Below the pieces are notes generated by a model. It did not search any database. It worked only from the letters and a program-made list of their open reading frames with translations, and had not been told where the DNA came from. Positions 1 to 64,000 of a stretch of DNA of 64,000 bases are shown piece by piece. The position numbers and the translations under genes are program-made. Source of the stretch: Blastococcus saxobsidens. Its GTDB lineage: Bacteria > Actinomycetota > Actinomycetes > Mycobacteriales > Geodermatophilaceae. Every line of letters starts with the position of its first letter. Within the stretch, counting starts at the first letter, position 1. The DNA is taken from NCBI RefSeq assembly GCF_002938435.1, contig NZ_POQT01000025.1, forward strand, positions 1-64,000, in the 5' to 3' direction.

Positions 1-120
1 GCCTCCTCTGGTGGCGGAGCGGTTCCTCGACAGCTCCACTCCACACCGGGAGGCCTTCGCCCATCTACAGCTCAGACACTGTGATCGCAGGTCCTCGACC
101 AACGTGCCTGGGCATCACAG

Positions 121-1086
121 CTAGGGCGTGCCTCCCACCGGCGGTCCGGACGGGGTCCGGGCGTGCAGCTGCAGCTTGGCGAACAGGTCCTCGACCATCA
201 GCCGGCAGTCGAGCTGGGTGTAGACGCGCATCGGCCGCGCACCGGGAGCGGGGGTGTACTGCCCGTCCGCGGAGATCCCCGGCGTCTCCCGGACGACGTG
301 CCGGCTCGAGCTGGGATCCGGCTCGAACGCCGACTGCAGCGCGGTGAGCAGCACCAGCGGGTTGTCCCCGAGGATGTAGGTCTCGCCGAGGTCGAACCCA
401 TGCCGGAGGGCCTGCGTGCGAAGGCCGTCCAGCGCGGCGAACAGCCGGGCTCCCAGCGGCCCCTGCTCGGCCATCCGCAGCTGCAGCTCGGCGAAGGTGA
501 CCAGGGTCTGCCGGTAGGCGTCGCGCGGCACCTGCCAGATCGGGACGGCGGCGTCGCCGAACACGACGGATCCGGCCAGCACGTCGATGAGCAGGTTGTA
601 CTCGATCGGCATCGCGCCGGGCGGCGGCTCGGCCAGGCCGGCGTGCTCGGGGCCGCCGATCCAGACCAGCGTGAGCCGCTCGGCGATCCGCGGCTCGATC
701 AGCCAGGCACTGGCGATCTCGGTGAGCCCGGCGCCCGCGCAGACGTACAGCGGGCTGTCGACGTCGGTGCGCATGGCCTCGGCCACCAGCGCCTCGGCGG
801 CCGCGGACCGGATCGGCGTCGCGCGGTCGGCGAGGCCGACGTCGGAGCCGGCGAGGACCGGGACGTCGGTGCGGCCGGCCAGCGCCAGCACCTCGCGGGC
901 GAGCTCGGCGGCGTTGTCGGCGGTGGTGTCGGAGGGGTCGAAGTGGTCGCCGGGCCGCAGGTGCGAGCCGATGACCAGCCGCAGGTCGACCGACGGGGAG
1001 AGCGCGTGGTGCGCCAGCTGGACGAGGCCGTCGGGGTCGCCGCTGAAGTCGTTGTCGACGACGACGCGGATCCGGGGTCGGCTCAT
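121..1086 (-). CDS. Nucleoside hydrolase family protein
   Basis: This 321-residue protein resembles the inosine-uridine nucleoside N-ribohydrolase superfamily, which cleaves the N-glycosidic bond of nucleosides in the cytoplasm. The N-terminus reads VVVDNDFSGDPDG at about residues 8-20, a variant of the DxDxxxDD calcium-binding signature in which one of the paired aspartates differs, so the substrate is uncertain. It starts with ATG 3 bp after the stop of the upstream exporter gene, so it is almost certainly the last gene of a TetR-exporter-hydrolase operon. It ends in TAG, followed in frame by a TGA two codons later. A nucleoside or nucleoside-like drug may be the shared substrate of exporter and hydrolase; that is inference only. 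Confidence 0.8.
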   Translation of the reverse strand: MSRPRIRVVVDNDFSGDPDGLVQLAHHALSPSVDLRLVIGSHLRPGDHFDPSDTTADNAAELAREVLALAGRTDVPVLAGSDVGLADRATPIRSAAAEALVAEAMRTDVDSPLYVCAGAGLTEIASAWLIEPRIAERLTLVWIGGPEHAGLAEPPPGAMPIEYNLLIDVLAGSVVFGDAAVPIWQVPRDAYRQTLVTFAELQLRMAEQGPLGARLFAALDGLRTQALRHGFDLGETYILGDNPLVLLTALQSAFEPDPSSSRHVVRETPGISADGQYTPAPGARPMRVYTQLDCRLMVEDLFAKLQLHARTPSGPPVGGTP

Positions 1087-1089
1087 CGG

Positions 1090-4088
<2,999 letters not shown>

Positions 4089-4179
4089 GCGCCGCGCCGG
4101 CGCAGGACCCCGGACCTCCCGTCCCCTCTGGCTCCGCGTGGCGGCGCGAGCGGCGAGCGGGAGGCGCCGGCCCTACTGA

Positions 4180-4958
<779 letters not shown>

Positions 4959-4959
<1 letters not shown>

Positions 4960-5732
4960 TGAGCGGCATTCTCGAGGGCAAGAAGGTCCTGATCACCGGC
5001 GTGCTGACCGAGGCGTCGATCGCCTTCGCCACGGCGCGCCTGGCCCAGGAGCAGGGCGCCACCGTCGTCCTCTCCAACTTCGGCCGCGCCCTGTCGCTGT
5101 GCCAGCGGATCGCCAAGCGGCTCCCGCAGGAGGCGGCGGTCGTCGAGCTCGACGTCACGGACACCGGGCACCTGTCGACGCTCGCCGACCGCCTGCGCGA
5201 GCAGGGCTTCGACCGCCTCGACGGCGTCGTCCACTCCATCGGGTTCGCTCCGCAGGAGGCGATGGGCGAGGGCTTCCCGGAGGTCGCCTGGGAGCACGCC
5301 GCGACCGCGTTCCAGGTGTCGTCCTGGTCCTACGCCTCGTTGACCCAGGCCTGCCGGCCGCTGCTGGCGAACCCGTCGTCGGTCGTCGGGCTGACCTTCG
5401 ACGCCTCCGTCGCCTGGCCGGTCTACGGCTGGATGGGGGCGGCCAAGGCCGCCCTGGAGTCGGTCAGCCGCTACGTCGCCCGCGAGCTCGGGCCCGACGG
5501 CGTGCGGTCCAACATCGTCGCCGCCGGTCCGCTGCGCAGCATGGCCATGAAATCCATCCCCGGCAGCAAGCAGTTCGAGGAGGCCTGGGAGGGCCGCGCC
5601 CCGCTGGGCTGGTCGGTCACCGACACCGAGCCCGCCGGCAAGGCCGTGGTCGCCCTGCTGTCGGAGTGGTTCCCCGCCACCACCGGGGAGATCGTCCACG
5701 TCGACGGGGGCTTCCACGCCGTAGGCGTGTGA
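4959..5732 (+). CDS. inhA: Enoyl-ACP reductase, InhA/FabI type
   Basis: This 257-residue NADH-dependent trans-2-enoyl-ACP reductase performs the last reduction of each FAS-II cycle. It has the FabI-type glycine pattern (ITGVLTEASIAFATA) instead of the classical GxxxGxG. The catalytic pair is Tyr-X6-Lys in VYGWMGAAKAALESV, matching Tyr158/Lys165 of mycobacterial InhA. The substrate-loop region reads AAGPLRSMAMKSIPG. It starts on the ATG that overlaps the fabG stop. The 3' end (codons for HAVGV) is itself a small palindrome that is repeated downstream. Whether this reductase prefers long acyl chains, as mycobacterial InhA does, cannot be told from the sequence alone. Confidence 0.95.
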
Positions 5733-5759
5733 AAGTCATAGAGCCACGCCGTCGGCGTG
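5715..5759 (+). repeat. Two tandem CACGCC-N3-GGCGTG hairpins between inhA and hemH
   Basis: Two nearly identical perfect palindromes, CACGCC-gta-GGCGTG (5715-5729) and CACGCC-gtc-GGCGTG (5745-5759), are spaced exactly 30 bp apart. The first is inside the last codons of inhA; the second is in the inhA-hemH gap, 41 bp before the chosen hemH start. The flanking CCACGCCGT is also duplicated, so a local 30-bp duplication is the likely origin. A role in transcript processing or attenuation is possible but untested. Confidence 0.6.
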
Positions 5760-5800
5760 CGAGTGCATCCGCCGACGCCCCGCAAGAAGAAAGAGCACAC

Positions 5801-6946
5801 GTGCCCCGCGCCATCGTCGACATCACCCCTGCCGGTCAGCGTCCCGACGAGGACCCCTCGCTGGCCGTCCGCAACAACGGCGGCGCGCAGCCGTCGTCCG
5901 CTCCGGCCCCGGCCGGCCGCCGGGAGGCGCTGCTGCTGCTCTCCTTCGGCGGCCCCGAGGGCCACGACGACGTGATGCCGTTCCTGGAGAACGTCACCCG
6001 TGGTCGCGGCATCCCGCGGGAACGCCTGGAGGAGGTCGCCGAGCACTACCACCACTTCGGCGGCGTCAGCCCGATCAACGACCAGAACAAGGCGCTGATC
6101 GCCGCCCTCGAGGGCGGGCTCAGGGCAGCCGGCGTCGACCTGCCGGTCTACTGGGGCAACCGCAACTGGGCGCCCTACGTCGAGGACGTCTGGCAGCAGA
6201 TGGCCGACGACGGCATCGAGCACGCCTACGTCCTGGCGACGTCGGCGTACGCGTCCTTCTCCGGGTGCCGGCAGTACCACGAGGACATCGCCCGCGCCCG
6301 CGCCGCCATGACCGGCGACGCCGCGGCGCCGGGTGGGCCGACGGCGGAGAAGCTGCCGCACTACTTCGATGCCGAGGGCTTCGTGCGGGCGAACGCCGAC
6401 GCCTTGGCCGCCGCGCTCGCCGAGCTGCCCACCGACGTGCGCGACCCGGCCCGGCTCGTCGCGACGGCGCACAGCATCCCGGACTCCATGGCCGCCGTCG
6501 CCGGGCCCGAAGGCCACGCCTACGAGACCGAGCTGCAGGCCGCCGCGCGTCTCGTCGTCGACCTCGTGGCACCCGGCCGGGCCTTCGACCTGGTGTGGCA
6601 GAGCCGCAGCGGCCCGCCGTCGGTGCCGTGGCTGGAGCCGGACGTCAACGACCACCTCGAGGCGCTGGCCGGGGCCGGGGAGAAGGCCGTCGTCCTCTTC
6701 CCGGTCGGGTTCGTCAGCGACCACCTCGAGGTCATCTGGGACCTGGACAACGAGGCCAGGGAGACCGCCGAGAAGGTGGGCCTGGCCTTCGCCCGCGCGG
6801 CGACGGCCGGCACGCACCCGGAGTTCGTGCGGTCGCTGGTCGAGCTGCTGGTGGAGCGCCGGGCCGGGGGAGAGCCGCGGCTGGGCACCAACTGCCCGGC
6901 GTCGTGCTGCTTCACCCCGCCACGTCCGGCCCGGCCCACCGCCTGA
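5801..6946 (+). CDS. hemH: Ferrochelatase (coproporphyrin ferrochelatase type)
   Basis: This 381-residue enzyme inserts ferrous iron into a porphyrin; in actinobacteria the family (CpfC) acts on coproporphyrin III. Visible landmarks are LLLSFGGPEGHDDVMPFLEN near the N-terminus, SAYASFSGCRQY, the catalytic histidine in ATAHSIPDSM, and the acidic GFVSDHLEVIWDLD segment. A cysteine cluster near the C-terminus (NCPASCC), together with the cysteine in SGCRQY, suggests the [2Fe-2S] cluster known in actinobacterial ferrochelatases. GTG 5801 is favoured although its ribosome-binding site is weak (AAGAAGAAAGAG); an in-frame GTG at 5729 would give a 24-residue basic extension. It is the third gene of the fabG-inhA-hemH run, an order conserved in mycobacteria. 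Confidence 0.93.
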   Translation: MPRAIVDITPAGQRPDEDPSLAVRNNGGAQPSSAPAPAGRREALLLLSFGGPEGHDDVMPFLENVTRGRGIPRERLEEVAEHYHHFGGVSPINDQNKALIAALEGGLRAAGVDLPVYWGNRNWAPYVEDVWQQMADDGIEHAYVLATSAYASFSGCRQYHEDIARARAAMTGDAAAPGGPTAEKLPHYFDAEGFVRANADALAAALAELPTDVRDPARLVATAHSIPDSMAAVAGPEGHAYETELQAAARLVVDLVAPGRAFDLVWQSRSGPPSVPWLEPDVNDHLEALAGAGEKAVVLFPVGFVSDHLEVIWDLDNEARETAEKVGLAFARAATAGTHPEFVRSLVELLVERRAGGEPRLGTNCPASCCFTPPRPARPTA

Positions 6947-6952
6947 CCCGCG

Positions 6953-7020
6953 CTCCGGGAGCCGAACCCGTCCTCCGGCCGTCCTGCGGGACTCGCGGAG
7001 GGTGCGTCCGGCTCCCGGAG
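6953..7020. terminator. Large bidirectional hairpin between hemH and the amidohydrolase
   Basis: A perfect 12-bp outer stem (CTCCGGGAGCCG at 6953-6964 with CGGCTCCCGGAG at 7009-7020) encloses an inner CCTCCG/CGGAGG stem and a GTCC/GGAC hairpin. It lies between two convergent genes, so it probably terminates both. There is no clear T-tract, as is usual in this GC-rich group. Confidence 0.75.
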
Positions 7021-7040
7021 CAGGTGGCGGTACGGCCGGG

Positions 7041-8687
7041 TCAGCCCGTCCCGGCCGCCTGGTGCGTGGCGACCCCACCGGCCACGGTCCGGACCACCCG
7101 CGCCTCCAGCAGGGAGTCCACGCCCTCGGTGAACGGGTCGCGGTCGATCACCGTGAAGTCCGCCAACCGGCCGGGGGAGAGCGCGCCCCGTTCCTCCTCG
7201 GCGCAGCACGACCAGGCCGCGTCGTAGGTCGCGTGCTGCAGGGCGTCGGCCAGCGGCAGCGCGAAGGCCGGCACGTTCGCCGGGAGCGAGCGGTCCAGGG
7301 CGGACCTGCGGGTCGTCGCCACGTACAGGTTGGGCAGCGGCGAGTGCGGTGCCGTGGGGGCATCGGTGCCGAAGGCGAGCCGCGCGCCCGTCGCGGAGTA
7401 CTCCGGCCAGGCATAGCCGCGCTCCACCCGCGAGTCGCCCAGCATCGCCCGCCAGTTGTCCTGCACGGCGGGGTCGGCGTGCACCGGCTGCATGGACGCC
7501 GTGACCCCCAGGCGACCCAGCCGCGGCACGTCGGCTGGGTCCACGTACTCCAGGTGCTCGATGCGGTGCCGCCGAGGGCGCGGGCCGTTCGTCGCCACCG
7601 CGTGCTCGAGGGCGTCGAGCGTGATCCGGGCCGCCTGGTCCCCGATGGCGTGCACGGCGATCTGCAGACCGGCGGCGTCGGCCGCGGCGACCGCCGGTGC
7701 CAGGGTGTCGAGGTCCCAGATCGGGCCCGGCAGCGCACCGTTGGCGTACGGCGCCGTCAGGGCGGCCGTGCAGCCGTCGATCACCCCGTCCACCACGAAC
7801 TTGACGCCCGTCATGCGCAGCCACGGTGAGCGGTGCTCCCGGGCCAGCCGGGCCGCCGTCTCGACCTGCGCCAGGTGGGCCGCGGTGTCCCCGGCGCGCT
7901 CCATGAACCAGTGGCCCACGATCCGGACGGGCAGGTCGCCGGCGCGGTGGGCTCGGTCCATCGCGGCCAGGCCGAGCTCGTCCACCGCCATGTCCACGAC
8001 CCCGGTGATCCCGGCCTCGGCGTACGCCGTGACGGCGGCGGACAGGTGGTGGTCGCGGTCGGCGTCGGTCCGCCGCGCGGCGAGGAACGGCCAGACGATG
8101 TCCTGCATGGCCGTCTCGTCGATGAAGCCGGTGGCCTCGCCGGTCCGGGGGTCGCGCGCGATGGTGCCCCCGACCGGGTCCGGGGTGTCGCGGCCGATCC
8201 CGAGCTCCTCGAGCGCGCGGCTGTTGACCCACACGGAGTGGTAGTCGTTGGCGTCCAGGTAGACCGGTCGGTCGGGGCAGACGGCGTCGAGCATCTCGCG
8301 CGTCGGCCGGCCCCCGGGCACCGCGGAGAAGAGCCACCCCGTCCCCAGGACCCGTGGCGCATCCGGGTGGGCCGTGGTCCAGTCGCGGATCCGGCGCTGG
8401 ATCTCGCCCAGGTCGCGGGCGTCGCGCAGGTGCACCCGGGTGAGCGCGTCCCCGGTCATGAGCACGTGCGTGTGCGCGTCGACGAAGCCGGGGACCACCA
8501 GGCCGCCGTCGAGGTCCACGACGTCGGCACCGCTGCCGGCCACCTCGACCGCCTCGGCGGCGCTGCCGACGTGGACGAGCCGGTCCCCGCGGACGGCCAG
8601 CGCCTCCGCGGGAGGGGAGCCGGGACCGGTGAAGACGGCGGCGCCGCGGTACAGCGTCGTCCGGTCAGCGGGCCGCGGGTTCGACAT
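7041..8687 (-). CDS. Amidohydrolase family 3 (YtcJ-like) metal-dependent hydrolase
   Basis: This is a 548-residue cytoplasmic amidohydrolase. The metal-binding residues are recognisable in order: DAHTHV near residue 70, the FVVDGVIDG region, HAIGD, HRIEHLEY, and GTDAP near the C-terminal third. The length and the HxH-then-DGVIDG arrangement fit the YtcJ/amidohydrolase-3 group, whose substrates are mostly unknown amides or cyclic ureides. ATG 8687 is preferred over the GTG two codons earlier because GGAAAGGG lies at the right distance. It overlaps the 3' end of the NCS1 permease gene by 23 bp, so it is in the same operon. The pairing with an NCS1 permease suggests uptake and hydrolysis of a nucleobase, hydantoin or allantoin-like compound (inference). 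Confidence 0.87.
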   Translation of the reverse strand: MSNPRPADRTTLYRGAAVFTGPGSPPAEALAVRGDRLVHVGSAAEAVEVAGSGADVVDLDGGLVVPGFVDAHTHVLMTGDALTRVHLRDARDLGEIQRRIRDWTTAHPDAPRVLGTGWLFSAVPGGRPTREMLDAVCPDRPVYLDANDYHSVWVNSRALEELGIGRDTPDPVGGTIARDPRTGEATGFIDETAMQDIVWPFLAARRTDADRDHHLSAAVTAYAEAGITGVVDMAVDELGLAAMDRAHRAGDLPVRIVGHWFMERAGDTAAHLAQVETAARLAREHRSPWLRMTGVKFVVDGVIDGCTAALTAPYANGALPGPIWDLDTLAPAVAAADAAGLQIAVHAIGDQAARITLDALEHAVATNGPRPRRHRIEHLEYVDPADVPRLGRLGVTASMQPVHADPAVQDNWRAMLGDSRVERGYAWPEYSATGARLAFGTDAPTAPHSPLPNLYVATTRRSALDRSLPANVPAFALPLADALQHATYDAAWSCCAEEERGALSPGRLADFTVIDRDPFTEGVDSLLEARVVRTVAGGVATHQAAGTG

Positions 8688-10119
8688 ATCCACCCTTTCC
8701 GGCAGGGATGACGACCAGGCGCGTCAACACGTAGTAGAGAACGCCGGCCACGAGGAAGGCCGGGAGTGTGGCGGTGGTGTAGCGGAAGAAGGCCGCCGAC
8801 TCGAAGGTGAGGGGGTCGAGGATGAAGTAGTAGGTCAGGCCACCGGCCGCCACCGAGAGGAAGGCGACGGGGTTGAACCCGCCCCAGAAGCTGTAGCGGG
8901 AGACGCCCTCCGGCTCGTAGAGGCCGCGCACGTGCAGTGTCCGCCTCCGCAGCAGGTAGAAGTCGACGAAGTAGACGGCGCACAGGGGCGCCAGGATCAG
9001 CGACACCCACGCGAGGAACTTGAAGTAGTTGTCGTAGATCGTCCCCGGCCAGAAGACGACCACCGCGGCGGGCGCGAACAGCAGGGCCGACAGCACCGGC
9101 CAGGCCATCCGTCGGGTCGGTGCACCACCCGCGCGCCGGATGGCCAGGCTGCCGGAGTACGTCTGGCCGACCATGCTGGTCACGTTGGCGAATCCGACGA
9201 AGACCAGGGCGAGGACGCCCAGCACGGCCCCACCGAGCGGCACCATCCAGACCGTCGGGTCGGCATCAGCCAGGACGAGGGCGGCGAACGAGCCGACGAC
9301 GCCGGCCACGACGCTGCACAGGAACAGCCCGATCATGTTGGGCCAGAAGGCCGCGCGCTGCGTGGTCGTCAGGCGGGCGAGGTTGCCCATGATCGTCCAC
9401 CAGGAGAACCCGACGCCGAGGCTCAGCTCGACGGCGATCGCCCAGTCGAGGCCCGGGTCACCGAACGGCGCCAGCGGCTCGGCGGCGAGCAGCTCGGACC
9501 AGGAGCGCTCGGTGAAGATCGCGGCCAGCATGACGAGGATGACCACGATCAGCGCGGGAGCCACGAACTTGTTGACCCACTCGATGGACACCGGCCCCTT
9601 CACCAGCACGGCCCAGGAGATCAGGATCGCGAACAGCGCCGCGGTGATGACCATCGCGCCGTTCGGGCCGAAGTCCGTGCCCAGCGCGGAGTTGCTGACG
9701 TTCACGATGGCCCGGCCGAACATGATGGCGAGGATCGCGTTCCAGCCGGCCGCCGCGAGCGGGAACAGCACGAGGACGAGGGCCCGCGAGCCGTTGCTGC
9801 CGAAGACCGTGCGCAGGACGGTGTACTGCTCGACGCCGTACTTCGCCGACGGGATGCACACCGTCAGGGAGACCAGGACGACCCCGAGCAGGTTGCCGAT
9901 GACGCTGGCGGCGATGGCCGTCTCGGCGCCCACGAACACGGCGAGGACGCCGCCGCTGAGGAAGGCCCAGGTGGCGATCGCCAGGCCGATGTTGACCGAC
10001 GTGAACGACCAGAAGCCCCAGATGCGCTCGGAGGAGAGGGTGGGCAGGTCGCTGGTCCCGGCGTCACCGGTGGCTCCCGCGGCCGGCGCCGCCGCCGTGC
10101 TGCCCGTCAGCTCGCTCAT
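8665..10119 (-). CDS. NCS1 family nucleobase/hydantoin-type permease
   Basis: This is a 484-residue inner-membrane transporter with about 12 helices. The start of helix 1 (IWGFWSFTSVNIGLAIATWA) and the family-typical WNAILAIMFGRAI segment identify the nucleobase:cation symporter-1 family, whose members take up cytosine, purines, uracil, allantoin, thiamine or hydantoins. It begins with ATG overlapping the stop of the upstream small membrane protein and runs into the amidohydrolase gene. The three genes form a tight operon divergent from a TetR regulator. The specific substrate is not determined. Confidence 0.88.
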   Translation of the reverse strand: MSELTGSTAAAPAAGATGDAGTSDLPTLSSERIWGFWSFTSVNIGLAIATWAFLSGGVLAVFVGAETAIAASVIGNLLGVVLVSLTVCIPSAKYGVEQYTVLRTVFGSNGSRALVLVLFPLAAAGWNAILAIMFGRAIVNVSNSALGTDFGPNGAMVITAALFAILISWAVLVKGPVSIEWVNKFVAPALIVVILVMLAAIFTERSWSELLAAEPLAPFGDPGLDWAIAVELSLGVGFSWWTIMGNLARLTTTQRAAFWPNMIGLFLCSVVAGVVGSFAALVLADADPTVWMVPLGGAVLGVLALVFVGFANVTSMVGQTYSGSLAIRRAGGAPTRRMAWPVLSALLFAPAAVVVFWPGTIYDNYFKFLAWVSLILAPLCAVYFVDFYLLRRRTLHVRGLYEPEGVSRYSFWGGFNPVAFLSVAAGGLTYYFILDPLTFESAAFFRYTTATLPAFLVAGVLYYVLTRLVVIPAGKGGYVEPAAR

Positions 10120-10283
10120 GCCGGGTAGCTCCAGACGATCATCGCGACGATCGTGAGGACGCCGAGGACGGCCAGGACGACCAGGTCCCGCGCCGGCAGG
10201 TCCGCGCGGGCCGGGTCGTCGTAGGTCGGGTCCTCGATCACCGCTAGCCGCGCCTGCAGCTCTCGTTCGAAGTCGTCGGGCAT
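10116..10283 (-). CDS. Small single-helix membrane protein, permease partner
   Basis: This 55-residue protein has an acidic, charged N-terminal half (MPDDFERELQARLAVIEDPT) followed by one membrane helix (VVLAVLGVLTIVAMIVW). The ATG at 10283 has a GAGAGGA ribosome-binding site; a start 12 codons upstream would add a basic segment without one. The stop overlaps the start of the NCS1 permease (ATGA), which implies co-translation. Small proteins of this layout are often encoded just before sodium- or nucleobase-type symporters, but no function is established. Confidence 0.75.
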   Translation of the reverse strand: MPDDFERELQARLAVIEDPTYDDPARADLPARDLVVLAVLGVLTIVAMIVWSYPA

Positions 10284-10322
10284 CCTGCGTCCTCTCGAAG
10301 GGCGGAGCGGCTCCGGCACCGT

Positions 10323-10341
10323 TAACTAGCAGCGCTAGTTA
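10323..10341. promoter_or_regulatory. Palindromic operator between the permease operon and its TetR regulator
   Basis: A perfect inverted repeat, TAACTAGC-agc-GCTAGTTA, stands out as AT-rich in a GC-rich gap. It lies 40 bp upstream of the small membrane protein and 48 bp upstream of the divergent tetR start. It is very likely the binding site of the adjacent TetR protein and overlaps both promoters. Confidence 0.75.
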
Positions 10342-10388
10342 GGCGGGGAGGTTAGCGTCACATCGGCCTCGGGGGAAGAGGCAGCAGG

Positions 10389-11033
10389 ATGTCGGTGCGG
10401 GACGCGGCAGGGGAGGTGGACGTGGGACGGCGGTCGGAGCTCGCGCTGAGCCGCGAGGTCATCGCCCGGACGGCGCTGGCCATCCTGGACGAGGAGGGCG
10501 TGCGAGGACTGACCGTGCGAGGCATCGCCGGTCGCCTCGGCGTCCAGTCACCGTCGCTGTACAACCACGTGGCCTCCAAGGACGAGATCCTCGACGCGGT
10601 CACCGAGCTGATCGGCCGGGAGATCGACGTCAGCGGTCTCGACGACCCCGACTGGCGACGCGGGATGAGCGCCTTCGCCCGCAGCTACCGCCAGGCCTTC
10701 CGCGCCCACCCGGACGCTCTCGCCCTGATCGCTCGCCGCGCGGTCGAGACGCAGCCCGCACTCGCGACGTACGACGCCGCGCTCCGCGCCCTGCTCCGTG
10801 CCGGGTGGCCGTCGGCGGAGGCGCTGCAGCTGCTGGCGGCGATCGACTACCTGGTCCTCGGGTCGGTGCTGGTGCCGTTCACCGGCGGCTTCGTGCGCCG
10901 GCCGGCCGAGTACGCCGACGGCTACCCCTCGCTGGCGGCGGCCCTGGCCGGAGCCCCGGACCTGGCCGAGCTCGACGACAGCGGCTTCGAGCGCGGCCTG
11001 GCCGCCCTGCTGCGCGCGGGCCCCGCGGGCTGA
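10389..11033 (+). CDS. TetR family regulator (TetR_C_1-like)
   Basis: This is a 214-residue TetR-type repressor. The DNA-binding domain is residues 20-65: ALSREVIARTALAILDEEG, then VRGIAGRLGVQSPSLYNHVASK. The LYNHV recognition-helix ending and the C-terminal region (FRAHPDALALIARRAVETQP) resemble the tetracycline-repressor-like C-terminal domain subgroup. It is divergent from the permease-amidohydrolase operon, and the palindrome between them is the probable operator. The predicted inducer is the transported compound or a product of the amidohydrolase; this is inference from context. Confidence 0.88.
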   Translation: MSVRDAAGEVDVGRRSELALSREVIARTALAILDEEGVRGLTVRGIAGRLGVQSPSLYNHVASKDEILDAVTELIGREIDVSGLDDPDWRRGMSAFARSYRQAFRAHPDALALIARRAVETQPALATYDAALRALLRAGWPSAEALQLLAAIDYLVLGSVLVPFTGGFVRRPAEYADGYPSLAAALAGAPDLAELDDSGFERGLAALLRAGPAG

Positions 11034-11057
11034 GCGTCGTCGAGCGCGGTTCGTCGC

Positions 11058-12541
<1,484 letters not shown>

Positions 12542-12559
12542 GCACCGGGGTGCGACGCC

Positions 12560-13297
12560 TCAGCGGGGGACGGCGTTGTACGCCGCCGTCACCGCCTCCC
12601 GGACCGCGGTGCCCAGCGGCCGCAGGGCGGCGTCCCGCCGTGCCGCCTGCGCGTGGTTGACCGCTGCGCCCGGCGCGTCGGCCATCGCCAGGTCCAGGAC
12701 GGCGGCCACGCGCAGCGCCCGGCCGAGGATCGCCAGCGCGGTCGGGTCGTGGTCGTCCGGGAGCCCGGGGGCCGGCCGTGGGCGGGCGAGTCCGGCCAGC
12801 AGCTCGGGCACCTCCGGGTGCCAGCGGGCCAGGTCCAGCTCGACCAGGGTGCGGGCGGCGTCGGTGATCGCCAGGTCCAGCGCTCCCGACGCCGCCCGCA
12901 GGGTCCCCTCGACCGGCGGCGGCGGGGGCGCGACGCCGTCGAGCGCGACCGCCGTCCACTGCAGCACCTCCGGGCCGAGCGGCTCGGGCACGAGGACCAC
13001 CCGCTCGCCCACGGCGGCCTGCCCCGCCTCCAGGGCCACCGGCGCCAGCCCGGGGACCGCCGGAAGACCGCGGACGTCGCCGGGCGCGGGCAGCACGAGG
13101 CGCAGCCGGCCCTCACCGAGGCCGCGCAGCGCCGCCAGCGCCTCGCCCAGGGGAACGGCGCCGTCGGTGCCCGGCAGCCCGCTCACCCGGTGGGCGGTGT
13201 CGCCGGTGATGCCGTCCAGGGCGTCGTCGAAGGAGGCGCGTCCGGTGAGCCAGGCGGTGGCCCAGACCGCGAGCCGGCCGGCGGGGAAGTCGTGCAC
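12560..13297 (-). CDS. Hypothetical protein, alanine/leucine-rich
   Basis: I do not recognise this 245-residue protein. It opens with VHDFPAGRLAVWATAWLTGRASFDDALDGITG and is rich in Ala, Leu, Arg and Pro. It has no membrane segment, signal peptide or catalytic motif. The GTG at 13297 is chosen because the upstream residues look like noncoding GC-rich translation. Codon use is typical of its neighbours and the frame is long, so it is very probably real. It is encoded upstream of argG on the same strand but is separated by the ARG-box region, so it is not necessarily co-regulated. Confidence 0.65.
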   Translation of the reverse strand: MHDFPAGRLAVWATAWLTGRASFDDALDGITGDTAHRVSGLPGTDGAVPLGEALAALRGLGEGRLRLVLPAPGDVRGLPAVPGLAPVALEAGQAAVGERVVLVPEPLGPEVLQWTAVALDGVAPPPPPVEGTLRAASGALDLAITDAARTLVELDLARWHPEVPELLAGLARPRPAPGLPDDHDPTALAILGRALRVAAVLDLAMADAPGAAVNHAQAARRDAALRPLGTAVREAVTAAYNAVPR

Positions 13298-13407
13298 GGC
13301 AGCGAGGCTACGACCGCGCCCTGGGTGCTCGGGGATCTCCGTCACCGTTTCCGCAGGTCGGCGCGCTCCGGGTGAGACGAGGACCACCCGTCTGCCAGAC
13401 TCCGCGC

Positions 13408-13845
13408 ATGGCTGCCTGGCTGCTCTGGCTGATCGGTGCGGGTCTGCTCGCCGTCGGGGAGGTGCTGACCCTCGACCTGATGCTGCTCATGCTCGCCGGC
13501 GGTGCGCTGGGGGGCATGACCGTCGCCCTGCTGGGCGGGGCCGCGATCCTGCAGATCGTCACGTTCATCGTCGTCTCCGGGCTGCTGCTCGTGCTGGTCC
13601 GGCCCATCGCCACCAAGCACCTGACCAACCGGACGCCGCTGCAGCTCGACGGCGTCGACACGCTGGTCGGCCGCACGGCGAAGGTCACCCGGGACGTCGA
13701 CGTGAACGGTGGCCGCATCCAGCTCGGCGCCGATGAGTGGACCGCCCGCAGCCAGCAGGGCGGGGAAACCTTCGCGGTCGGCACGACCGTCCGCATCCTG
13801 CAGGTCGACGGCGCGACGGCGGTCGTGGGCGACGCGCTGGAGTGA
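13408..13845 (+). CDS. nfeD: NfeD-like membrane protein
   Basis: This is a 145-residue protein with two or three membrane helices in the first 75 residues (AAWLLWLIGAGLLAVGEVLT, then MLLMLAGGALGGMTVALLGG). A C-terminal OB-fold-like domain follows, containing the characteristic DTLVGRTAKVTRDV segment. This is the short NfeD form, without the protease domain. It lies 77 bp upstream of an SPFH/stomatin-like gene on the same strand. NfeD and SPFH proteins commonly occur together and are thought to act in membrane microdomain organisation or membrane-protein quality control. Confidence 0.85.
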   Translation: MAAWLLWLIGAGLLAVGEVLTLDLMLLMLAGGALGGMTVALLGGAAILQIVTFIVVSGLLLVLVRPIATKHLTNRTPLQLDGVDTLVGRTAKVTRDVDVNGGRIQLGADEWTARSQQGGETFAVGTTVRILQVDGATAVVGDALE

Positions 13846-13922
13846 ACGACGGGCGGGGGTGCTGACCGCGGCGGACCCGGCAGGGCAGGATCGGTCCCGA
13901 CCCTCGAGGAAGGGAGCCTGCC

Positions 13923-15155
13923 GTGGAACCGGCGCTCATCGCACTGCTCGTCATCGCCGTCCTGGTGATCATCGTGATCGCCAAGAGCGTGACCATCGTT
14001 CCCCAGGCCCAGGCGAAGGTCGTGGAACGGCTGGGCCGCTACAGCCGCACGCTGTCGCCGGGCCTGTCGATCCTCGTCCCGTTCATCGACCGCGTGCGCG
14101 CGACGATCGACCTGCGCGAGCAGGTCATCTCCTTCCCGCCGCAGCCGGTGATCACCGCCGACAACCTGCAGGTGGGCATCGACACCGTCGTCTACTTCCA
14201 GGTGACCGACCCGCGGCTGGCCGTCTACGGCATCGCGAACTACATCACCGGCATGGAGCAGCTGACCACCACGACGCTGCGCAACGTCGTCGGCGGCCTG
14301 AACCTGGAGGGTGCGCTCACCGGCCGCGACGGGATCAACAGCCAGCTGCGCTCGGTGCTCGACGGCACCACCGGCCCCTGGGGGTTGCGGGTGGCCCGCG
14401 TGGAGATCAAGGCCATCGACCCGCCGCCGTCCATCCAGGACTCGATGGAGAAGCAGATGCGCGCCGACCGCGACAAGCGCGCCATCATCCTGACCGCCGA
14501 GGGCGCCCGGCAGTCGGCGATCACCACGGCCGAGGGTGAGAAGGCCGCGGCCATCCTCTCCGCGGAGGGCAAGAAGCAGGCGGCGATCCTCGAGGCGGAG
14601 GCGGAGCGGCAGAGCCGGATCCTGCGCGCCGAGGGTGAGCGCGCCGCGCTCTTCCTGCAGGCGCAGGGTCAGGCGAAGTCGATCGAGACCGTCTTCCAGG
14701 CGATCCACGACGGCAAGCCCGACCAGGGGCTGCTGGCCTACCAGTACCTGCAGACGCTGCCGCAGATCGCGCAGGGCGACGCCAACAAGATGTGGATCGT
14801 GCCCAGCGAGTTCAGCAAGGCGCTGGAAGGGCTGGCCAACCTCGGCGGGGCCGAGGGCGGCAAGTCCTGGATGGACGTCGAGCCCTCCGAGAACGGCCGG
14901 ACGGGGCCCAGGGACGGCGGGCTGGACACCAGCAGCTGGTTCGAGTCGCAGCTCCCGCGGGCGGCCGACCAGCCGGAGGCCAAGATCGAGCTGTCGAGCA
15001 TCACCGACACCGCACCGGCGGTCCCGAGCCCGCCGCCGCTCTCGCAGGTCAAGGAGGACGTCCTGGACAGCGGGCCGGCGGCCGATCCGCGCAACCGGTC
15101 CGGCAGCGATGACCCGGACGCCCCGGACGGCCCGCGGCAGCTGCCCGCGCAGTAG
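13923..15155 (+). CDS. SPFH/Band 7 (stomatin/prohibitin-like) membrane protein
   Basis: This 410-residue protein has an N-terminal membrane anchor (about residues 4-22) and an SPFH domain (about 25-200) containing RLGRYSRTLSPGLSILVPF and TDPRLAVYGIANY. A helical Ala/Glu-rich coiled-coil follows (about 200-270), built of repeated AEG/AEA units. The C-terminal 90 residues are acidic, proline-rich and probably disordered. GTG 13923 is preceded by GAGGAAGGGAG. It ends in TAG followed directly by TGA. With nfeD it forms a two-gene unit that probably scaffolds membrane microdomains. Some annotation systems would call it an HflK-like stomatin; the protease partner is not seen. Confidence 0.9.
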   Translation: MEPALIALLVIAVLVIIVIAKSVTIVPQAQAKVVERLGRYSRTLSPGLSILVPFIDRVRATIDLREQVISFPPQPVITADNLQVGIDTVVYFQVTDPRLAVYGIANYITGMEQLTTTTLRNVVGGLNLEGALTGRDGINSQLRSVLDGTTGPWGLRVARVEIKAIDPPPSIQDSMEKQMRADRDKRAIILTAEGARQSAITTAEGEKAAAILSAEGKKQAAILEAEAERQSRILRAEGERAALFLQAQGQAKSIETVFQAIHDGKPDQGLLAYQYLQTLPQIAQGDANKMWIVPSEFSKALEGLANLGGAEGGKSWMDVEPSENGRTGPRDGGLDTSSWFESQLPRAADQPEAKIELSSITDTAPAVPSPPPLSQVKEDVLDSGPAADPRNRSGSDDPDAPDGPRQLPAQ

Positions 15156-15162
15156 TGACCGC

Positions 15163-15211
15163 TGAACGGCGCTGGCCCAGAACCCTCGCGGTTCTGGGCC
15201 GGCTCCGTTCA
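15163..15211. terminator. Bidirectional terminator hairpin
   Basis: A perfect 11-bp stem, GGCCCAGAACC (15174-15184) with GGTTCTGGGCC (15190-15200), is extended by a second helper stem TGAACGG/CCGTTCA (15163-15169 with 15205-15211). It separates the convergent SPFH and sigma-factor genes. Confidence 0.8.
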
Positions 15212-15267
15212 ACGGTCCTGCCGGGCCCTACCGCGAGCGTGCGAGCGGTGGGGGCAGGGAGGTCCTT
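15212..15267 (-). repeat. Short hairpin repeat, copy A
   Basis: Read on the minus strand directly after the sigma-factor stop, this begins AAGGACC and contains TGCCCCCACCGCTCGCA followed by a GCTCGCGG segment and GGGCCC. A 33-bp core differs from copy B (47046-47103) at only three positions; copy C at 48321 is a more diverged relative. The ends can pair (CCTGCC with GGCAGG). It may act as part of the sigF transcript terminator. Confidence 0.6.
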
Positions 15268-15269
15268 CC

Positions 15270-16184
15270 TCAGTCCTTGAGCAGGCCCTCGCGCAGCTTG
15301 GCCAGCGTCTGGCTGAGCAGGCGGGAGACGTGCATCTGCGAGATGCCGATGTCGGCGGCGATCTGCGACTGGGTCATGTTGCCGAAGAACCGCAGGATGA
15401 GGATGCGGCGCTCGCGGGCCGGGATGGTGGCCAGCAGCGGCTGCAGCGACTCGCGGTACTCCACGCCCTCCAGCGCGGCGTCCTCCTCGCCCAGCGTCGC
15501 CGCCAGGGTGGGGGAGTCGTCCTCGCCCGAGAGCCGCTCGTCCAGCGAGCTGCTCCGGTAGGCGTTGGCCACGGCCAGGCCCTCGAGCACCTCCGCGCGG
15601 GGGATGCCCAGGTGCTCGGCCAGCTCCGACGGGGTCGGCGCGCGGCCGTTCTTCTGGGCCAGCTCACCGACGGCCGCGTTGAGCGACAGGTGCAGCTCCT
15701 GCAGCCGCCGCGGCACCCGCACCGACCAGCCCTGGTCGCGGAAGTGCCGCTTGATCTCGCCGGTGATGGTGGGCACGGCGAAGGACAGGAACTCCACGCC
15801 CCGGGTCGGGTCGAACCGGTCGATCGCGGCGATCAGGCCGAGCGTGCCCACCTGCAGCAGGTCGTCGAACGGCTCCCCGCGGTTGCTGAACCGGCGGGCG
15901 AAGTGCCGCACGAGGGGCAGGTGCTCCTCGACGAGGATCTCGCGCAGCCGCTCCCGCCGGGGGTCGTCCTTCTCCAGCGTCGCCAGCTCGGCGAACAGCG
16001 GCGCCGTGCGCTCGGCCCGCTTCCGGTTCTCCGACAGCGGCGGGGCGTCGGGCTCGACCACCGGTGCGGCCGGGGGCGGTACCAGGGGGACGTCGTCGCC
16101 GGCTGCTGCCGGCGACGACGGCCCGCCGCCCGCGGGGGCGTCGAGCGGCTCCTCCACCGAGTCGGTGGCAGCCGACCGGCTCAC
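15270..16184 (-). CDS. sigF: RNA polymerase sigma factor SigF/SigB family
   Basis: This 304-residue group 3 sigma factor has region 2 (LVRHFARRFSNRGEPFDDLLQVGTLGLIAAIDRFDP), region 3 (RVPRRLQELHLSLNAAVGEL) and region 4 (RILILRFFGNMTQSQIAADIGISQMHVSRLL), typical of the SigF/SigB stress and sporulation family. The first 60 residues are a low-complexity Ala/Pro/Asp extension. The GTG start overlaps the stop of the anti-sigma gene (GTGA), so the two are co-translated. It is expected to be held by the RsbW-like protein upstream and released by STAS antagonists dephosphorylated by a PP2C phosphatase, both types of protein being encoded nearby. Confidence 0.94.
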   Translation of the reverse strand: MSRSAATDSVEEPLDAPAGGGPSSPAAAGDDVPLVPPPAAPVVEPDAPPLSENRKRAERTAPLFAELATLEKDDPRRERLREILVEEHLPLVRHFARRFSNRGEPFDDLLQVGTLGLIAAIDRFDPTRGVEFLSFAVPTITGEIKRHFRDQGWSVRVPRRLQELHLSLNAAVGELAQKNGRAPTPSELAEHLGIPRAEVLEGLAVANAYRSSSLDERLSGEDDSPTLAATLGEEDAALEGVEYRESLQPLLATIPARERRILILRFFGNMTQSQIAADIGISQMHVSRLLSQTLAKLREGLLKD

Positions 16185-16678
16185 CGGGCCACCGAGAGGT
16201 TCTCGTCGGAGCCGCTGCCCACCTCGACCGGGTGCTGGCCGGGGAGGTACTTGGCCATGGAGATGACAGCGACCGGCGCGCCGCTGCCGTCGCCGGCCGG
16301 CACCTCGCCCTGCGTCGCGCGGCGGCCCTCGACGGAGTCGACGAGCGCGGCCAGCACCGCCCAGCCGAACCCGTCGGTGGGCACCTCGGTGCCGTCGGAG
16401 GTCGGCACCCAGGCGTCGATGTGCAGACCCGATCGGGTGGTCTCGAAGACGACGGTCAGCGGGGCGTCCCCGTCGGCGATCGTCGTCAGCGTCGCGCAGG
16501 CCTCGTCGACGGCCAGGCGGAGGTCCTCCACGGCATCGAGGTCGTAGTCCATGCGCATGGCCAGGTCACCGGCCATCGCGCGGACCGCGGGCAGCTGGGT
16601 CGCCGTGGTGGGCACGCGCAGCTCCAGTCGTTCCGGCCGTCGCCCGTCCTGCGCGAGGGTGCCCCTCGAGTCGACCAT
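16181..16678 (-). CDS. rsbW: Anti-sigma factor, RsbW-like HATPase kinase
   Basis: This is a 165-residue GHKL-type serine kinase/anti-sigma factor. The N-box is visible as LRLAVDEACATL; the glycine-rich G-boxes are weak but the overall size and alpha/beta pattern fit the SigF/SigB anti-sigma family. The N-terminal segment (RLELRVPTTATQLPAVRAMAGDLA) matches the dimerisation strand and first helix of RsbW proteins. ATG 16678 has AAGGAG 10 bases upstream. It is directly coupled to sigF by a 4-bp overlap, and a SigF-type promoter lies about 120 bp upstream, implying positive autoregulation of the pair. Confidence 0.9.
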   Translation of the reverse strand: MVDSRGTLAQDGRRPERLELRVPTTATQLPAVRAMAGDLAMRMDYDLDAVEDLRLAVDEACATLTTIADGDAPLTVVFETTRSGLHIDAWVPTSDGTEVPTDGFGWAVLAALVDSVEGRRATQGEVPAGDGSGAPVAVISMAKYLPGQHPVEVGSGSDENLSVAR

Positions 16679-16799
16679 CCGTCGTCCGCTCCTTCGTTGC
16701 CGGCGCGCTCGGCTCTCGAGACGCGGCGGTGCTCCGTGTCGGGTGGCCCGGCCACCCGGGCCGGACCCGCCGTGGGCGAGCCCTGCCCAAGGAGGCTGG

Positions 16800-16826
16800 T
16801 TACCCGCCCCGCCCACCTCGGGAAAC
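16800..16826 (-). promoter_or_regulatory. SigF-type promoter for rsbW-sigF
   Basis: On the minus strand the sequence reads GTTTCC-N15-GGGTAA, matching the SigF/SigB family consensus (GTTT, 15-17 bp spacer, GGGTA). The -10 element lies about 120 bp upstream of the rsbW start. This fits the well-known autoregulation of such sigma operons. Contrast with the rest of the region, where no GTTT/GGGTA pair at proper spacing was found by eye. Confidence 0.65.
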
Positions 16827-16901
16827 GTTGGCCGCACCACGGGGCCGACGACCCCGCTGCGCGGTTGCCGCGACCAGGAGCCTGCTGTTTCCTGGCCCGA
16901 G

Positions 16902-18725
16902 ATGAGCACCGTTCCCGGCAGTCTGCCACCCGCCCCCGACGGCGCCCTGGACGAGGGTTCCGCCGTCCTCGTGCGTGCGCTGGAGTCGGCACCGCAGGCC
17001 ATCTTCTGCCTGCAGGTGTCGTCACCGGAGCCCCTGTGGCTCAACGCCCGGGCCCGGGAGCTGCGGGGCGAGGGGCCGGCGCTGCCGGAGGTCGCGGGCC
17101 GGCCCCTGGGGGAGCTCGTCGAGACCGCGGTGCGCAGCGGCCGTGCCGAGACGTTGTTCGGCGCCCTCGGCCGCGGCGGCCCGACGACGGCGGCCACCGC
17201 GCGCCCGATGACGGTGGGCGGGGAACCCGGGGCGATCGTGGTCGTCGAGGTGGTCGGCGCCGAGGGCGCCGACGACCTGCACCGCGCCCAGCTGGCCCTG
17301 CTGCCGGCCTCGCTGCCGATGCTGCCGGACCTGCGGCTGTCGGGCAGTTACCACCGGGCCACGGACGGCTCGGTGGCGGGCGGCGACTGGTACGACGCCG
17401 TCCCGCTGGGCAAGGGGCGGCTCGCGCTGGTCGTCGGCGACGCCGTCGGGCACGGCGTGGCGGCGGCCGGCGCCATGAGCCGGCTGCGCGGGGCCATGCG
17501 CTCCACGCTGCTGCGGGAGAGCGAGCCCGCGGCCGTGCTCGCCACCCTCGACGCCTTCGCCGCCGAGATGGACGACGTGGAGGGCACGTCGGTCTTCTTC
17601 GGCGTGCTGGACGCCGCGACCGGGCGGCTGGTGTACAGCGCTGCCGGGCACCCCGCACCGCTCGTCGTCCGTGCCGACGGGAGCACCGCCTGGCTGCAGG
17701 TCACCCCGCGGCCGCCCCTGGGCAGCCTGCCCGGTGCGCCCGCCCCCGTGCACGAGGACGTGCTGCCCGCGGGCGGCACCCTGGTCCTGTTCTCCAACGG
17801 GGCGGTCGTCGGTGCCGACGAGGCGCCGTCGGCGTCGCTGGAGCGGCTGGAGGAGGTCTCGCGCTCGGTCCTGGCCGACCCCGCCGGCTCCGACCAGGGG
17901 AGCGCCCTCGCCGACGCCGTCGCCGAGGGCGTGCGCCGTCCGCACGGCTGGCTGGACGACGTCGCCGTCCTCGTCGCGCACCGCCGGGCCAGGACCCAGG
18001 AGGCGCTGCGGCTGGACCTCACCGCGGTGCCCCAGGCGCTCCCCGGGGTGCGGCGGCGGCTCAACGCCTGGCTGACCGAGCTGGGCATGGGGGAGCAGGA
18101 CCGCGTCGGCGTCATGGTCGCCGTCGGCGAGGCCTGCGCCAACGCGGCCGAGCACGCCTACCGGGGGACCGAACCCGGGCCGATGTCGGTGACCGCGCAG
18201 GTGGACGTCGACGGCGTCCTCACCGTCGCCGTCCACGACCAGGGCACCTGGCGGCCGCCGGACCGCGACCCGGGTGATCGCGGACGGGGCCTGCTCATCA
18301 TGCGCCAGCTGGTGGACGGCGTGACGCTCCTGGAGGACCACGGCACGACCGTCACGCTCAGCTTCCGGCTCCGGGCGACACCCGACGCCGACCTGGACGC
18401 GCCGCGGTCGACCGAGAACGTCGACGTGGTCGTCGACCGGGAGGGTGACCGCCCGGTCGTCCGGGCACGGGGCGCGGTCGACGGGTTGTGCGCCGAGCAG
18501 CTGCGGATCCGGCTGCTGGAGGCCAGCCACGGCGGGGCAGCGCCCATGGAGCTGGACCTGGCGGAGGTCAGCCTCTTCAGCAGCGCAGCCGTCCGGGTGG
18601 TCCTGGCGATGGCGCGCATCGCCCGGGACGAGAACTGGCGGCTGGTGGTCCACGCGCCCGAGGGGGGCGTGACCCGGCACGTGCTGGAGATCAGCGGGCT
18701 CGACGGGCTGGTGGACCTGCGCTGA
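16902..18725 (+). CDS. PP2C (SpoIIE) phosphatase fused to HATPase and STAS domains
   Basis: This is a 607-residue multi-domain switch protein. Residues 1-110 form a PAS-like sensor (ALESAPQAIFCLQVSSPEPLWLNARAREL). Residues about 120-360 are a SpoIIE-type PP2C phosphatase with GGDWYDAV and GDAVGHG metal-binding motifs and a final WLDDVAVLV. Residues about 370-490 are an RsbW-like HATPase (VAVGEACANAAEHAYRG N-box, DRGRGLLIMRQLVD G-box). Residues about 510-600 form a STAS-like domain. It therefore combines phosphatase, kinase and antagonist functions in one chain. It is divergent from rsbW-sigF and most likely controls SigF release in response to a signal sensed by the N-terminal domain. ATG 16902 is preceded by GCCCGAG; upstream starts would run into the promoter region. 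Confidence 0.92.
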   Translation: MSTVPGSLPPAPDGALDEGSAVLVRALESAPQAIFCLQVSSPEPLWLNARARELRGEGPALPEVAGRPLGELVETAVRSGRAETLFGALGRGGPTTAATARPMTVGGEPGAIVVVEVVGAEGADDLHRAQLALLPASLPMLPDLRLSGSYHRATDGSVAGGDWYDAVPLGKGRLALVVGDAVGHGVAAAGAMSRLRGAMRSTLLRESEPAAVLATLDAFAAEMDDVEGTSVFFGVLDAATGRLVYSAAGHPAPLVVRADGSTAWLQVTPRPPLGSLPGAPAPVHEDVLPAGGTLVLFSNGAVVGADEAPSASLERLEEVSRSVLADPAGSDQGSALADAVAEGVRRPHGWLDDVAVLVAHRRARTQEALRLDLTAVPQALPGVRRRLNAWLTELGMGEQDRVGVMVAVGEACANAAEHAYRGTEPGPMSVTAQVDVDGVLTVAVHDQGTWRPPDRDPGDRGRGLLIMRQLVDGVTLLEDHGTTVTLSFRLRATPDADLDAPRSTENVDVVVDREGDRPVVRARGAVDGLCAEQLRIRLLEASHGGAAPMELDLAEVSLFSSAAVRVVLAMARIARDENWRLVVHAPEGGVTRHVLEISGLDGLVDLR

Positions 18726-18783
18726 GGTGTCACCGGGTGCCGCCGAGCGTTTGCGGAACACCCCTGGTGCCCATCCAAGGGCG

Positions 18784-19791
18784 GTGAGACTGCGGCGGAG
18801 CGACGTGCACGGCCCCGGCTACGGGCGGCGGCGGGCCGGACGGGGCTTCGCCTACTACGACCTCGACGGCTCGCTCATCAGGGACGAGCGGCTCGACCGG
18901 ATCCGGGCGCTCGCCATCCCGCCGGCGTGGAAGGACGTCTGGATCTGCCCCTGGCCGAACGGCCACATCCAGGCCACGGGCGTCGACGCCGCCGGTCGCC
19001 GGCAGTACCGCTACCACGACCAGTGGCGGGCACGCCGGGACGCCGAGAAGCACGAGCGCGTGCTGGAGATCGCCCGGCAGCTGCCCGACGTGCGCGACGC
19101 GGTCAAGGCCGGGCTGCGGACCCGCGGGCTGAACCGGGACCGGGTGCTCGCCACCGCCATCCGGTTGCTCGACCTCGGTGCTTTCCGCGTCGGCAGCGAG
19201 CAGTACGAGGAGGAGAACGGCACGTACGGCCTGGCCACGCTGAAGCGCTCGCACGTCTCGGTGCGCGGCGAGCGGACGTTCTACTCCTACACCGCGAAGG
19301 GTGGCATCGAGCGCGAGGTGGAGATCACCGACCGGCCGACGGCGACCGTCGTCCGGCAGCTGCTCGAGCGGCCCGCGGACACCGGCGAGGACCTGCTGGC
19401 CTACCAGACCGACGACGGCGAGTGGCGGGACGTGACCAGCACCGAGATCAACGCCTACCTCAAGGAGATCAGCGGGGCGGAGATCTCGGCGAAGGACTTC
19501 CGCACCTGGACGGCGACCGTGCTCATGGCCGCCGCGCTGGCCGAGGCGCCCCCGCCGGCGTCGAGGACGGCACGGAAGAGGGTCGTCAGCGCCGCCTACA
19601 AGCAGGTGAGCGAGCAGCTCGGCAACACGCCGGCGGTCTGCAAGGCCAGCTACGTCGACCCGCGCGTGGTGGACCGGTTCGAGCACGGGGAGACGGTGGC
19701 GCACGTGCTGCGCGACGCCGACGAGGCCGACGCCGACCGGGACACGCAGAAGGTGCTGGAGTCGGCCGTCTGCCGGCTCCTGTCGGCCTGA
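18784..19791 (+). CDS. DNA topoisomerase IB
   Basis: This 335-residue protein belongs to the poxvirus/bacterial type IB topoisomerase family, which relaxes supercoils through a 3'-phosphotyrosine intermediate. Hallmarks are IPPAWKDVWICPWPNGHIQA, RYHDQWRARRDAEKHERV, the catalytic GLATLKRSHV lysine region and KDFRTWTATV. The nucleophilic tyrosine is in CKASYVDPRV. The GTG at 18784 gives a start with basic residues (VRLRRSDVHGPGYGRRR) as in relatives. It sits between the SigF switch phosphatase and a STAS protein and is followed by a good terminator, so it is probably transcribed alone. A role in stress DNA topology is inference. Confidence 0.92.
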   Translation: MRLRRSDVHGPGYGRRRAGRGFAYYDLDGSLIRDERLDRIRALAIPPAWKDVWICPWPNGHIQATGVDAAGRRQYRYHDQWRARRDAEKHERVLEIARQLPDVRDAVKAGLRTRGLNRDRVLATAIRLLDLGAFRVGSEQYEEENGTYGLATLKRSHVSVRGERTFYSYTAKGGIEREVEITDRPTATVVRQLLERPADTGEDLLAYQTDDGEWRDVTSTEINAYLKEISGAEISAKDFRTWTATVLMAAALAEAPPPASRTARKRVVSAAYKQVSEQLGNTPAVCKASYVDPRVVDRFEHGETVAHVLRDADEADADRDTQKVLESAVCRLLSA

Positions 19792-19800
19792 ACGACGACG

Positions 19801-19830
19801 AAGGCCCCGCCGGGTGACCGGCGAGGCCTT
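19801..19830. terminator. Terminator after topoisomerase IB
   Basis: AAGGCC-cc-GCCGG-gtga-CCGGC-ga-GGCCTT forms a nearly perfect hairpin 10 bp after the topoisomerase stop and 33 bp before the end of the convergent STAS gene. It probably works in both directions. Confidence 0.8.
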
Positions 19831-19862
19831 CTGCGTCAGCGACCCCGGAACGGGGCCCGTCC

Positions 19863-20261
19863 TCAGCGGGCGGGGCTGTCGGCGATCGTGAAGAGATCGA
19901 TCAGGCCGGTGACCTCCAGCGGCCGGGTGACGGCGCGGGTCGTGGCGATCAGGCGCAGCGCCACCTCGCGGCTGCGGGCGGACTTCTGCGTCTCCACCAG
20001 CACGGCGAGGCCGGCCGAGCCCAGGAACTGGACACCGGACAGGTCGATCACGAGCTCGCTCGGCTGCTGCTCGAGCTGGCTGTCGAGCGTCGAACGGAGC
20101 ACCGGCGCGGTGAAGGTGTCCACCTCGCCGACGACCGTGACCGTGACCGCGCCGTTCTCGCCGGTGGAGGTCGAGAGAGTGATCACGTCGTCGAAGGGTG
20201 CCTCAGTGTTCTCGGTCGACACGTCGGGCTGCCCCTCGGCGGGCAAGTCGGAAGTGGTCAC
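19863..20261 (-). CDS. STAS domain anti-sigma factor antagonist
   Basis: This is a 132-residue SpoIIAA/RsbV-like protein: an acidic N-terminal tail of about 30 residues, then a STAS domain. The phosphorylation motif is DLSGVQFLGSAGLAVLV, with Ser82 as the likely target of an RsbW-type kinase. In its unphosphorylated state it would bind the anti-sigma factor and free the sigma factor. It is separated from rsbW-sigF by two genes but belongs functionally to the same partner-switching system. It starts with GTG, with GAGAGGAGCC just upstream. Confidence 0.9.
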   Translation of the reverse strand: MTTSDLPAEGQPDVSTENTEAPFDDVITLSTSTGENGAVTVTVVGEVDTFTAPVLRSTLDSQLEQQPSELVIDLSGVQFLGSAGLAVLVETQKSARSREVALRLIATTRAVTRPLEVTGLIDLFTIADSPAR

Positions 20262-20322
20262 GGACAGTGGCTCCTCTCGGCGGCACCCGGACGGCGGGCC
20301 GCCCGGTCAATCTACCGCTGGT

Positions 20323-20351
20323 GCGCTCCGGGGGTTGAGCCCCCGGTGCGC
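20323..20351. terminator. Hairpin downstream of the DUF5709 gene
   Basis: CCGGGGG-ttgag-CCCCCGG with an outer GCGC pair and one T-T mismatch. It lies between the DUF5709 gene and the STAS gene, which run in the same minus direction. It would terminate DUF5709 transcripts and insulate the STAS promoter. The rest of 20262-20518 holds a smaller GGCGG-CCGCC palindrome and no gene. Confidence 0.6.
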
Positions 20352-20518
20352 GGGTGGTCGAACGTGTCGCGCGCCGGACCTACCGGTCCAGCACGGTGCG
20401 GCTGCCTGCTGAACCGCTGACCCAACGTAGACAACCTCCCGCGCGCGCGCCAACCCGCCCCCCGGACGCCACCCCGGCGGGGGTGTCGTGGGGAGCGGGT
20501 CGGTGGCCTGTCCGGCGG

Positions 20519-20932
20519 TCAGCCGTCGGTGATGTGGACAGCGCTCTCCTCGGGGCCCTCGCCGCCGACCGGCAGGTCGGCGGTGGCCTCGACGTCGTCG
20601 GACGTGCGGTTGGTGCCGGAGTCGCTGACCGGGGTGGTGGAGGTGTCCTGCTCCAGCTGGGCGTCGGCCCGCTGCGGGTCCTCCGCCGGCCGGACGTCCG
20701 GCGTGTCGTCGGGGAGCTCGCGCTCGAGGCGCCCGGTCAGCGACTCGCCCTCGGACTGCTCGAAGGCGGTCGTGCCGAAGTCGGTGCTGGCGCCGGGCCG
20801 CTCGTTGGGCAGGGCCTCGAACTGCGGGTCCTCGGCGCGTTCCATGGTGGGCGAGTCGTCCTGCGCGGTCTCCGGGATGCCCTCGTCCTCGGGGAAGACG
20901 TCGCGCGCGGTCTGGCCTTCGGGCTGCGTCAT
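20519..20932 (-). CDS. DUF5709 family acidic protein
   Basis: This 137-residue, very acidic cytoplasmic protein lacks hydrophobic segments. The segment FGTTAFEQSEGESLTGRLERELPD matches the conserved core (FGTTAxEQxEGESLxxRLxxExPD) of actinobacterial DUF5709 proteins. The C-terminal half is Asp/Glu/Thr rich and probably disordered. ATG 20932 is the only good start, followed by MTQPEGQTARDVFPEDEGIP. The function is unknown; the family is common in desiccation- and stress-tolerant actinobacteria. Confidence 0.8.
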   Translation of the reverse strand: MTQPEGQTARDVFPEDEGIPETAQDDSPTMERAEDPQFEALPNERPGASTDFGTTAFEQSEGESLTGRLERELPDDTPDVRPAEDPQRADAQLEQDTSTTPVSDSGTNRTSDDVEATADLPVGGEGPEESAVHITDG

Positions 20933-21123
20933 GCGGTGCCTCTCGTCTCTGCGCGTCGTGCGCGTGTGCCGCTCGTGGCGTCCCTTCCGGGGCGCCGGAG
21001 CCGGTCGGGGGGACCGGCGTCGGACCACCGCCCTACCCGGGTGCCGCGCTGCCATGCGCCGGTGTGGGTCGCCGCACCCCGGCGTCGCGGCATGGCCGGG
21101 CGCTGCGCGGGTAGCGGGGGGCC

Positions 21124-21708
21124 ATGGCGATCGCAGACGAGGTGCAGCGCGTCGGGGCACCCCTCTTCCGGTGGGCTCGGACCCAGAAGCGCGAGTACAC
21201 GAACGGCGAGGCGCGGCCGCTGGGCAGCGACCTGGGTGCCATGGGGGTGTACTCCAGCCTGGTGGCCGCGGGTGCCGTCGCGGTGCGCGCGTCGGGACGG
21301 CAGCTGCCCGAGCGCATCCCGTTCGGCGACGCCGCGCTGCTCACGATCGCCACGTTCCGGTTGGCCCGGCGGCTGGCGAAGGACCCGGTGACCGCGCCCC
21401 TGCGGGCGCCGTTCACCTCGTTCCAGGGGCCCTCCGGGCACGCCGAGGTGGCCGAGGAGGTCCGCGAGCACGGCGGCGTCAAGCACGCCGTCGGGGAGCT
21501 GCTCACCTGCCCGTTCTGCCTGGCCCAGTGGGTCGGCACCGCGTTCGTCTTCGGCTACGTCTCCGCGCCGCGGGCGACCCGGCTGGCGGCGCTCACGATG
21601 ACGACGGTGGCGGGCTCCGACGTCCTGCAGTTCGTGTACGACGCGATCCAGAACGGCGCCCTGGTGCCGGCGGAGCCCGCGGAGGACGAGGCGGGCGTGC
21701 AGACCTGA
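21124..21708 (+). CDS. DUF1360 family membrane protein
   Basis: This 194-residue protein has two or three hydrophobic stretches (MGVYSSLVAAGAVAVRASG; WVGTAFVFGYVSAPRATRLAALTMTTVAGS). The family hallmark GELLTCPFCLAQWVG, with two cysteines, is at about residues 124-138. The family occurs in Firmicutes and actinobacteria and has no settled function; the paired cysteines suggest metal or redox activity. It starts at ATG 21124 and is divergent from DUF5709. It lies upstream of ku with a 139-bp gap containing a small hairpin (21720-21737), so it is likely a separate unit. Confidence 0.82.
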   Translation: MAIADEVQRVGAPLFRWARTQKREYTNGEARPLGSDLGAMGVYSSLVAAGAVAVRASGRQLPERIPFGDAALLTIATFRLARRLAKDPVTAPLRAPFTSFQGPSGHAEVAEEVREHGGVKHAVGELLTCPFCLAQWVGTAFVFGYVSAPRATRLAALTMTTVAGSDVLQFVYDAIQNGALVPAEPAEDEAGVQT

Positions 21709-21847
21709 GCGCGGGCGCTGTCCTCCCTCGGGGGGACGGGGCGCGTCGTTCCGGCTGCCGCGAGTGCCGCTCCGGACCTATTCTGCGATCTTGGCCCGGC
21801 ATCGGGTCCGGGACCGCCCGGATGGCCGGGTGCGAGGGAGGAGCGTC

Positions 21848-22849
21848 ATGCGATCGATCTGGCGCGGCGCCGTGTCGTTCGGCCTGGTCAGCATCGGCGT
21901 GAAGCTCTACTCCGCGACCGAGGACAAGGACATCCGCTTCCACCAGGTGCACGCCACCGACGGCGGCCGGGTGAAGTACAGGCGGGTCTGCTCGATCGAC
22001 GGCGAGGAGGTCGAGTACTCCGACATCGCCAAGGGCTACGAGCTGCCCAGCGGTGAGGTGGTCATCCTCACCGACGAGGACTTCGACGAGCTGCCGCTGA
22101 GCACGCGCCGGGAGATCGAGGTCCTGGAGTTCGTCGACCAGGACGAGATCGACCCGATCATGTTCGAGAAGACCTACTACCTCGAGCCCGACGGCCCGGC
22201 CGCCCGCCCGTACGTCCTGCTCCGCGACGCCCTGGGGAACGCCGGCCAGGTGGCGATCACCAAGATCGCCATCCGGCAGCGCGAGTCCCTGGCCGCGCTG
22301 CGGGTCCGCGACGGGGTGCTCGTCCTGCACACGATGCGCTGGCCCGACGAGATCCGCCGGCCCGACTTCGCCTTCCTGGACGAGGACATCTCGGTCCGTC
22401 CCCAGGAGCTGAAGATGGCCGAGGCGCTGATCGGCTCGATGACGGCGGAGTTCGACGCCACCCAGTTCACCGACGACTACCGCGAGGCGATGACCGCGCT
22501 GCTGGAGGCCAAGCAGAGCGGTGGCGAGGTCCAGCAGGTGCCCGAGGCGCCGGACGACGGGGCCGCCGTGGTGGACCTGATGAGCGCCCTGCGGCGCAGC
22601 GTCGAGCGGGCCCGCGGTGGTGCGAGCGGCGCCGCGGCCGACGACGCGGCCGACGACGCCGGTGCGGCGCCCGCGAAGAAGGCCCCCGCCAAGCGGGCGC
22701 CGGCGAGGAGGAAGGCGGCCGCCGCCGACGAGCCGGCGGCCACCAAGGCCGCCGCCGAGACGCCCGCCGCCGGTAAGAAGACGACGGCGGCGAAGAAGAC
22801 GGCGAGCGCCGACAAGCCACCGGCCAAGCGCGCCCGCCGCAGCGCCTGA
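21848..22849 (+). CDS. ku: Ku, non-homologous end-joining DNA-binding protein
   Basis: This is a 333-residue bacterial Ku homologue that forms a ring dimer on broken DNA ends. The family start MRSIWRGAVSFGLVSIGVKLY is perfect, and the beta-barrel core runs to about residue 260. The last 70 residues are a Lys/Ala-rich tail (AKKAPAKRAPARR-type repeats), a known C-terminal extension of actinobacterial Ku that aids DNA binding and threading. ATG 21848 has GGAGGAG 6 bases upstream. It is followed after one base by the LigD ligase gene, so ku, the ligase and the polymerase form one NHEJ operon. Confidence 0.97.
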   Translation: MRSIWRGAVSFGLVSIGVKLYSATEDKDIRFHQVHATDGGRVKYRRVCSIDGEEVEYSDIAKGYELPSGEVVILTDEDFDELPLSTRREIEVLEFVDQDEIDPIMFEKTYYLEPDGPAARPYVLLRDALGNAGQVAITKIAIRQRESLAALRVRDGVLVLHTMRWPDEIRRPDFAFLDEDISVRPQELKMAEALIGSMTAEFDATQFTDDYREAMTALLEAKQSGGEVQQVPEAPDDGAAVVDLMSALRRSVERARGGASGAAADDAADDAGAAPAKKAPAKRAPARRKAAAADEPAATKAAAETPAAGKKTTAAKKTASADKPPAKRARRSA

Positions 22850-22850
22850 G

Positions 22851-23825
22851 GTGGCGGCCCCCGAGCCGGTCGACCTCCCGCTGCCCATGCTGGCGAGCCC
22901 CGGGGTGCTGCCCGGTGCCGAGGAGGACGCCGCCTGGGGCTACGAGTTCAAGTGGGACGGTGTGCGGGCCGTCGCCGGTGTGCGCGCCGAGGAGCTGACG
23001 CTGACCTCCCGCAAGGGCACCGCGATCACCGTCCGGTACCCCGAGGTGGGCCGGCTGCCCGCGGCGCTGAGCGGGCACGACGCCGTCGTCGACGGCGAGA
23101 TCGTCCTGCTGGACGCCGCCGGCCGGCCGGACTTCGGCGCGCTGCAGAACCGGATGCACCGCACGGGGCCGGAGGTGCCGCGGATGGCCGCCGCCCGGCC
23201 GGTGAGCTACCTCGTCTTCGACCTTCTCTCCTGGGACGGCGAGGACCTGCTCGCCCTGCCCTACGCCGAGCGCCGAGCCCGGTTGGAGACCCTCGGCCTG
23301 GCCGGGCACCGGTGGGTGGCGACGCCGTGGTTCCCCGGCGGCGGCGAGCAGGTGCTGGCCGCCAGTGAGGAGAACGGCCTGGAAGGGGTCGTCGCCAAGC
23401 GGCTGGACTCCCCGTACCGGCCCGGGTCGCGCAGCCCCGACTGGCGCAAGATCAAGAACATCCGCACGCAGGCCGTCGTCGTCGGCGGCTGGCGGCCCGG
23501 CCAGGGGCGGCGCGACGGCGGGATCGGCTCGCTGCTGGTCGGCGTGCCCGACGGCGACGGGCGGCTCGTCTACGTGGGTCACGTCGGCACCGGTTTCAGC
23601 GACCAGCACCTGAGGGACCTCCTGCGCGTGCTCACCCCGCGGCGGAACGCGCCGTTCCACGGCGCGCTGCCCCGGGAGGTGACCCGCGACGCGCACTGGG
23701 TCGAGCCGGACCTGGTGGGCGAGGTCGCCTACGCCGTGTGGACGGCGGAGAACCGGCTGCGGCACCCGGCGTGGCGTGGTGTCCGCGACGACCTCGAACC
23801 CGACGACGTGGTGATCGAGCCGTGA
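22851..23825 (+). CDS. ligD: LigD ATP-dependent DNA ligase domain protein
   Basis: This 324-residue stand-alone ligase corresponds to the ligase domain of LigD. Motif I is YEFKWDGVRA with the adenylated Lys34. DGEIVLLDAAGRPDF, LVFDLLSWDGEDL and EGVVAKRLDSPYRPGSRSPDWRKIK (motifs III, IIIa, IV and V) follow in order, then an OB-fold domain. GTG 22851 begins one base after the ku stop. The LigD domains are encoded as separate proteins here rather than one fused LigD as in mycobacteria, and no phosphoesterase domain is present in the window. Confidence 0.94.
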   Translation: MAAPEPVDLPLPMLASPGVLPGAEEDAAWGYEFKWDGVRAVAGVRAEELTLTSRKGTAITVRYPEVGRLPAALSGHDAVVDGEIVLLDAAGRPDFGALQNRMHRTGPEVPRMAAARPVSYLVFDLLSWDGEDLLALPYAERRARLETLGLAGHRWVATPWFPGGGEQVLAASEENGLEGVVAKRLDSPYRPGSRSPDWRKIKNIRTQAVVVGGWRPGQGRRDGGIGSLLVGVPDGDGRLVYVGHVGTGFSDQHLRDLLRVLTPRRNAPFHGALPREVTRDAHWVEPDLVGEVAYAVWTAENRLRHPAWRGVRDDLEPDDVVIEP

Positions 23826-23850
23826 CCGGGGCGCCCGGCGGGACCGAGGC

Positions 23851-24780
23851 ATGAGCCCGGCGAGGCAGCGGGTGGAGATCGCCGGACGGCAGCTCGCGGT
23901 GTCGAACCTGGAGAAGGTGCTCTTCCCGGAGGTGGGATTCACCAAGGCCCAGGTCATCGACTACTACGTGCGCATCGCGCCGGTGCTGCTGCCGCACGTC
24001 GCCGGCCGCCCGGTGACCTTCACCCGCTGGCCCGACGGCGTCGAGGGGCAGACCTTCTTCGAGAAGAACAGCGCACGGCACGCCCCCGAGTGGGTGCGCC
24101 GGGTGACCGTCCCCAGCCCGGGCAGCTCGCGCGGGCGCGAGACCCTCGACATGGTGGTGCTGGAGCACGTCGCCGACCTGGCCTGGGCGGCGAACCTCGC
24201 CGCGCTGGAGGTGCACGTGCCGCAGTGGCAGGTCGACGAGGACGGCCAGTCGCAGCTGCCCGACCTGCTCGTGCTCGACCTCGATCCCGGGCCGGACACC
24301 GGCATCGCCGAGTGCTGCGTCGTCGCCGAGCGGCTGGGGGAGCGGCTGGAGGCCGACGGGCTGGACCCGGTGGTCAAGACGTCGGGCTCCAAGGGCATGC
24401 AGGTGTACGCACCGGTCGTGGCCGCCGACCGCGACCACCCCAGCCGGTACGCCAAGAAGCTGGCCCAGGAGCTCGCGGCCGAGACCCCGGACGACGTCGT
24501 CTGGCGGATGGAGAAGGCGCTGCGGCCGGGCAAGGTGCTCATCGACTGGAGCCAGAACAACACGGCGAAGACGACGGTGGCGCCCTACTCGCTGCGGGCG
24601 CGGGCCGGCGCCACCGTGTCCACCCCCATCGGCTGGGACGAGGTCGACGCGGTGCGCGACGGGTCGCTCGACCCCGCGGCGCTGCGCTTCACCACCGACG
24701 ACGTGCTGGCCCGCGTGGAGGAGTACGGCGACCTGTTCGACGTCGCGGGCGCCCGGCGCACCCGGCTGCCCGAGGTCTGA
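23851..24780 (+). CDS. ligD: LigD polymerase (primase-like) domain protein
   Basis: This 309-residue archaeo-eukaryotic-primase-type polymerase fills in DNA ends during NHEJ. The N-terminal EIAGRQLAVSNLEKVLFPEVG and RPVTFTRWPDGVEGQTFFEKN are typical. The catalytic metal-binding aspartates are in LDLDPG (Asp143, Asp145), and KTSGSKGMQVYAP carries the histidine-region equivalent. WRMEKALRPGKVLIDWSQN follows. It starts 25 bp after the ligase gene and ends at a strong hairpin, so it is the third gene of the ku-ligase-polymerase unit. Confidence 0.94.
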   Translation: MSPARQRVEIAGRQLAVSNLEKVLFPEVGFTKAQVIDYYVRIAPVLLPHVAGRPVTFTRWPDGVEGQTFFEKNSARHAPEWVRRVTVPSPGSSRGRETLDMVVLEHVADLAWAANLAALEVHVPQWQVDEDGQSQLPDLLVLDLDPGPDTGIAECCVVAERLGERLEADGLDPVVKTSGSKGMQVYAPVVAADRDHPSRYAKKLAQELAAETPDDVVWRMEKALRPGKVLIDWSQNNTAKTTVAPYSLRARAGATVSTPIGWDEVDAVRDGSLDPAALRFTTDDVLARVEEYGDLFDVAGARRTRLPEV

Positions 24781-24823
24781 CGTCGGGCCCCGGGGGAGCC
24801 CGGGGTCCGTCCACGGTCCGACG
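24781..24823 (+). terminator. Terminator of the NHEJ operon
   Basis: An outer CGTCGG/CCGACG stem encloses GGGCCCCGGG-ggag-CCCGGGGTCC. It begins directly after the polymerase-domain stop codon. The following 190 bp up to the LexA box hold no gene. Confidence 0.75.
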
Positions 24824-25017
24824 ACGGGGGCGCCCGGGCAGTCCGCCTCCGGCCGCCGTGGCGGCGGGCGAGGGAGCCGCGGCGTGCGATCACCGTGGCG
24901 CTGCCGGCCGGGGCGCCGGTCGGCGAGAGGGCTCGTGCGGGCGGGCAGTGGTGGCCGTGGGACCCGACGCAGGGGATCCAGCGCCTTCCCGTGCCCTGAC
25001 CCATGAACTGTCATACC

Positions 25018-25033
25018 TCGAACGTATGTTCGA
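25018..25033. promoter_or_regulatory. LexA (SOS) box
   Basis: TCGAACGTATGTTCGA is a perfect palindrome matching the actinobacterial/mycobacterial SOS consensus CGAAC-N4-GTTCG. It ends 3 bp before the ATG of the DUF222/HNH gene, so bound LexA would block a leaderless or very short-leader transcript. Mycobacterial 13E12-repeat genes of the same family are known to carry SOS boxes. Confidence 0.85.
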
Positions 25034-25036
25034 GCC

Positions 25037-26548
25037 ATGTCAGCAGCGGCGGCCGAGCGTTCCCCGGTGGAGGGGGCGCTGGTGGGCTGGCTGCAGGGGC
25101 GCAAGCCGACGGCGGATCGGCTGCCGGTGGGCGTGCTGAGCGACGCGGAGATCGCCGCGGAGCTGCAGCGGGTGCAGGCCCGGCGGGCGATGGATTCCGC
25201 CTACGAGGCGGAGCTGGTGATGGCCCTGGCGGCGCAGCGGCCGGACGTCGATGATCCCCCGCCTGGTCATCCGGGTGCACGGCGTCGCGGGGGTGGGTCG
25301 CCGGTGCCGGGATCCTCGGAGTTCCTGCCCGACGAGCTGGCGGAGGTGCTGAACTGTTCGCGGTCGTTCGCCTCCGGCGTGCTGGCCGATGCCCATCAGC
25401 TCGTCGAGCGGATGCCGGCGGTGTGGCAGGTCTGCAGCGAGGGCCGGTTGGACTGGTTCCGGGCGCGGGTGTTCGCCGACGTGCTCGGGGACGCCTCCGA
25501 CGAGGTGGTCGCGGCTGTGGTGGCGCAGGTGCTGCCGGTGGCGGCGGGCTTGTCGTCGGGGCAGTTGCGGAAGCGGTTGGTGGCGGCGGCGATCGCGGCG
25601 GACGAGGAGTTCGCCGAGCGGCGCCGACAGGAGGCGCAGCGCCGGGCAGGGGTGCGCACCTATCCGACCGCCGATGGCATGTCGGCGTTGGTGAGCGAGC
25701 TGCCGTCGGCGGTGGCGGCCGCGATGTGGTCGGTGATCGACCACGCCGCGCAGCTGGCCCGGACCGCCGGGGACGACCGGCCGATCGGGGTGCTGCGCGC
25801 CGAGGCGCACGCCGCCCTCGTTCTCGACCCCGCTGGCGCGGCTGGCGCGGGGTTCACCGGGCACGTCACCGTGCTCGCCCCTCTCCCGGCTGTGCGGAAC
25901 CCGGGCGCGGGCGTCCGTGGGGGAGCGTCGGAACCGGAGTCAGGGCCGACGGTGGACGGGCACCCGATCACCACCGCTCACCTGCGCGAGCTCCTGGCCC
26001 AGATCGGCGCGCTGGGGCTGCAGGTCCCGCTCGGGGGCAGTCTGGCGGTGGCGGTCACCGACGAGCGTGGGGCGCTGCTGGCCACCGCCACTCCGGCCGA
26101 GCTGGCCCGCCTGGCCGCTCGTGGCTGCCCTGACCACGGCGCGCAGCCCGACTGCTCCTGCCCGGTGCTCACGATGCCCGCAGAGGTGGCCGGCTACGAC
26201 CGGACGGCCGCGCAGGAACGGTTCATCCGGCTGCGCGACCGCACCTGCCGCCACCCCGGTTGCTCCCGGCCGGCCGGGCGGACCGATCTGGACCACGTCG
26301 TCCCCTACGACTGCGGCGGGCGCACCGGCTGCGACAACCTGTGCTGTCTGTGCCGCACCCATCACCGGCTCAAGACCTTCGCCCGCGGCTGGCGCTTCGT
26401 CCTCGCCTCCGACGGAACGCTCACCGTGACCACCCCCTCCGGGATCACCCGCAGCACCCGGCCACCGGGCCTGCGGGACCCGCACGACCAGCCGGCGCTA
26501 CCCGCGCCCCCGCAACCACCACCGGATGACTCCCCACCGCCGTTCTGA
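25037..26548 (+). CDS. DUF222 / HNH endonuclease, 13E12-repeat family
   Basis: This 503-residue protein has a helical DUF222 domain (about residues 40-300; AELVMALAAQRPD, DELAEVLNCSRSFASGVLADA, GRLDWFRARVFADVL). A C-terminal HNH nuclease domain carries RDRTCRHPGCSRP, LDHVVPYDCGG, and the cysteine-bearing NLCCLCRTHHRLKT with the catalytic histidines. The end is a proline-rich tail. Family members occur in many copies in actinobacterial genomes and have features of selfish or mobile repeats. ATG 25037 follows an SOS box directly. Its position just after an NHEJ operon suggests break formation and end-joining could be linked, but this is inference. Confidence 0.92.
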   Translation: MSAAAAERSPVEGALVGWLQGRKPTADRLPVGVLSDAEIAAELQRVQARRAMDSAYEAELVMALAAQRPDVDDPPPGHPGARRRGGGSPVPGSSEFLPDELAEVLNCSRSFASGVLADAHQLVERMPAVWQVCSEGRLDWFRARVFADVLGDASDEVVAAVVAQVLPVAAGLSSGQLRKRLVAAAIAADEEFAERRRQEAQRRAGVRTYPTADGMSALVSELPSAVAAAMWSVIDHAAQLARTAGDDRPIGVLRAEAHAALVLDPAGAAGAGFTGHVTVLAPLPAVRNPGAGVRGGASEPESGPTVDGHPITTAHLRELLAQIGALGLQVPLGGSLAVAVTDERGALLATATPAELARLAARGCPDHGAQPDCSCPVLTMPAEVAGYDRTAAQERFIRLRDRTCRHPGCSRPAGRTDLDHVVPYDCGGRTGCDNLCCLCRTHHRLKTFARGWRFVLASDGTLTVTTPSGITRSTRPPGLRDPHDQPALPAPPQPPPDDSPPPF

Positions 26549-26893
26549 CGGGAAGCCGGGATTGCGGGCGGGGGTGGGGCAGCGCACCAGGGTGGCCGCC
26601 GGAGGGCGTCGAGGAGTGCGGCGAGGAGTGCGGCGCTGTTCGACGTGGCCGCCCCCCGGCGCAATCCGACCGGTCATGACGCACTGCGTGCCGGACGAGC
26701 GCGTGGTCGTCGCCTGACCTGCGCAGAGCACGCCGCCGGCTGACGACCGGCACCGCACCACGCGGCGGGCCGTGACCGGGACTCCCCGCCCACGGCCCGC
26801 CATCGTTCCACCCAGCGGATGCCCGACCGGGCCGGGAGGGCGACGGCGCCCTACCGTTCCGGGGCAACCATCGCCGAACCGCAGAGGACCGAC
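26549..26893. other. Gene-poor gap with a hairpin
   Basis: I see no convincing gene in this 345-bp stretch. A perfect 11-bp inverted repeat, GGCGGGCCGTG (26764-26774) with CACGGCCCGCC (26791-26801), could terminate the HNH gene transcript. The frames open here have compositional patterns of noncoding GC-rich DNA. Confidence 0.55.
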
Positions 26894-27204
26894 GTGAGCT
26901 CCACCTCCACCACCGCCGGGAGCACCGGCGTCCGCGCCGCGGGCTGGGTGGCCCCGCTGTGCTGGATCGCCGTCCTGCTGGACGGTTTCGACCTCGTGGT
27001 CGTCCCGACCACGCTCAGCGGGCTGTCCGCGGAGTGGGACCTGGACGCCGGAGGTGCCAGCGCCCTGATCACCATCGGCCTGGTCGGCATGATGGTCGGC
27101 GCGCTGGGCATCGGCACGCTCACCGACCTGGTGGGCCGCCGCAAGGCGCTGATCGGGGTCGTCGTCGCCTTCTCGGCGCTCACGGCGCTGTGCGCGCTAC
27201 GCGT
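26894..27204 (+). pseudogene. 5' remnant of an MFS (aromatic acid:H+ symporter-like) gene
   Basis: The first 103 residues read as a normal MFS start: GTG, a short Ser/Thr N-terminus, helix 1 with CWIAVLLDGFDLVVVPTTL (the LDGFD motif of AAHS/benzoate-type transporters), and motif A in GTLTDLVGRRKALIG. After FSALTALCAL the homology stops and the frame runs antisense into the PAC2 gene until 27508. The end coincides within a few bases with the stop of that convergent PAC2 gene. This is therefore a truncated gene left by a deletion or rearrangement. A functional transporter of two helices or so is not credible. Confidence 0.8.
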
Positions 27205-28194
27205 TCACTCGCCGGGGCGCCGGCGGTCCTGGTCGGCCAGGAAGCGCTCGAACTCCGCACCGATCTCGTCGGCGCTGGGCACCTCGCCGCCGGAGCCGAG
27301 CAGGTCGCTGCCCTCGCGCGCGGCGGTGAAGGAGTCGTACTGCTGCTCCAGGGCGGCGACCACGGCGGTGTTGTCCGACGAGCGGGCGATCTGCTCGTCG
27401 ATCTCCGTGCGGTTGGCCTCGGCGGCCTCGCGCAGGGCCTCACCCGGCAGGCGCAGCCCGGTCAGCCGCTCCAGGTGCTCGATCAGCGTCAGGGAGGCGG
27501 CCGGATAGGTGGCCTGCGCCAGGTAGTGCGGCACGTGCGCGGCCACGCCCAACGCGTCGACGCCGGCTTCGCCCAGGCGCAGCTCCAGCAGCGCCGAGAC
27601 GCTGCCAGGGATGCGCATCTCGCCCCAGTACACGGGATAGGGCTCGATCAACTGGCGGCGGGTCGCGTGCGCGGTGACGGTGACCGGGCGGGTGTGCGGC
27701 ACCGGCATCGGGATCGCCTGCAGGGCCACGACGGAGGTGACGCCGAGCCGGTCCACGAGGTGCGCGACGGCGGCCACGAAGCGCTCCCACGCGTAGTCGG
27801 GCTCAGTCCCGTGCAGCAGCAGGAACGTCTCGCCGGCGTCGTCCTCCGCGGCGTACAGCTGGAGTTCCGGCGCGGCGAAGGCCTCGTAGTGGTCGCTGTT
27901 GAAGGTCATCCGGGGACGCCGGGCCCGGTAGTCCACCAGGCTGTCGACGTCGAAGCGGGCGACCACCTCGTGCGGCAGCGCGGCGAGCAGGTGGGCGCCG
28001 GCGAGGCTGCCGGCCGATGCGGCGTCGAAGTCACCGCCGAGGTCGTGCACCAGCACCAGCCCGCGACGCTGCGACGGGTCGGTGACGGCTGATTCCCGGG
28101 CGAGGAACGGCTCCGCCGCGGGGAGCAGCTCGACCAGCTCCTCCGGTCGCTGGGCCACGAGGGGACCTCCTGGTTGCTCGGTACTGCCGGACAC
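27205..28194 (-). CDS. PAC2 family protein
   Basis: This 329-residue protein resembles the PAC2 (proteasome assembly chaperone 2-like) family of actinobacteria and archaea. Segments such as GLVLVHDLGGDFDAASAGSLAGAHLLAALP, VDSLVDYRARRPRMTF and IPMPVPHTRPVTVTAHA are typical. The C-terminal third is charged and helical. It is cytoplasmic and lacks a signal peptide. Many actinobacteria have one or two PAC2 proteins and their role outside proteasome assembly is unclear. The stop is at the breakpoint of the truncated MFS gene, so the PAC2 gene survived the rearrangement intact. It starts with GTG, with GGAGG just upstream. Confidence 0.88.
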   Translation of the reverse strand: MSGSTEQPGGPLVAQRPEELVELLPAAEPFLARESAVTDPSQRRGLVLVHDLGGDFDAASAGSLAGAHLLAALPHEVVARFDVDSLVDYRARRPRMTFNSDHYEAFAAPELQLYAAEDDAGETFLLLHGTEPDYAWERFVAAVAHLVDRLGVTSVVALQAIPMPVPHTRPVTVTAHATRRQLIEPYPVYWGEMRIPGSVSALLELRLGEAGVDALGVAAHVPHYLAQATYPAASLTLIEHLERLTGLRLPGEALREAAEANRTEIDEQIARSSDNTAVVAALEQQYDSFTAAREGSDLLGSGGEVPSADEIGAEFERFLADQDRRRPGE

Positions 28195-28250
28195 GTGGTC
28201 CAGCGTCCGGGTGCCGGTCCGGCATTCCCGTCGTCCCCCGTGGGGCGGGT

Positions 28251-29558
28251 TCAGGTGCGGCCGCGCTCCTCGCCCGCCGGGGCGGCCACCTGTTCCCGGG
28301 TGACGGTGGTGCCGGACTCGTCGCCGTCGACGCGGGCGCGGGTGCCGTCGTCGGCCACCTCCGGCGCCTTGCCGTCCAGCTCGTCACGCACGTACCGGTA
28401 GACGACGGCGATCAGCGCGGCGACGGGGACGCCGAGGAAGGCGCCGATGATCCCGGCCAGGCTGCTGCCCGCGGTCACCGCGAGGATGACCACCGCCGCG
28501 TGCAGGTTGAAGCCGCGCCCCTGGATGATCGGCTGCAGCACGTTGCCCTCGAGCTGCTGCACCACCAGCACGATGGCCAGCACGATGAGCGCCGTGGTGA
28601 AGCCCTGGTCGACCAGCGCGATCAGGACGGCGAACGCGCCGGCGACGAACGCACCGATGATCGGGATGAACGCGCCGAAGAAGGTCAGCACGGCCAGCGG
28701 CAGCACCAGCGGCACGTCGAGGATCCACAGCCCGATGCCGATGAACAGAGCGTCGACGAAACCGACGAGGGCCTGCTGCCGGATGAACTCACCCAGCGTC
28801 TCCCACGTCTTGTAGGACAGGGCCGCGACGTGCCGGGCGGCCTTCGGCCCGGTCTGCGCGGCCAGCCACGGCACCCAGCGCGGCCCGTCCTTGAGGAAGA
28901 AGAAGACCAGGACGAGGGCGAGGACCAGGGTGACCAGCCCGTTGCCGACGGCGGAGACGCCGGTGACCGCGTACCCGGCGATGTTCTGCGCGTTGCCCTG
29001 GATGGAGTCGATGACCGACTCGACGGCGTTGCCGACCTGGTCCTCGCCGAGGTTGAGCGGTGGCCCCTGCACCCACTCCTGCACGTCCTGCAGGCCGGCG
29101 GTGGCCTGGTCGGCCAGCTCGGTGACCTGGTTGGCGACCGAGGGGGCGATGGCCGCGATGAGGCCACCGAACAGGGCGAGGAACGTCAGCAGGACGGTCG
29201 CCGCGGCCAGCGCCGGCGGCCAGCGGTGGGCCCGCAGGAACCGGGTCGCGGGCCACAGGACCGTGGCGATCAGCAGCCCGAGCACGATCGGCAGCAGGAT
29301 GACCCAGAGCCTGCCGAGCACGGAGCCGAGCACGTAGAGCGCGGCGAGGACGACCAGCACCTGCGCGGAGGTGATGGCCAGCGCGCGCAGCCCGCGCTGC
29401 AGCTTCGGGCCGCGCCCCTCGCTGGGAGCCGGGGTGGCGGAGGTCTCGGGCACCGCGTCGGCGCGGCGGGGCTCCGGTCCGGGCTGCGCATCCGTCCCCG
29501 GGTGCGCAGCAGCGGGTGTCCGACCGGGCGGGCGCAACCTCATGGCTGCCGATCCCAT
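28251..29558 (-). CDS. AI-2E family (TqsA/PerM-like) membrane protein
   Basis: This 435-residue protein has seven or eight helices. The N-terminal 50 residues are Pro/Ala-rich and polar. The family pattern is clear: VLGLLIATVLWPATRFLR, a long periplasmic helical part, then LVLVFFFLKDGPRWVPWL, FIGIGLWILDVPLVLPLAVLTFFGAFIPIIG and NVLQPIIQGRGFNLHAAVVI. Members export small molecules or ions (AI-2 in E. coli TqsA; Na+/H+ exchange in some Gram-positives); the substrate here is unknown. The start is uncertain among GTG 29561, ATG 29558 and ATG 29543. It is one of two such proteins in the window; the other is at 45656. Confidence 0.87.
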   Translation of the reverse strand: MGSAAMRLRPPGRTPAAAHPGTDAQPGPEPRRADAVPETSATPAPSEGRGPKLQRGLRALAITSAQVLVVLAALYVLGSVLGRLWVILLPIVLGLLIATVLWPATRFLRAHRWPPALAAATVLLTFLALFGGLIAAIAPSVANQVTELADQATAGLQDVQEWVQGPPLNLGEDQVGNAVESVIDSIQGNAQNIAGYAVTGVSAVGNGLVTLVLALVLVFFFLKDGPRWVPWLAAQTGPKAARHVAALSYKTWETLGEFIRQQALVGFVDALFIGIGLWILDVPLVLPLAVLTFFGAFIPIIGAFVAGAFAVLIALVDQGFTTALIVLAIVLVVQQLEGNVLQPIIQGRGFNLHAAVVILAVTAGSSLAGIIGAFLGVPVAALIAVVYRYVRDELDGKAPEVADDGTRARVDGDESGTTVTREQVAAPAGEERGRT

Positions 29559-29622
29559 CACAGATCCGCGTGGGGGACCGGTCAGGGAACGATCGTCACA
29601 CCCGCGTCGTAGCGTTCAGGGC

Positions 29623-30090
29623 ATGCCGAAGATCGCCACCGCCGACCGGGTCGACCGCGACGCGCTCCTGGAGTTCCTGCGGCCCCGGCACCGGGCCGTC
29701 CTGGTCACCCGCCGCGGGAACGGGGCGCCGCAGCTCTCCCCGGTGGCCTGCGGCGTGGACGCCGAGGGGCGCGTCGTCGTCTCCACGTACCCGCAGCGGG
29801 CCAAGGTGGCCAACGCCCGGCGGGCCCCCGCGGTGTCGCTCTGCGTCCTCTCCGACGACTGGGACGGGCCGTGGGTGCAGGTGGACGGGGAGGCGGAGGT
29901 GCTCGACCTGCCGGACGCGCTGGAGCCCCTGGTGGAGTACTACCGGTCGATCAGCGGCGAGCACCCCGACTGGGACGAGTACCGCGCCGCGATGACCCGG
30001 CAGGGCAAGTCCCTGCTGCGGATCACGATCACCGGCTGGGGGCCGGTGGCCGCCGGCGGTTTCCCGGTCGGCGCTCTCGACAAGCTCTGA
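29623..30090 (+). CDS. PPOX-class (pyridoxamine 5'-phosphate oxidase-like) F420/FMN protein
   Basis: This is a 155-residue split-barrel flavin/deazaflavin-binding protein. LEFLRPRHRAVLVTRRGNGAPQLSPVACG and VVVSTYPQRAKVANARRAPAVSLCVL are the characteristic strands of the actinobacterial PPOX-class F420-dependent family (Rv1155-like). It probably uses F420H2 or FMN to reduce a small substrate that cannot be predicted. ATG 29623 starts the standard N-terminus. It is divergent from the AI-2E gene and is followed 39 bp later by the SatD-like regulator, with an operator-like palindrome between. Confidence 0.85.
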   Translation: MPKIATADRVDRDALLEFLRPRHRAVLVTRRGNGAPQLSPVACGVDAEGRVVVSTYPQRAKVANARRAPAVSLCVLSDDWDGPWVQVDGEAEVLDLPDALEPLVEYYRSISGEHPDWDEYRAAMTRQGKSLLRITITGWGPVAAGGFPVGALDKL

Positions 30091-30095
30091 GCCTT

Positions 30096-30113
30096 GCTTT
30101 CGCTAGGGAAAGC
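30096..30113. promoter_or_regulatory. Palindrome upstream of the SatD-like gene
   Basis: GCTTTC-gctagg-GAAAGC is a perfect 6-bp inverted repeat, AT-richer than its surroundings, located 15 bp before the ATG of the SatD-like gene. That protein contains a helix-turn-helix, so this is a reasonable autoregulatory site. Confidence 0.5.
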
Positions 30114-30128
30114 TGTCAGGCTTGCCCG

Positions 30129-30716
30129 ATGCCGTACGTACTCACCGTCGACCAGCGGGCCAGCCGTCGCAGTGCCGACCGCGTGGGCGAGGCCCTCGCC
30201 GAGCTGGACGTCGGCGTCCGCCCGCTGCTCGCCTTCGAGCGCACCGCCGGCGACGAGTTCCAGGGCGTGCTCGGTGAACCCGAGGCCGTGGTCGACGTCG
30301 CGATGCGGCTGGTCCGCCTCGGTGGCTGGAGCATCGGGATCGGCGCCGGCCCCGTCCAGCACCCGTTGCCGCCCAGCACGCGGGCGGCCACCGGACCGGC
30401 CTTCCTCTGCGCCCGCCGGGCGGTGGACGCCGCCAAGCAGCGCCCCATGCGCCTGGCGGTCCGTGGCACGACGGCGGCCGACGCAGCCGACGCGCAGTCC
30501 GTCCTCAGCGCCCTCGCCGTGCTGCTCGGCCGGCGCAGCGACCAGGCGTGGGAGGCGATCGACCTGATCGAGGGTGGCCGGACGCAGGCCGAGGCCGCGA
30601 CCGAGCTCGGCATCTCCCGGCAGGCCGTGGGTCAGCGGCTCGCCGCCGCCTCCTGGGAGCTGGAACGCGAGCTGCGGCCCACCGCTGCCCGCCTGCTCGC
30701 CCGGGCGGCCGGATGA
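30129..30716 (+). CDS. SatD-like protein with C-terminal helix-turn-helix
   Basis: This 195-residue protein resembles the SatD family. Residues 1-140 show FERTAGDEFQGVLGEP and SIGIGAGPV and a TGPAFLCARRAVDAAKQ segment, all typical. The C-terminal part (GGRTQAEAATELGISRQAVGQRLAAASWE) is a clear sigma-70 region 4-like helix-turn-helix. So it may be a transcriptional regulator sensing a small ligand via the SatD domain. ATG 30129 is the natural start. It overlaps the following membrane gene by 4 bp (ATGA), a pairing of SatD with a membrane protein that recurs in other bacteria. Confidence 0.82.
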   Translation: MPYVLTVDQRASRRSADRVGEALAELDVGVRPLLAFERTAGDEFQGVLGEPEAVVDVAMRLVRLGGWSIGIGAGPVQHPLPPSTRAATGPAFLCARRAVDAAKQRPMRLAVRGTTAADAADAQSVLSALAVLLGRRSDQAWEAIDLIEGGRTQAEAATELGISRQAVGQRLAAASWELERELRPTAARLLARAAG

Positions 30717-31237
30717 CCGCCGCCGCGCTCGTGCTGCTGGGCCTGGTCGCGCTGGCCGGGCTGGCCCTGACCGTGCGGGGGGAACAGCGGCCGGTGGCGT
30801 CCATCGGCGCCCTCGCGCTGGTCGGGGCCCTGGCCGTCGGTGCCGCCTTCGCCTGGGCGGAGGACGGCGTCGGGGGAGTGGCGCTGCAGGGAGGCGTCGT
30901 GCTGGCGGTGCTGGCGGCGATCACCGGGGGCAGCCCCGTCGCGACGTCGGTGCTGAACGCCGCCGACCCCGCGGCGGCCGGGGTGTCCGGCGGTCCGCAG
31001 GACCCCGACATCCTCCGCGGCGGCGCCTGGATCGGCGTGCTGGAACGCGGCGCGATCGCGGCCACCCTCCTGGCGGGCTGGCCGGAAGGTCTGGCCGTCA
31101 TCCTCGCCGTGAAGGGGCTGGGCCGGTTCTCCGAGCTGCGGACACCGGCGGCGGCCGAGCGCTTCATCGTCGGCACGCTGGCCAGTGGCCTGTGGGCCGC
31201 GGCGTGCGCCGGGGTGGCGGTGCTGCTGCGCGGTTGA
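30713..31237 (+). CDS. Membrane protein coupled to the SatD-like gene
   Basis: This 174-residue integral membrane protein has about five helices (AALVLLGLVALAGLALTV; ASIGALALVGALAVGAAFAW; VALQGGVVLAVLAAITGG; GAIAATLLAGWPEGLAVILAVK; FIVGTLASGLWAAACAGVAV). The KGLGRFSELRTPAAAERFIVGT stretch looks conserved. I recognise no function. Translation is coupled to the SatD-like regulator by ATGA overlap, so the two probably work together, for example a membrane sensor or transporter with its regulator. Confidence 0.75.
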   Translation: MTAAALVLLGLVALAGLALTVRGEQRPVASIGALALVGALAVGAAFAWAEDGVGGVALQGGVVLAVLAAITGGSPVATSVLNAADPAAAGVSGGPQDPDILRGGAWIGVLERGAIAATLLAGWPEGLAVILAVKGLGRFSELRTPAAAERFIVGTLASGLWAAACAGVAVLLRG

Positions 31238-31303
31238 CGGAACGCCGGCCGGGCCCGTCTCCCGGAAGGTGTCGACCAGGCTCGGTCGCCCTGCGCTGTG
31301 GCC

Positions 31304-31864
31304 ATGACCGGGCGGCCGGGGACCGAGGACGGACGGCGCGCCCCGGCCGGTCCGCCGGCAGCCACAGTGACACCTGTGCTGCGGCTGACCCGGGCCAGCC
31401 GAACTCACCGCGGCTCCCCGGTCTGGGCTCCGCTCGACCTGGCTCTGGCCGCCGGGACGCTCACCGTGGTGACCGGCCGGCGGGAAACAGCGACTGCCGC
31501 AGTGCAGTTGCTCGGTCTGCAGGCGTTGGCGCACCGCCGGGTCGGGACCCTGTCGGCCGGCGAGCGGGTACGTGCCGCGCTGGCCGCGGCGGTCGCCTGC
31601 CGGCCGGCGCTACTTTGCCTGGACGAGCCCACGGCCGCACTGGACCCCCACGGCACCGAGGATCTCGTGGCCGTCCTCGATGCGGTCCGTGCAGACGGCG
31701 GGACGGTCCTGGTCGCCACCCATCAGGTGCGCTCATGCTCGGCGAAGGGTTCGTCCGGCACCGGAGCACACCTCCTCGACGCACGCTGGCCGCCCGGGCG
31801 AGGCCGGCGCGCGCCCGGTGGACCGGACCTGGCGATGAGCTCGGTCGGGCGCGGGCGTCGCTGA
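31304..31864 (+). pseudogene. Degenerate ABC transporter ATPase
   Basis: The ABC signature (LSAGERVRAALAAAVACRP), Walker B (ALLCLDEPTAALDPHG) and the switch histidine (VLVATHQVR) are excellent. But the Walker A position reads VVTGRRETATAAV with no GxxGxGKST, and only about 20 residues separate it from the signature, where a normal ATPase has about 90. The helical subdomain has therefore been lost. The C-terminus is low-complexity. The start could be ATG 31304 or GTG 31376, the latter beginning VLRLTRASRTHRG like a normal ATPase domain. It cannot bind ATP normally; it is either decaying or a truncated regulatory form. No permease partner is adjacent. Confidence 0.6.
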
Positions 31865-32119
31865 GTGCCCGGGGGCCTCGTCGGCTCCACTTCCCGGCTC
31901 CGTGCAGTCGGGCCTGGTCTCAGGAGCTGACGACGGCGCCCGGGACGCTCGGATCGGTCGCCCGCGCGGCGTGCGCCGGATACGGTCGGACGGCCCCGAT
32001 ACAGGTGGAGGCGGAATGCACGGTGTCCGGTCGGCCGGTGCACGGCGTGGGCCGAGCCCGTCCTCGGTGTGCGCCACGGCGTCCGGCGGCGTCCGGTCCG
32101 CTGACGGGGCAGGCCGCCG

Positions 32120-32746
32120 ATGAACGGGTCCAGCAGCGGCAGCCTCGATCCGAAGGGCCCGAGAGCGGAGTCGATCGCGGACACGTGGTGGCTGATGCTC
32201 GGGCTCGGTACAGCCGTCTTCGTCCTCTTCGCCGTCCTGCTGGCGGTCGGTCTGTTCCGGCGACGACGCGAAGGGGAGGCGCCGCCCTCGGAGCGGCGCT
32301 GGATCCTGGGCGGCGGGGTGGTGCTACCGGTGATCGTCCTGGTCGTCGTGTTCGGTGCGACGATCGCCGCGATGCGGACGCTGGCCGAAGACGCGCCGCC
32401 CGGGGCGCTGGTCATCGAGGTCACCGGCCACCAGTGGTACTTCGAGGTCGCCTACCCGGAGGCCGGGGTCACCACGGTGGACGAGCTGCACCTCCCCGTC
32501 GGCCGGCCGGTCGAGTTCCACCTGACGTCGGCGGACGTGATCCACGGCTTCTGGGTGCCGGAGCTCGGCGGCAAGATGGACATGCTGCCCGACGGCGTGA
32601 ACGTCCTCGTGCTGCAGGCCGACGAGCCGGGGGAGTGGGGCGCGCAGTGCGCCGAGTTCTGCGGGCTGGAGCACGCGACGATGCAGGTGCGCGTCGTCGC
32701 CGAGAGCCCGGAGGAGTTCGCGGCGTGGATCGAGAGCCAGCGGTGA
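32120..32746 (+). CDS. ctaC: Cytochrome c oxidase subunit II
   Basis: This 208-residue membrane protein has two N-terminal helices (about 22-46 and 62-85) and an extracytoplasmic cupredoxin domain. The binuclear CuA site is complete: His142, Cys177 and Cys181 in QCAEFCGLEHATM, His185 and Met188. The aromatic electron-entry segment is HQWYFEVAYP. There is no cytochrome c domain and no lipobox, unlike the main actinobacterial CtaC. ATG 32120 is the first start, and the stop overlaps the ctaD GTG by 4 bp. It is the first gene of a compact terminal oxidase operon. Confidence 0.93.
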   Translation: MNGSSSGSLDPKGPRAESIADTWWLMLGLGTAVFVLFAVLLAVGLFRRRREGEAPPSERRWILGGGVVLPVIVLVVVFGATIAAMRTLAEDAPPGALVIEVTGHQWYFEVAYPEAGVTTVDELHLPVGRPVEFHLTSADVIHGFWVPELGGKMDMLPDGVNVLVLQADEPGEWGAQCAEFCGLEHATMQVRVVAESPEEFAAWIESQR

Positions 32747-35298
32747 GCGCCGACACGGGGGCGGTGGACCCCGGGAGGTACACACCCGAGGTCAGCGACC
32801 AGGGGACGGCCGAGGAGCTGGACCGCCTCTGGGACGACCCGCCCGGTCTGCGCGGCCAGCTGACCGGCGTCCAGAACGGTTTGGTCGGCAAGCGGTTGGT
32901 GCTGACCGGCTTCTTCTTCCTCCTGCTCGGAGGCAGCTTCGACTCGCTGGTGATGCGCCTGCAGCTGGCCTTTCCCGAGCAGGAGCTGGTCAGCCCGCAG
33001 TTCTACAACGAGCTGTTCACCAACCACGGCTCGGTGACGATGTTCCTCGTCATCCTGCCGATCTTCGAGGGCTTCGCGATCCTCATCCTGCCCTCCATGC
33101 TGGGCAGCCGGGAGATGCCGTTCCCGCGCCTCGGCGCCTTCTCGTACTGGACCTTCCTGTTCGGCGGGCTGCTCTACTACAGCAGCGCGCTGTTCCAGCT
33201 GGTGCCCGACGTCGGCTGGTTCGCCTACGTGCCGCTCTCGGGACCGGAGTACTCCCCGGACCTCGCGGTGGACTTCTGGATCCTCGGGCTCGGTGTCGCG
33301 GAGGTCGGTGCCATCGCCGCCGGCGTCGAGATCATCATCGGCATCCTGAAGATGCGCGCGCCCGGGATGACGCTCACCCGGATGCCGCTGTTCGCGTGGG
33401 CGTTCCTGGTGATGGCGTTCATGATCCTCTTCGCCTTCACGCCGCTGATCATCGGCAGCTTGCTGCTGGAACTGGATCGAGGCTTCGGCACCCAGTTCTT
33501 CGATCCCGAACTGGGCGGCAGCTCGCTGCTCTGGCAGCACCTTTTCTGGATCTTCGGGCACCCCGAGGTCTACATCCAGTTCATCCCCGCGGTCGGCGTC
33601 GTGGCGATGATCGTCCCCGTCTTCGTCCGCCATCGGCCGGTCGGCTACCTCTGGTTCGTCGCCTCGCTGGTCGGCATCGGGTTCCTCTCGTTCGCGCTGT
33701 GGGCGCACCACATGTTCGCCGTCGGGCTGCCCCCGCTGGTGCTCAGCTTCTTCGCCGCCGCCAGCATGGCGATCTCCATCCCCGCGGGTGTCCAGATCTT
33801 CTCCTGGCTGGCCACCATCTGGGCCGGCCGGCCGGTGTGGAAGACACCGTTCCTGTTCGTCATCGGCTTCCTGATCATCTTCGTGATCGGTGGCATCACC
33901 GGCGTGATGGTGGCCTCCGTGCCCTTCGACCTGCAGGCGCACGACACGTACTTCGTGGTCGCGCACCTGCACTACGTGCTCATCGGCGGCGTCGCCTTCC
34001 CGATCTTCGCCGGCGTCTACTACTGGTTCCCCAAGTTCACCGGCAAGCTGCTGGACGAGCGGCTGGGCAAGTGGAACTTCTGGCTGCTGTTCATCGGCGT
34101 GAACGTCGCCTTCCTCCCCATGCACCAGGTCGGTCTGATGGGGATGCCGCGCCGGGTCTGGACCTACGAGTCCGGTCAGGGCTGGGACATCTACAACCTG
34201 ATCTCGACGATCGGGGTGCTCATCATCGTGCCCGGCATCGGGATCTTCGTGTGGAACGTCGTTCGCACGATCCGGCGCGGGGAACGGGCCGATGCCAACC
34301 CGTGGGGCGCCGACACCCTGGAGTGGGCGCTGCCGTCGCCGCCCAAGCAGCACAGCTGGACCCAGCCGCCCATCGTGCGCAGCCGGCACCCGCTGTGGGA
34401 CCAGGAGCGGCTCGACCGGGGCGACCCGCAGCTGATGCACTTCGTGCGCGGGCTCGGGCAGTGGCCGCTGAAGTGGCGGGCGGCGGTGGTCGTGGGGACG
34501 GCGGACGGACGTCCCGTGGAGGTCTTCCGCGTCTCGAACCCCTCGATCTGGCCGCTGACCACCGCAGGTGGCGTGGTGCTGATCTTCCTGGCCGAGCTGG
34601 TCAAGATCCGGTGGGGCGCAGCCGTCGGTGCGGTGATCATCATCGCCAGCGTCATCGCCTGGAACTGGCCACAACCTCCGCCGATGACCCCGGACGAGGA
34701 GGACGAGTTCGAGCGGGAGTACGGCGTCCCGGTCAACGCCCACGGCAGCGTGATCGTCGCCCGGACGGGGACCCTGCTCGCCATCCTCTTCGTCGCCGTC
34801 GCCTTCTCCGCCCTGCTGCTCAGCTACTTCTACCTGCGGCTGGAGAACCCGCAGTGGCCGGCGGTGGGCGTCAGCGATCCGCCGCTGGGCCTGGCGGCCG
34901 TCGCTGCGGCGCTCGTCGTCCTCGGTGCGGCGGGCGTGCCGTTCGCGCACCGGCAGATCGCCCAGGGCGACATGCGGGGCTTCCGGGGCGGGTTGTACGC
35001 CGCCCTGCTGCTGGCCGGGAGCGGGATGGCGGTCCAGGTCGCCGACCTGGTGCGGCTCGACGTGGGGTGGACGGCGCACGCCTACGGCTCGATCTTCTAC
35101 ACCCTCGCCGGTTTCGTGCTCGTGGTCGCGACGGCTGCGCTCATCATGCTGGCGATGGTCGTGTTCTGGGCGTCCCGGGGGACGTACACGTACCGCCGCT
35201 ACGCCCCGATCGCGAACGTGGCCCGCTTCTGGGTGGCGGTGGCCGTCATCTGGGTCCTGGGCTTCGCCACCCTCTACCTCGGGCCGGTGCTGACATGA
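32743..35298 (+). CDS. ctaD: Cytochrome c oxidase, fused subunits I and III
   Basis: This 851-residue fused protein is the catalytic core of an aa3-type heme-copper oxidase. The subunit I part (about 45-560) has the heme a ligand region TNHGSVTMFL and the CuB and cross-linked histidine-tyrosine motif WIFGHPEVYIQFIP. It also has the CuB histidine pair in WAHHMF and the heme ligands in HDTYFVVAHLHYV. Downstream is a subunit III-like part (about 620-850) with five helices and SYFYLRLENPQWPAV. GTG 32743 overlaps the ctaC stop. Fused I+III oxidases occur in some bacterial lineages; most actinobacteria encode CtaD and CtaE apart. Confidence 0.93.
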   Translation: MSADTGAVDPGRYTPEVSDQGTAEELDRLWDDPPGLRGQLTGVQNGLVGKRLVLTGFFFLLLGGSFDSLVMRLQLAFPEQELVSPQFYNELFTNHGSVTMFLVILPIFEGFAILILPSMLGSREMPFPRLGAFSYWTFLFGGLLYYSSALFQLVPDVGWFAYVPLSGPEYSPDLAVDFWILGLGVAEVGAIAAGVEIIIGILKMRAPGMTLTRMPLFAWAFLVMAFMILFAFTPLIIGSLLLELDRGFGTQFFDPELGGSSLLWQHLFWIFGHPEVYIQFIPAVGVVAMIVPVFVRHRPVGYLWFVASLVGIGFLSFALWAHHMFAVGLPPLVLSFFAAASMAISIPAGVQIFSWLATIWAGRPVWKTPFLFVIGFLIIFVIGGITGVMVASVPFDLQAHDTYFVVAHLHYVLIGGVAFPIFAGVYYWFPKFTGKLLDERLGKWNFWLLFIGVNVAFLPMHQVGLMGMPRRVWTYESGQGWDIYNLISTIGVLIIVPGIGIFVWNVVRTIRRGERADANPWGADTLEWALPSPPKQHSWTQPPIVRSRHPLWDQERLDRGDPQLMHFVRGLGQWPLKWRAAVVVGTADGRPVEVFRVSNPSIWPLTTAGGVVLIFLAELVKIRWGAAVGAVIIIASVIAWNWPQPPPMTPDEEDEFEREYGVPVNAHGSVIVARTGTLLAILFVAVAFSALLLSYFYLRLENPQWPAVGVSDPPLGLAAVAAALVVLGAAGVPFAHRQIAQGDMRGFRGGLYAALLLAGSGMAVQVADLVRLDVGWTAHAYGSIFYTLAGFVLVVATAALIMLAMVVFWASRGTYTYRRYAPIANVARFWVAVAVIWVLGFATLYLGPVLT

Positions 35299-35765
35299 GC
35301 GCCCCGGACCCCGCGACCCCCCGTCCTCTTCCGCCCGAGGAGACGGCCACGGCCGGCGGCGGCACGCCCGCTCCGGTCGACGTCTCGGTCGACACCCGCG
35401 CGGTCACGGCGGTCGTCGTCCTCCTCGCCGGCCCGGTGATCAGCTCCGTCCACTTCCTGCTGGTCTACCTGGTGGTGGAGGCCGGCTGCACCGGCGACGG
35501 ACCAGGGCTGGACGCCTTCGACCCGCCGGTACCGACCGTCGTCACGCTCGTGACGACCGTGGTGGCCGCGCTCGCCTGCGTGGCGACGGCGTGGTGGGGC
35601 TACGCCCGGTGGCGGGCGATCGGCCGGGTGCGCCCGGACGCCGGCACGGAAGAACTCGTCGACCGGCGGCCGCTGGCCTTCGGCGGCTTCCTGCTGTCGC
35701 TGCTGGGGCTGGCCACCGTGCTCCTCGTCGGCCTGCCGGCGCTGTTCCTGCAGGCCTGTGCGTGA
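35295..35765 (+). CDS. Oxidase-operon membrane protein of unknown function
   Basis: This 156-residue protein has a Pro-rich N-terminus of 30 residues and three membrane helices (TAVVVLLAGPVISSVHFLLVYLVVEAG; VTLVTTVVAALACVATAWWGY; AFGGFLLSLLGLATVLLVGLPALFL). It is encoded with ATGA overlap after ctaD and GTGA overlap before ctaG, so it is certainly co-translated with the oxidase. Its position and topology suggest a small oxidase subunit or an assembly factor. I do not recognise a named family. Confidence 0.78.
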   Translation: MSAPDPATPRPLPPEETATAGGGTPAPVDVSVDTRAVTAVVVLLAGPVISSVHFLLVYLVVEAGCTGDGPGLDAFDPPVPTVVTLVTTVVAALACVATAWWGYARWRAIGRVRPDAGTEELVDRRPLAFGGFLLSLLGLATVLLVGLPALFLQACA

Positions 35766-36700
35766 CTCGTCCGATCGAGGCGGTGCTCGCCCACGAGGGC
35801 GCCGGCCTGACGCCGCACGAGCTGTGGACGGCCTGGAACGCCGACCCGCTGATCCTCTGCGGGCTGCTGCTGGCGGCCGCGGCGTACCTGCGGGGCCGCA
35901 GCCGCGGTCGGGGCCGCGTCGCCGAGAAGTGGCGGGCCCGGTGCTTCGCCGGCGGGCTGCTCGCCGTCGCTGTTGCCGTGCTCTCGCCGCTGGACGCGCT
36001 GTCCGATGCGCTGGCGTCCGCCCACATGGTGCAGCACCTGCTGCTCACCCTGGTCGCCGCTCCACTGCTCGTGCTGAGCGTGCCCGCGGCCAGGTTGCTG
36101 CGCGGCAGCCCGTCGGTCGTGCGCCGCGCGATGACCCCGTGGCGGCGGCTGGCCCCTGTCGCGCACGCGTTGCGCCACCCGGGGATGGCGTGGCTGCTGC
36201 ACGTGGGGACGTTCTGGGCGTGGCATGCCGCCGTGCTGTACGACGCCGCCGTGGAGCACCCCCTCGTCCACGCCCTCGAGCACGCCACGTTCTTGCTCAC
36301 CGGCGTGCTGTTCTGGCGCACCGTTCTCGGCGTCCGCGCGGCGCGGGTCCCGGCGGGCCTCGGTGTCCTCCTCGTCTTCGGGATGTCGATGTCCAGCGCG
36401 CTGCTCTCGCTGCTGCTCACGTTCGCCCAGACCCCGTGGTACTCCGGCTACGCGACCACGACCCAGGTGTGGGGCCTCGAACCACTGGCTGACCAGCAGC
36501 TGGCCGGTGCTCTCATGTGGGTTCCGGCCGGACTCGTGCACGTCACGGTCGCGCTCGGCCTGCTCATCACGTGGATCCGCGGAACCGAGGACGGCGAGGC
36601 CGCCGCCACGCCCGTGGCCACCGGGCTGGTCACCGCGACGGCCGGCCGACCAGCGGACCGGAACGGCGACGATGTCCCTGGGAGACCCCACGGGGGGTGA
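35762..36700 (+). CDS. ctaG: CtaG-like cytochrome c oxidase assembly protein (caa3_CtaG)
   Basis: This 312-residue protein has about seven membrane helices. The conserved caa3_CtaG pattern is visible: ASAHMVQHLLLTLVAAPLLVLS, HVGTFWAWHAAVLYDAAV, HALEHATFLLTGVLFW and DQQLAGALMWVPAGLVHV, rich in histidines that may carry copper. GTG 35762 overlaps the preceding stop. Its role is to deliver copper to, or assemble, the CuA/CuB-containing oxidase encoded upstream. The C-terminal 35 residues are disordered. Confidence 0.9.
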   Translation: MTRPIEAVLAHEGAGLTPHELWTAWNADPLILCGLLLAAAAYLRGRSRGRGRVAEKWRARCFAGGLLAVAVAVLSPLDALSDALASAHMVQHLLLTLVAAPLLVLSVPAARLLRGSPSVVRRAMTPWRRLAPVAHALRHPGMAWLLHVGTFWAWHAAVLYDAAVEHPLVHALEHATFLLTGVLFWRTVLGVRAARVPAGLGVLLVFGMSMSSALLSLLLTFAQTPWYSGYATTTQVWGLEPLADQQLAGALMWVPAGLVHVTVALGLLITWIRGTEDGEAAATPVATGLVTATAGRPADRNGDDVPGRPHGG

Positions 36701-36706
36701 CGGCGG

Positions 36707-38176
36707 TCAGGTGCGAGCCGGGCGCAGCGTCGGCGCTTCACGGACGCCGAAGACCTCGCGCAGCGCCACCCGCGCGGCGTTGTCCCCGCACATCCCGTGC
36801 ACCGCAGGCCCCGGCGGGGTCGCCGCGGAGGCCAGGTAGGTGCCGCGGACGGGCGTCTTGTAGGGATTCCACCGCGGCACCGGGCGGGCGAGCATCTGCC
36901 ACAGCGAGGCCTCCCCGTTGGAGATGTCGCCGCCGACGTCGTTCGGGTTGTACGCCTCGAGCTGGGGTGCGTTCATCGTGTGCCGGTCGAGGACCGTGTC
37001 CCGGAAGCCGGGGGCGAACCGTTCGATCTGAGTCTCGATCCGGCCGGTCATGTCGACGGTGGAACCGTGCGGGACGTGGACGTACGCCCAGAGCACGTGC
37101 CGGCCGGACGGCGCCCGGGCCGGGTCCACCACGGTGGGCTGGACGACGAGCACGAAAGGTCGCTCGGGATGCCGGCCGGCTGCCGGAGCGGACTCGGCGG
37201 TGACGGTCTCGTCCAGCGTGCCGGCCAGGTGCACGGTGCCGGCGCGGCGGACCTGGGGGTTGGTCCAGGGCACCGGTTCGGACAGTGCCCAGTCGACCTT
37301 GAACACACCGGGTCCGTGCCGGTAGCGGCCGACCCACCGCCGGTAGCCCCCGTGCACCCGGTCGCCGGCCATCCGGACGAAGCCCGCCGGTGAGGTGTCG
37401 AGCAGGACGGCGGGCATGCCGTCGAACTCGCGCAGGTCGGTGACCTCGTGCCCGGTGACCACCTCGCCGCCCTGCTCCTCCAGGGCGGTCACCATCGCAT
37501 CGGCCATCCGCTGCGACCCGCCCTCGACCAGCGGCCAGCCGCTGTGGTGGGCGAGCATGCCCAGCAGCAGCCCCAGGCCGCCGGTGATCGGCCGGGTCAG
37601 CTCCAGCATCCCGTGGGCGGCGGCGCCGGCGAGCAAGGCCCGGGGTCCGTCGGTCGAGAACCAGCGGCGCGTCAGCCAGCCGATGTCCGGCAGCCCGTTC
37701 ACGGCGAAGGAGGCCAGTGCCGGGACGGCCCGTGTGGGCAGTCGGCGGAAGGCGCTGCCCAGGATGTAGTCGACGACGGCTTCCCCGGACTCGACCAGCG
37801 GTCCCATCAGCCGGCGGTAGGCCGGCGCGTCCCGGCCGAGGCCCTCGGCGGTCTCGGCCAACGACCGGTGGGCGACGGCGGCCCGCCCGCCGTCGAGCGG
37901 GTGGGCGTAGGGGATGTCCGGGTGGAGGAGGCGCACTCCGCGGCTCGCGAGGTCGAACTCACGGAAGAACGGGGCCGCGGCGGCCATCGGGTGCACCGCC
38001 GCGCAGACGTCGTGGGCGAAGCCCGGCCGGGTCAGCTCGGCGGTCCGGATCCCACCGCCGGCCTGCGCGTTCCGCTCGACGACCTGGACCCGCAGCCCGG
38101 CGGCCGCCAGGCGCAGGGCCGCCGCCAGGCCGTTCGGCCCGGCTCCGACGACGACGGCATCAGGCTTCCCGTTCAT
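36707..38176 (-). CDS. Phytoene desaturase-like FAD oxidoreductase
   Basis: This is a 489-residue flavoprotein with the N-terminal dinucleotide motif AVVVGAGPNGLAAALRLAAAG and the following ERNAQAGGGIRTAELT. The C-terminal GTYLASAATPPGPAVHGMCGDNAARVAL is typical of phytoene dehydrogenase/CrtI-like actinobacterial proteins (NAD(P)/FAD-dependent oxidoreductases). The substrate is unknown; not every family member acts on carotenoids, and no other crt gene is in the window. Start ATG 38176 is preferred over the ATG three codons upstream. It is convergent with ctaG and divergent from the formate dehydrogenase operon. Confidence 0.87.
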   Translation of the reverse strand: MNGKPDAVVVGAGPNGLAAALRLAAAGLRVQVVERNAQAGGGIRTAELTRPGFAHDVCAAVHPMAAAAPFFREFDLASRGVRLLHPDIPYAHPLDGGRAAVAHRSLAETAEGLGRDAPAYRRLMGPLVESGEAVVDYILGSAFRRLPTRAVPALASFAVNGLPDIGWLTRRWFSTDGPRALLAGAAAHGMLELTRPITGGLGLLLGMLAHHSGWPLVEGGSQRMADAMVTALEEQGGEVVTGHEVTDLREFDGMPAVLLDTSPAGFVRMAGDRVHGGYRRWVGRYRHGPGVFKVDWALSEPVPWTNPQVRRAGTVHLAGTLDETVTAESAPAAGRHPERPFVLVVQPTVVDPARAPSGRHVLWAYVHVPHGSTVDMTGRIETQIERFAPGFRDTVLDRHTMNAPQLEAYNPNDVGGDISNGEASLWQMLARPVPRWNPYKTPVRGTYLASAATPPGPAVHGMCGDNAARVALREVFGVREAPTLRPART

Positions 38177-38304
38177 CCGCCCCATGCTCGGCGTTCGACA
38201 CTCGGCCGGCCACCGGGCGGGCTGAGGAGGTGCGGGCGGCCCGGGCCGTGGCTACGGTCGACGACGTCGGGTCAACGGCGGACCGCTCCGGCCGGGACCG
38301 CGCC

Positions 38305-38344
38305 GGTAGGCGCCTACCGTCCGCCGTCCACGGGCACGAGTGCC
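38305..38344. promoter_or_regulatory. Two palindromes upstream of the formate dehydrogenase start
   Basis: GGTAGGC-GCCTACC (38305-38318) and GGCAC-ga-GTGCC (38333-38344) lie between the FAD oxidoreductase and the fdh gene. The second is just before the ribosome-binding site GGGAGG, so it could affect translation. Function is unproven. Confidence 0.4.
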
Positions 38345-38357
38345 ACGGGAGGGCTTC

Positions 38358-41300
38358 ATGAAAACCTGGCTGGATGCATGGCCGGTGTTCCGGCAGCTCA
38401 CCGGATCCGACCCGTCGGGGCGTGGTGAGGCGGTTCGCAGCAAGCGGACCGACACCCTGATCCCGCGGACGGCGACCGCCGACCGGGTCGTGCAGAGCAT
38501 CTGCCCCTACTGCGCCGTCGGTTGCTCGCAGCGGGTATTCGTCGAGGACGAGCAGGTCGTGCAGATCGAGGGCGACCCGGACTCGCCCATCAGCCGGGGG
38601 CGGCTGTGCCCCAAGGGCGCGGCGAGCAAGAGTCTGGTCACCAGCGGGACCCGCCAGACGAAGGTGAAGTACCGCCGTCCCCACGGGACGGAGTGGGAGG
38701 ACCTCGACCTCGACACGGCGATGGGCATGATCGCCGACCGCGTGATCACAACCCGTCGGGAAACCTGGCAGGACGAGGTCGACGGCAAGCGGGTCAACCG
38801 CACGATGGGGATAGCGAGCCTCGGAGGGGCGACCCTCGACAACGAGGAGAACTACCTCATGAAGAAGCTCTACACGGCCCTGGGCGCGGTCCAGGTCGAG
38901 AACCAGGCGCGCATATAGCACTCCTCGACGGTCCCCGGTCTGGGGACCTCGTTCGGTCGTGGCGGCGCCACGACGTTCCAGCAGGACCTCGCGAACTCCG
39001 ATTGCATCATCATCGAGGGCTCGAACATGGCCGAGGCCCACCCGGTGGGCTTCCAGTGGGTCATGGAAGCCAAGGCGCGGGGTGCCACGGTCATCCACGT
39101 CGATCCCCGGTTCACCCGCACCAGCGCGCTGGCCGACCTGCACGTGCCGCTGCGCGCGGGGAGCGACATCGCCTTCCTCGGTGGCCTGATCAACTACGTC
39201 CTGCAGCACGAGAAGGAGTTCCGCGAGTACGTCGTCGCCTACACCAACGCGGCCGCGATCCTGCGGGAGGATTTCCAGGACACCGAGGACCTCGACGGCC
39301 TGTTCTCCGGCTACGACCCGGAGAAGGGGCAGTACGACGAGACCACCTGGCAGTACGAGGGGGTCGAGGTCACCGCTGCGGCCGGCCAGCGCCAGTCGCC
39401 CAAGCCGGGGGCCTCCGGCGCCTCGGTCGGTGCCGAGTCCGGCGAGGACTCGGATGCGGAGGAGCACGAGCAGGGCGCCTCGGAACAGTCCGGCAGCGGC
39501 GGCCCTCCGGTCGGCGGGAAGCCCCGTCGCGACGAGACGCTGCAGCACCCGCGCTGCGTCTTCCAGGTGCTCAAGCGGCACTACGCCCGCTACACCCCGG
39601 AGATGGTGCACGAGGTGTGCGGCGTGGAGCCGCAGCTGTTCCTGAAGGTGGCCGAAGCGCTCACCAGCAACTCCGGCCGCGAACGGACCAGCGCCTTCGT
39701 CTACTCGGTGGGCTGGACCCACCACACCGTGGGGGTCCAGTACATCCGGGCCGCCAGTGTCCTGCAGGCGCTGCTGGGCAACATGGGCCGGCCCGGCGGC
39801 GGCATCCTGGCGCTGCGCGGGCACGCCAGCATCCAGGGGTCGACCGACATCCCGACGCTGTACAACATCCTCCCCGGTTACATCCCGATGCCCTCGGCCC
39901 GGGAGGACGCGAGCCTCGACGACTTCGTCGCCGAGGCGGCCGGCTCCGTCGGCTACTGGGGCAACATGAAGAAGTACGCGGTCAGCTTGCTGAAGGCCTG
40001 GTGGGGCGAGGCCGCGCAGCCGGGCAACGACTTCTGCTTCGACTACCTGCCGCGGCTGACCGGCGACCACAGCTCGTACCAGACGGTCGCCCAGCAGATC
40101 CAGGGCACCGTCCCCGGCTACTTCCTCGTCGGGGAGAACCCGGCGGTCGGGCACGCCAACGCCAAGATGGCCCGGCTCGGGCTGGCCAACCTCGAGTGGC
40201 TCGTCGTCCGGGACCTGCAGCTGATCGAGTCGGCCACCTTCTGGGCGAACGCCCCGGAGATCGAGACCGGTGAGCTGGCGACCGAGGAGATCGGCACCGA
40301 GGTCTTCTTCCTCCCGGCCGCGGCGCACGTGGAGAAGGACGGTTCGTTCACCAACACCCAGCGGCTCCTGCAGTGGCACTCCCAGGCGGTGGAGCCTCCC
40401 GGCGACTGCCGGAGCGACCTGTGGTTCTACTTCCACCTGGGCCGCATGATCCGGGAGAAGCTCGCCGGGTCCACCGACCCGCGGGACCGGCCGGTCCTGG
40501 ACCTCACCTGGGACTACCCGACGCACGGACCGGTCGACGAGCCCAGCGCGCACGGCGTGCTGCGCGAGATCAGCGGCACCGGACCGGACGGCACGGCGGT
40601 GGACGGCTACACCGCATTGCAGGACGACGGCTCGACCAGCTGCGGCTGCTGGATCTACTCCGGGGTCTTCGCCGACGAGGTGAACCAGGCCAACCGCAAG
40701 AAGCCGCACACCGAGCAGGACCTCGTCGCGGCGGAGTGGGGCTGGGCGTGGCCCATGAACCGGCGGATCCTGTACAACCGGGCCTCCGCCGACCCGGACG
40801 GCAAGCCGTGGAGCGAGCGGAAGAAGTACGTCTACTGGGACGAGGACGCCGGCAGGTGGAGCGGCCCCGACGTCCCGGACTTCCAGGCCACCAAGCGGCC
40901 GGACCACGTGCCGCCGGAGGGCGCCGAGGCCGAGGACGCCCTCGGTGGCACCGACCCGTTCATCATGCAGGGCGACGGCAAGGCCTGGCTGTTCGTGCCG
41001 GCGGGCCTGGCCGACGGGCCGATGCCGACCCACTACGAGCCGGCCGAGTCGCCGGTGCCGAACCCGCTGTACTCCCGGCAGGCGAACCCGTCGCGCAAGG
41101 AGCTCCGGGGCGCCTGGAACCGGGCCAACCCCGCGATGAGCGACGCGTTCCCGTTCGTCGTCACCACCTACCGGCTGACCGAGCACCACACCGCCGGCGG
41201 AATGAGCCGGACCCTGGAGTACCTGGCCGAGCTGCAGCCGGAGTTCTTCTGCGAGGTGAGCCCCCAGCTGGCCGCGGAGCGGGGGCTGGAGCACCTGGGC

Positions 41301-41651
41301 TGGGCGACGCTGGTGAGCACGCGCAGCGCCATCGAGGCGCGGGTCCTGGTCACCGAGCGGATGCGGCCGCTACGGGTCGCCGGTAGGGAGGTGCACCAGA
41401 TCGGCCTCCCTTACCACTGGGGCAGGAACGGCATCACGACCGGCGACTCGGCCAACGACCTGCTCGGGGTGGTGATGGACCCGAACGTGCACATCCAGGA
41501 GTCCAAGGTCGCCACCTGCGACATCCGGCCCGGCCGGCGGCCGCGGGGTCCCGCGCTGGTGGATTTCGTGGAGGGCTACCGCCGTCGTGCGGGGGTCGAG
41601 ACCGGGCTGCTGGGACGCAACGGGCGCGCGCCCATCGAGGAGCGATCATGA
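38358..41651 (+). CDS. fdhA: Formate dehydrogenase alpha subunit with UAG-encoded selenocysteine
   Basis: This 1097-residue molybdopterin enzyme oxidises formate. The N-terminal [4Fe-4S] cluster is Cys49, Cys52, Cys56 and Cys84 (CPYCAVGC, LCPKGA). Residue 187 is the Mo ligand: QARI is followed by TAG (38916-38918) and then HSSTVPGLGTSFGRGGATT, the conserved formate dehydrogenase signature in which relatives have U or C. The frame then continues uninterrupted for 910 codons with the DxxFTRTS and C-terminal molybdopterin dinucleotide-binding domains. A SECIS-like hairpin follows the TAG. No Tat signal is visible. ATG 38358 has GGGAGG at good spacing. A Gly/Ser/Glu-rich linker is inserted near residue 360. 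Standard gene finders would split it at the TAG. The stop overlaps the ATG of the Fe-S subunit. Confidence 0.92.
38916..38951 (+). promoter_or_regulatory. SECIS element after a UAG selenocysteine codon
   Basis: TAG at 38916-38918 is followed by 11 bases and then GGTCCCC (38930-38936), loop GGTCT (38937-38941) and GGGGACC (38942-38948). This is a perfect 7-bp stem. A lower CGA/TCG pair (38926-38928 with 38949-38951) leaves a bulged C at 38929. The 11-base spacing and GGTCU-type loop match the E. coli fdhF SECIS, which SelB recognises. Confidence 0.85.
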
Positions 41652-42685
41652 CCGCCATCAGCTCGGCGAGCGCCGCCTTCAGGGGCCAGGATCGAGGGAA
41701 CCGGCTGTTCGGCCCGGTTCCCGACGTCACCGGCGACCGTGGCTACGCCGACGACCACCCCGCCCGGGTCGGCTTCTTCACCGACACCTCGGTGTGCATC
41801 GGCTGCAAGGCCTGCGAGGTCGCCTGCAAGGAGTGGAACCTCCTGCCGATGGACGACGCGGAGGGCACGGTCGACGCCTTGGGCCTGACCGGGGCGTCCT
41901 ACGACAACACCGGGATGCTGGGGGCGAACAGCTGGCGGCACGTGGCCTTCGTCGAGCAGAGCCGTGCGGTGGACCTGCCGATGCCCACGGTCGGACCTCC
42001 GGGCGCCGCCGACGGGCAGCGGCCGCTCGAGGATCCGCCCGTCGTGCACCCGCAGGTGCCCGCATCGGCGACGACGGCGGAGCAGTCGGCGCCGTCGCAG
42101 ACCGCTTCGGGGGACCGCGAGATCCGCTGGCTGATGTCGTCCGACGTCTGCAAGCACTGCACCCATGCGGCCTGCCTCGACGTCTGCCCGACCGGGTCGC
42201 TGTTCCGCACGGAGTTCGGCACCGTGGTCGTGCAGGAGGACATCTGCAACGGCTGCGGCTACTGCGTGCCCGCCTGCCCGTACGGGGTGATCGACCAGCG
42301 CCAGGACGACGGCCGGGTGTTCAAGTGCACCCTCTGCTACGACCGGCTGACCGACGGGCTCCAGCCGGCCTGCGCATCGGCCTGCCCCACCGAGTCGATC
42401 CAGTTCGGCGATCTCGATGCGTTGCAGGCCCGCGCCGACCAGCGGCTGGCCGCGCTGCAGGAGAAGGGGGTCGAGGGCGCCCGTCTCTACGGGCGGGACG
42501 AGACCGACGGGGTCGGCGGGGCGGGCGCGTTCTTCCTGCTGCTGGACGAGCCGGAGGTCTACGGCCTGCCGCCGGACCCGGTGGTCACCACCCGGGACCT
42601 GCCGGCCATGTGGAGGTCCGTCGGGGCAGGTGCGGCGATGGTGCTCGGGTTGATCGCCTCGGCCTTCGTGGGACGGCGTCGGTGA
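41648..42685 (+). CDS. fdhB: Formate dehydrogenase iron-sulfur (beta) subunit
   Basis: This 345-residue ferredoxin-like subunit carries four [4Fe-4S] motifs. In order they are CIGCKACEVACKEWN, CKHCTHAACLDVCPTGS, CNGCGYCVPACPYG and the CTLCYDRLTDGLQPACASACP arrangement, as in E. coli FdnH. It passes electrons from the catalytic subunit to the membrane quinone site. A Pro/Ala-rich insertion (about 115-150) separates the first and second motifs. The C-terminus has one membrane anchor (VGAGAAMVLGLIASAFVG). ATG 41648 overlaps the fdhA stop, and its own stop overlaps the likely GTG of the NrfD subunit. The three genes are tightly coupled. Confidence 0.94.
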   Translation: MTAISSASAAFRGQDRGNRLFGPVPDVTGDRGYADDHPARVGFFTDTSVCIGCKACEVACKEWNLLPMDDAEGTVDALGLTGASYDNTGMLGANSWRHVAFVEQSRAVDLPMPTVGPPGAADGQRPLEDPPVVHPQVPASATTAEQSAPSQTASGDREIRWLMSSDVCKHCTHAACLDVCPTGSLFRTEFGTVVVQEDICNGCGYCVPACPYGVIDQRQDDGRVFKCTLCYDRLTDGLQPACASACPTESIQFGDLDALQARADQRLAALQEKGVEGARLYGRDETDGVGGAGAFFLLLDEPEVYGLPPDPVVTTRDLPAMWRSVGAGAAMVLGLIASAFVGRRR

Positions 42686-43740
42686 CCGCGGGGGGAGTGC
42701 CGGAGGACGTAGGGGTACCGGGTGCCGGATGGCGGCGGGCCGACGGTCCGCCGGCCCAGGACCGTGAGCAACGGCGTCGCCGAGGAGGCCGCGGGGAGAT
42801 CCCCATGGTCGACGAGGTCGAGTTCACCTCCTACTACGGCCGGCCGATCATCAAGCCACCGGTGTGGAAGACGCCGGACGTGCCGCTCTACCTGTTCCTC
42901 GGGGGCGCCGCCGGGTCCTCCGCCGTCCTGGGCGCACTGGCCGAGGGGACGCGCCGCCCGGCGCTGGCCCGGGTGGCCCACCTCACCGCGGGCGGCGGGG
43001 CGCTGGCCTCGGTGGCCTTCCTCATCCACGACCTGGGCCGGCCGAGCCGGTTCCTCAACATGCTGCGGGTGCTCAAGACCACTTCGCCGCTGTCGGTGGG
43101 GTCCTGGATCCTCGCGCCGTTCAGCGCGCTGACCACCGCGACGGCCGGCGCCCACCTGCTGGGCAGGTTCCCGTTGCTGCGCCGGTTCACGGGCGCGGGG
43201 GCAGCGGTCCTGGGCGGGCCGATGACGACGTACACGGCAGCCCTGCTGGCCGACACAGCCGTCCCCTCGTGGCACGAGGCCCACCGGGAGCTGCCGGTCG
43301 TCTTCGCCGGTTCGGCCATGGCCGCGGGCGGGGGGATCACGACGGCCCTCACGCCGCTCGACGAGGCGGGGCCGGCGCGCAGGGTCGCGGCCATGGGCGC
43401 GGCGATTGAACTCGCGGCGATGCACCGTGTCGAGCACGGTCACGGGCTGGTCAGCGAGCCTTACCGCACCGGCCGGGCCGGGAAGCTGCTGAAGACGGCA
43501 CGTGCGTGCACGGCGACGGGGGCAGGACTGACGCTGCTGGCCGGTCGCAGCCGTACGGCCGCGGCCGTGAGCGGAGCCCTGCTGGCGGTCGGGTCGGTGC
43601 TCACCCGGTTCGGCGTCTTCGACGCCGGTATGGCCAGCGCGAAGGATCCCCGATACACCGTCGAACCACAGCGAGCCCGTGCCCGCGCAAGTGAGGCGGC
43701 CGCATCGCGCGCGGCCGCGGGCAGCCGTAGGGGGTCATGA
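42682..43740 (+). CDS. nrfD: NrfD-type membrane anchor subunit of formate dehydrogenase
   Basis: This 352-residue polytopic membrane protein of the NrfD/PsrC family is the quinone-reacting subunit. The core begins EFTSYYGRPIIKPPVWKTPDVPLYLFLGGAAGSS and includes HLTAGGGALASVAFLIHDLGRPSRF, a family landmark. GTG 42682 is chosen because it overlaps the fdhB stop (GTGA). The resulting basic N-terminus (REQRRRRGGRGEIPMVDEVEF) resembles related actinobacterial NrfD proteins; ATG 42805 would drop it. The C-terminus is Arg/Ala-rich. It replaces the cytochrome b subunit used by E. coli FDH-N. Confidence 0.87.
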   Translation: MTAGGVPEDVGVPGAGWRRADGPPAQDREQRRRRGGRGEIPMVDEVEFTSYYGRPIIKPPVWKTPDVPLYLFLGGAAGSSAVLGALAEGTRRPALARVAHLTAGGGALASVAFLIHDLGRPSRFLNMLRVLKTTSPLSVGSWILAPFSALTTATAGAHLLGRFPLLRRFTGAGAAVLGGPMTTYTAALLADTAVPSWHEAHRELPVVFAGSAMAAGGGITTALTPLDEAGPARRVAAMGAAIELAAMHRVEHGHGLVSEPYRTGRAGKLLKTARACTATGAGLTLLAGRSRTAAAVSGALLAVGSVLTRFGVFDAGMASAKDPRYTVEPQRARARASEAAASRAAAGSRRGS

Positions 43741-44087
43741 CCTCGTACCGTCCCGGACCGCCGGTACCGACACGTCGACGGGAGGTCTCACGTCCGGAGG
43801 AGGAACTGATGGAGAGCACGCCCGACGGATCCGGTCATCGGCGCGAGAACGGCAGGCCGGCCGATCCGGAGCAGCGCAGGCCACGGTCGCTGGGGCGTCT
43901 CTTCGCGCTCGTGGTGGGCGTCATCCTGGTGATCGTGGCCATCTGGCTGGTCGTCTACGTCGCCGCACGCGAGCAGGTGGACGCCGGCGGCGGGCTATCG
44001 GGTTCCGGGATGACCGCGGTCGCGAGCGGTCTCGCGGCGACCGAACGGGTTCCACCCCTCATCCGGACCTCGGGTCCGACGACCTGA
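43737..44087 (+). CDS. Single-helix membrane protein in the fdh operon
   Basis: This 116-residue protein has a charged 50-residue N-terminus, one membrane helix (LFALVVGVILVIVAIWLVVYVAA) and a short Gly/Ser-rich end. The ATG at 43737 overlaps the nrfD stop; ATG 43809 is an alternative shorter start. It is positioned as the fourth gene of the fdh operon and may be an accessory or assembly factor. I do not recognise a family. Confidence 0.6.
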   Translation: MTSYRPGPPVPTRRREVSRPEEELMESTPDGSGHRRENGRPADPEQRRPRSLGRLFALVVGVILVIVAIWLVVYVAAREQVDAGGGLSGSGMTAVASGLAATERVPPLIRTSGPTT

Positions 44088-44223
44088 TCTCTTCGTCGAC
44101 GGGTTCCGGCGTCGCGGTGCCCCTATCCGCACAGCTGCCGCCCGCCGGATCGGCGCTGGCGTGCGGTTGCACCCGTTGCCCATGACAATCGGGCCGAATG
44201 CCGTCACGACCCAGGGAGATCCC

Positions 44224-44766
44224 GTGTCCGAGTCCACTCGCGGCGGCATCCGTCATGCCGAGCTGCTGACCATCTACTGCAACGACCACCTGGCTGCCTC
44301 CGTCGGCGGCATCGAACTGGTCAAGCGGATGATCGGAGCCCACCGCGGCAGCGTCTACGCGGGGCGACTGCAGCAGTTGCTGGACGAACTGCGCGAGGAG
44401 CACGACCTGCTCAGGGGCATCATGGCCGAGCTGGGGCTGTCCATCCGTCGGTACAAGCAGGCCGGGCTCTGGGTGGGGGAGAAGCTGAGCCGGGTCAAGC
44501 TCAACGGCCGGCTGCTGAGCCGGTCACCGCTGAGCTCCCTCGTGGAGTTCGAGTTCCTCGCTTCCGCCGTCCGGGCCAAGCGCAGCGGCTTCGAGACGCT
44601 GCGCGAGGTGGCGGCGGTCGACGACCGCGTGGACGTGGAGGTCATCGACCGGCTGATCGACCAGGCCAACGAGCAGCACGAATGGCTGACCCATGCCCGC
44701 CGTGAGGTCGCCGCCGACGTGTTCGGTGGTCGACCCGAGTCCGCGGACGAGGCTGCCGGGGATTGA
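44224..44766 (+). CDS. Conserved helical hypothetical protein
   Basis: This 180-residue, almost entirely helical protein has segments such as RHAELLTIYCNDHLAASVGGIELVKRMIGAH and LQQLLDELREEHDLLRGIMAELG. The pattern suggests a four-helix bundle, possibly ferritin-like, but I see no clear metal ligands. The GTG at 44224 is preferred because AGGGAG lies 7 bases upstream; an in-frame ATG at 44182 lacks one. It lies 136 bp after the fdh operon and overlaps the following broken acetyltransferase by 4 bp. Function unknown. Confidence 0.7.
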   Translation: MSESTRGGIRHAELLTIYCNDHLAASVGGIELVKRMIGAHRGSVYAGRLQQLLDELREEHDLLRGIMAELGLSIRRYKQAGLWVGEKLSRVKLNGRLLSRSPLSSLVEFEFLASAVRAKRSGFETLREVAAVDDRVDVEVIDRLIDQANEQHEWLTHARREVAADVFGGRPESADEAAGD

Positions 44767-45136
44767 CACCCTCGGGCGTGCAGGCAGCCGCATCGGGATC
44801 GCCGGGCCGGGCGGACCGGATCGACGCCGACCCGGGCCACCTGCTGGTGGTCGCGGCCGACGGCGACGACGTGGTCGGCGCCCTCCAGCTCTCCTTCGTG
44901 CCCGGGCTCTCCCGCGGCGGTGCGCTGCGCGGCCAGCTCGAGGGCGTCCGCGTGCGGGCCGACCGGCGCGGGTCGGGGCTCGGCGGCGGGCTGCTGTGGT
45001 GGGCGGTCACGGAGTGCCGACGGCACGGGTGCGCTCTGGTCCAGCTCACCACCGATCGGTCACGGGCCGAGGCCCACCGCTTCTACGAGGGCCTGGGCTT
45101 CCGCCATCGCACGCCGGCTACGAGCTGCCGCTGTGA
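44763..45136 (+). pseudogene. GNAT acetyltransferase with missing N-terminus and a frameshift
   Basis: The frame opens with ATG 44763 overlapping the previous gene and then matches the GNAT fold from HLLVVAADGDDVVGALQLSF onward, with VRVRADRRGSGLGGGLLWWA (the acetyl-CoA loop) and RFYEGLGF. About 40 residues of the usual N-terminus are absent. After GLGFRHR the expected ending SHAGYELPL is present only in the +1 frame, finishing at TGA 45134-45136, so one base is missing near 45104-45107. The uncorrected frame reads through into the ankyrin gene downstream. A sequencing error is possible for the frameshift but would not restore the N-terminus. Confidence 0.75.
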
Positions 45137-45188
45137 GCGACCGGCCCGCACCCGGCCGGGGCGGCTGCGGTCTCCTACGCTGGGGGCC

Positions 45189-45587
45189 GTGAGCGGCCAG
45201 CAGATCGACCCCGGCGTCATCGAGCTCGCCGGCCGGGTCTTCGACCTGGCCCGCGGCGGCCACACCGACGAGCTGGCCGCCTACGTGGACGCCGGTGTCC
45301 CCGCGAACCTGACCAACGACAAGGGCGACACTCTGCTGATCCTCGCCGCGTACCACGGGCACCCGGAGACCGTGGCCGCCCTGCTGGCCCGGGGGGCCGA
45401 CCACGCGCGGGCCAACGACCGCGGGCAGACGGCGCTGGCCGCGGCGGTGTTCAAGCAGTCGGCCGAGGCCGTGCAGGCCCTGCTCCGGGCCGGTGCCGAC
45501 CCGGACGCCGGCGGCCCCAGCGCCCGCGAGATGGCCCGGTTCTTCGACCTGCCCGCGATGGCGGCGCTGCTGGACGGGGCCGCCTAG
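45189..45587 (+). CDS. Ankyrin repeat protein
   Basis: This 132-residue cytoplasmic protein has about three ankyrin repeats: GHTDELAAYVDAGVPANLTN, then GDTLLILAAYHGHPETVAALLARGADHARAND and GQTALAAAVFKQSAEAVQALLRAGADPDAGG. The start is GTG 45189, VSGQQIDPGVIELAGRVFDLARGG; the frame could also be read as the tail of the upstream broken acetyltransferase but that fusion is an artefact of the frameshift. It ends in TAG. Ankyrin proteins of this size in bacteria are common protein-binding factors, sometimes linked to catalase or redox enzymes; the partner here is unknown. Confidence 0.85.
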   Translation: MSGQQIDPGVIELAGRVFDLARGGHTDELAAYVDAGVPANLTNDKGDTLLILAAYHGHPETVAALLARGADHARANDRGQTALAAAVFKQSAEAVQALLRAGADPDAGGPSAREMARFFDLPAMAALLDGAA

Positions 45588-45655
45588 CGCGGCCACCGCC
45601 GTGCTGCGGCGATCGGTTCGGGACGAAGGGGGCGGCACCGAGGGGGAGGGGCGGA

Positions 45656-46984
45656 ATGGCAGCACGACGGGGCCTGACGGGTCCGGGTCCGCGCGCCCTC
45701 ACCCGTCCCGAGCAGGCCGTTGCTGCGCCGTCCTCGCCCGATGCCCTGCCGGAGGACCCGGAGCCGGACGCGGCCGCGGCGGCCGAGGTGCCGCTGACGG
45801 AGCCGCTCGAGACCGAACCGCCGCAGTCCACCGTGCCGCGGTGGTTGCTGGTCATCGGCGGGGCGGCGGCGGCCACCATCGCGATCGCCGGGCTCCAGGC
45901 GGTGGCGTGGCTGGTCGCACCGGTGTTCCTGGCCCTCGTGGTCGTGATCGCCCTGGCCCCCGTGCAGGGCTGGCTGCGGCGGGTGGGCGTGCCGCACTGG
46001 CTGGCCACCACCGTCCTGCTGCTCCTGGTCTGGGCCGTCCTGCTGGCCTTCGTCGGGCTCCTCGTGGTGTCGGTGGCGCAGTTCGCCGCCCTGCTCCCGG
46101 ACTACGCCGACCAGGCGCAGGTGCTCATCAACGACGTCGTCGCCGATCTCAACAACCGGGGCATCGTCTCCGGTCAGGTGTCCGACCTCGTCCAGCAGAT
46201 CGACTACGGCTCGCTGGTCGGCCTGGCCACCGACCTGCTCAGCCGGCTCACCTCCGCGGCCAGCACGCTGCTGCTCCTGCTGTCGGCGCTGGTGTTCATG
46301 GCCATCGAGTCCAGCGGCTTCAGCCGGCGGATGGCCCTGGTCGCCTCCGAGCGGCCGCACCTGCCGGTGGCCCTCACGCTGTTCACCCGCGGCACCCGCA
46401 GCTACCTGCTGGTCAGCACGGTGTTCGGCGCGATCGTCGCCGTGGGCGACACCATCGCGCTCGCGATGCTGGACGTGCCGGCCGCGCCGCTGTGGGGACT
46501 GCTGGCCTTCATCACCAACTACGTGCCCAACATCGGCTTCGTGCTGGGCGTGGCGCCGCCGGCCGTGCTGGGGCTGCTCGCCGGCGGCTGGGGCGAGTTC
46601 GTCGCCATCCTCGTCGTCTACTCGCTGCTGAACTTCGTCGTCCAGACGCTCGTCCAGCCCCGTTTCGTGGGCGACTCGGTCGGGCTGTCGATGACCGTCA
46701 CTTTCATCGCCCTGCTGTTCTGGAGCTGGGTGCTCGGCGCACTGGGCGCGCTGCTGGCCATCCCGCTCACGCTGCTGGTCAAGGCGCTCCTGGTCGACGT
46801 CGACCCGCGCGGTCACTGGCTCGACGCCCTCCTGCGCGAGGAACCCAGGGCCCCGCGAACCATGCGGGCGCGCCGGCGGATGGACGCGCGCCGCGCCGCG
46901 CTGGCGTCGATCCGCCGGCTGCCGCACCACCCGCACCGCCGCTCCTCGGCGTCGCAGCCGCCCGAGGGCGCGGGGCAGGGCTGA
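45656..46984 (+). CDS. AI-2E family (TqsA/PerM-like) membrane protein
   Basis: This is a 442-residue protein, the second AI-2E family member in the window. The disordered, acidic N-terminus is about 60 residues. It is followed by helices with PVFLALVVVIALAPVQGWLRRVGVP, then a long periplasmic helical region, LLAFITNYVPNIGFVLGVAPP and LIQ-region equivalents (VVQTLVQPRFVGDSVGLS). The C-terminus is basic. ATG 45656 has GGGGGAGGGG upstream. Members are permease-like; substrate unknown. The following gene is a broken kinase, so this may once have been an operon of two. Confidence 0.86.
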   Translation: MAARRGLTGPGPRALTRPEQAVAAPSSPDALPEDPEPDAAAAAEVPLTEPLETEPPQSTVPRWLLVIGGAAAATIAIAGLQAVAWLVAPVFLALVVVIALAPVQGWLRRVGVPHWLATTVLLLLVWAVLLAFVGLLVVSVAQFAALLPDYADQAQVLINDVVADLNNRGIVSGQVSDLVQQIDYGSLVGLATDLLSRLTSAASTLLLLLSALVFMAIESSGFSRRMALVASERPHLPVALTLFTRGTRSYLLVSTVFGAIVAVGDTIALAMLDVPAAPLWGLLAFITNYVPNIGFVLGVAPPAVLGLLAGGWGEFVAILVVYSLLNFVVQTLVQPRFVGDSVGLSMTVTFIALLFWSWVLGALGALLAIPLTLLVKALLVDVDPRGHWLDALLREEPRAPRTMRARRRMDARRAALASIRRLPHHPHRRSSASQPPEGAGQG

Positions 46985-47439
46985 GCGCACCCGGCGACCG
47001 GCAGGAGCTGGTGGTGATGGTCGGGCTGCAGGGCAGCGGCAATCGAAGGGCCCACGTGCCCCCACCGCTCGCAGGCTCGCGGCGGGCCCCTGCACGGGGG
47101 CCGAGCCCCGGGCCCGCAGGCGGGAGGCCCGCCAGCGACGGGTGGTCGCCGAGCTCCTGGCGGCGCCGGCGCAGCGTCGTCGTCGACAACCCCAACCCGT
47201 CCCCGGAGGACCGGGCAGCGCTGGTCGCCGCGGCGCGCGAGGCCGGCGTCCCCGTCCGCGCGGTCTGGGTCGATGCCCCGGTGGAGGTCTGCCTGGCCCG
47301 CAACGAGGCCCGGGCGGGCCAGGCGCGGGTGCCCCTGGTGGGGGTGTTCGCCACCCTCGGCCGGCTGGTGCCGCCCTCGGTGGCCGAGGGGTTCGGCCGG
47401 GCCGACGTCGTCGGCCGGCCGCCCGGTGGGGGAGGGTGA
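46985..47439 (+). pseudogene. Broken AAA/zeta-type kinase gene
   Basis: Remains of a P-loop kinase are visible: LVVMVGLQGSG, the start of Walker A, is cut exactly where KST should follow. The next 60 bases are the repeat described at 47046. In another frame REARQRRVVAELLAA continues the kinase. A -1 frameshift near 47178 then returns the frame to SVVVDNPNPSPEDRAALVAAARE and VWVDAPVEVCLARNEAR. At least two lesions (lost Walker A and middle region, and a frameshift) make it nonfunctional. It is downstream of the AI-2E gene in the same direction. Confidence 0.75.
47046..47103 (+). repeat. Short hairpin repeat, copy B, inside the kinase remnant
   Basis: AAGGG then TGCCCCCACCGCTCGCA, a GCTCGCGG segment and GGGCCC. 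The core of 33 bp differs from copy A (15212-15267) at three positions. CGTGC and GCACG at the ends can pair. The repeat begins five bases after the intact GLQGSG codons, so it marks the break in the kinase gene. Confidence 0.6.
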
Positions 47440-47547
47440 CCGACCTTGCGACCGGTGCCGCAGGGGGCGGCCGTAACGTGTCGGGCGCAGCTCGCCGCGC
47501 GCCGGGCCCACCCGGTGATCGCGGGCATCCGACATGAAGGGAACCCC

Positions 47548-48318
47548 ATGAGCGAGGCAGGCACCACGGCATCCCGCGTGGCCATCGTCACCGGAGCGGC
47601 GCGCGGTATCGGCGCGGCCACCGCCCAGCGGCTGGCGAGTGACGGCTTCGCCGTCGCCGTCCTGGACCTCGAGGAGGCCGCGGCCAAGGGCACCGTCGAG
47701 GCGATCGAGGCCGCCGGTGGCCGCGCGCTGGCCGTCGGCGCCGACGTCAGCGACTCCGCCCAGGTCGAGGCCGCCGTCGAGCGGATCGCGACCGAGCTCG
47801 GCCCGCCGACCGTCCTGGTCAACAACGCCGGGGTGCTCCGCGACAACATGCTCTTCAAGATGTCGGACTCCGACTGGGACATCGTCATGAACGTGCACCT
47901 GCGGGGTGCCTTCCTCATGACCCGCGCGGCGCAGAAGCACATGATCGACCAGAAGTGGGGCCGGATCGTGAACCTGTCCAGCACCTCGGCGCTGGGCAAC
48001 CGCGGTCAGGCCAACTACTCCACGGCCAAGGCCGGGCTGCAGGGCTTCACCAAGACCCTCGCGATCGAGCTGGGCAAGTTCGGCGTCACTGCCAACGCCA
48101 TCGCCCCCGGGTTCATCCAGACCGAGATGACCAAGGCGACCGCCGACCGCATGGGCGTCCCCTTCGACGACTTCATCAAGGGCGCCGCGTCGATGATCCC
48201 GGTGGCCCGCGTCGGCCAGCCCGAGGACATCGCCCACCTGGTGTCGTTCTTCGTCTCCGAGGGTGCCGGCTTCGTGTCCGGCCAGGTCGTCTACGCCGCC
48301 GGCGGCCCGAAGGCCTGA
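47548..48318 (+). CDS. fabG: Short-chain dehydrogenase/3-oxoacyl-ACP reductase
   Basis: This is a 256-residue classical SDR. The cofactor motif TGAARGIG is at about residues 15-22, NNAG at about 90, the catalytic Ser in NLSSTSALGN, and the catalytic YSTAK in QANYSTAKAGLQGF. The sequence resembles FabG-type 3-oxoacyl reductases and also 3-hydroxyacyl-CoA dehydrogenases of beta-oxidation. The C-terminus GQVVYAAGGPKA lacks the usual VDGG. ATG 47548 has GAAGGGAA upstream. It is followed by a hairpin repeat, then an enoyl-CoA hydratase gene, which suggests a fatty-acid degradation context. Confidence 0.88.
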   Translation: MSEAGTTASRVAIVTGAARGIGAATAQRLASDGFAVAVLDLEEAAAKGTVEAIEAAGGRALAVGADVSDSAQVEAAVERIATELGPPTVLVNNAGVLRDNMLFKMSDSDWDIVMNVHLRGAFLMTRAAQKHMIDQKWGRIVNLSSTSALGNRGQANYSTAKAGLQGFTKTLAIELGKFGVTANAIAPGFIQTEMTKATADRMGVPFDDFIKGAASMIPVARVGQPEDIAHLVSFFVSEGAGFVSGQVVYAAGGPKA

Positions 48319-48320
48319 AG

Positions 48321-48379
48321 AAGGACCCCGCGTCCCCCCATCCCTCGCACGCTCGGGACGGGGCCCTGACGCGGGGCCG
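48321..48379 (+). repeat. Short hairpin repeat, copy C
   Basis: Starting two bases after the SDR stop: AAGGACCCCGCGTCCCCCC, then CCTCGCACGCTCGGG and GGGGCCCTGACGCGGGGCC. CCCCGCGTC pairs perfectly with GACGCGGGG at the ends. It shares the AAGGACC start, position directly after a stop codon and arrangement with copy A; B and C differ more. Confidence 0.6.
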
Positions 48380-48394
48380 TTCCAGCACATTGCA

Positions 48395-48432
48395 GCGCGG
48401 GGCCCGGTCGCCGTCGGCGCCGGGCCCCGCGC
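48395..48432. terminator. Strong hairpin between the SDR and enoyl-CoA hydratase genes
   Basis: A perfect 13-bp stem, GCGCGGGGCCCGG (48395-48407) with CCGGGCCCCGCGC (48420-48432), and a 12-base loop. It is 26 bp before the enoyl-CoA hydratase start. It probably ends the SDR transcript, or acts as an attenuator for the hydratase gene. Confidence 0.7.
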
Positions 48433-48458
48433 CGTTTCCCGATCCGAGGAGGGGGTCC

Positions 48459-49238
48459 GTGGCCGGCAGCGACGACGACCGCAAGGTCCTGGTGGAGCGC
48501 CGGGGTGCGGTCCAGGTGGTGACGATCAACCGCCCGGCGGCCCGCAACGCCCTCGACGCCGACGTCGCGCGGGCCGTCGCCGCGGCGATGGACGAGCTCG
48601 ACGCCGACGACGGGCTGCGCGCCGGTGTGCTCACCGGCGCCGGCGGCATCTTCTCCGCCGGCATGGACCTCAAGGCCTTCCTGCGCGGCGAGAGCCCGGC
48701 CATCCCGGGGCGAGGCCTCTGCGGCATCACCCAGACCCCACCGCGCAAGCCGCTGATCGCCGCGGTGGAGGGCTGGGCGCTGGCCGGTGGGTTCGAGCTC
48801 GTCCTCGCCTGCGACCTGGTCGTCGCCGCGCGGACGGCGCGGTTCGGCGTCCCCGAGGTCAAGCGGTCGCTGGTCGCCGCGGGCGGGGCGGCGCTGCTGC
48901 TACCCCAGCGCGTGCCGCGCGCCGTGGCGCTGGAGATGCTGCTGACCGGTGAGCCGGTGGACGCCGGGCGCGCCGCGGCGGTCGGTCTGGTCAACCGGCT
49001 CGTGGACGAGGGCGGCGCCGTCGACGCCGCCGTCGAGCTCGCGACGGCGATCGCGGCCAACGGGCCGCTCGCCGTGGCAGCCACCAAGCAGGTGGTGCTC
49101 TCGGCGCCGGCATGGGGCCCGGAGGAGGCGTGGGCGCGGCAGGAGGAGATCGTGCGGCCGGTCTTCGGCTCCGAGGACGCGCGCGAAGGCTCCACCGCCT
49201 TCGCCGAGCGGCGCGCCCCCGTCTGGCGCGGCCGCTGA
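48459..49238 (+). CDS. Enoyl-CoA hydratase/isomerase family protein
   Basis: This 259-residue crotonase-fold enzyme has VQVVTINRPAARNALD near the N-terminus and the oxyanion-hole glycines in GAGGIFSAGMDLKAFLRG. ALAGGFELVLACDLVVAA supplies the second oxyanion-hole element and catalytic region. It probably hydrates 2-enoyl-CoA in beta-oxidation, but isomerase or hydrolase activity cannot be excluded. The GTG start at 48459 has GAGGAGGGGG upstream. Together with the SDR upstream it suggests acyl-CoA metabolism. Confidence 0.9.
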   Translation: MAGSDDDRKVLVERRGAVQVVTINRPAARNALDADVARAVAAAMDELDADDGLRAGVLTGAGGIFSAGMDLKAFLRGESPAIPGRGLCGITQTPPRKPLIAAVEGWALAGGFELVLACDLVVAARTARFGVPEVKRSLVAAGGAALLLPQRVPRAVALEMLLTGEPVDAGRAAAVGLVNRLVDEGGAVDAAVELATAIAANGPLAVAATKQVVLSAPAWGPEEAWARQEEIVRPVFGSEDAREGSTAFAERRAPVWRGR

Positions 49239-49298
49239 GGCCGGTCCTGTCTCTCCCGTCAGGGGAGTGCCGGGGGCGACGGCGGCGTTGCACAGGGC

Positions 49299-49922
49299 GT
49301 GGCTCGCACCTCCCTCCGCTTCGCCGTCCTGGGTGACTCCCTCGCCTTCGGCACCGGCGCCGGCCGCCCGGTCGACGCCCTCGGCCCCCGGCTGACCCGT
49401 GCCCTCTCCGACGCCGGCTTCGACGTCGACCTGCACGTGCTCGCCGTGCCCGGCGCGGTGTCGGCCGATCTGGCCGCCCAGGTCCGCCGGGCGACGGCGC
49501 TGGCGCCCGACCTCGCCGTCGTCGTGATCGGCGCCAACGACCTCGCCCGCTTCGTGCCGGCCGAGCAGGCGTCCGCAGCCCTGGCCGCCGCGGTCGGCGC
49601 CCTGCGCGCGGTCGGCGCCGACGTCGTCGTGGTCCCGGCACCGGACATGTCGATGGTGCCGTTCGTCCCGCCCGCGCTCCGGCCGCTGGTCCGCGGCGCC
49701 TGCGCCGTGCTGCAGCACCGCCAGGCCCAGGTGGCCCAGGACGCGGGAGCGTCCGTCGCGCCGGTGGCCGGCGAGGTGGCCCGCGCATTCGTGGCCGACC
49801 CGGCGCTGTTCTCCGCCGACCGGTTCCACCCGTCCTCGGCCGGCTACGCCCGGATCGCGCAGGCCCTCGAGCCGCACGTGCTCGCCGCCGCCCGGGCCCG
49901 CCGGGACGACGCCGCTGCCTGA
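49299..49922 (+). CDS. SGNH/GDSL hydrolase
   Basis: This is a 207-residue SGNH-fold esterase/lipase. The catalytic serine is in FAVLGDSLAFGTGAG (block I), the block III Asn in VIGANDLARF, and the catalytic Asp/His in ADRFHPSSAGYARI. No signal peptide is evident, so it is probably cytoplasmic. GTG 49299 gives VARTSLRFAVLGDSL; no good alternative exists. It is convergent with the cation antiporter gene, with only 4 bp between the two stops, and lies 60 bp after the enoyl-CoA hydratase gene. The substrate is unknown. Confidence 0.9.
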   Translation: MARTSLRFAVLGDSLAFGTGAGRPVDALGPRLTRALSDAGFDVDLHVLAVPGAVSADLAAQVRRATALAPDLAVVVIGANDLARFVPAEQASAALAAAVGALRAVGADVVVVPAPDMSMVPFVPPALRPLVRGACAVLQHRQAQVAQDAGASVAPVAGEVARAFVADPALFSADRFHPSSAGYARIAQALEPHVLAAARARRDDAAA

Positions 49923-49926
49923 ACGG

Positions 49927-51093
49927 TCAGACCGCTGCCGGCGCGCGCACCAGCCGGGTCGACAGCGGCTCGACGAAGCGGGTGAGCACCGGCCCGGTCA
50001 CCGCGAGCACGAGCACGTACCCCGTCGCGACGGGTCCCACGGCCGTCAGCCCGGCGCCGACCGCCAGCCCGGCGATGACGATCGAGAACTCCCCGCGGGC
50101 CACCAGCGCGGTACCGGCGCGCAGCCGCCCCGGCACGGCGACCCCGTCGCGCGCGGCGGCGAACCAGCCGGTGCCGACCTTCGTGACGGTGGTGACGGCG
50201 GCCAGCGCCAGCGCGGCCGGTAGCACCGGGAGGATGGCGCCGGGGTCGGTGGCCAGCCCGAAGGCGACGAAGAAGGTGGCGGCGAAGAGGTCGCGCAGGG
50301 GACCGAGGATCGCCCGGGCGCGCTCGGCGAAGGACGCCGGCAGCGCCAGGCCGACGAGGAACGCCCCGACGGCCGCGGAGGCCCCCATCGCCTGCGCGGC
50401 CCCGGCGACCAGCAGGGTCAGGCCGATCAGTCGCAGCATGACCTGCTCGTCGTCGTCGTGGCTGAGCAGCCGGCCGAGCCGGTGCCCGTGCCGCTGGGCG
50501 GCCATGAGCACGAGCAGGACGGCCCCCACTGCCAGCGCGATGCCGCCGGCGGCCTGCGCGGGCCCCTCGCCGGCCAGGGCCACCACCAGCAGTGGGAGGA
50601 AGAGCGCCATGGCGAGGTCCTCGAGCACCAGCACCGAGAGGACTGCCGGCGTCTCGCGGTTGGCCAGCCGCCCCAGATCGCCGAGCAGCCGCGCGACGAT
50701 CCCCGACGACGAGATGTAGGTGACCCCGCCCAGCGCCAGCGCCCCCTGCCAGGGGAGCCCCAGGAGGAGCCCGGCGACGAAACCGGGTGGGCCGTTGAGC
50801 ACCAGGTCCACCAGCCCGGACGGCGCGTGCCGGCGGAAGGACGCGAACAGCTCCGTGGCGGAGAACTCCAGACCGAGGGTCAGCAGCAGCAGGACGACGC
50901 CGATCTCGGCGGCCGCCTCGAGGAAGGGGGCGGCGTTCTCCACCGGCACCAGCCCGCCCTCACCGAGGGCCAGCGCGGCCAGGAGGATGAACGGGATGGG
51001 GGAGAGCCCCAGCCGGCGCGCCAGCAGCCCGAGCAGCGAGAGCCCGAGGAAGAGCAGCCCCAGCTCGACCAGCAGGGCGGCGACGTGGTCCAC
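49927..51093 (-). CDS. CPA2 family cation:proton antiporter (KhtU-like)
   Basis: This 388-residue protein has about 12 membrane helices. Features of the CPA2 Kef/KhtU branch are LLLLTLGLEFSATELFASFRRH, GGVTYISSSGIVARLLGDLGRL and VLEDLAMALFLPLLVV, then RGEFSIVIAGLAVGAGL. It lacks a fused RCK domain because that is encoded by the gene just upstream. It starts at GTG 51093, 8 bp after the stop of the TrkA-C-like gene. It probably exchanges K+ (or NH4+) for H+ and helps pH and ion balance under alkaline stress. Confidence 0.87.
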   Translation of the reverse strand: MDHVAALLVELGLLFLGLSLLGLLARRLGLSPIPFILLAALALGEGGLVPVENAAPFLEAAAEIGVVLLLLTLGLEFSATELFASFRRHAPSGLVDLVLNGPPGFVAGLLLGLPWQGALALGGVTYISSSGIVARLLGDLGRLANRETPAVLSVLVLEDLAMALFLPLLVVALAGEGPAQAAGGIALAVGAVLLVLMAAQRHGHRLGRLLSHDDDEQVMLRLIGLTLLVAGAAQAMGASAAVGAFLVGLALPASFAERARAILGPLRDLFAATFFVAFGLATDPGAILPVLPAALALAAVTTVTKVGTGWFAAARDGVAVPGRLRAGTALVARGEFSIVIAGLAVGAGLTAVGPVATGYVLVLAVTGPVLTRFVEPLSTRLVRAPAAV

Positions 51094-51101
51094 CGCGGGG
51101 C

Positions 51102-51596
51102 CTACGCCTGGCCGGAGAGCCGCCGGTCCAGCTGCGCCAGCCCGGACGCCGACCCGATCGCGACGAGCACGTCCCCGGCGTACAGCGGGTCCCCGGGTGC
51201 GGGGGAGGGGACGACGTCGGCGCCGCGGACGATGGCCACCACCGAGCAGCCGGTCGTCGTGCGGGCACGGGTGTCGCCGAGCGTCCGGCCGGCGAAGGGG
51301 GAGCTCTCCCGGACGGTGATCCGCGCCGACTCCAGGCCGGGGACCTCGCGGGAGAGGTCGGCGAACCGCTGGGTCAGCCGCGGGGCGCCCAGGACCTCGG
51401 CGAGGGCGTCGACCTCCTCCGCGTCGAGCCGGAAGGTCTCCCGCGCGCGGTCGGGGTCGCGCCGGTCGAAGACGGCGATCTCCGCGCCGCCCTCCCGTTG
51501 CACGACGATGCCCAGCAGCTGTCCCGACCGGGTCCTCATCTGGTAGCGGACGCCGACGCCGGGCAGCAGGGTCTCCTCGAGCTCCACGCCGGGCAT
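51102..51596 (-). CDS. TrkA-C domain regulatory protein (KhtT-like)
   Basis: This 164-residue cytoplasmic protein has an N-terminal beta-rich domain (VELEETLLPGVGVRYQMRTRSGQ) and a C-terminal TrkA-C/RCK_C domain (ITVRESSPFAGRTLGDTRARTTTGCSVVAIVR, then YAGDVLVAIGS). This is the KhtT architecture: the regulatory subunit that binds a nucleotide or ion and gates the antiporter encoded downstream. It ends in TAG. The ATG at 51596 is 16 bp after the FAD/Fe-S oxidase stop, so all three genes may be co-transcribed. Confidence 0.85.
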   Translation of the reverse strand: MPGVELEETLLPGVGVRYQMRTRSGQLLGIVVQREGGAEIAVFDRRDPDRARETFRLDAEEVDALAEVLGAPRLTQRFADLSREVPGLESARITVRESSPFAGRTLGDTRARTTTGCSVVAIVRGADVVPSPAPGDPLYAGDVLVAIGSASGLAQLDRRLSGQA

Positions 51597-51612
51597 CGTC
51601 GCAGACCCGCGG

Positions 51613-54477
51613 TCAGCCCAGCCGGTCCGCCAGGAGCTCGGCGAGGTGCTGCCCGCGCCGGCCGGCGAGCTGGTCCAGCTGCGTGCGGCAGGAGAACCCG
51701 TCGGCGAGGACGACGGCGTCGGGGCCGAGGTCGCGGACCGCCGGCAGCAGTTGCTGCTCGGCGATGGTCACCGAGACGTCGTGGTGGCCCTTCTCCACGC
51801 CCCAGTTCCCGGCCAGCCCGCAGCAGCCGCCCAGCCGGGTGACGGTCGCCCCGGCCCGCTTCAGCAGCGCCGCGTCGGCCGACCAGCCGAGCACCGAGGT
51901 GTGGTGGCAGTGCGGCTGCGCCACGACCTCCACGCCGGCCAGCGACGGCGGCGTCCAGCCCGGCGTCGCCGCGAGCAGCTCGGCGAGGGTGCGCGTCCCC
52001 GCCGCCACCCGCTGCGCGGCCTCGCCGCCGACCAGCTCCAGCGACTCCCCGCGCAGCGCCGCGGTGCAGGACGGCTCGACGCCGACGATCGGGATGCCCG
52101 CCTCGGCCAGCGGCAGGAGCGCCTCGACGGTGGAGGACAGGATCGACCGGGCCTTGTCCAGCTGGCCGGTGGTGATCCAGGTCAGGCCGCAGCAGGTGTC
52201 GGCGCCGGGCACCTGCACCGAGTAGCCGGCCGACTCCAGCACGCGCGCGACGGCGTGCGCCACCTCCGGCGCGAAGTGGTCGGTGAAGGAGTCGACCCAC
52301 AGGGCGACCGGTCGCCCGCCGGCGGGAGCGGGTGCCGTGCGGGCGGCCCACTCCTGGCGGAAGGTGCGCGGCGCGAACGGCGGCACCTCGCGGCGCGGGT
52401 CCATGCCCGCGCCCCACTTGGCCAGCCGGCCACCGAGCCGGGAGGCGAGGACGGCGTTGACCAGCTTCGGCGCCCGCGCGGCGAGGTCGGCCCAGAACGG
52501 CAGCCGGCCCAGCGTGTAGTGCGACATCGGCCGGAGCCGCCGCCGGTAGGACTGGTGGAGCACCTCGGCCTTGTAGGAGGCCATGTCCACACCCGTCGGG
52601 CAGTCGCTCGAGCAGCCCTTGCAGGACAGGCAGAGGTCCAGCGCGTCGTGGACCTCCGGCGAGCGCCAGTCCGTGACCGGCCCGCCGGGCGCGAGCATCT
52701 CCTGCAGCACCCGGGCGCGGCCGCGGGTGGTGTCCTTCTCCTCCCGGGTGGCCGGCCACGACGGGCACATGACCGCGCCGGTCGACTGCAGGTCGGCCCG
52801 GCACTTGCCGACACCGGTGCAGCGGTGCACGGCCGCGGAGAAGTCCCCGCCGTCGTGCCGGTAGGCCAGCGCGAGGGTGGGCCGCGTGCCGGACGTCACC
52901 CGGGGGGCGGCGGCCATGCGGATGTCGTCCTCGACGGGCACCGGGCGCACGAGGACCCCGGGGTTGAGGACGTCGGCCGGGTCGAACAGCCCCTTGACCC
53001 GCTCGAAGAGGGAGAGGGCGGCCGGCGAGTACATCAGCGGGAGCAGCGCACTGCGCGCCCGGCCGTCACCGTGCTCGCCGGACAGCGAGCCGCCGTAGCC
53101 GGCGACCAGCCGCGCGGCGTCCTCGACGAACGCACGGTAGGCGCTGCGCCCGCCGTCGTCGCCGGTGCCGAGCGGGAAGTCGATGCGCACGTGCACGCAC
53201 CCGTCGCCGAAGTGCCCGTACGGCACGCCCTGCAGCCGGTGGCCGTCGAGCAGCGCCTCGAAGCCGCGCAGGTAGTCGCCCAGCCGCTCCACCGGCACGG
53301 CGGCGTCCTCCCAACCGGCGTGCGCCGGGCGGCCGTCGGACGTGCGCGCCGCCAGCCCGGCGCCGTCCTCGCGGATCCGCCAGATGGCGGCGGCCTGCGC
53401 CGGGTCGGTGACGACCAGGGAGTCCAGGGCGCCGGAGTCGGCCAGCACCCCGCGGGCCTTGGCCTGCACCTCGGCCACGGTGTCGCCGGTCAGCTCGACG
53501 ATCAGCCAGCCGTCGCCGCGCGGCAGCTCCGGGACGGTGGCGGCCGGCACGTCGCGCAGCCGCTGCACGATGCGCTGGTCGAGACCCTCGACCGCGGTGG
53601 GCTCGTGCGGGAGCAGGCCGGGCGTGGCGTCGGCGGCGTCGGCCATCGACGGGTAGCCCAGCACCACCAGACCGCGGACCGGGGCGTCGGTGACCAGCCG
53701 CACCGTGGCACCGAGGACCACGGCCAGGGTGCCCTCGCTGCCGACCAGCGCGCGGGCGACGTCGAACCCCCGCTCGGGCAGGAGGTGCTCCAGGGAGTAG
53801 CCCGACACCTGCCGGCCGAAGCGGCCGAACTCGGTGCGCAGGGTCGCCAGCTCACCGGCCACCAGCGTGCGCAGGTCCTCCAGCACCCCGCCGGCCGCGG
53901 CCGACCCGCCCAAGGTCAGCCGCTCGCCCGAGCCCGTGACCACGTCCAGGCCGACGACGTTGTCCGACGTCCGCCCGTAGCCCAGGGCCCGCGAGCCGCA
54001 CGCGTTGTTGCCGATCATCCCGCCGACCGTGCAGCGGTTGTGCGTGCTCGGGTCGGGGCCGAAGCGCAGGCCGTGCGGCCTGGCCGCCGTCTGCAGGGCC
54101 GCCTGCACCACGCCGGGGTCGATCGTGGCGGTCCGGGCCCCGGCGTCGACGGAGTGGACCCGGTGCAGGTAGCGGCTGGTGTCGAGGACGACGCCGGTGC
54201 CCACCGCGTTCCCCGCGATCGAGGTGCCGGCACCGCGCGCGGTCAGCGGCACGCCCAGCTCCCGGCAGACCTCGAGCGCGGCGACGATCTCGTCGGGGTG
54301 GCGGGGGCGCACGACCGCCCGGGGCAGCACCCGGTACAGGGAGGCGTCCGACGAGTACAGCGCGCGGGCCAGACCCGAGTCGTCGACGTCGGTCAGCCCG
54401 GCGCGACGCAGCTCGGTCGCGACGGCGCGGCCGGCGTCCTGCTGCTCGGTCGAGGCGGGGGCGGCGGGTGCGCTCAT
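51613..54477 (-). CDS. FAD-binding and (Fe-S)-binding fusion oxidase (D-lactate/glycolate dehydrogenase-like)
   Basis: This 954-residue fusion has three parts. Residues about 45-200 form an FAD_binding_4 domain (AGTSIAGNAVGTGVV, NNACGSRALGYG). Residues about 200-540 form the FAD-oxidase C-terminal domain (SLSGEHGDGRARSALLP, GLFDPADVLNPG). Residues about 555-950 are an Fe-S unit with CTGVGKC, CLSCKGCSSDCPTG and two CCG domains (DTCCGLTW, GGCCGLAGNWG). This matches the GlcD-GlcF/Dld2-like fused oxidases of actinobacteria, which act on D-2-hydroxyacids and pass electrons to quinones. ATG 54477 starts the MSAPAAPASTEQQ N-terminus. Confidence 0.92.
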   Translation of the reverse strand: MSAPAAPASTEQQDAGRAVATELRRAGLTDVDDSGLARALYSSDASLYRVLPRAVVRPRHPDEIVAALEVCRELGVPLTARGAGTSIAGNAVGTGVVLDTSRYLHRVHSVDAGARTATIDPGVVQAALQTAARPHGLRFGPDPSTHNRCTVGGMIGNNACGSRALGYGRTSDNVVGLDVVTGSGERLTLGGSAAAGGVLEDLRTLVAGELATLRTEFGRFGRQVSGYSLEHLLPERGFDVARALVGSEGTLAVVLGATVRLVTDAPVRGLVVLGYPSMADAADATPGLLPHEPTAVEGLDQRIVQRLRDVPAATVPELPRGDGWLIVELTGDTVAEVQAKARGVLADSGALDSLVVTDPAQAAAIWRIREDGAGLAARTSDGRPAHAGWEDAAVPVERLGDYLRGFEALLDGHRLQGVPYGHFGDGCVHVRIDFPLGTGDDGGRSAYRAFVEDAARLVAGYGGSLSGEHGDGRARSALLPLMYSPAALSLFERVKGLFDPADVLNPGVLVRPVPVEDDIRMAAAPRVTSGTRPTLALAYRHDGGDFSAAVHRCTGVGKCRADLQSTGAVMCPSWPATREEKDTTRGRARVLQEMLAPGGPVTDWRSPEVHDALDLCLSCKGCSSDCPTGVDMASYKAEVLHQSYRRRLRPMSHYTLGRLPFWADLAARAPKLVNAVLASRLGGRLAKWGAGMDPRREVPPFAPRTFRQEWAARTAPAPAGGRPVALWVDSFTDHFAPEVAHAVARVLESAGYSVQVPGADTCCGLTWITTGQLDKARSILSSTVEALLPLAEAGIPIVGVEPSCTAALRGESLELVGGEAAQRVAAGTRTLAELLAATPGWTPPSLAGVEVVAQPHCHHTSVLGWSADAALLKRAGATVTRLGGCCGLAGNWGVEKGHHDVSVTIAEQQLLPAVRDLGPDAVVLADGFSCRTQLDQLAGRRGQHLAELLADRLG

Positions 54478-54529
54478 GCCGTCGAGTCTGGTCCCGGTCC
54501 GAGGGCGGGGCGCAACCGGCCTCCGACAC

Positions 54530-54565
54530 AGGTGTGGCCGGGCACGTCCGTGCCCGGCCACACCT
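54530..54565. terminator. Terminator of the cupin gene
   Basis: A perfect 17-bp stem, AGGTGTGGCCGGGCACG (54530-54546) with CGTGCCCGGCCACACCT (54549-54565), and a 2-base spacer. It lies between two minus-strand genes: 33 bp downstream of the cupin stop and 52 bp upstream of the FAD/Fe-S oxidase start. It should stop cupin transcripts. Confidence 0.85.
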
Positions 54566-54597
54566 CGCTCCGACCGCTGCGGGCGGTCGGCCGTGGA

Positions 54598-54999
54598 TCA
54601 CTCCGTCGGGGGCTCGTCCTTGCCCTCCTCCTCGAGGCGGTCGGCCTCCTCCTTGGTCTTGTGCACCGCGCCGTCGGCGTGCTCCGGCGGGCCGTAGACG
54701 GTGTAGAGGACCAGGGGGTTCTCACCGGTGTTGAGGAAGTTGTGCTTCGTGCCCGCGGGGACGACGACGAGGTCGCCCTGGGCCACGTTCTTCTCCGAGC
54801 CGGAGATGACGGCCTTTCCGATGCCGCTGACGAACGTGAGGATCTGGTCGATGTCCTCGTGCGTCTCCTCGCCGATCTCGCCGCCCGGCGGGATGGTCAT
54901 GATGACGAGCTGGGTCTTCTTGCCGGTCCAGAGCACGCGGCGGAAGTCCGGGCTCTTCTCGGCTTCGGTGGCGATCGTGTAGTGGATGACGGACGCCAT
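54598..54999 (-). CDS. Cupin domain protein
   Basis: This is a 133-residue small cupin. The two cupin motifs are visible: PPGGEIGEETHEDIDQILTFVSG and GDLVVVPAGTKHNFLNTGENPL. His and Glu ligands for a metal (THE, then KHN) are present. It ends with a charged helical tail (KTKEEADRLEEEGKDEPPTE). Such stand-alone cupins of the mannose-6-phosphate isomerase-like type have no defined reaction. ATG 54999 has GAGAGGAGCG upstream. It is divergent from the MFS gene at 55255; the 255-bp gap holds no other gene and no obvious palindrome. Confidence 0.86.
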   Translation of the reverse strand: MASVIHYTIATEAEKSPDFRRVLWTGKKTQLVIMTIPPGGEIGEETHEDIDQILTFVSGIGKAVISGSEKNVAQGDLVVVPAGTKHNFLNTGENPLVLYTVYGPPEHADGAVHKTKEEADRLEEEGKDEPPTE

Positions 55000-55254
55000 G
55001 GGGCGGCGCTCCTCTCGTCTCGGCTGGTGCTTCGGTGTGGGCCGGCCGGTGCCGGTCGGCCCACGGACTGCGCTGGTCCTGCCCCCGCTCGCGGCCGAGT
55101 AGTCCTCCGTCCACGGCCGGGCGGGCGCCTGGCCGCCGACGGGGCGATCAGCGCGTGCGAGGGGGAGAATGTGACGGGACCGGCACAGGTGGCTCAACTC
55201 ACCCGTCCGATCCGGAAGGGACGGCGCGACGCGGGCGTCGGAGTAGGGGTGAGC

Positions 55255-56580
55255 ATGCCGACACCCGAGCGGACGACCGCACGCGCGTACGTCGCCTGGA
55301 CGGTCGGGCTGCTCGCCTACACCGTCGCGGTCTTCCACCGTTCCTCCCTCGGGGTGGCGGCCGTCGACGCGCAGGAGCGGTTCTCCGCCGGTGCGTCCGC
55401 CGTCTCGCTGTTCCTGGTGCTGCAGCTGACGGTGTACGCGGGGCTGCAGGTGCCCGTGGGCGTGGCCCTGGACCGGTTCGGTTCGCGGCGGATGATCCTG
55501 GCCGGCGCGGTCACGATGGCCGCGGGGCAGCTGGCGCTGGCGCTGGCCGACGGCGTGCCGACCGCCGTGCTCGCCCGGGTGCTGGTCGGCGCCGGGGACG
55601 CGATGACGTTCATCAGCGTCCTGCGGGTGGTCTCCCTGTGGTTCCCGGGGCGGACCGTCCCGATGGTCACGCAGCTGACCGGCATCCTCGGTCAGCTCGG
55701 GTCGGTCGTGGCCGCCTACCCGCTGGTCGCGCTCCTGCACGGCACCTCGTGGGAGGCGACGTTCCTGGGCGCCTCGGCCACCGGCCTGCTCGTCGCCGTC
55801 CTGGTGCTGGTGGCCCTCCGGGACTCGCCGGCCGGCGACGTCCGGGGCCCGGCGATCGGCCTGGCCGCCGTGCGCCGCGGGCTGGCCGACACCTGGCGGG
55901 AGCCGGGCACCCGGCTGGGGCTCTACACCCACCTGGTCACGCAGTTCTCCGGCACGGTGTTCGCGCTGCTCTGGGGCTACCCGTTCCTCGTGGTGGGGCA
56001 GGGGCTCACGCCGGGGACGGCGGCCGTGCTGCTCACCGTGCTCGTCCTCGTCGGCATGGGCGTGGGGCCGCTGCTCGGAAGGCTCTGCGGGCGGTGGCCG
56101 CTGCGCCGGTCGGTGCTGGTCTTCGCCATCCTCGCGGCCACGGTCTCGGTGTGGACGGTCGTACTGCTGTGGCCGGGACCGGCTCCGCTGGCGCTGCTGG
56201 TGGCGCTGGTCGTCGTCCTCGGCACCAACGGGCCGGGGTCGATGATCGGCTTCGACTACGCACGCACCGAGAACCCGGTGGAACGGCTGGGCAGTGCCAC
56301 CGGCGTGGTGAACGTCGGCGGCTTCGTGGCCTCCCTGCTGACGATCCTCGCCATCGGCGCGGTGCTGGACCTGAGCACGCCCGGGCCGTCGGCCGACCAC
56401 GACCTCGCGGCCTTCCGCGCCGCCTTCGCCGTGCAGTACGTCTTCTGGGCCATCGGCCTGGTCGGCGTGGTGCGGCACCGCCGGCAGCTGCGCGCGCGCC
56501 TGGCCCGCGACGGCGTCGTCCTCGCGCCGCTGCACACCGCCGTCCGCGCCCGGCTGCGCGGCGGCTCGGCCTACCGCTGA
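55255..56580 (+). CDS. MFS transporter
   Basis: This is a 441-residue, 12-helix major facilitator. Helix 1 (YVAWTVGLLAYTVAVFHRSSLGVAAVDA) is followed by the motif A equivalent VGVALDRFGSRRMILAG and, mid-protein, a cytoplasmic basic loop. The C-terminal half repeats GRLCGRWPLRRSVLVFA. It resembles nitrate/nitrite- or sugar-phosphate-type actinobacterial MFS proteins; substrate unknown. AGGGG lies 5 bases before ATG 55255; GTG 55249 is an alternative. It is divergent from the cupin and 50 bp upstream of a glutamate-synthase-like gene. Confidence 0.85.
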   Translation: MPTPERTTARAYVAWTVGLLAYTVAVFHRSSLGVAAVDAQERFSAGASAVSLFLVLQLTVYAGLQVPVGVALDRFGSRRMILAGAVTMAAGQLALALADGVPTAVLARVLVGAGDAMTFISVLRVVSLWFPGRTVPMVTQLTGILGQLGSVVAAYPLVALLHGTSWEATFLGASATGLLVAVLVLVALRDSPAGDVRGPAIGLAAVRRGLADTWREPGTRLGLYTHLVTQFSGTVFALLWGYPFLVVGQGLTPGTAAVLLTVLVLVGMGVGPLLGRLCGRWPLRRSVLVFAILAATVSVWTVVLLWPGPAPLALLVALVVVLGTNGPGSMIGFDYARTENPVERLGSATGVVNVGGFVASLLTILAIGAVLDLSTPGPSADHDLAAFRAAFAVQYVFWAIGLVGVVRHRRQLRARLARDGVVLAPLHTAVRARLRGGSAYR

Positions 56581-56630
56581 GCTGCGCGAGCGGCCGCTGC
56601 AGGACCGGCCGGGTCGCGGCATAGTGAGGT

Positions 56631-58205
56631 ATGTCGCTTCTCCCGCGGGCGGCCGCGGCCGGCCTGACCGCGCTGGCCGGGATCGCCGTCCGCGATCTGC
56701 TGCAACGCGAGCACACGCTGCTGCGCAACTACCCGGTCGTGGGTCGCGCCCGCTACCTGCTGGAGTCGATCGGGCCGGAACTGCGCCAGTACCTGGTGGC
56801 CGGCAACAACGAGGAGCGCCCCTTCACCCGCGACCAGCGGCGCTGGGTCTACGCCTCGAGCAAGCAGGAGAACAACTACTTCGGGTTCGGCACCGACAAC
56901 GACCTGGAGTACACCGCCGGCTACCCGGTGATCAAGCACCGCACCTTCGGCCGGGCCGTGCCCGCCTCGCACGTGCAGGCCGGCCAGGACGTCGACCTGC
57001 CCTGTGCCAAGGTGCTGGGGGCCGCGCGCGGCCGGGCCCTGGCCTTCCGCCCACCCTCGGTCGTCAACATCTCGGCGATGAGCTTCGGCTCCCTGTCGGG
57101 GGCGGCGGTGGAGGCGCTGAACCGCGGGGCGGCGCTGGCCGGCTGCCTGCACAACACCGGCGAGGGTGGGATCTCCCGCTACCACCGCAACGGCGGTGAG
57201 CTGGTCTACCAGATCGGCACCGCCTACTTCGGCTGCCGGGACGAGCGCGGTCGCTTCGACCTGGAGCGGTTGAAGGACCTGGTCGCGGGCGCGCCGGTGC
57301 GCGCCCTGGAGATCAAGCTCAGCCAGGGCGCGAAGCCCGGCCTGGGCGGGGTGCTGCCGGCCGCCAAGGTGTCCGCCGAGATCGCCGCGGCGCGGGGCGT
57401 GCCCGAGGGCGTCGACTGCGTGAGCCCCTCCCGGCACGCCGAGTTCTCCGACGCCGACAGCATGCTCGACTGGGTGGAGCTGCTGGCCGCGGAGACCGGG
57501 CTGCCCGTCGGCATCAAGTCCGCCGTCGGGGACATGGAATTCTGGGAGGAGCTCACCGGGCTCATGGCGGGCACCGGGCGCGGGGTGGACTTCGTGACGA
57601 TCGACGGCGGGGAGGGCGGCACCGGAGCCGCGCCGCTGATCTTCACCGACTCCGTATCGCTGCCCTTCCAGCTCGGCTTCGCCCGCGTCCACTCGACGTT
57701 CGCGCGCGCCGGCCTGGCCGAGGACGTGGTGTTCGTCGGCGCCGGCAAGCTCGGGTTGCCCGACAACGCGGTGGTCGCGTTCGCCCTGGGCTGCGACATG
57801 GTGAACGTCGGCCGCGAGGCGATGCTGGCGATCGGCTGCATCCAGGCGCAGAAGTGCCACACCGACACCTGCCCGACCGGGGTGGCGACGCAGAACTCCT
57901 GGCTCGCGCACGGCCTGGACCCGGCACTCAAGTCCACCCGGGCGGCCAACTACATCAGCACGCTGCGCCGCGACCTGCTCAAGGTGGCCGAGGCGTGCGG
58001 GGTGGAGCACCCGGGCCTGATCGACACCGGCTCGGTGGAGGTGCTGACCGGGCGGACCGCGTCCCGGTCCCTGCACGAGGTGTACGGCTACGAGGCCGGG
58101 TGGGGACTGCCGTCGGCCGCCGACCGGGCCGCCGTGGTCGCGCTCATGACCGGCGAGGAGTCCGGTGGCGGCTCGGCCCCGCCGTCGCCCACGGCCGTGG
58201 GATGA
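56631..58205 (+). CDS. FMN-binding glutamate synthase family protein
   Basis: This 524-residue protein resembles the FMN-binding central/C-terminal domain of the large glutamate synthase subunit (Glu_synthase). VVNISAMSFGSLSGAAVEALNRG, LHNTGEGGISRYHR, KLSQGAKPGLGGVLP, IDGGEGGTGAAPLIF and CHTDTCPTGVATQ are characteristic. It has an N-terminal hydrophobic segment that may anchor it (LPRAAAAGLTALAGIAV). No glutaminase domain is present. Such stand-alone proteins are widespread and their reaction is uncertain. ATG 56631 starts the MSLLPRAAAAG N-terminus. Confidence 0.9.
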   Translation: MSLLPRAAAAGLTALAGIAVRDLLQREHTLLRNYPVVGRARYLLESIGPELRQYLVAGNNEERPFTRDQRRWVYASSKQENNYFGFGTDNDLEYTAGYPVIKHRTFGRAVPASHVQAGQDVDLPCAKVLGAARGRALAFRPPSVVNISAMSFGSLSGAAVEALNRGAALAGCLHNTGEGGISRYHRNGGELVYQIGTAYFGCRDERGRFDLERLKDLVAGAPVRALEIKLSQGAKPGLGGVLPAAKVSAEIAAARGVPEGVDCVSPSRHAEFSDADSMLDWVELLAAETGLPVGIKSAVGDMEFWEELTGLMAGTGRGVDFVTIDGGEGGTGAAPLIFTDSVSLPFQLGFARVHSTFARAGLAEDVVFVGAGKLGLPDNAVVAFALGCDMVNVGREAMLAIGCIQAQKCHTDTCPTGVATQNSWLAHGLDPALKSTRAANYISTLRRDLLKVAEACGVEHPGLIDTGSVEVLTGRTASRSLHEVYGYEAGWGLPSAADRAAVVALMTGEESGGGSAPPSPTAVG

Positions 58206-58349
58206 GCCGTCCCCGACGGCCGGTCCTGGGGGACCCCCCATGCCGGATCCATGACATCGGGACGGATCCGGGTGGGGCGGTCGCGGCCGGGGAAGGAAGG
58301 GGGGCGTGTCCGCACCGATCCCCGGTCGGCCGTCCCCCGAGGAGAAGCC

Positions 58350-58529
58350 ATGAACCGCACGTCCCTCCCCACCCGTCGCTGGCGATCGGGCGTCGCCGCT
58401 GTCGCCATCGCCGCCGCCTCGTTCACCATGACCGCCTGCGGTGCCGAGGAAGCCGGCGAGGGCGGGGTCATCGAACAGGAGGAGGGCGGCGAGGGCGAAG
58501 GCGGCGAGGAGGAGGAGGAGGGCTACTGA
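58350..58529 (+). CDS. Small acidic lipoprotein
   Basis: This 59-residue precursor has a basic start (MNRTSLPTRRWRSG), a hydrophobic signal (VAAVAIAAASFTMTAC) with a lipobox ending in Cys, and a mature chain that is nearly all Glu and Gly. It would be anchored on the outside of the membrane as a short negatively charged peptide. ATG 58350 has GAGGAGAAGCC upstream. No homologue is recognised. It is short, but the lipobox and ribosome-binding site make it credible. Confidence 0.65.
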   Translation: MNRTSLPTRRWRSGVAAVAIAAASFTMTACGAEEAGEGGVIEQEEGGEGEGGEEEEEGY

Positions 58530-58532
58530 GCA

Positions 58533-58560
58533 GCGGCCCCCCGCCGGGACAGAGGGCCGC
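58533..58560. terminator. Hairpin between convergent lipoprotein and flavin reductase genes
   Basis: GCGGCCC (58533-58539) pairs with GGGCCGC (58554-58560). It starts three bases after the lipoprotein stop and five bases from the end of the convergent FMN reductase gene, so it can terminate both. Confidence 0.65.
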
Positions 58561-58564
58561 CCGC

Positions 58565-59191
58565 TCAGCCGCCGTTGCCGCGGAGGAGGTCCTCGAAGGA
58601 CGTCGTCGGGTCGGCGAACGGATCGGCCGGCGCCGTCGGCGGGCGGCCGGCCACCAGGTCGGCCAGCTCACCGGCGGCGCGCCGGACCCGCGCGTCGAGC
58701 GCGGGGCTGCCGGCGTCGCCACCGGCCCAGTCCTCCGACGCCGCGAACACCGCCGTCGGGGCAGCCGTGGCCCGCAGGTAGGCGAACAGCGGGCGCATCG
58801 CGTGCTCCAGGGCCAGGGAGTGCCGCGCGGTGCCGGCCGTCGCGCCGAGGAGCACCGGCTTGCCGGTCAGGGCGTCCTTGTCCAGGACGTCGAAGAACGT
58901 CTTGAACAGGCCGCTGTAGGACGCGGAGAAGATCGGCGTGACGGCGATCAGCCCGTCCGCGCCCACCACGGTGTCCACCGCTCCGCGCAGCGCCTGGTCC
59001 GGAAACCCGGTGAGCAGGTTGTCGGCGAGGTCGCGGGCGTGCTGCCGCAGCTCCACCACCTCGACCGTGGCGGTCACGCCGCGCTCGCGCAGCGCGTCGA
59101 CCGTCGCCGTCGTCAGCCGGTCGGCCAGCAGCCGGGTGGACGACGGGACGCCCAGCCCCGCGCTCACCACGGCGAGGGTCCGCGTGCTCAT
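58565..59191 (-). CDS. FMN reductase, LLM-partnered (CE1759-like)
   Basis: This 208-residue NADPH-dependent FMN reductase of the flavodoxin-like fold has VVSAGLGVPSSTRLLADRL (phosphate-binding loop), then GLIAVTPIFSASYSGLFKTFFDVLD and KPVLLGATAGTARHSLALEHAMRPLFAYL. This is the CE1759-type reductase that supplies reduced FMN to the partner luciferase-like monooxygenase encoded just upstream on the same strand. The ATG at 59191 is preceded by GGAGGTG. The gene pair is conserved in actinobacteria. Confidence 0.88.
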   Translation of the reverse strand: MSTRTLAVVSAGLGVPSSTRLLADRLTTATVDALRERGVTATVEVVELRQHARDLADNLLTGFPDQALRGAVDTVVGADGLIAVTPIFSASYSGLFKTFFDVLDKDALTGKPVLLGATAGTARHSLALEHAMRPLFAYLRATAAPTAVFAASEDWAGGDAGSPALDARVRRAAGELADLVAGRPPTAPADPFADPTTSFEDLLRGNGG

Positions 59192-59243
59192 CGACCCACC
59201 TCCGGTGCAGGAGCGGAACGGCTCCGCCGTGCTCTCAGGCGCC

Positions 59244-60389
59244 TCATCGGGTCGCCGCCTCCGCCGTCGCGCCGGTGACCTCGTCGCCGCCGGTATGCAC
59301 CGTCGCGTCCTTGCCGCCGCCGGCCGCGGCCACCCGCGAGGCGTGCGTCGGGGCGTCGGGCACGTGCGCCGGCTTGAGGGCTGCGAACTCCTCGCGCAGG
59401 ACCGGCACGACCTCCTCGCCCAGGATGTCGAGCTGCTCGAGCACCGTCTTCAGCGGCAGGCCGGCGTGGTCGATGAGGAACAGCTGGCGCTGGTAGTCGC
59501 CGGCGTAGTCGCGGAAGCCGAGCGTCCGCTCGATCACCTGCTGCGGGCTGCCGACCGTCAGCGGCGTCTCCCGGCTGAAGTCCTCCAGCGAGGGCCCGTG
59601 GCCGTAGACCGGGGCGTTGTCGAAGTACGGGCGGAACTCGCGGACGGCGTCCTGGCTGTTCTTCCGCATGAACACCTGACCGCCGAGACCGACGATGGCC
59701 TGGTCGGCGGCGCCGTGGCCGTAGTGCTCGTAGCGGCGGCGGTAGAAGTCCACCATCCGCTGGGTGTGCTCCTTCGGCCAGAAGACGTGGTTGTGAAAGA
59801 AGCCGTCGCCGTAGTAGGCGGCCTGCTCGGCGATCTGCGGCGAGCGGATGGAGCCGTGCCAGACGAAGGGCGGCACGCCGTCCAGCGGCCGGGGCGTGGA
59901 GGTGAAGCCCTGCAGCGGGGTGCGGTACTTCCCCTGCCAGTCGACGACGTCCTCGGTCCACAGCCGGCGCAGCAGCGCGTAGTTCTCGACCGCGAGCTCG
60001 ATGCCGTTGCGGATGTCCTGCCCGAACCAGGGGTAGACGGGGCCGGTGTTGCCGCGGCCCATCATCAGGTCGACCCGGCCCTCGGCCAGGTGCTGGAGCA
60101 TCGCGTAGTCCTCGGCGATCTTCACCGGGTCGTTGGTGGTGATCAGCGTCGTGGCCGTCGAGAGCTGGAGCTTCCGCGTCCTCGCGGCGATCCAGGCGAG
60201 GGTCGTGGTGGGGGAGGAGGAGAGGAACGGCGGGTTGTGGTGCTCGCCCAGCGCGAAGACGTCGAGCCCGACCTCCTCGGCCTTCTGCGCGATGGTCAGG
60301 ACCGCCTTCAGGCGCTCGGCCTCGGTGGGCGTGCGCCCGGTGGTCGGGTCGGTCGTGATGTCGCTGACCGTGAAGATGCCGAACTGCAT
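59244..60389 (-). CDS. LLM class flavin-dependent oxidoreductase (CE1758-like)
   Basis: This 381-residue bacterial-luciferase-like monooxygenase starts MQFGIFTVSDITTDPTTGRT. ALGEHHNPPFLSSSPTTTLAWIAARTRKLQLST and LAEGRVDLMMGRGNTGPVYPW are typical of the CE1758/LLM_2I7G group. The C-terminal 35 residues are a His/Thr-rich variable tail. It is the two-component partner of the FMN reductase downstream. ATG 60389 is the natural start; a palindrome lies just upstream. The substrate is unknown. Confidence 0.9.
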   Translation of the reverse strand: MQFGIFTVSDITTDPTTGRTPTEAERLKAVLTIAQKAEEVGLDVFALGEHHNPPFLSSSPTTTLAWIAARTRKLQLSTATTLITTNDPVKIAEDYAMLQHLAEGRVDLMMGRGNTGPVYPWFGQDIRNGIELAVENYALLRRLWTEDVVDWQGKYRTPLQGFTSTPRPLDGVPPFVWHGSIRSPQIAEQAAYYGDGFFHNHVFWPKEHTQRMVDFYRRRYEHYGHGAADQAIVGLGGQVFMRKNSQDAVREFRPYFDNAPVYGHGPSLEDFSRETPLTVGSPQQVIERTLGFRDYAGDYQRQLFLIDHAGLPLKTVLEQLDILGEEVVPVLREEFAALKPAHVPDAPTHASRVAAAGGGKDATVHTGGDEVTGATAEAATR

Positions 60390-60404
60390 GTCCGTCTCCG
60401 TCGC

Positions 60405-60422
60405 TAGTTGAGAGTACAACTA
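60405..60422. promoter_or_regulatory. Palindrome upstream of the LLM-FMN reductase pair
   Basis: TAGTTG-agagta-CAACTA is a perfect 6-bp inverted repeat ending 16 bp before the LLM start codon. TAGTTG/CAACTA half-sites are typical of MarR-type regulators. No marR gene is in the window, so the regulator is encoded elsewhere. Confidence 0.55.
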
Positions 60423-60634
60423 TCTCACCCCGCCCAACACCACGGGTGCCGGTCCTATGCCCGGCCCTCTCGGGGGTCGGCGCCTGCCGTCGGCAGCGGT
60501 CCGTAGCGGATCCTGCACACCGCGCCGTGGCGTGACCGGAGGGTGCGGCACGCCGGGTCACGGACCTGTCACGGCGGCTCACCCGAAGTGCGGGCTCTGG
60601 CAGATTCGACGGCACCTACTTCCCAGGGGGGCGC

Positions 60635-61384
60635 ATGCGGATGGTCCGGCGTGTCGAGTTCGAGGACAACCGTGTCGAGGGTGCGGAAACGGCGCCCGGG
60701 GCGGTGCCACCCGCCGTCCGACGGCCGGCCGGTGCTCTGGAGGCGCTGCTCGACCACCGCCCCTCCTTCCGCGGATCGGTGCGGGGCTACGACCGGCTGG
60801 AGGTCGACAACTACGTCGCCTGGGCCGAGGCGGAGCTGGCGACGGCGCAGCGCGAGCGCGAGCACCTGCTGGACCGGGTGGCCTCCTACGCCGCGGAGCT
60901 GGCGATCTCCCGCCGGGTGCTCGCCGAGCAGCCGGCCGCCCGTCCGTCCGTGGCCGACCGCGTGGGAGAGGTGCTGCGCCTGGCGGAGGACCAGGCCGCG
61001 CAGGTCCTGGAGGCGGCCGACGCCGAGGCGGCCCGGCTGGTCGCCGAGGCGCGGCTGGAGGCCGACGCCCGGCTGCGCAAGGCGCACGAGATCAAGGAGC
61101 TGGCCGTCGAGGTCGCGGACCAGCTCCGGGTCGCCGCCGAGCGCGACCGCGCGGACGCCGCCGACGTGCTGACCCGGGCCCGCGAGCAGGCCTCGGCCGA
61201 GGCCGAGGCCGCCCGCGACGCGCTCGCCGCGGAGGTCGCGGACCTCCAACGGCAGCGGAACGAGGCGCGGGCGGCGCTGCGGGAGCTCACCGACCGGCTC
61301 GGCGAGGCCCTGCGGGCCGTGGGCGTGCCCGATCCCGACGACTTCGCCCTCGCCGGTGGTGGTGCGGAGCCCGTGCGGGCCTGA
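60635..61384 (+). CDS. DivIVA-like coiled-coil protein
   Basis: This is a 249-residue protein. The N-terminal FRGSVRGYDRLEVDNYVAWAEAELATAQ matches the DivIVA/GpsB-type N-terminal domain (RGYxxxEVDxFL pattern). A long Ala/Glu/Arg coiled-coil (about 75-230) follows. The final 20 residues are Gly/Ala-rich. DivIVA family proteins localise to curved membrane and scaffold cell-wall or division factors. This is shorter than the main DivIVA (Wag31) of actinobacteria, so it is likely an accessory paralogue. ATG 60635 begins the MRMVRRVEFED N-terminus. Confidence 0.8.
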   Translation: MRMVRRVEFEDNRVEGAETAPGAVPPAVRRPAGALEALLDHRPSFRGSVRGYDRLEVDNYVAWAEAELATAQREREHLLDRVASYAAELAISRRVLAEQPAARPSVADRVGEVLRLAEDQAAQVLEAADAEAARLVAEARLEADARLRKAHEIKELAVEVADQLRVAAERDRADAADVLTRAREQASAEAEAARDALAAEVADLQRQRNEARAALRELTDRLGEALRAVGVPDPDDFALAGGGAEPVRA

Positions 61385-61491
61385 CGGCGCGTGGCATGTC
61401 GCGCGGGCAGGTGACGCGCGTCGGCCGGGCTGATGGGAGTCTGACCGCACCGGTGGAAGGCGCCGGCGGACGGTTCTCGAGGAGGTCAGCG

Positions 61492-62004
61492 GTGGACGAG
61501 GTCAGCGAGGTCGTGCGGATCGACGGTGGGGTCGTCGTCGGGCACGACGGGTCCAAGTGCGCCCAGGAGGCCCTGCTCTGGGCAGGCCGGCTCGCCCGCC
61601 GGGCCGACATCGACCTGCACGTGGTCCGCGCCTGGTCCATGACCACCGCGCCGCAGCCCAGCACGTGGGAGCCCGGCTACGTGCCGCCCCTGGCCGACTG
61701 GGAGAAGGCGGTCCTCGACGAGCTGACCGCCCACGTCGCGGCCGCCGGGCTGGACCCCGCCGTGCGGGTGCACTGCCACGTGGTCCACCGCTCGCCCGTG
61801 CAGGCGATGCTGGGCGCGGCCGAGGGCGCGAACCTGCTCGTCGTCGGGGCGCGCGGCAAGGGGGGCTTCGCCGGCCTGCTGCTCGGCTCGGTCAGCGACC
61901 AGCTGGTCCACCACGCGCCGTGCCCGGTGACGGTCATCCGCAGCGGGCACGGCGGCCGCGAGTTCACCGACGCGCAGGGCGAGCCGGTGGTCGCCGCAGG
62001 ATGA
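61492..62004 (+). CDS. Universal stress protein (UspA family)
   Basis: This single-domain USP has 170 residues. VVVGHDGSKCAQEALLWAGRLARR is the start of the fold, and the ATP-binding signature G-x2-G-x9-G-S is complete in GARGKGGFAGLLLGSVS, so it is probably nucleotide-binding. The C-terminus extends past the usual domain (GHGGREFTDAQGEP). GTG 61492 has GAGGAGG upstream. It lies 107 bp after the DivIVA-like gene and may be under stress control, but I see no SigF-type promoter in front of it. Confidence 0.88.
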   Translation: MDEVSEVVRIDGGVVVGHDGSKCAQEALLWAGRLARRADIDLHVVRAWSMTTAPQPSTWEPGYVPPLADWEKAVLDELTAHVAAAGLDPAVRVHCHVVHRSPVQAMLGAAEGANLLVVGARGKGGFAGLLLGSVSDQLVHHAPCPVTVIRSGHGGREFTDAQGEPVVAAG

Positions 62005-62245
62005 CCCCGTCGCGGGGGCTGCGGCGGGGTGCACGCTGCCGCTGACCTGTGGTCCTGTCGCGGTCGGGGCGGGAGGAGCGTCGTGCGGACTTCAGCGGAC
62101 CACGGTGGGGCCGTCGGCGAGGGGCCGGAGGACGCCCGTCGCGGCTGACCTGGCGCTCGCGGGTCGGACGCGGACGAGCAGCCGGCTGCGGTTCGGCAGC
62201 CTCACCGGCGGCACGGTGGCGACCCTGGTCCTGCGACGGGCGGCG

Positions 62246-62899
62246 TCAGCCGGTCGGCGTGCGTCCGTAGATCGCCGACAGCCATATCCCCAGCAGCACC
62301 TCGACGACGTCGCCCTCGGCCACCGACGGGCCGTCGCCGCTGAACGTCGCGTAGAGCACGCGCTCGTTCATCGACGTGAGCGCCACGGCGAGGTCCCGGG
62401 ACGGGAGGCCGGCGGGAGCCGCGCCACGGGCGCGCTCGGCCTCGACGGCCGCGGCGCACTGCTGCACCCAGCGCTCGAAGACCGACGACCACAGCGCGCG
62501 GACCTCCTCGCTGCTGGTCCGCGCCTCGGCCCACGCGACGGTGAGGGCGCGGTGCGCGCGGAAGGTCTCGTAGTACGCGGCGATGGCCCGGTGCCAGCCC
62601 TCGCGGGAGGTGGCGGCCGGGGTGCCGAAGACCGCCCGCATCGCCGCCTCGGCCTCGCTGACCACGCGGTCGAGCAGCGAGAGCAGGACGGCGTCCTTGG
62701 AGGAGAAGTAGAAGTAGAAGGTCGGCCGCGAGATGCCCGCCCCGCGGGCGAGGTCGTCCACGGAGATGGCGCTCAGCGGCCGTTCGCCCAGGAGCCGCTC
62801 GGCGGTCGCGAGGATCGCCAGTTCGCGGTCGTCGCCCGAGGGCCGGGCGGCCCGTCGGCCGCGCCCGGTGCTCGGAAGGTTCCCCCCTGATGCCGGCAC
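62246..62899 (-). CDS. TetR regulator, EthR-like
   Basis: This 217-residue TetR protein resembles EthR. The helix-turn-helix is at about residues 25-65 (LAILATAERLLGERPLSAIS then VDDLARGAGISRPTFYFYFSSKD), with the FYFYF recognition-helix end seen in EthR. The C-terminal part (GWHRAIAAYYETFRAHRALTVAW, ALTSMNERVLYATF) matches the EthR ligand-binding domain. The GTG at 62899 is chosen because upstream residues are noncoding-like. It is divergent from an EthA-like Baeyer-Villiger monooxygenase, exactly the mycobacterial arrangement. Confidence 0.87.
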   Translation of the reverse strand: MPASGGNLPSTGRGRRAARPSGDDRELAILATAERLLGERPLSAISVDDLARGAGISRPTFYFYFSSKDAVLLSLLDRVVSEAEAAMRAVFGTPAATSREGWHRAIAAYYETFRAHRALTVAWAEARTSSEEVRALWSSVFERWVQQCAAAVEAERARGAAPAGLPSRDLAVALTSMNERVLYATFSGDGPSVAEGDVVEVLLGIWLSAIYGRTPTG

Positions 62900-62927
62900 G
62901 GGGCGAAGGATAACCGCTGCCCGCCCG

Positions 62928-62975
62928 TATCTCGACACCACGTTGACTCGTTCGACAGTGCGTCGATAGCCTGGG
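62928..62975. promoter_or_regulatory. EthR-type operator region
   Basis: Repeated half-sites TCGACA, GTTGAC, TTCGACAG and GTCGATAG lie in the gap between the divergent ethR-like and ethA-like genes. They resemble the multi-repeat EthR operator of the mycobacterial ethA-ethR gap (repeats of TCGACA/TCGATA type), on which EthR multimerises. The comparison is from memory of the published operator, not an alignment. Confidence 0.6.
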
Positions 62976-63046
62976 GTGGGCAGCGTCCCTGCGACAACCC
63001 GGGCCAGCACGGCCACGGCCGGACGAGCGAAGCGGAGAGTGCGCAC

Positions 63047-64000
63047 ATGACGAGCGAGCACCTGGACGTCCTGGTCGTCGGTGCCGGGCTCTCCGGCATC
63101 GGGGCGGCCTGCCACCTGGAGACGGAGCGGCCCGGCACGTCCTACGCGGTGCTGGAGTCACGCGGCGCCATGGGCGGGACGTGGGACCTCTTCCGCTATC
63201 CGGGCATCCGGTCCGATTCCGACATGTTCACCCTCGGCTACTCCTTCCGGCCCTGGAAGGAGTCCACGTCCATCGCCGACGGCGCCGACATCCGCCGCTA
63301 CATCGAGGACACGGCCCGCGAGTTCGGCGTCACCGGCAAGATCCGCTACCACCACCGGGTGCTGTCCGCCGACTGGTCCAGCGCGGACAGCCGCTGGACG
63401 GTGACCGTCGAGCGCGCCGACACCGGCGAGACGACCACGCTCACCTGCTCCTGGCTGCACACCTGCGCCGGCTACTACCGGTACGACGAAGGCTTCCGTC
63501 CGACGTTCGAGGGGGAGGAGCGCTTCGGCGGGCAGCTGATCCACCCCCAGCACTGGCCCGAGGACCTCGACCTCTCGGGCAGGAAGGTCGTCGTCATCGG
63601 CAGCGGCGCCACCGCCGTCACCCTGGTGCCCAACCTCGCCGAGCAGGCGGAGAAGGTCACCATGCTGCAGCGCACGCCGAGCTACATCCTGTCCCTGCCG
63701 GGGCGCGACCCTCTGGCCACGGTGCTGCGGACGTGGCTGCCGGACCGGATCAGCTATCCGATCGTGCGCTGGAAGAACGTCCTGACCTCCACCGCCCTCT
63801 ACCAGCTCAGCCGCCGTCGCCCCGCGCTGGTGCGGGCCCTGATCCGCCGGCTGACGGCCAAGCAGCTGCCCGGCTTCGACGTCGACACGCACTTCAACCC
63901 GCCCTACGACCCGTGGGACCAGCGGCTGTGCCTGGTCCCCGACGGCGATCTCTTCCGCACCCTGCGCAGGGGCAGGGCCGACATCGTGACCGACCGGATA
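63047..64000 (+). CDS. Baeyer-Villiger flavin monooxygenase, EthA-like (partial)
   Basis: The first 318 residues are present; the gene runs off the window. DVLVVGAGLSGIGAACHL is the FAD-binding motif at residues 7-24, GGTWDLFRYPGIRSDSDMFTLGY follows, and the Baeyer-Villiger fingerprint F160-G-G-...-H-x3-W170 is intact in FGGQLIHPQHWP. KVVVIGSGATAVTLVPNLA is the NADPH-binding motif. Closest in feature to EthA of mycobacteria, which oxidises ketones and activates thioamides. ATG 63047 is the first good start. It is divergent from the EthR-like gene, so it is likely repressed by it. Confidence 0.9.
   Translation, partial: MTSEHLDVLVVGAGLSGIGAACHLETERPGTSYAVLESRGAMGGTWDLFRYPGIRSDSDMFTLGYSFRPWKESTSIADGADIRRYIEDTAREFGVTGKIRYHHRVLSADWSSADSRWTVTVERADTGETTTLTCSWLHTCAGYYRYDEGFRPTFEGEERFGGQLIHPQHWPEDLDLSGRKVVVIGSGATAVTLVPNLAEQAEKVTMLQRTPSYILSLPGRDPLATVLRTWLPDRISYPIVRWKNVLTSTALYQLSRRRPALVRALIRRLTAKQLPGFDVDTHFNPPYDPWDQRLCLVPDGDLFRTLRRGRADIVTDRI

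Follow-up and report, generated by a model that had tools for sequence, protein, structure and literature searches.

In E. coli, the selenocysteine (Sec) codon of the formate dehydrogenase gene fdhF is decoded with SelA, SelB, SelD and tRNA-Sec, the same components as in the Blastococcus system described here. The fdhF hairpin carries a GGUCU loop at a distance from the Sec codon equal to that in Blastococcus fdhA. Sec insertion competes with RF2 at UGA in E. coli, whereas in Blastococcus it would compete with RF1 at UAG. Other actinomycetes have an orthologous enzyme (NF041513) with the same Sec position and the same SECIS stem and loop. They use UGA and a UCA tRNA-Sec, with mostly ATT, ATA or GTT before the Sec codon, whereas the Blastococcus gene has UAG, a CUA tRNA-Sec and ATA.

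Decoding of UAG as Sec has reportedly been described in Geodermatophilus and Blastococcus; Mukai et al. in 2016 are said to have found it there with formate dehydrogenase and UGSC genes, and labelling was reportedly carried out in both genera. A CUA tRNA-Sec was confirmed in three Geodermatophilaceae genomes by Santesmasses et al. 2017, who added an AhpC gene (PMC5330540), in line with the statement of an earlier note on this DNA that a UAG-decoding tRNA-Sec had already been reported. The phenomenon is therefore already known for the genus Blastococcus and for the Geodermatophilaceae. The present system resembles the reported one in its CUA tRNA-Sec, in the UAG of its formate dehydrogenase and AhpC-like genes, and in the presence of UGSC genes in the family. 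It differs in extending to a further species and gene and to 100 or more genomes, in the AUA codon preceding UAG, and in a relative with two types of tRNA-Sec. What is added here is that most of the family has UAG-Sec as a fixed trait, with the rare AUA invariably preceding the UAG of formate dehydrogenase. Neither the AUA rule nor a genome carrying the two types of tRNA-Sec together was found described in the part of the literature that was covered.

A formate dehydrogenase gene with an internal UAG

The window analysed here is a stretch of 64,000 nucleotides from the genome (4.52 Mb, 86 contigs) of a soil actinobacterium belonging to Blastococcus. It contains fdhA, the gene for the catalytic subunit of formate dehydrogenase, at 38358-41651 (+ strand), which encodes 1097 residues when the UAG at codon 187 is read through. 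Translation of this frame bore out the claim that a single TAG interrupts it. The sole internal stop is the TAG at 38916-38918 (+ strand), flanked by the residues QARI*HSSTVPGLGTSFGRGG. The read-through product matched NCBIfam NF041513 (actinobacterial formate dehydrogenase) full-length, over residues 4-1077, with 1974.7 bits against a cut-off of 1400, and contained the expected Pfam molybdopterin domains. On the evidence of sequence comparison, the gene almost certainly encodes a selenocysteine formate dehydrogenase in which UAG specifies the predicted Sec 187.

The iron-sulfur (beta) subunit gene (41648-42685, + strand) overlaps fdhA by 4 bases and was recognized by Fer4_11 (84.6 bits); its best NCBIfam match, TIGR01582 FDH-beta, scored 170.5 bits, under the cut-off of 334.7 for that family. 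A further frame at 42805-43740 (+ strand) probably encodes an NrfD-like membrane subunit, a name suggested by its sequence and position.

A mechanical ORF caller split fdhA into 38340-38918 (192 aa) and 39027-41651 (874 aa), as had been predicted for standard gene finders. Since gene finders that allow only UGA for Sec split these enzymes, formate metabolism is likely to be under-annotated in the family. The whole window was also scanned for stops flanked in the same frame, before and after, by 80 or more open codons with coding-like composition. Two stops were found, the fdhA TAG and a TGA at 1092 (- strand). The latter was rejected as a recoded stop; an in-frame ATG follows immediately and the site looks like an ordinary gene junction.

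In the nearest relatives outside the family the codon corresponding to the TAG is UGA (n=58) or a Cys codon (n=1), which agrees with the claim that relatives carry U or C at this position. The Geodermatophilaceae relatives all have TAG. In a survey of 115 genomes of the GTDB family Geodermatophilaceae, TAG was present at the formate dehydrogenase site in 100/115 genomes, with 120 sites altogether, and TGN in 0/115.

To a mechanical gene finder the TAG is an in-frame stop, and it could be a nonsense mutation or a sequencing error that leaves a pseudogene or a truncated protein. We consider this exceedingly improbable. Coding composition runs on both sides of the TAG, the NF041513 match spans the full length, the hairpin described below covaries, and conservation of the identical TAG at so many sites already refutes the idea. 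A sequencing error in particular is effectively excluded by comparison with other genes, because the TAG recurs in an ortholog 95% identical to the window fdhA, in a second formate dehydrogenase of the same genome, and throughout the family sites counted above.

Decoding machinery of the Blastococcus genome

Rfam and ARAGORN found nothing when run on the window alone; a different contig carries the tRNA-Sec and sel genes. The one tRNA-Sec of the genome (G000:C15:13444-13535) has the anticodon CUA. It scored 65.8 bits with RF01852, for which the gathering score is 47, and tRNA-Sec was the best match of its clan. No UCA tRNA-Sec was detected in the window's genome, and a second match above the tRNA-Sec threshold proved to be tRNA-Ser. 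The selD gene lies upstream of the CUA tRNA-Sec on the opposite strand, with selA and selB downstream. All three were above cut-off, with 415.1 bits for selA (TIGR00474), 285.2 for selB (TIGR00475) and 386.8 for selD (TIGR00476). The earlier note had proposed a search of the genome for a CUA tRNA-Sec together with selA, selB and selD, and all are present in one cluster. It had also stated that a lack of sel genes, or a tRNA-Sec with UCA only, would speak against its reading; neither is the case here.

ARAGORN labelled the CUA tRNA as tRNA-Pyl, a label given for its anticodon, and pyrrolysine decoding likewise reads UAG by a CUA tRNA. It is nevertheless very improbable that the fdhA UAG specifies pyrrolysine or is decoded by an ordinary amber suppressor. 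Pyrrolysine decoding needs PylS and tRNA-Pyl and no SECIS, whereas the tRNA found here is called tRNA-Sec by the covariance model and sits between selD and selA-selB. In relatives this codon is Sec (UGA) or Cys, and other genes of the genome still end in UAG.

Stop codon usage was sampled by calling genes crudely, from composition, in the window and in two further stretches; of the 58 frames obtained, 51 ended in TGA and 7 in TAG. Among these 7 TAG codons, two correspond to the Sec positions of the formate dehydrogenases, and a third genuinely terminates selB (L009 8643-8645). About one in ten sampled genes, selB included, ends in UAG. RF1 is encoded in the genome. Because RF1 is present and selB and other genes end in UAG, UAG is not reassigned genome-wide. 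This use of UAG as a stop in the same genome was counted against the UAG-Sec reading. As UAG would have two meanings in one genome, the SECIS must decide between them.

In the mechanism we propose, SelD would supply selenophosphate to SelA, which would turn serine on the CUA tRNA-Sec into Sec. SelB would then bring the charged tRNA to the ribosome and bind the SECIS 3' of the UAG. The fdhA UAG would be read as Sec in competition with RF1, so that the protein would contain selenium, while UAG codons that have no SECIS would stay stops. The UAG-Sec reading is supported by the finding that in E. coli a CUA tRNA-Sec reads UAG using the normal SelA and SelB (PMC3834832).

A SECIS hairpin within the coding sequence

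A putative SECIS hairpin was located by folding and covariation at 38926-38951 (+ strand), inside the fdhA coding sequence. Its upper stem pairs 38930-38936 with 38942-38948 and encloses the loop GGUCU at 38937-38941, which corresponds to +21 to +25 relative to the U of the UAG codon. The lower stem, 38926-38928 with 38949-38951 (offsets 10-12 with 33-35), showed no conservation. The earlier note had described a SECIS-like hairpin at the standard distance, and this held up, with the loop beginning at +21 and a stem that covaries.

Covariation was examined in 110 sites (52 TAG, 58 TGA), which reduce to 88 distinct rows of 78 nt. The pair at offsets 17/29 joins the third base of a Val codon to that of a Gly codon; it occurs in five forms (GU, TA, TG, CG and GC) and is standard in 88/88 rows. 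At 16-30 all 88 rows have either TA or TG. Among 51 distinct 40-mers, 340/357 cells of the upper stem were paired, compared with 316 on average and 326 at most over 1000 shuffles. As the rows are related, this is a rough control, and the diversity of pair types carries more weight. When the stem was slid out of register, 114-230 cells were paired. In the Actinacidiphila ortholog with Cys (GTG TGC) the loop sequence is gone. By folding energy alone the hairpin stands out only moderately, with z -2.2 over 71 nt and z -1.5 over 45 nt; not being extreme by itself, this energy was counted against the UAG-Sec reading. That reading rests on the CUA tRNA-Sec in the sel cluster and the TAG at the UGA codon of relatives as well as on SECIS covariation.

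Distribution of UAG-Sec in the family and class

Among the 115 family genomes, the tRNA-Sec anticodon is CUA in 104 and UCA in 8. The UCA genomes are G067, G069-G071 and G073-G075, all drafts from genera g5-g7, together with G059, which has both types. A CUA tRNA-Sec and UAG sites were found in 9/12 sampled genera. The survey outside the family covered 395 genomes drawn from the class, with counts taken from lists; 69/69 stop-codon formate dehydrogenase sites were UGA and 76/76 tRNA-Sec were UCA. The co-occurrence of CUA tRNA-Sec with UAG sites across the family, while all outside it are UCA and UGA, further supports the UAG-Sec reading. The earlier note had called this the rare UAG variant. 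The UAG variant is indeed used here, but it is not rare within the family.

UAG sites are found in several kinds of gene. Two formate dehydrogenases of the window's genome (contigs C25 and C3) have UAG, as does an AhpC-like gene, at its UxxC motif, GDWUPYCC; a weak hairpin (z -0.8) follows the UAG of the AhpC-like gene. A search of the same genome for a UGSC selenoprotein gave no hit. In the UGSC family, which is unrelated to formate dehydrogenase, all internal stops are TAG, and the hairpin loop has an offset identical to that of the formate dehydrogenase hairpin.

A formate dehydrogenase of Geodermatophilus sp. TF02-6 (L207) is placed apart from those of the family, apparently through horizontal transfer. 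It groups with the UGA enzymes of Streptomyces and Actinomadura in a 30-row group (support 100). It carries ATA TAG at about 3556-3561, and its nearest kin have UGA or Cys. To judge from its placement, the gene would either have been acquired and then fitted to the UAG code or have been changed by gene conversion. Because the UGSC genes, the AhpC-like gene of the window's genome and this horizontally placed enzyme also have TAG, they add to the case for reading UAG as Sec.

Several genomes contain, besides UGSC genes with UAG-Sec, stop-free UGSC relatives with Cys (TGC) at the site (L091-L098).

The anticodon switch

In the seven resident UCA tRNA-Sec genes of the family the anticodon loop is closed by a T-A pair, in the CUA genes by C-G. 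The pair has switched along with the anticodon, and most of the remaining sequence is common to both. Because this pair differs while most of the rest is common, the CUA tRNA-Sec looks like a resident tRNA that was altered and not like a foreign replacement. Two base changes are needed to convert the anticodon UCA to CUA, and two to convert the codon UGA to UAG. A path through a UUA anticodon and UAA codon, with the anticodon also reading UAG by wobble, is plausible. Nature offers a clean example here: in most of a bacterial family, a recoded stop has moved from UGA to UAG. Members were sampled on either side of the switch (the UCA genera g5-g7 and the outside-family actinomycetes with UCA and UGA), which makes the steps of the code change testable.

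The codon preceding UAG

The codon directly 5' of the fdhA UAG is ATA (38913-38915, + strand), which we propose may act as a 5' context element. The pattern used to search for family sites allowed any NTN codon ahead of TAG, and ATA was found in 120/120. Ile is encoded by ATC at 126/129 codons in selA, selB and nine genes of the window; ATA occurs twice there, one of these being the site itself. The codon before UGA in the 69 sites outside the family is ATT in 46, ATA in 21, GTT in 2 and ATC in 0. In the 58 nearest relatives it is ATT in 40, GTT in 14, ATA in 3 and ATC in 1. Judging by these sites, an A or U directly 5' of the formate dehydrogenase Sec codon is retained despite a strong pull to C, and before UAG it is always A. 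The codon before UAG elsewhere is GAT or GAC in UGSC genes and TGG in the AhpC-like gene, so AUA is no general rule for UAG-Sec. With moderate confidence, these patterns suggest that AUA has a context effect on competition with RF1.

The invariance of AUA might instead be a founder effect, an ancestral AUA left unchanged since, and we take this as a serious contender, if slightly on the improbable side. A single clade (51 rows, support 99) takes in nearly all UAG formate dehydrogenases, AUA also precedes UGA in some relatives, and the absence of AUA before UAG in UGSC and AhpC-like genes also fits a founder effect. However, synonymous sites nearby do vary (GCC/GCG/GCA and CGC/CGG/CGT), AUC makes up nearly all Ile codons in the sampled genes, and the UGA relatives avoid AUC too. 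In addition, the separately placed TF02-6 gene has AUA-UAG while its kin have mostly GTT or ATT, which local gene conversion could explain. The invariant AUA leads to a simple hypothesis on the 5' part of the Sec signal, one that can be tested.

A draft genome with both types of tRNA-Sec

The genome with both types, G059, has the usual CUA tRNA-Sec adjoining the sel genes on contig C11. A canonical UCA tRNA-Sec (81.8 bits) was found on contig C17 (L078, 1173-1263, - strand), in an IS-rich region with transposase-like frames nearby. About 300 bases from this tRNA is the start of a CMD/AhpD-like gene of 192 codons (L078, 1579-2154, + strand; TIGR01926 above cut-off, PF02627). An in-frame TGA falls at CFYU, a motif given for selenoproteins in NCBIfam NF041238, and is followed by a hairpin. 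The UGA-interrupted gene was found in no other family genome; its relatives in those genomes carry Cys and are at most about 40% identical. Its relatives among plasmids had only <60% identity, and there were none among viral contigs.

Contamination was considered as the origin of C17. Its tetranucleotide make-up correlated with that of the sel-locus contig at r 0.85 for the second 20 kb and 0.80 for the first 20 kb. If C17 belongs to this draft assembly, the species would use two Sec codons, UAG and UGA. The combined proposal, that AUA is a selected, strict 5' element favouring Sec over RF1 and that G059 uses two Sec codons, is put forward tentatively and is on balance improbable.

In another relative, two complete selD/tRNA-Sec(CUA)/selA/selB loci lie ~59 kb apart on one contig (G110:C255; L088, L089).
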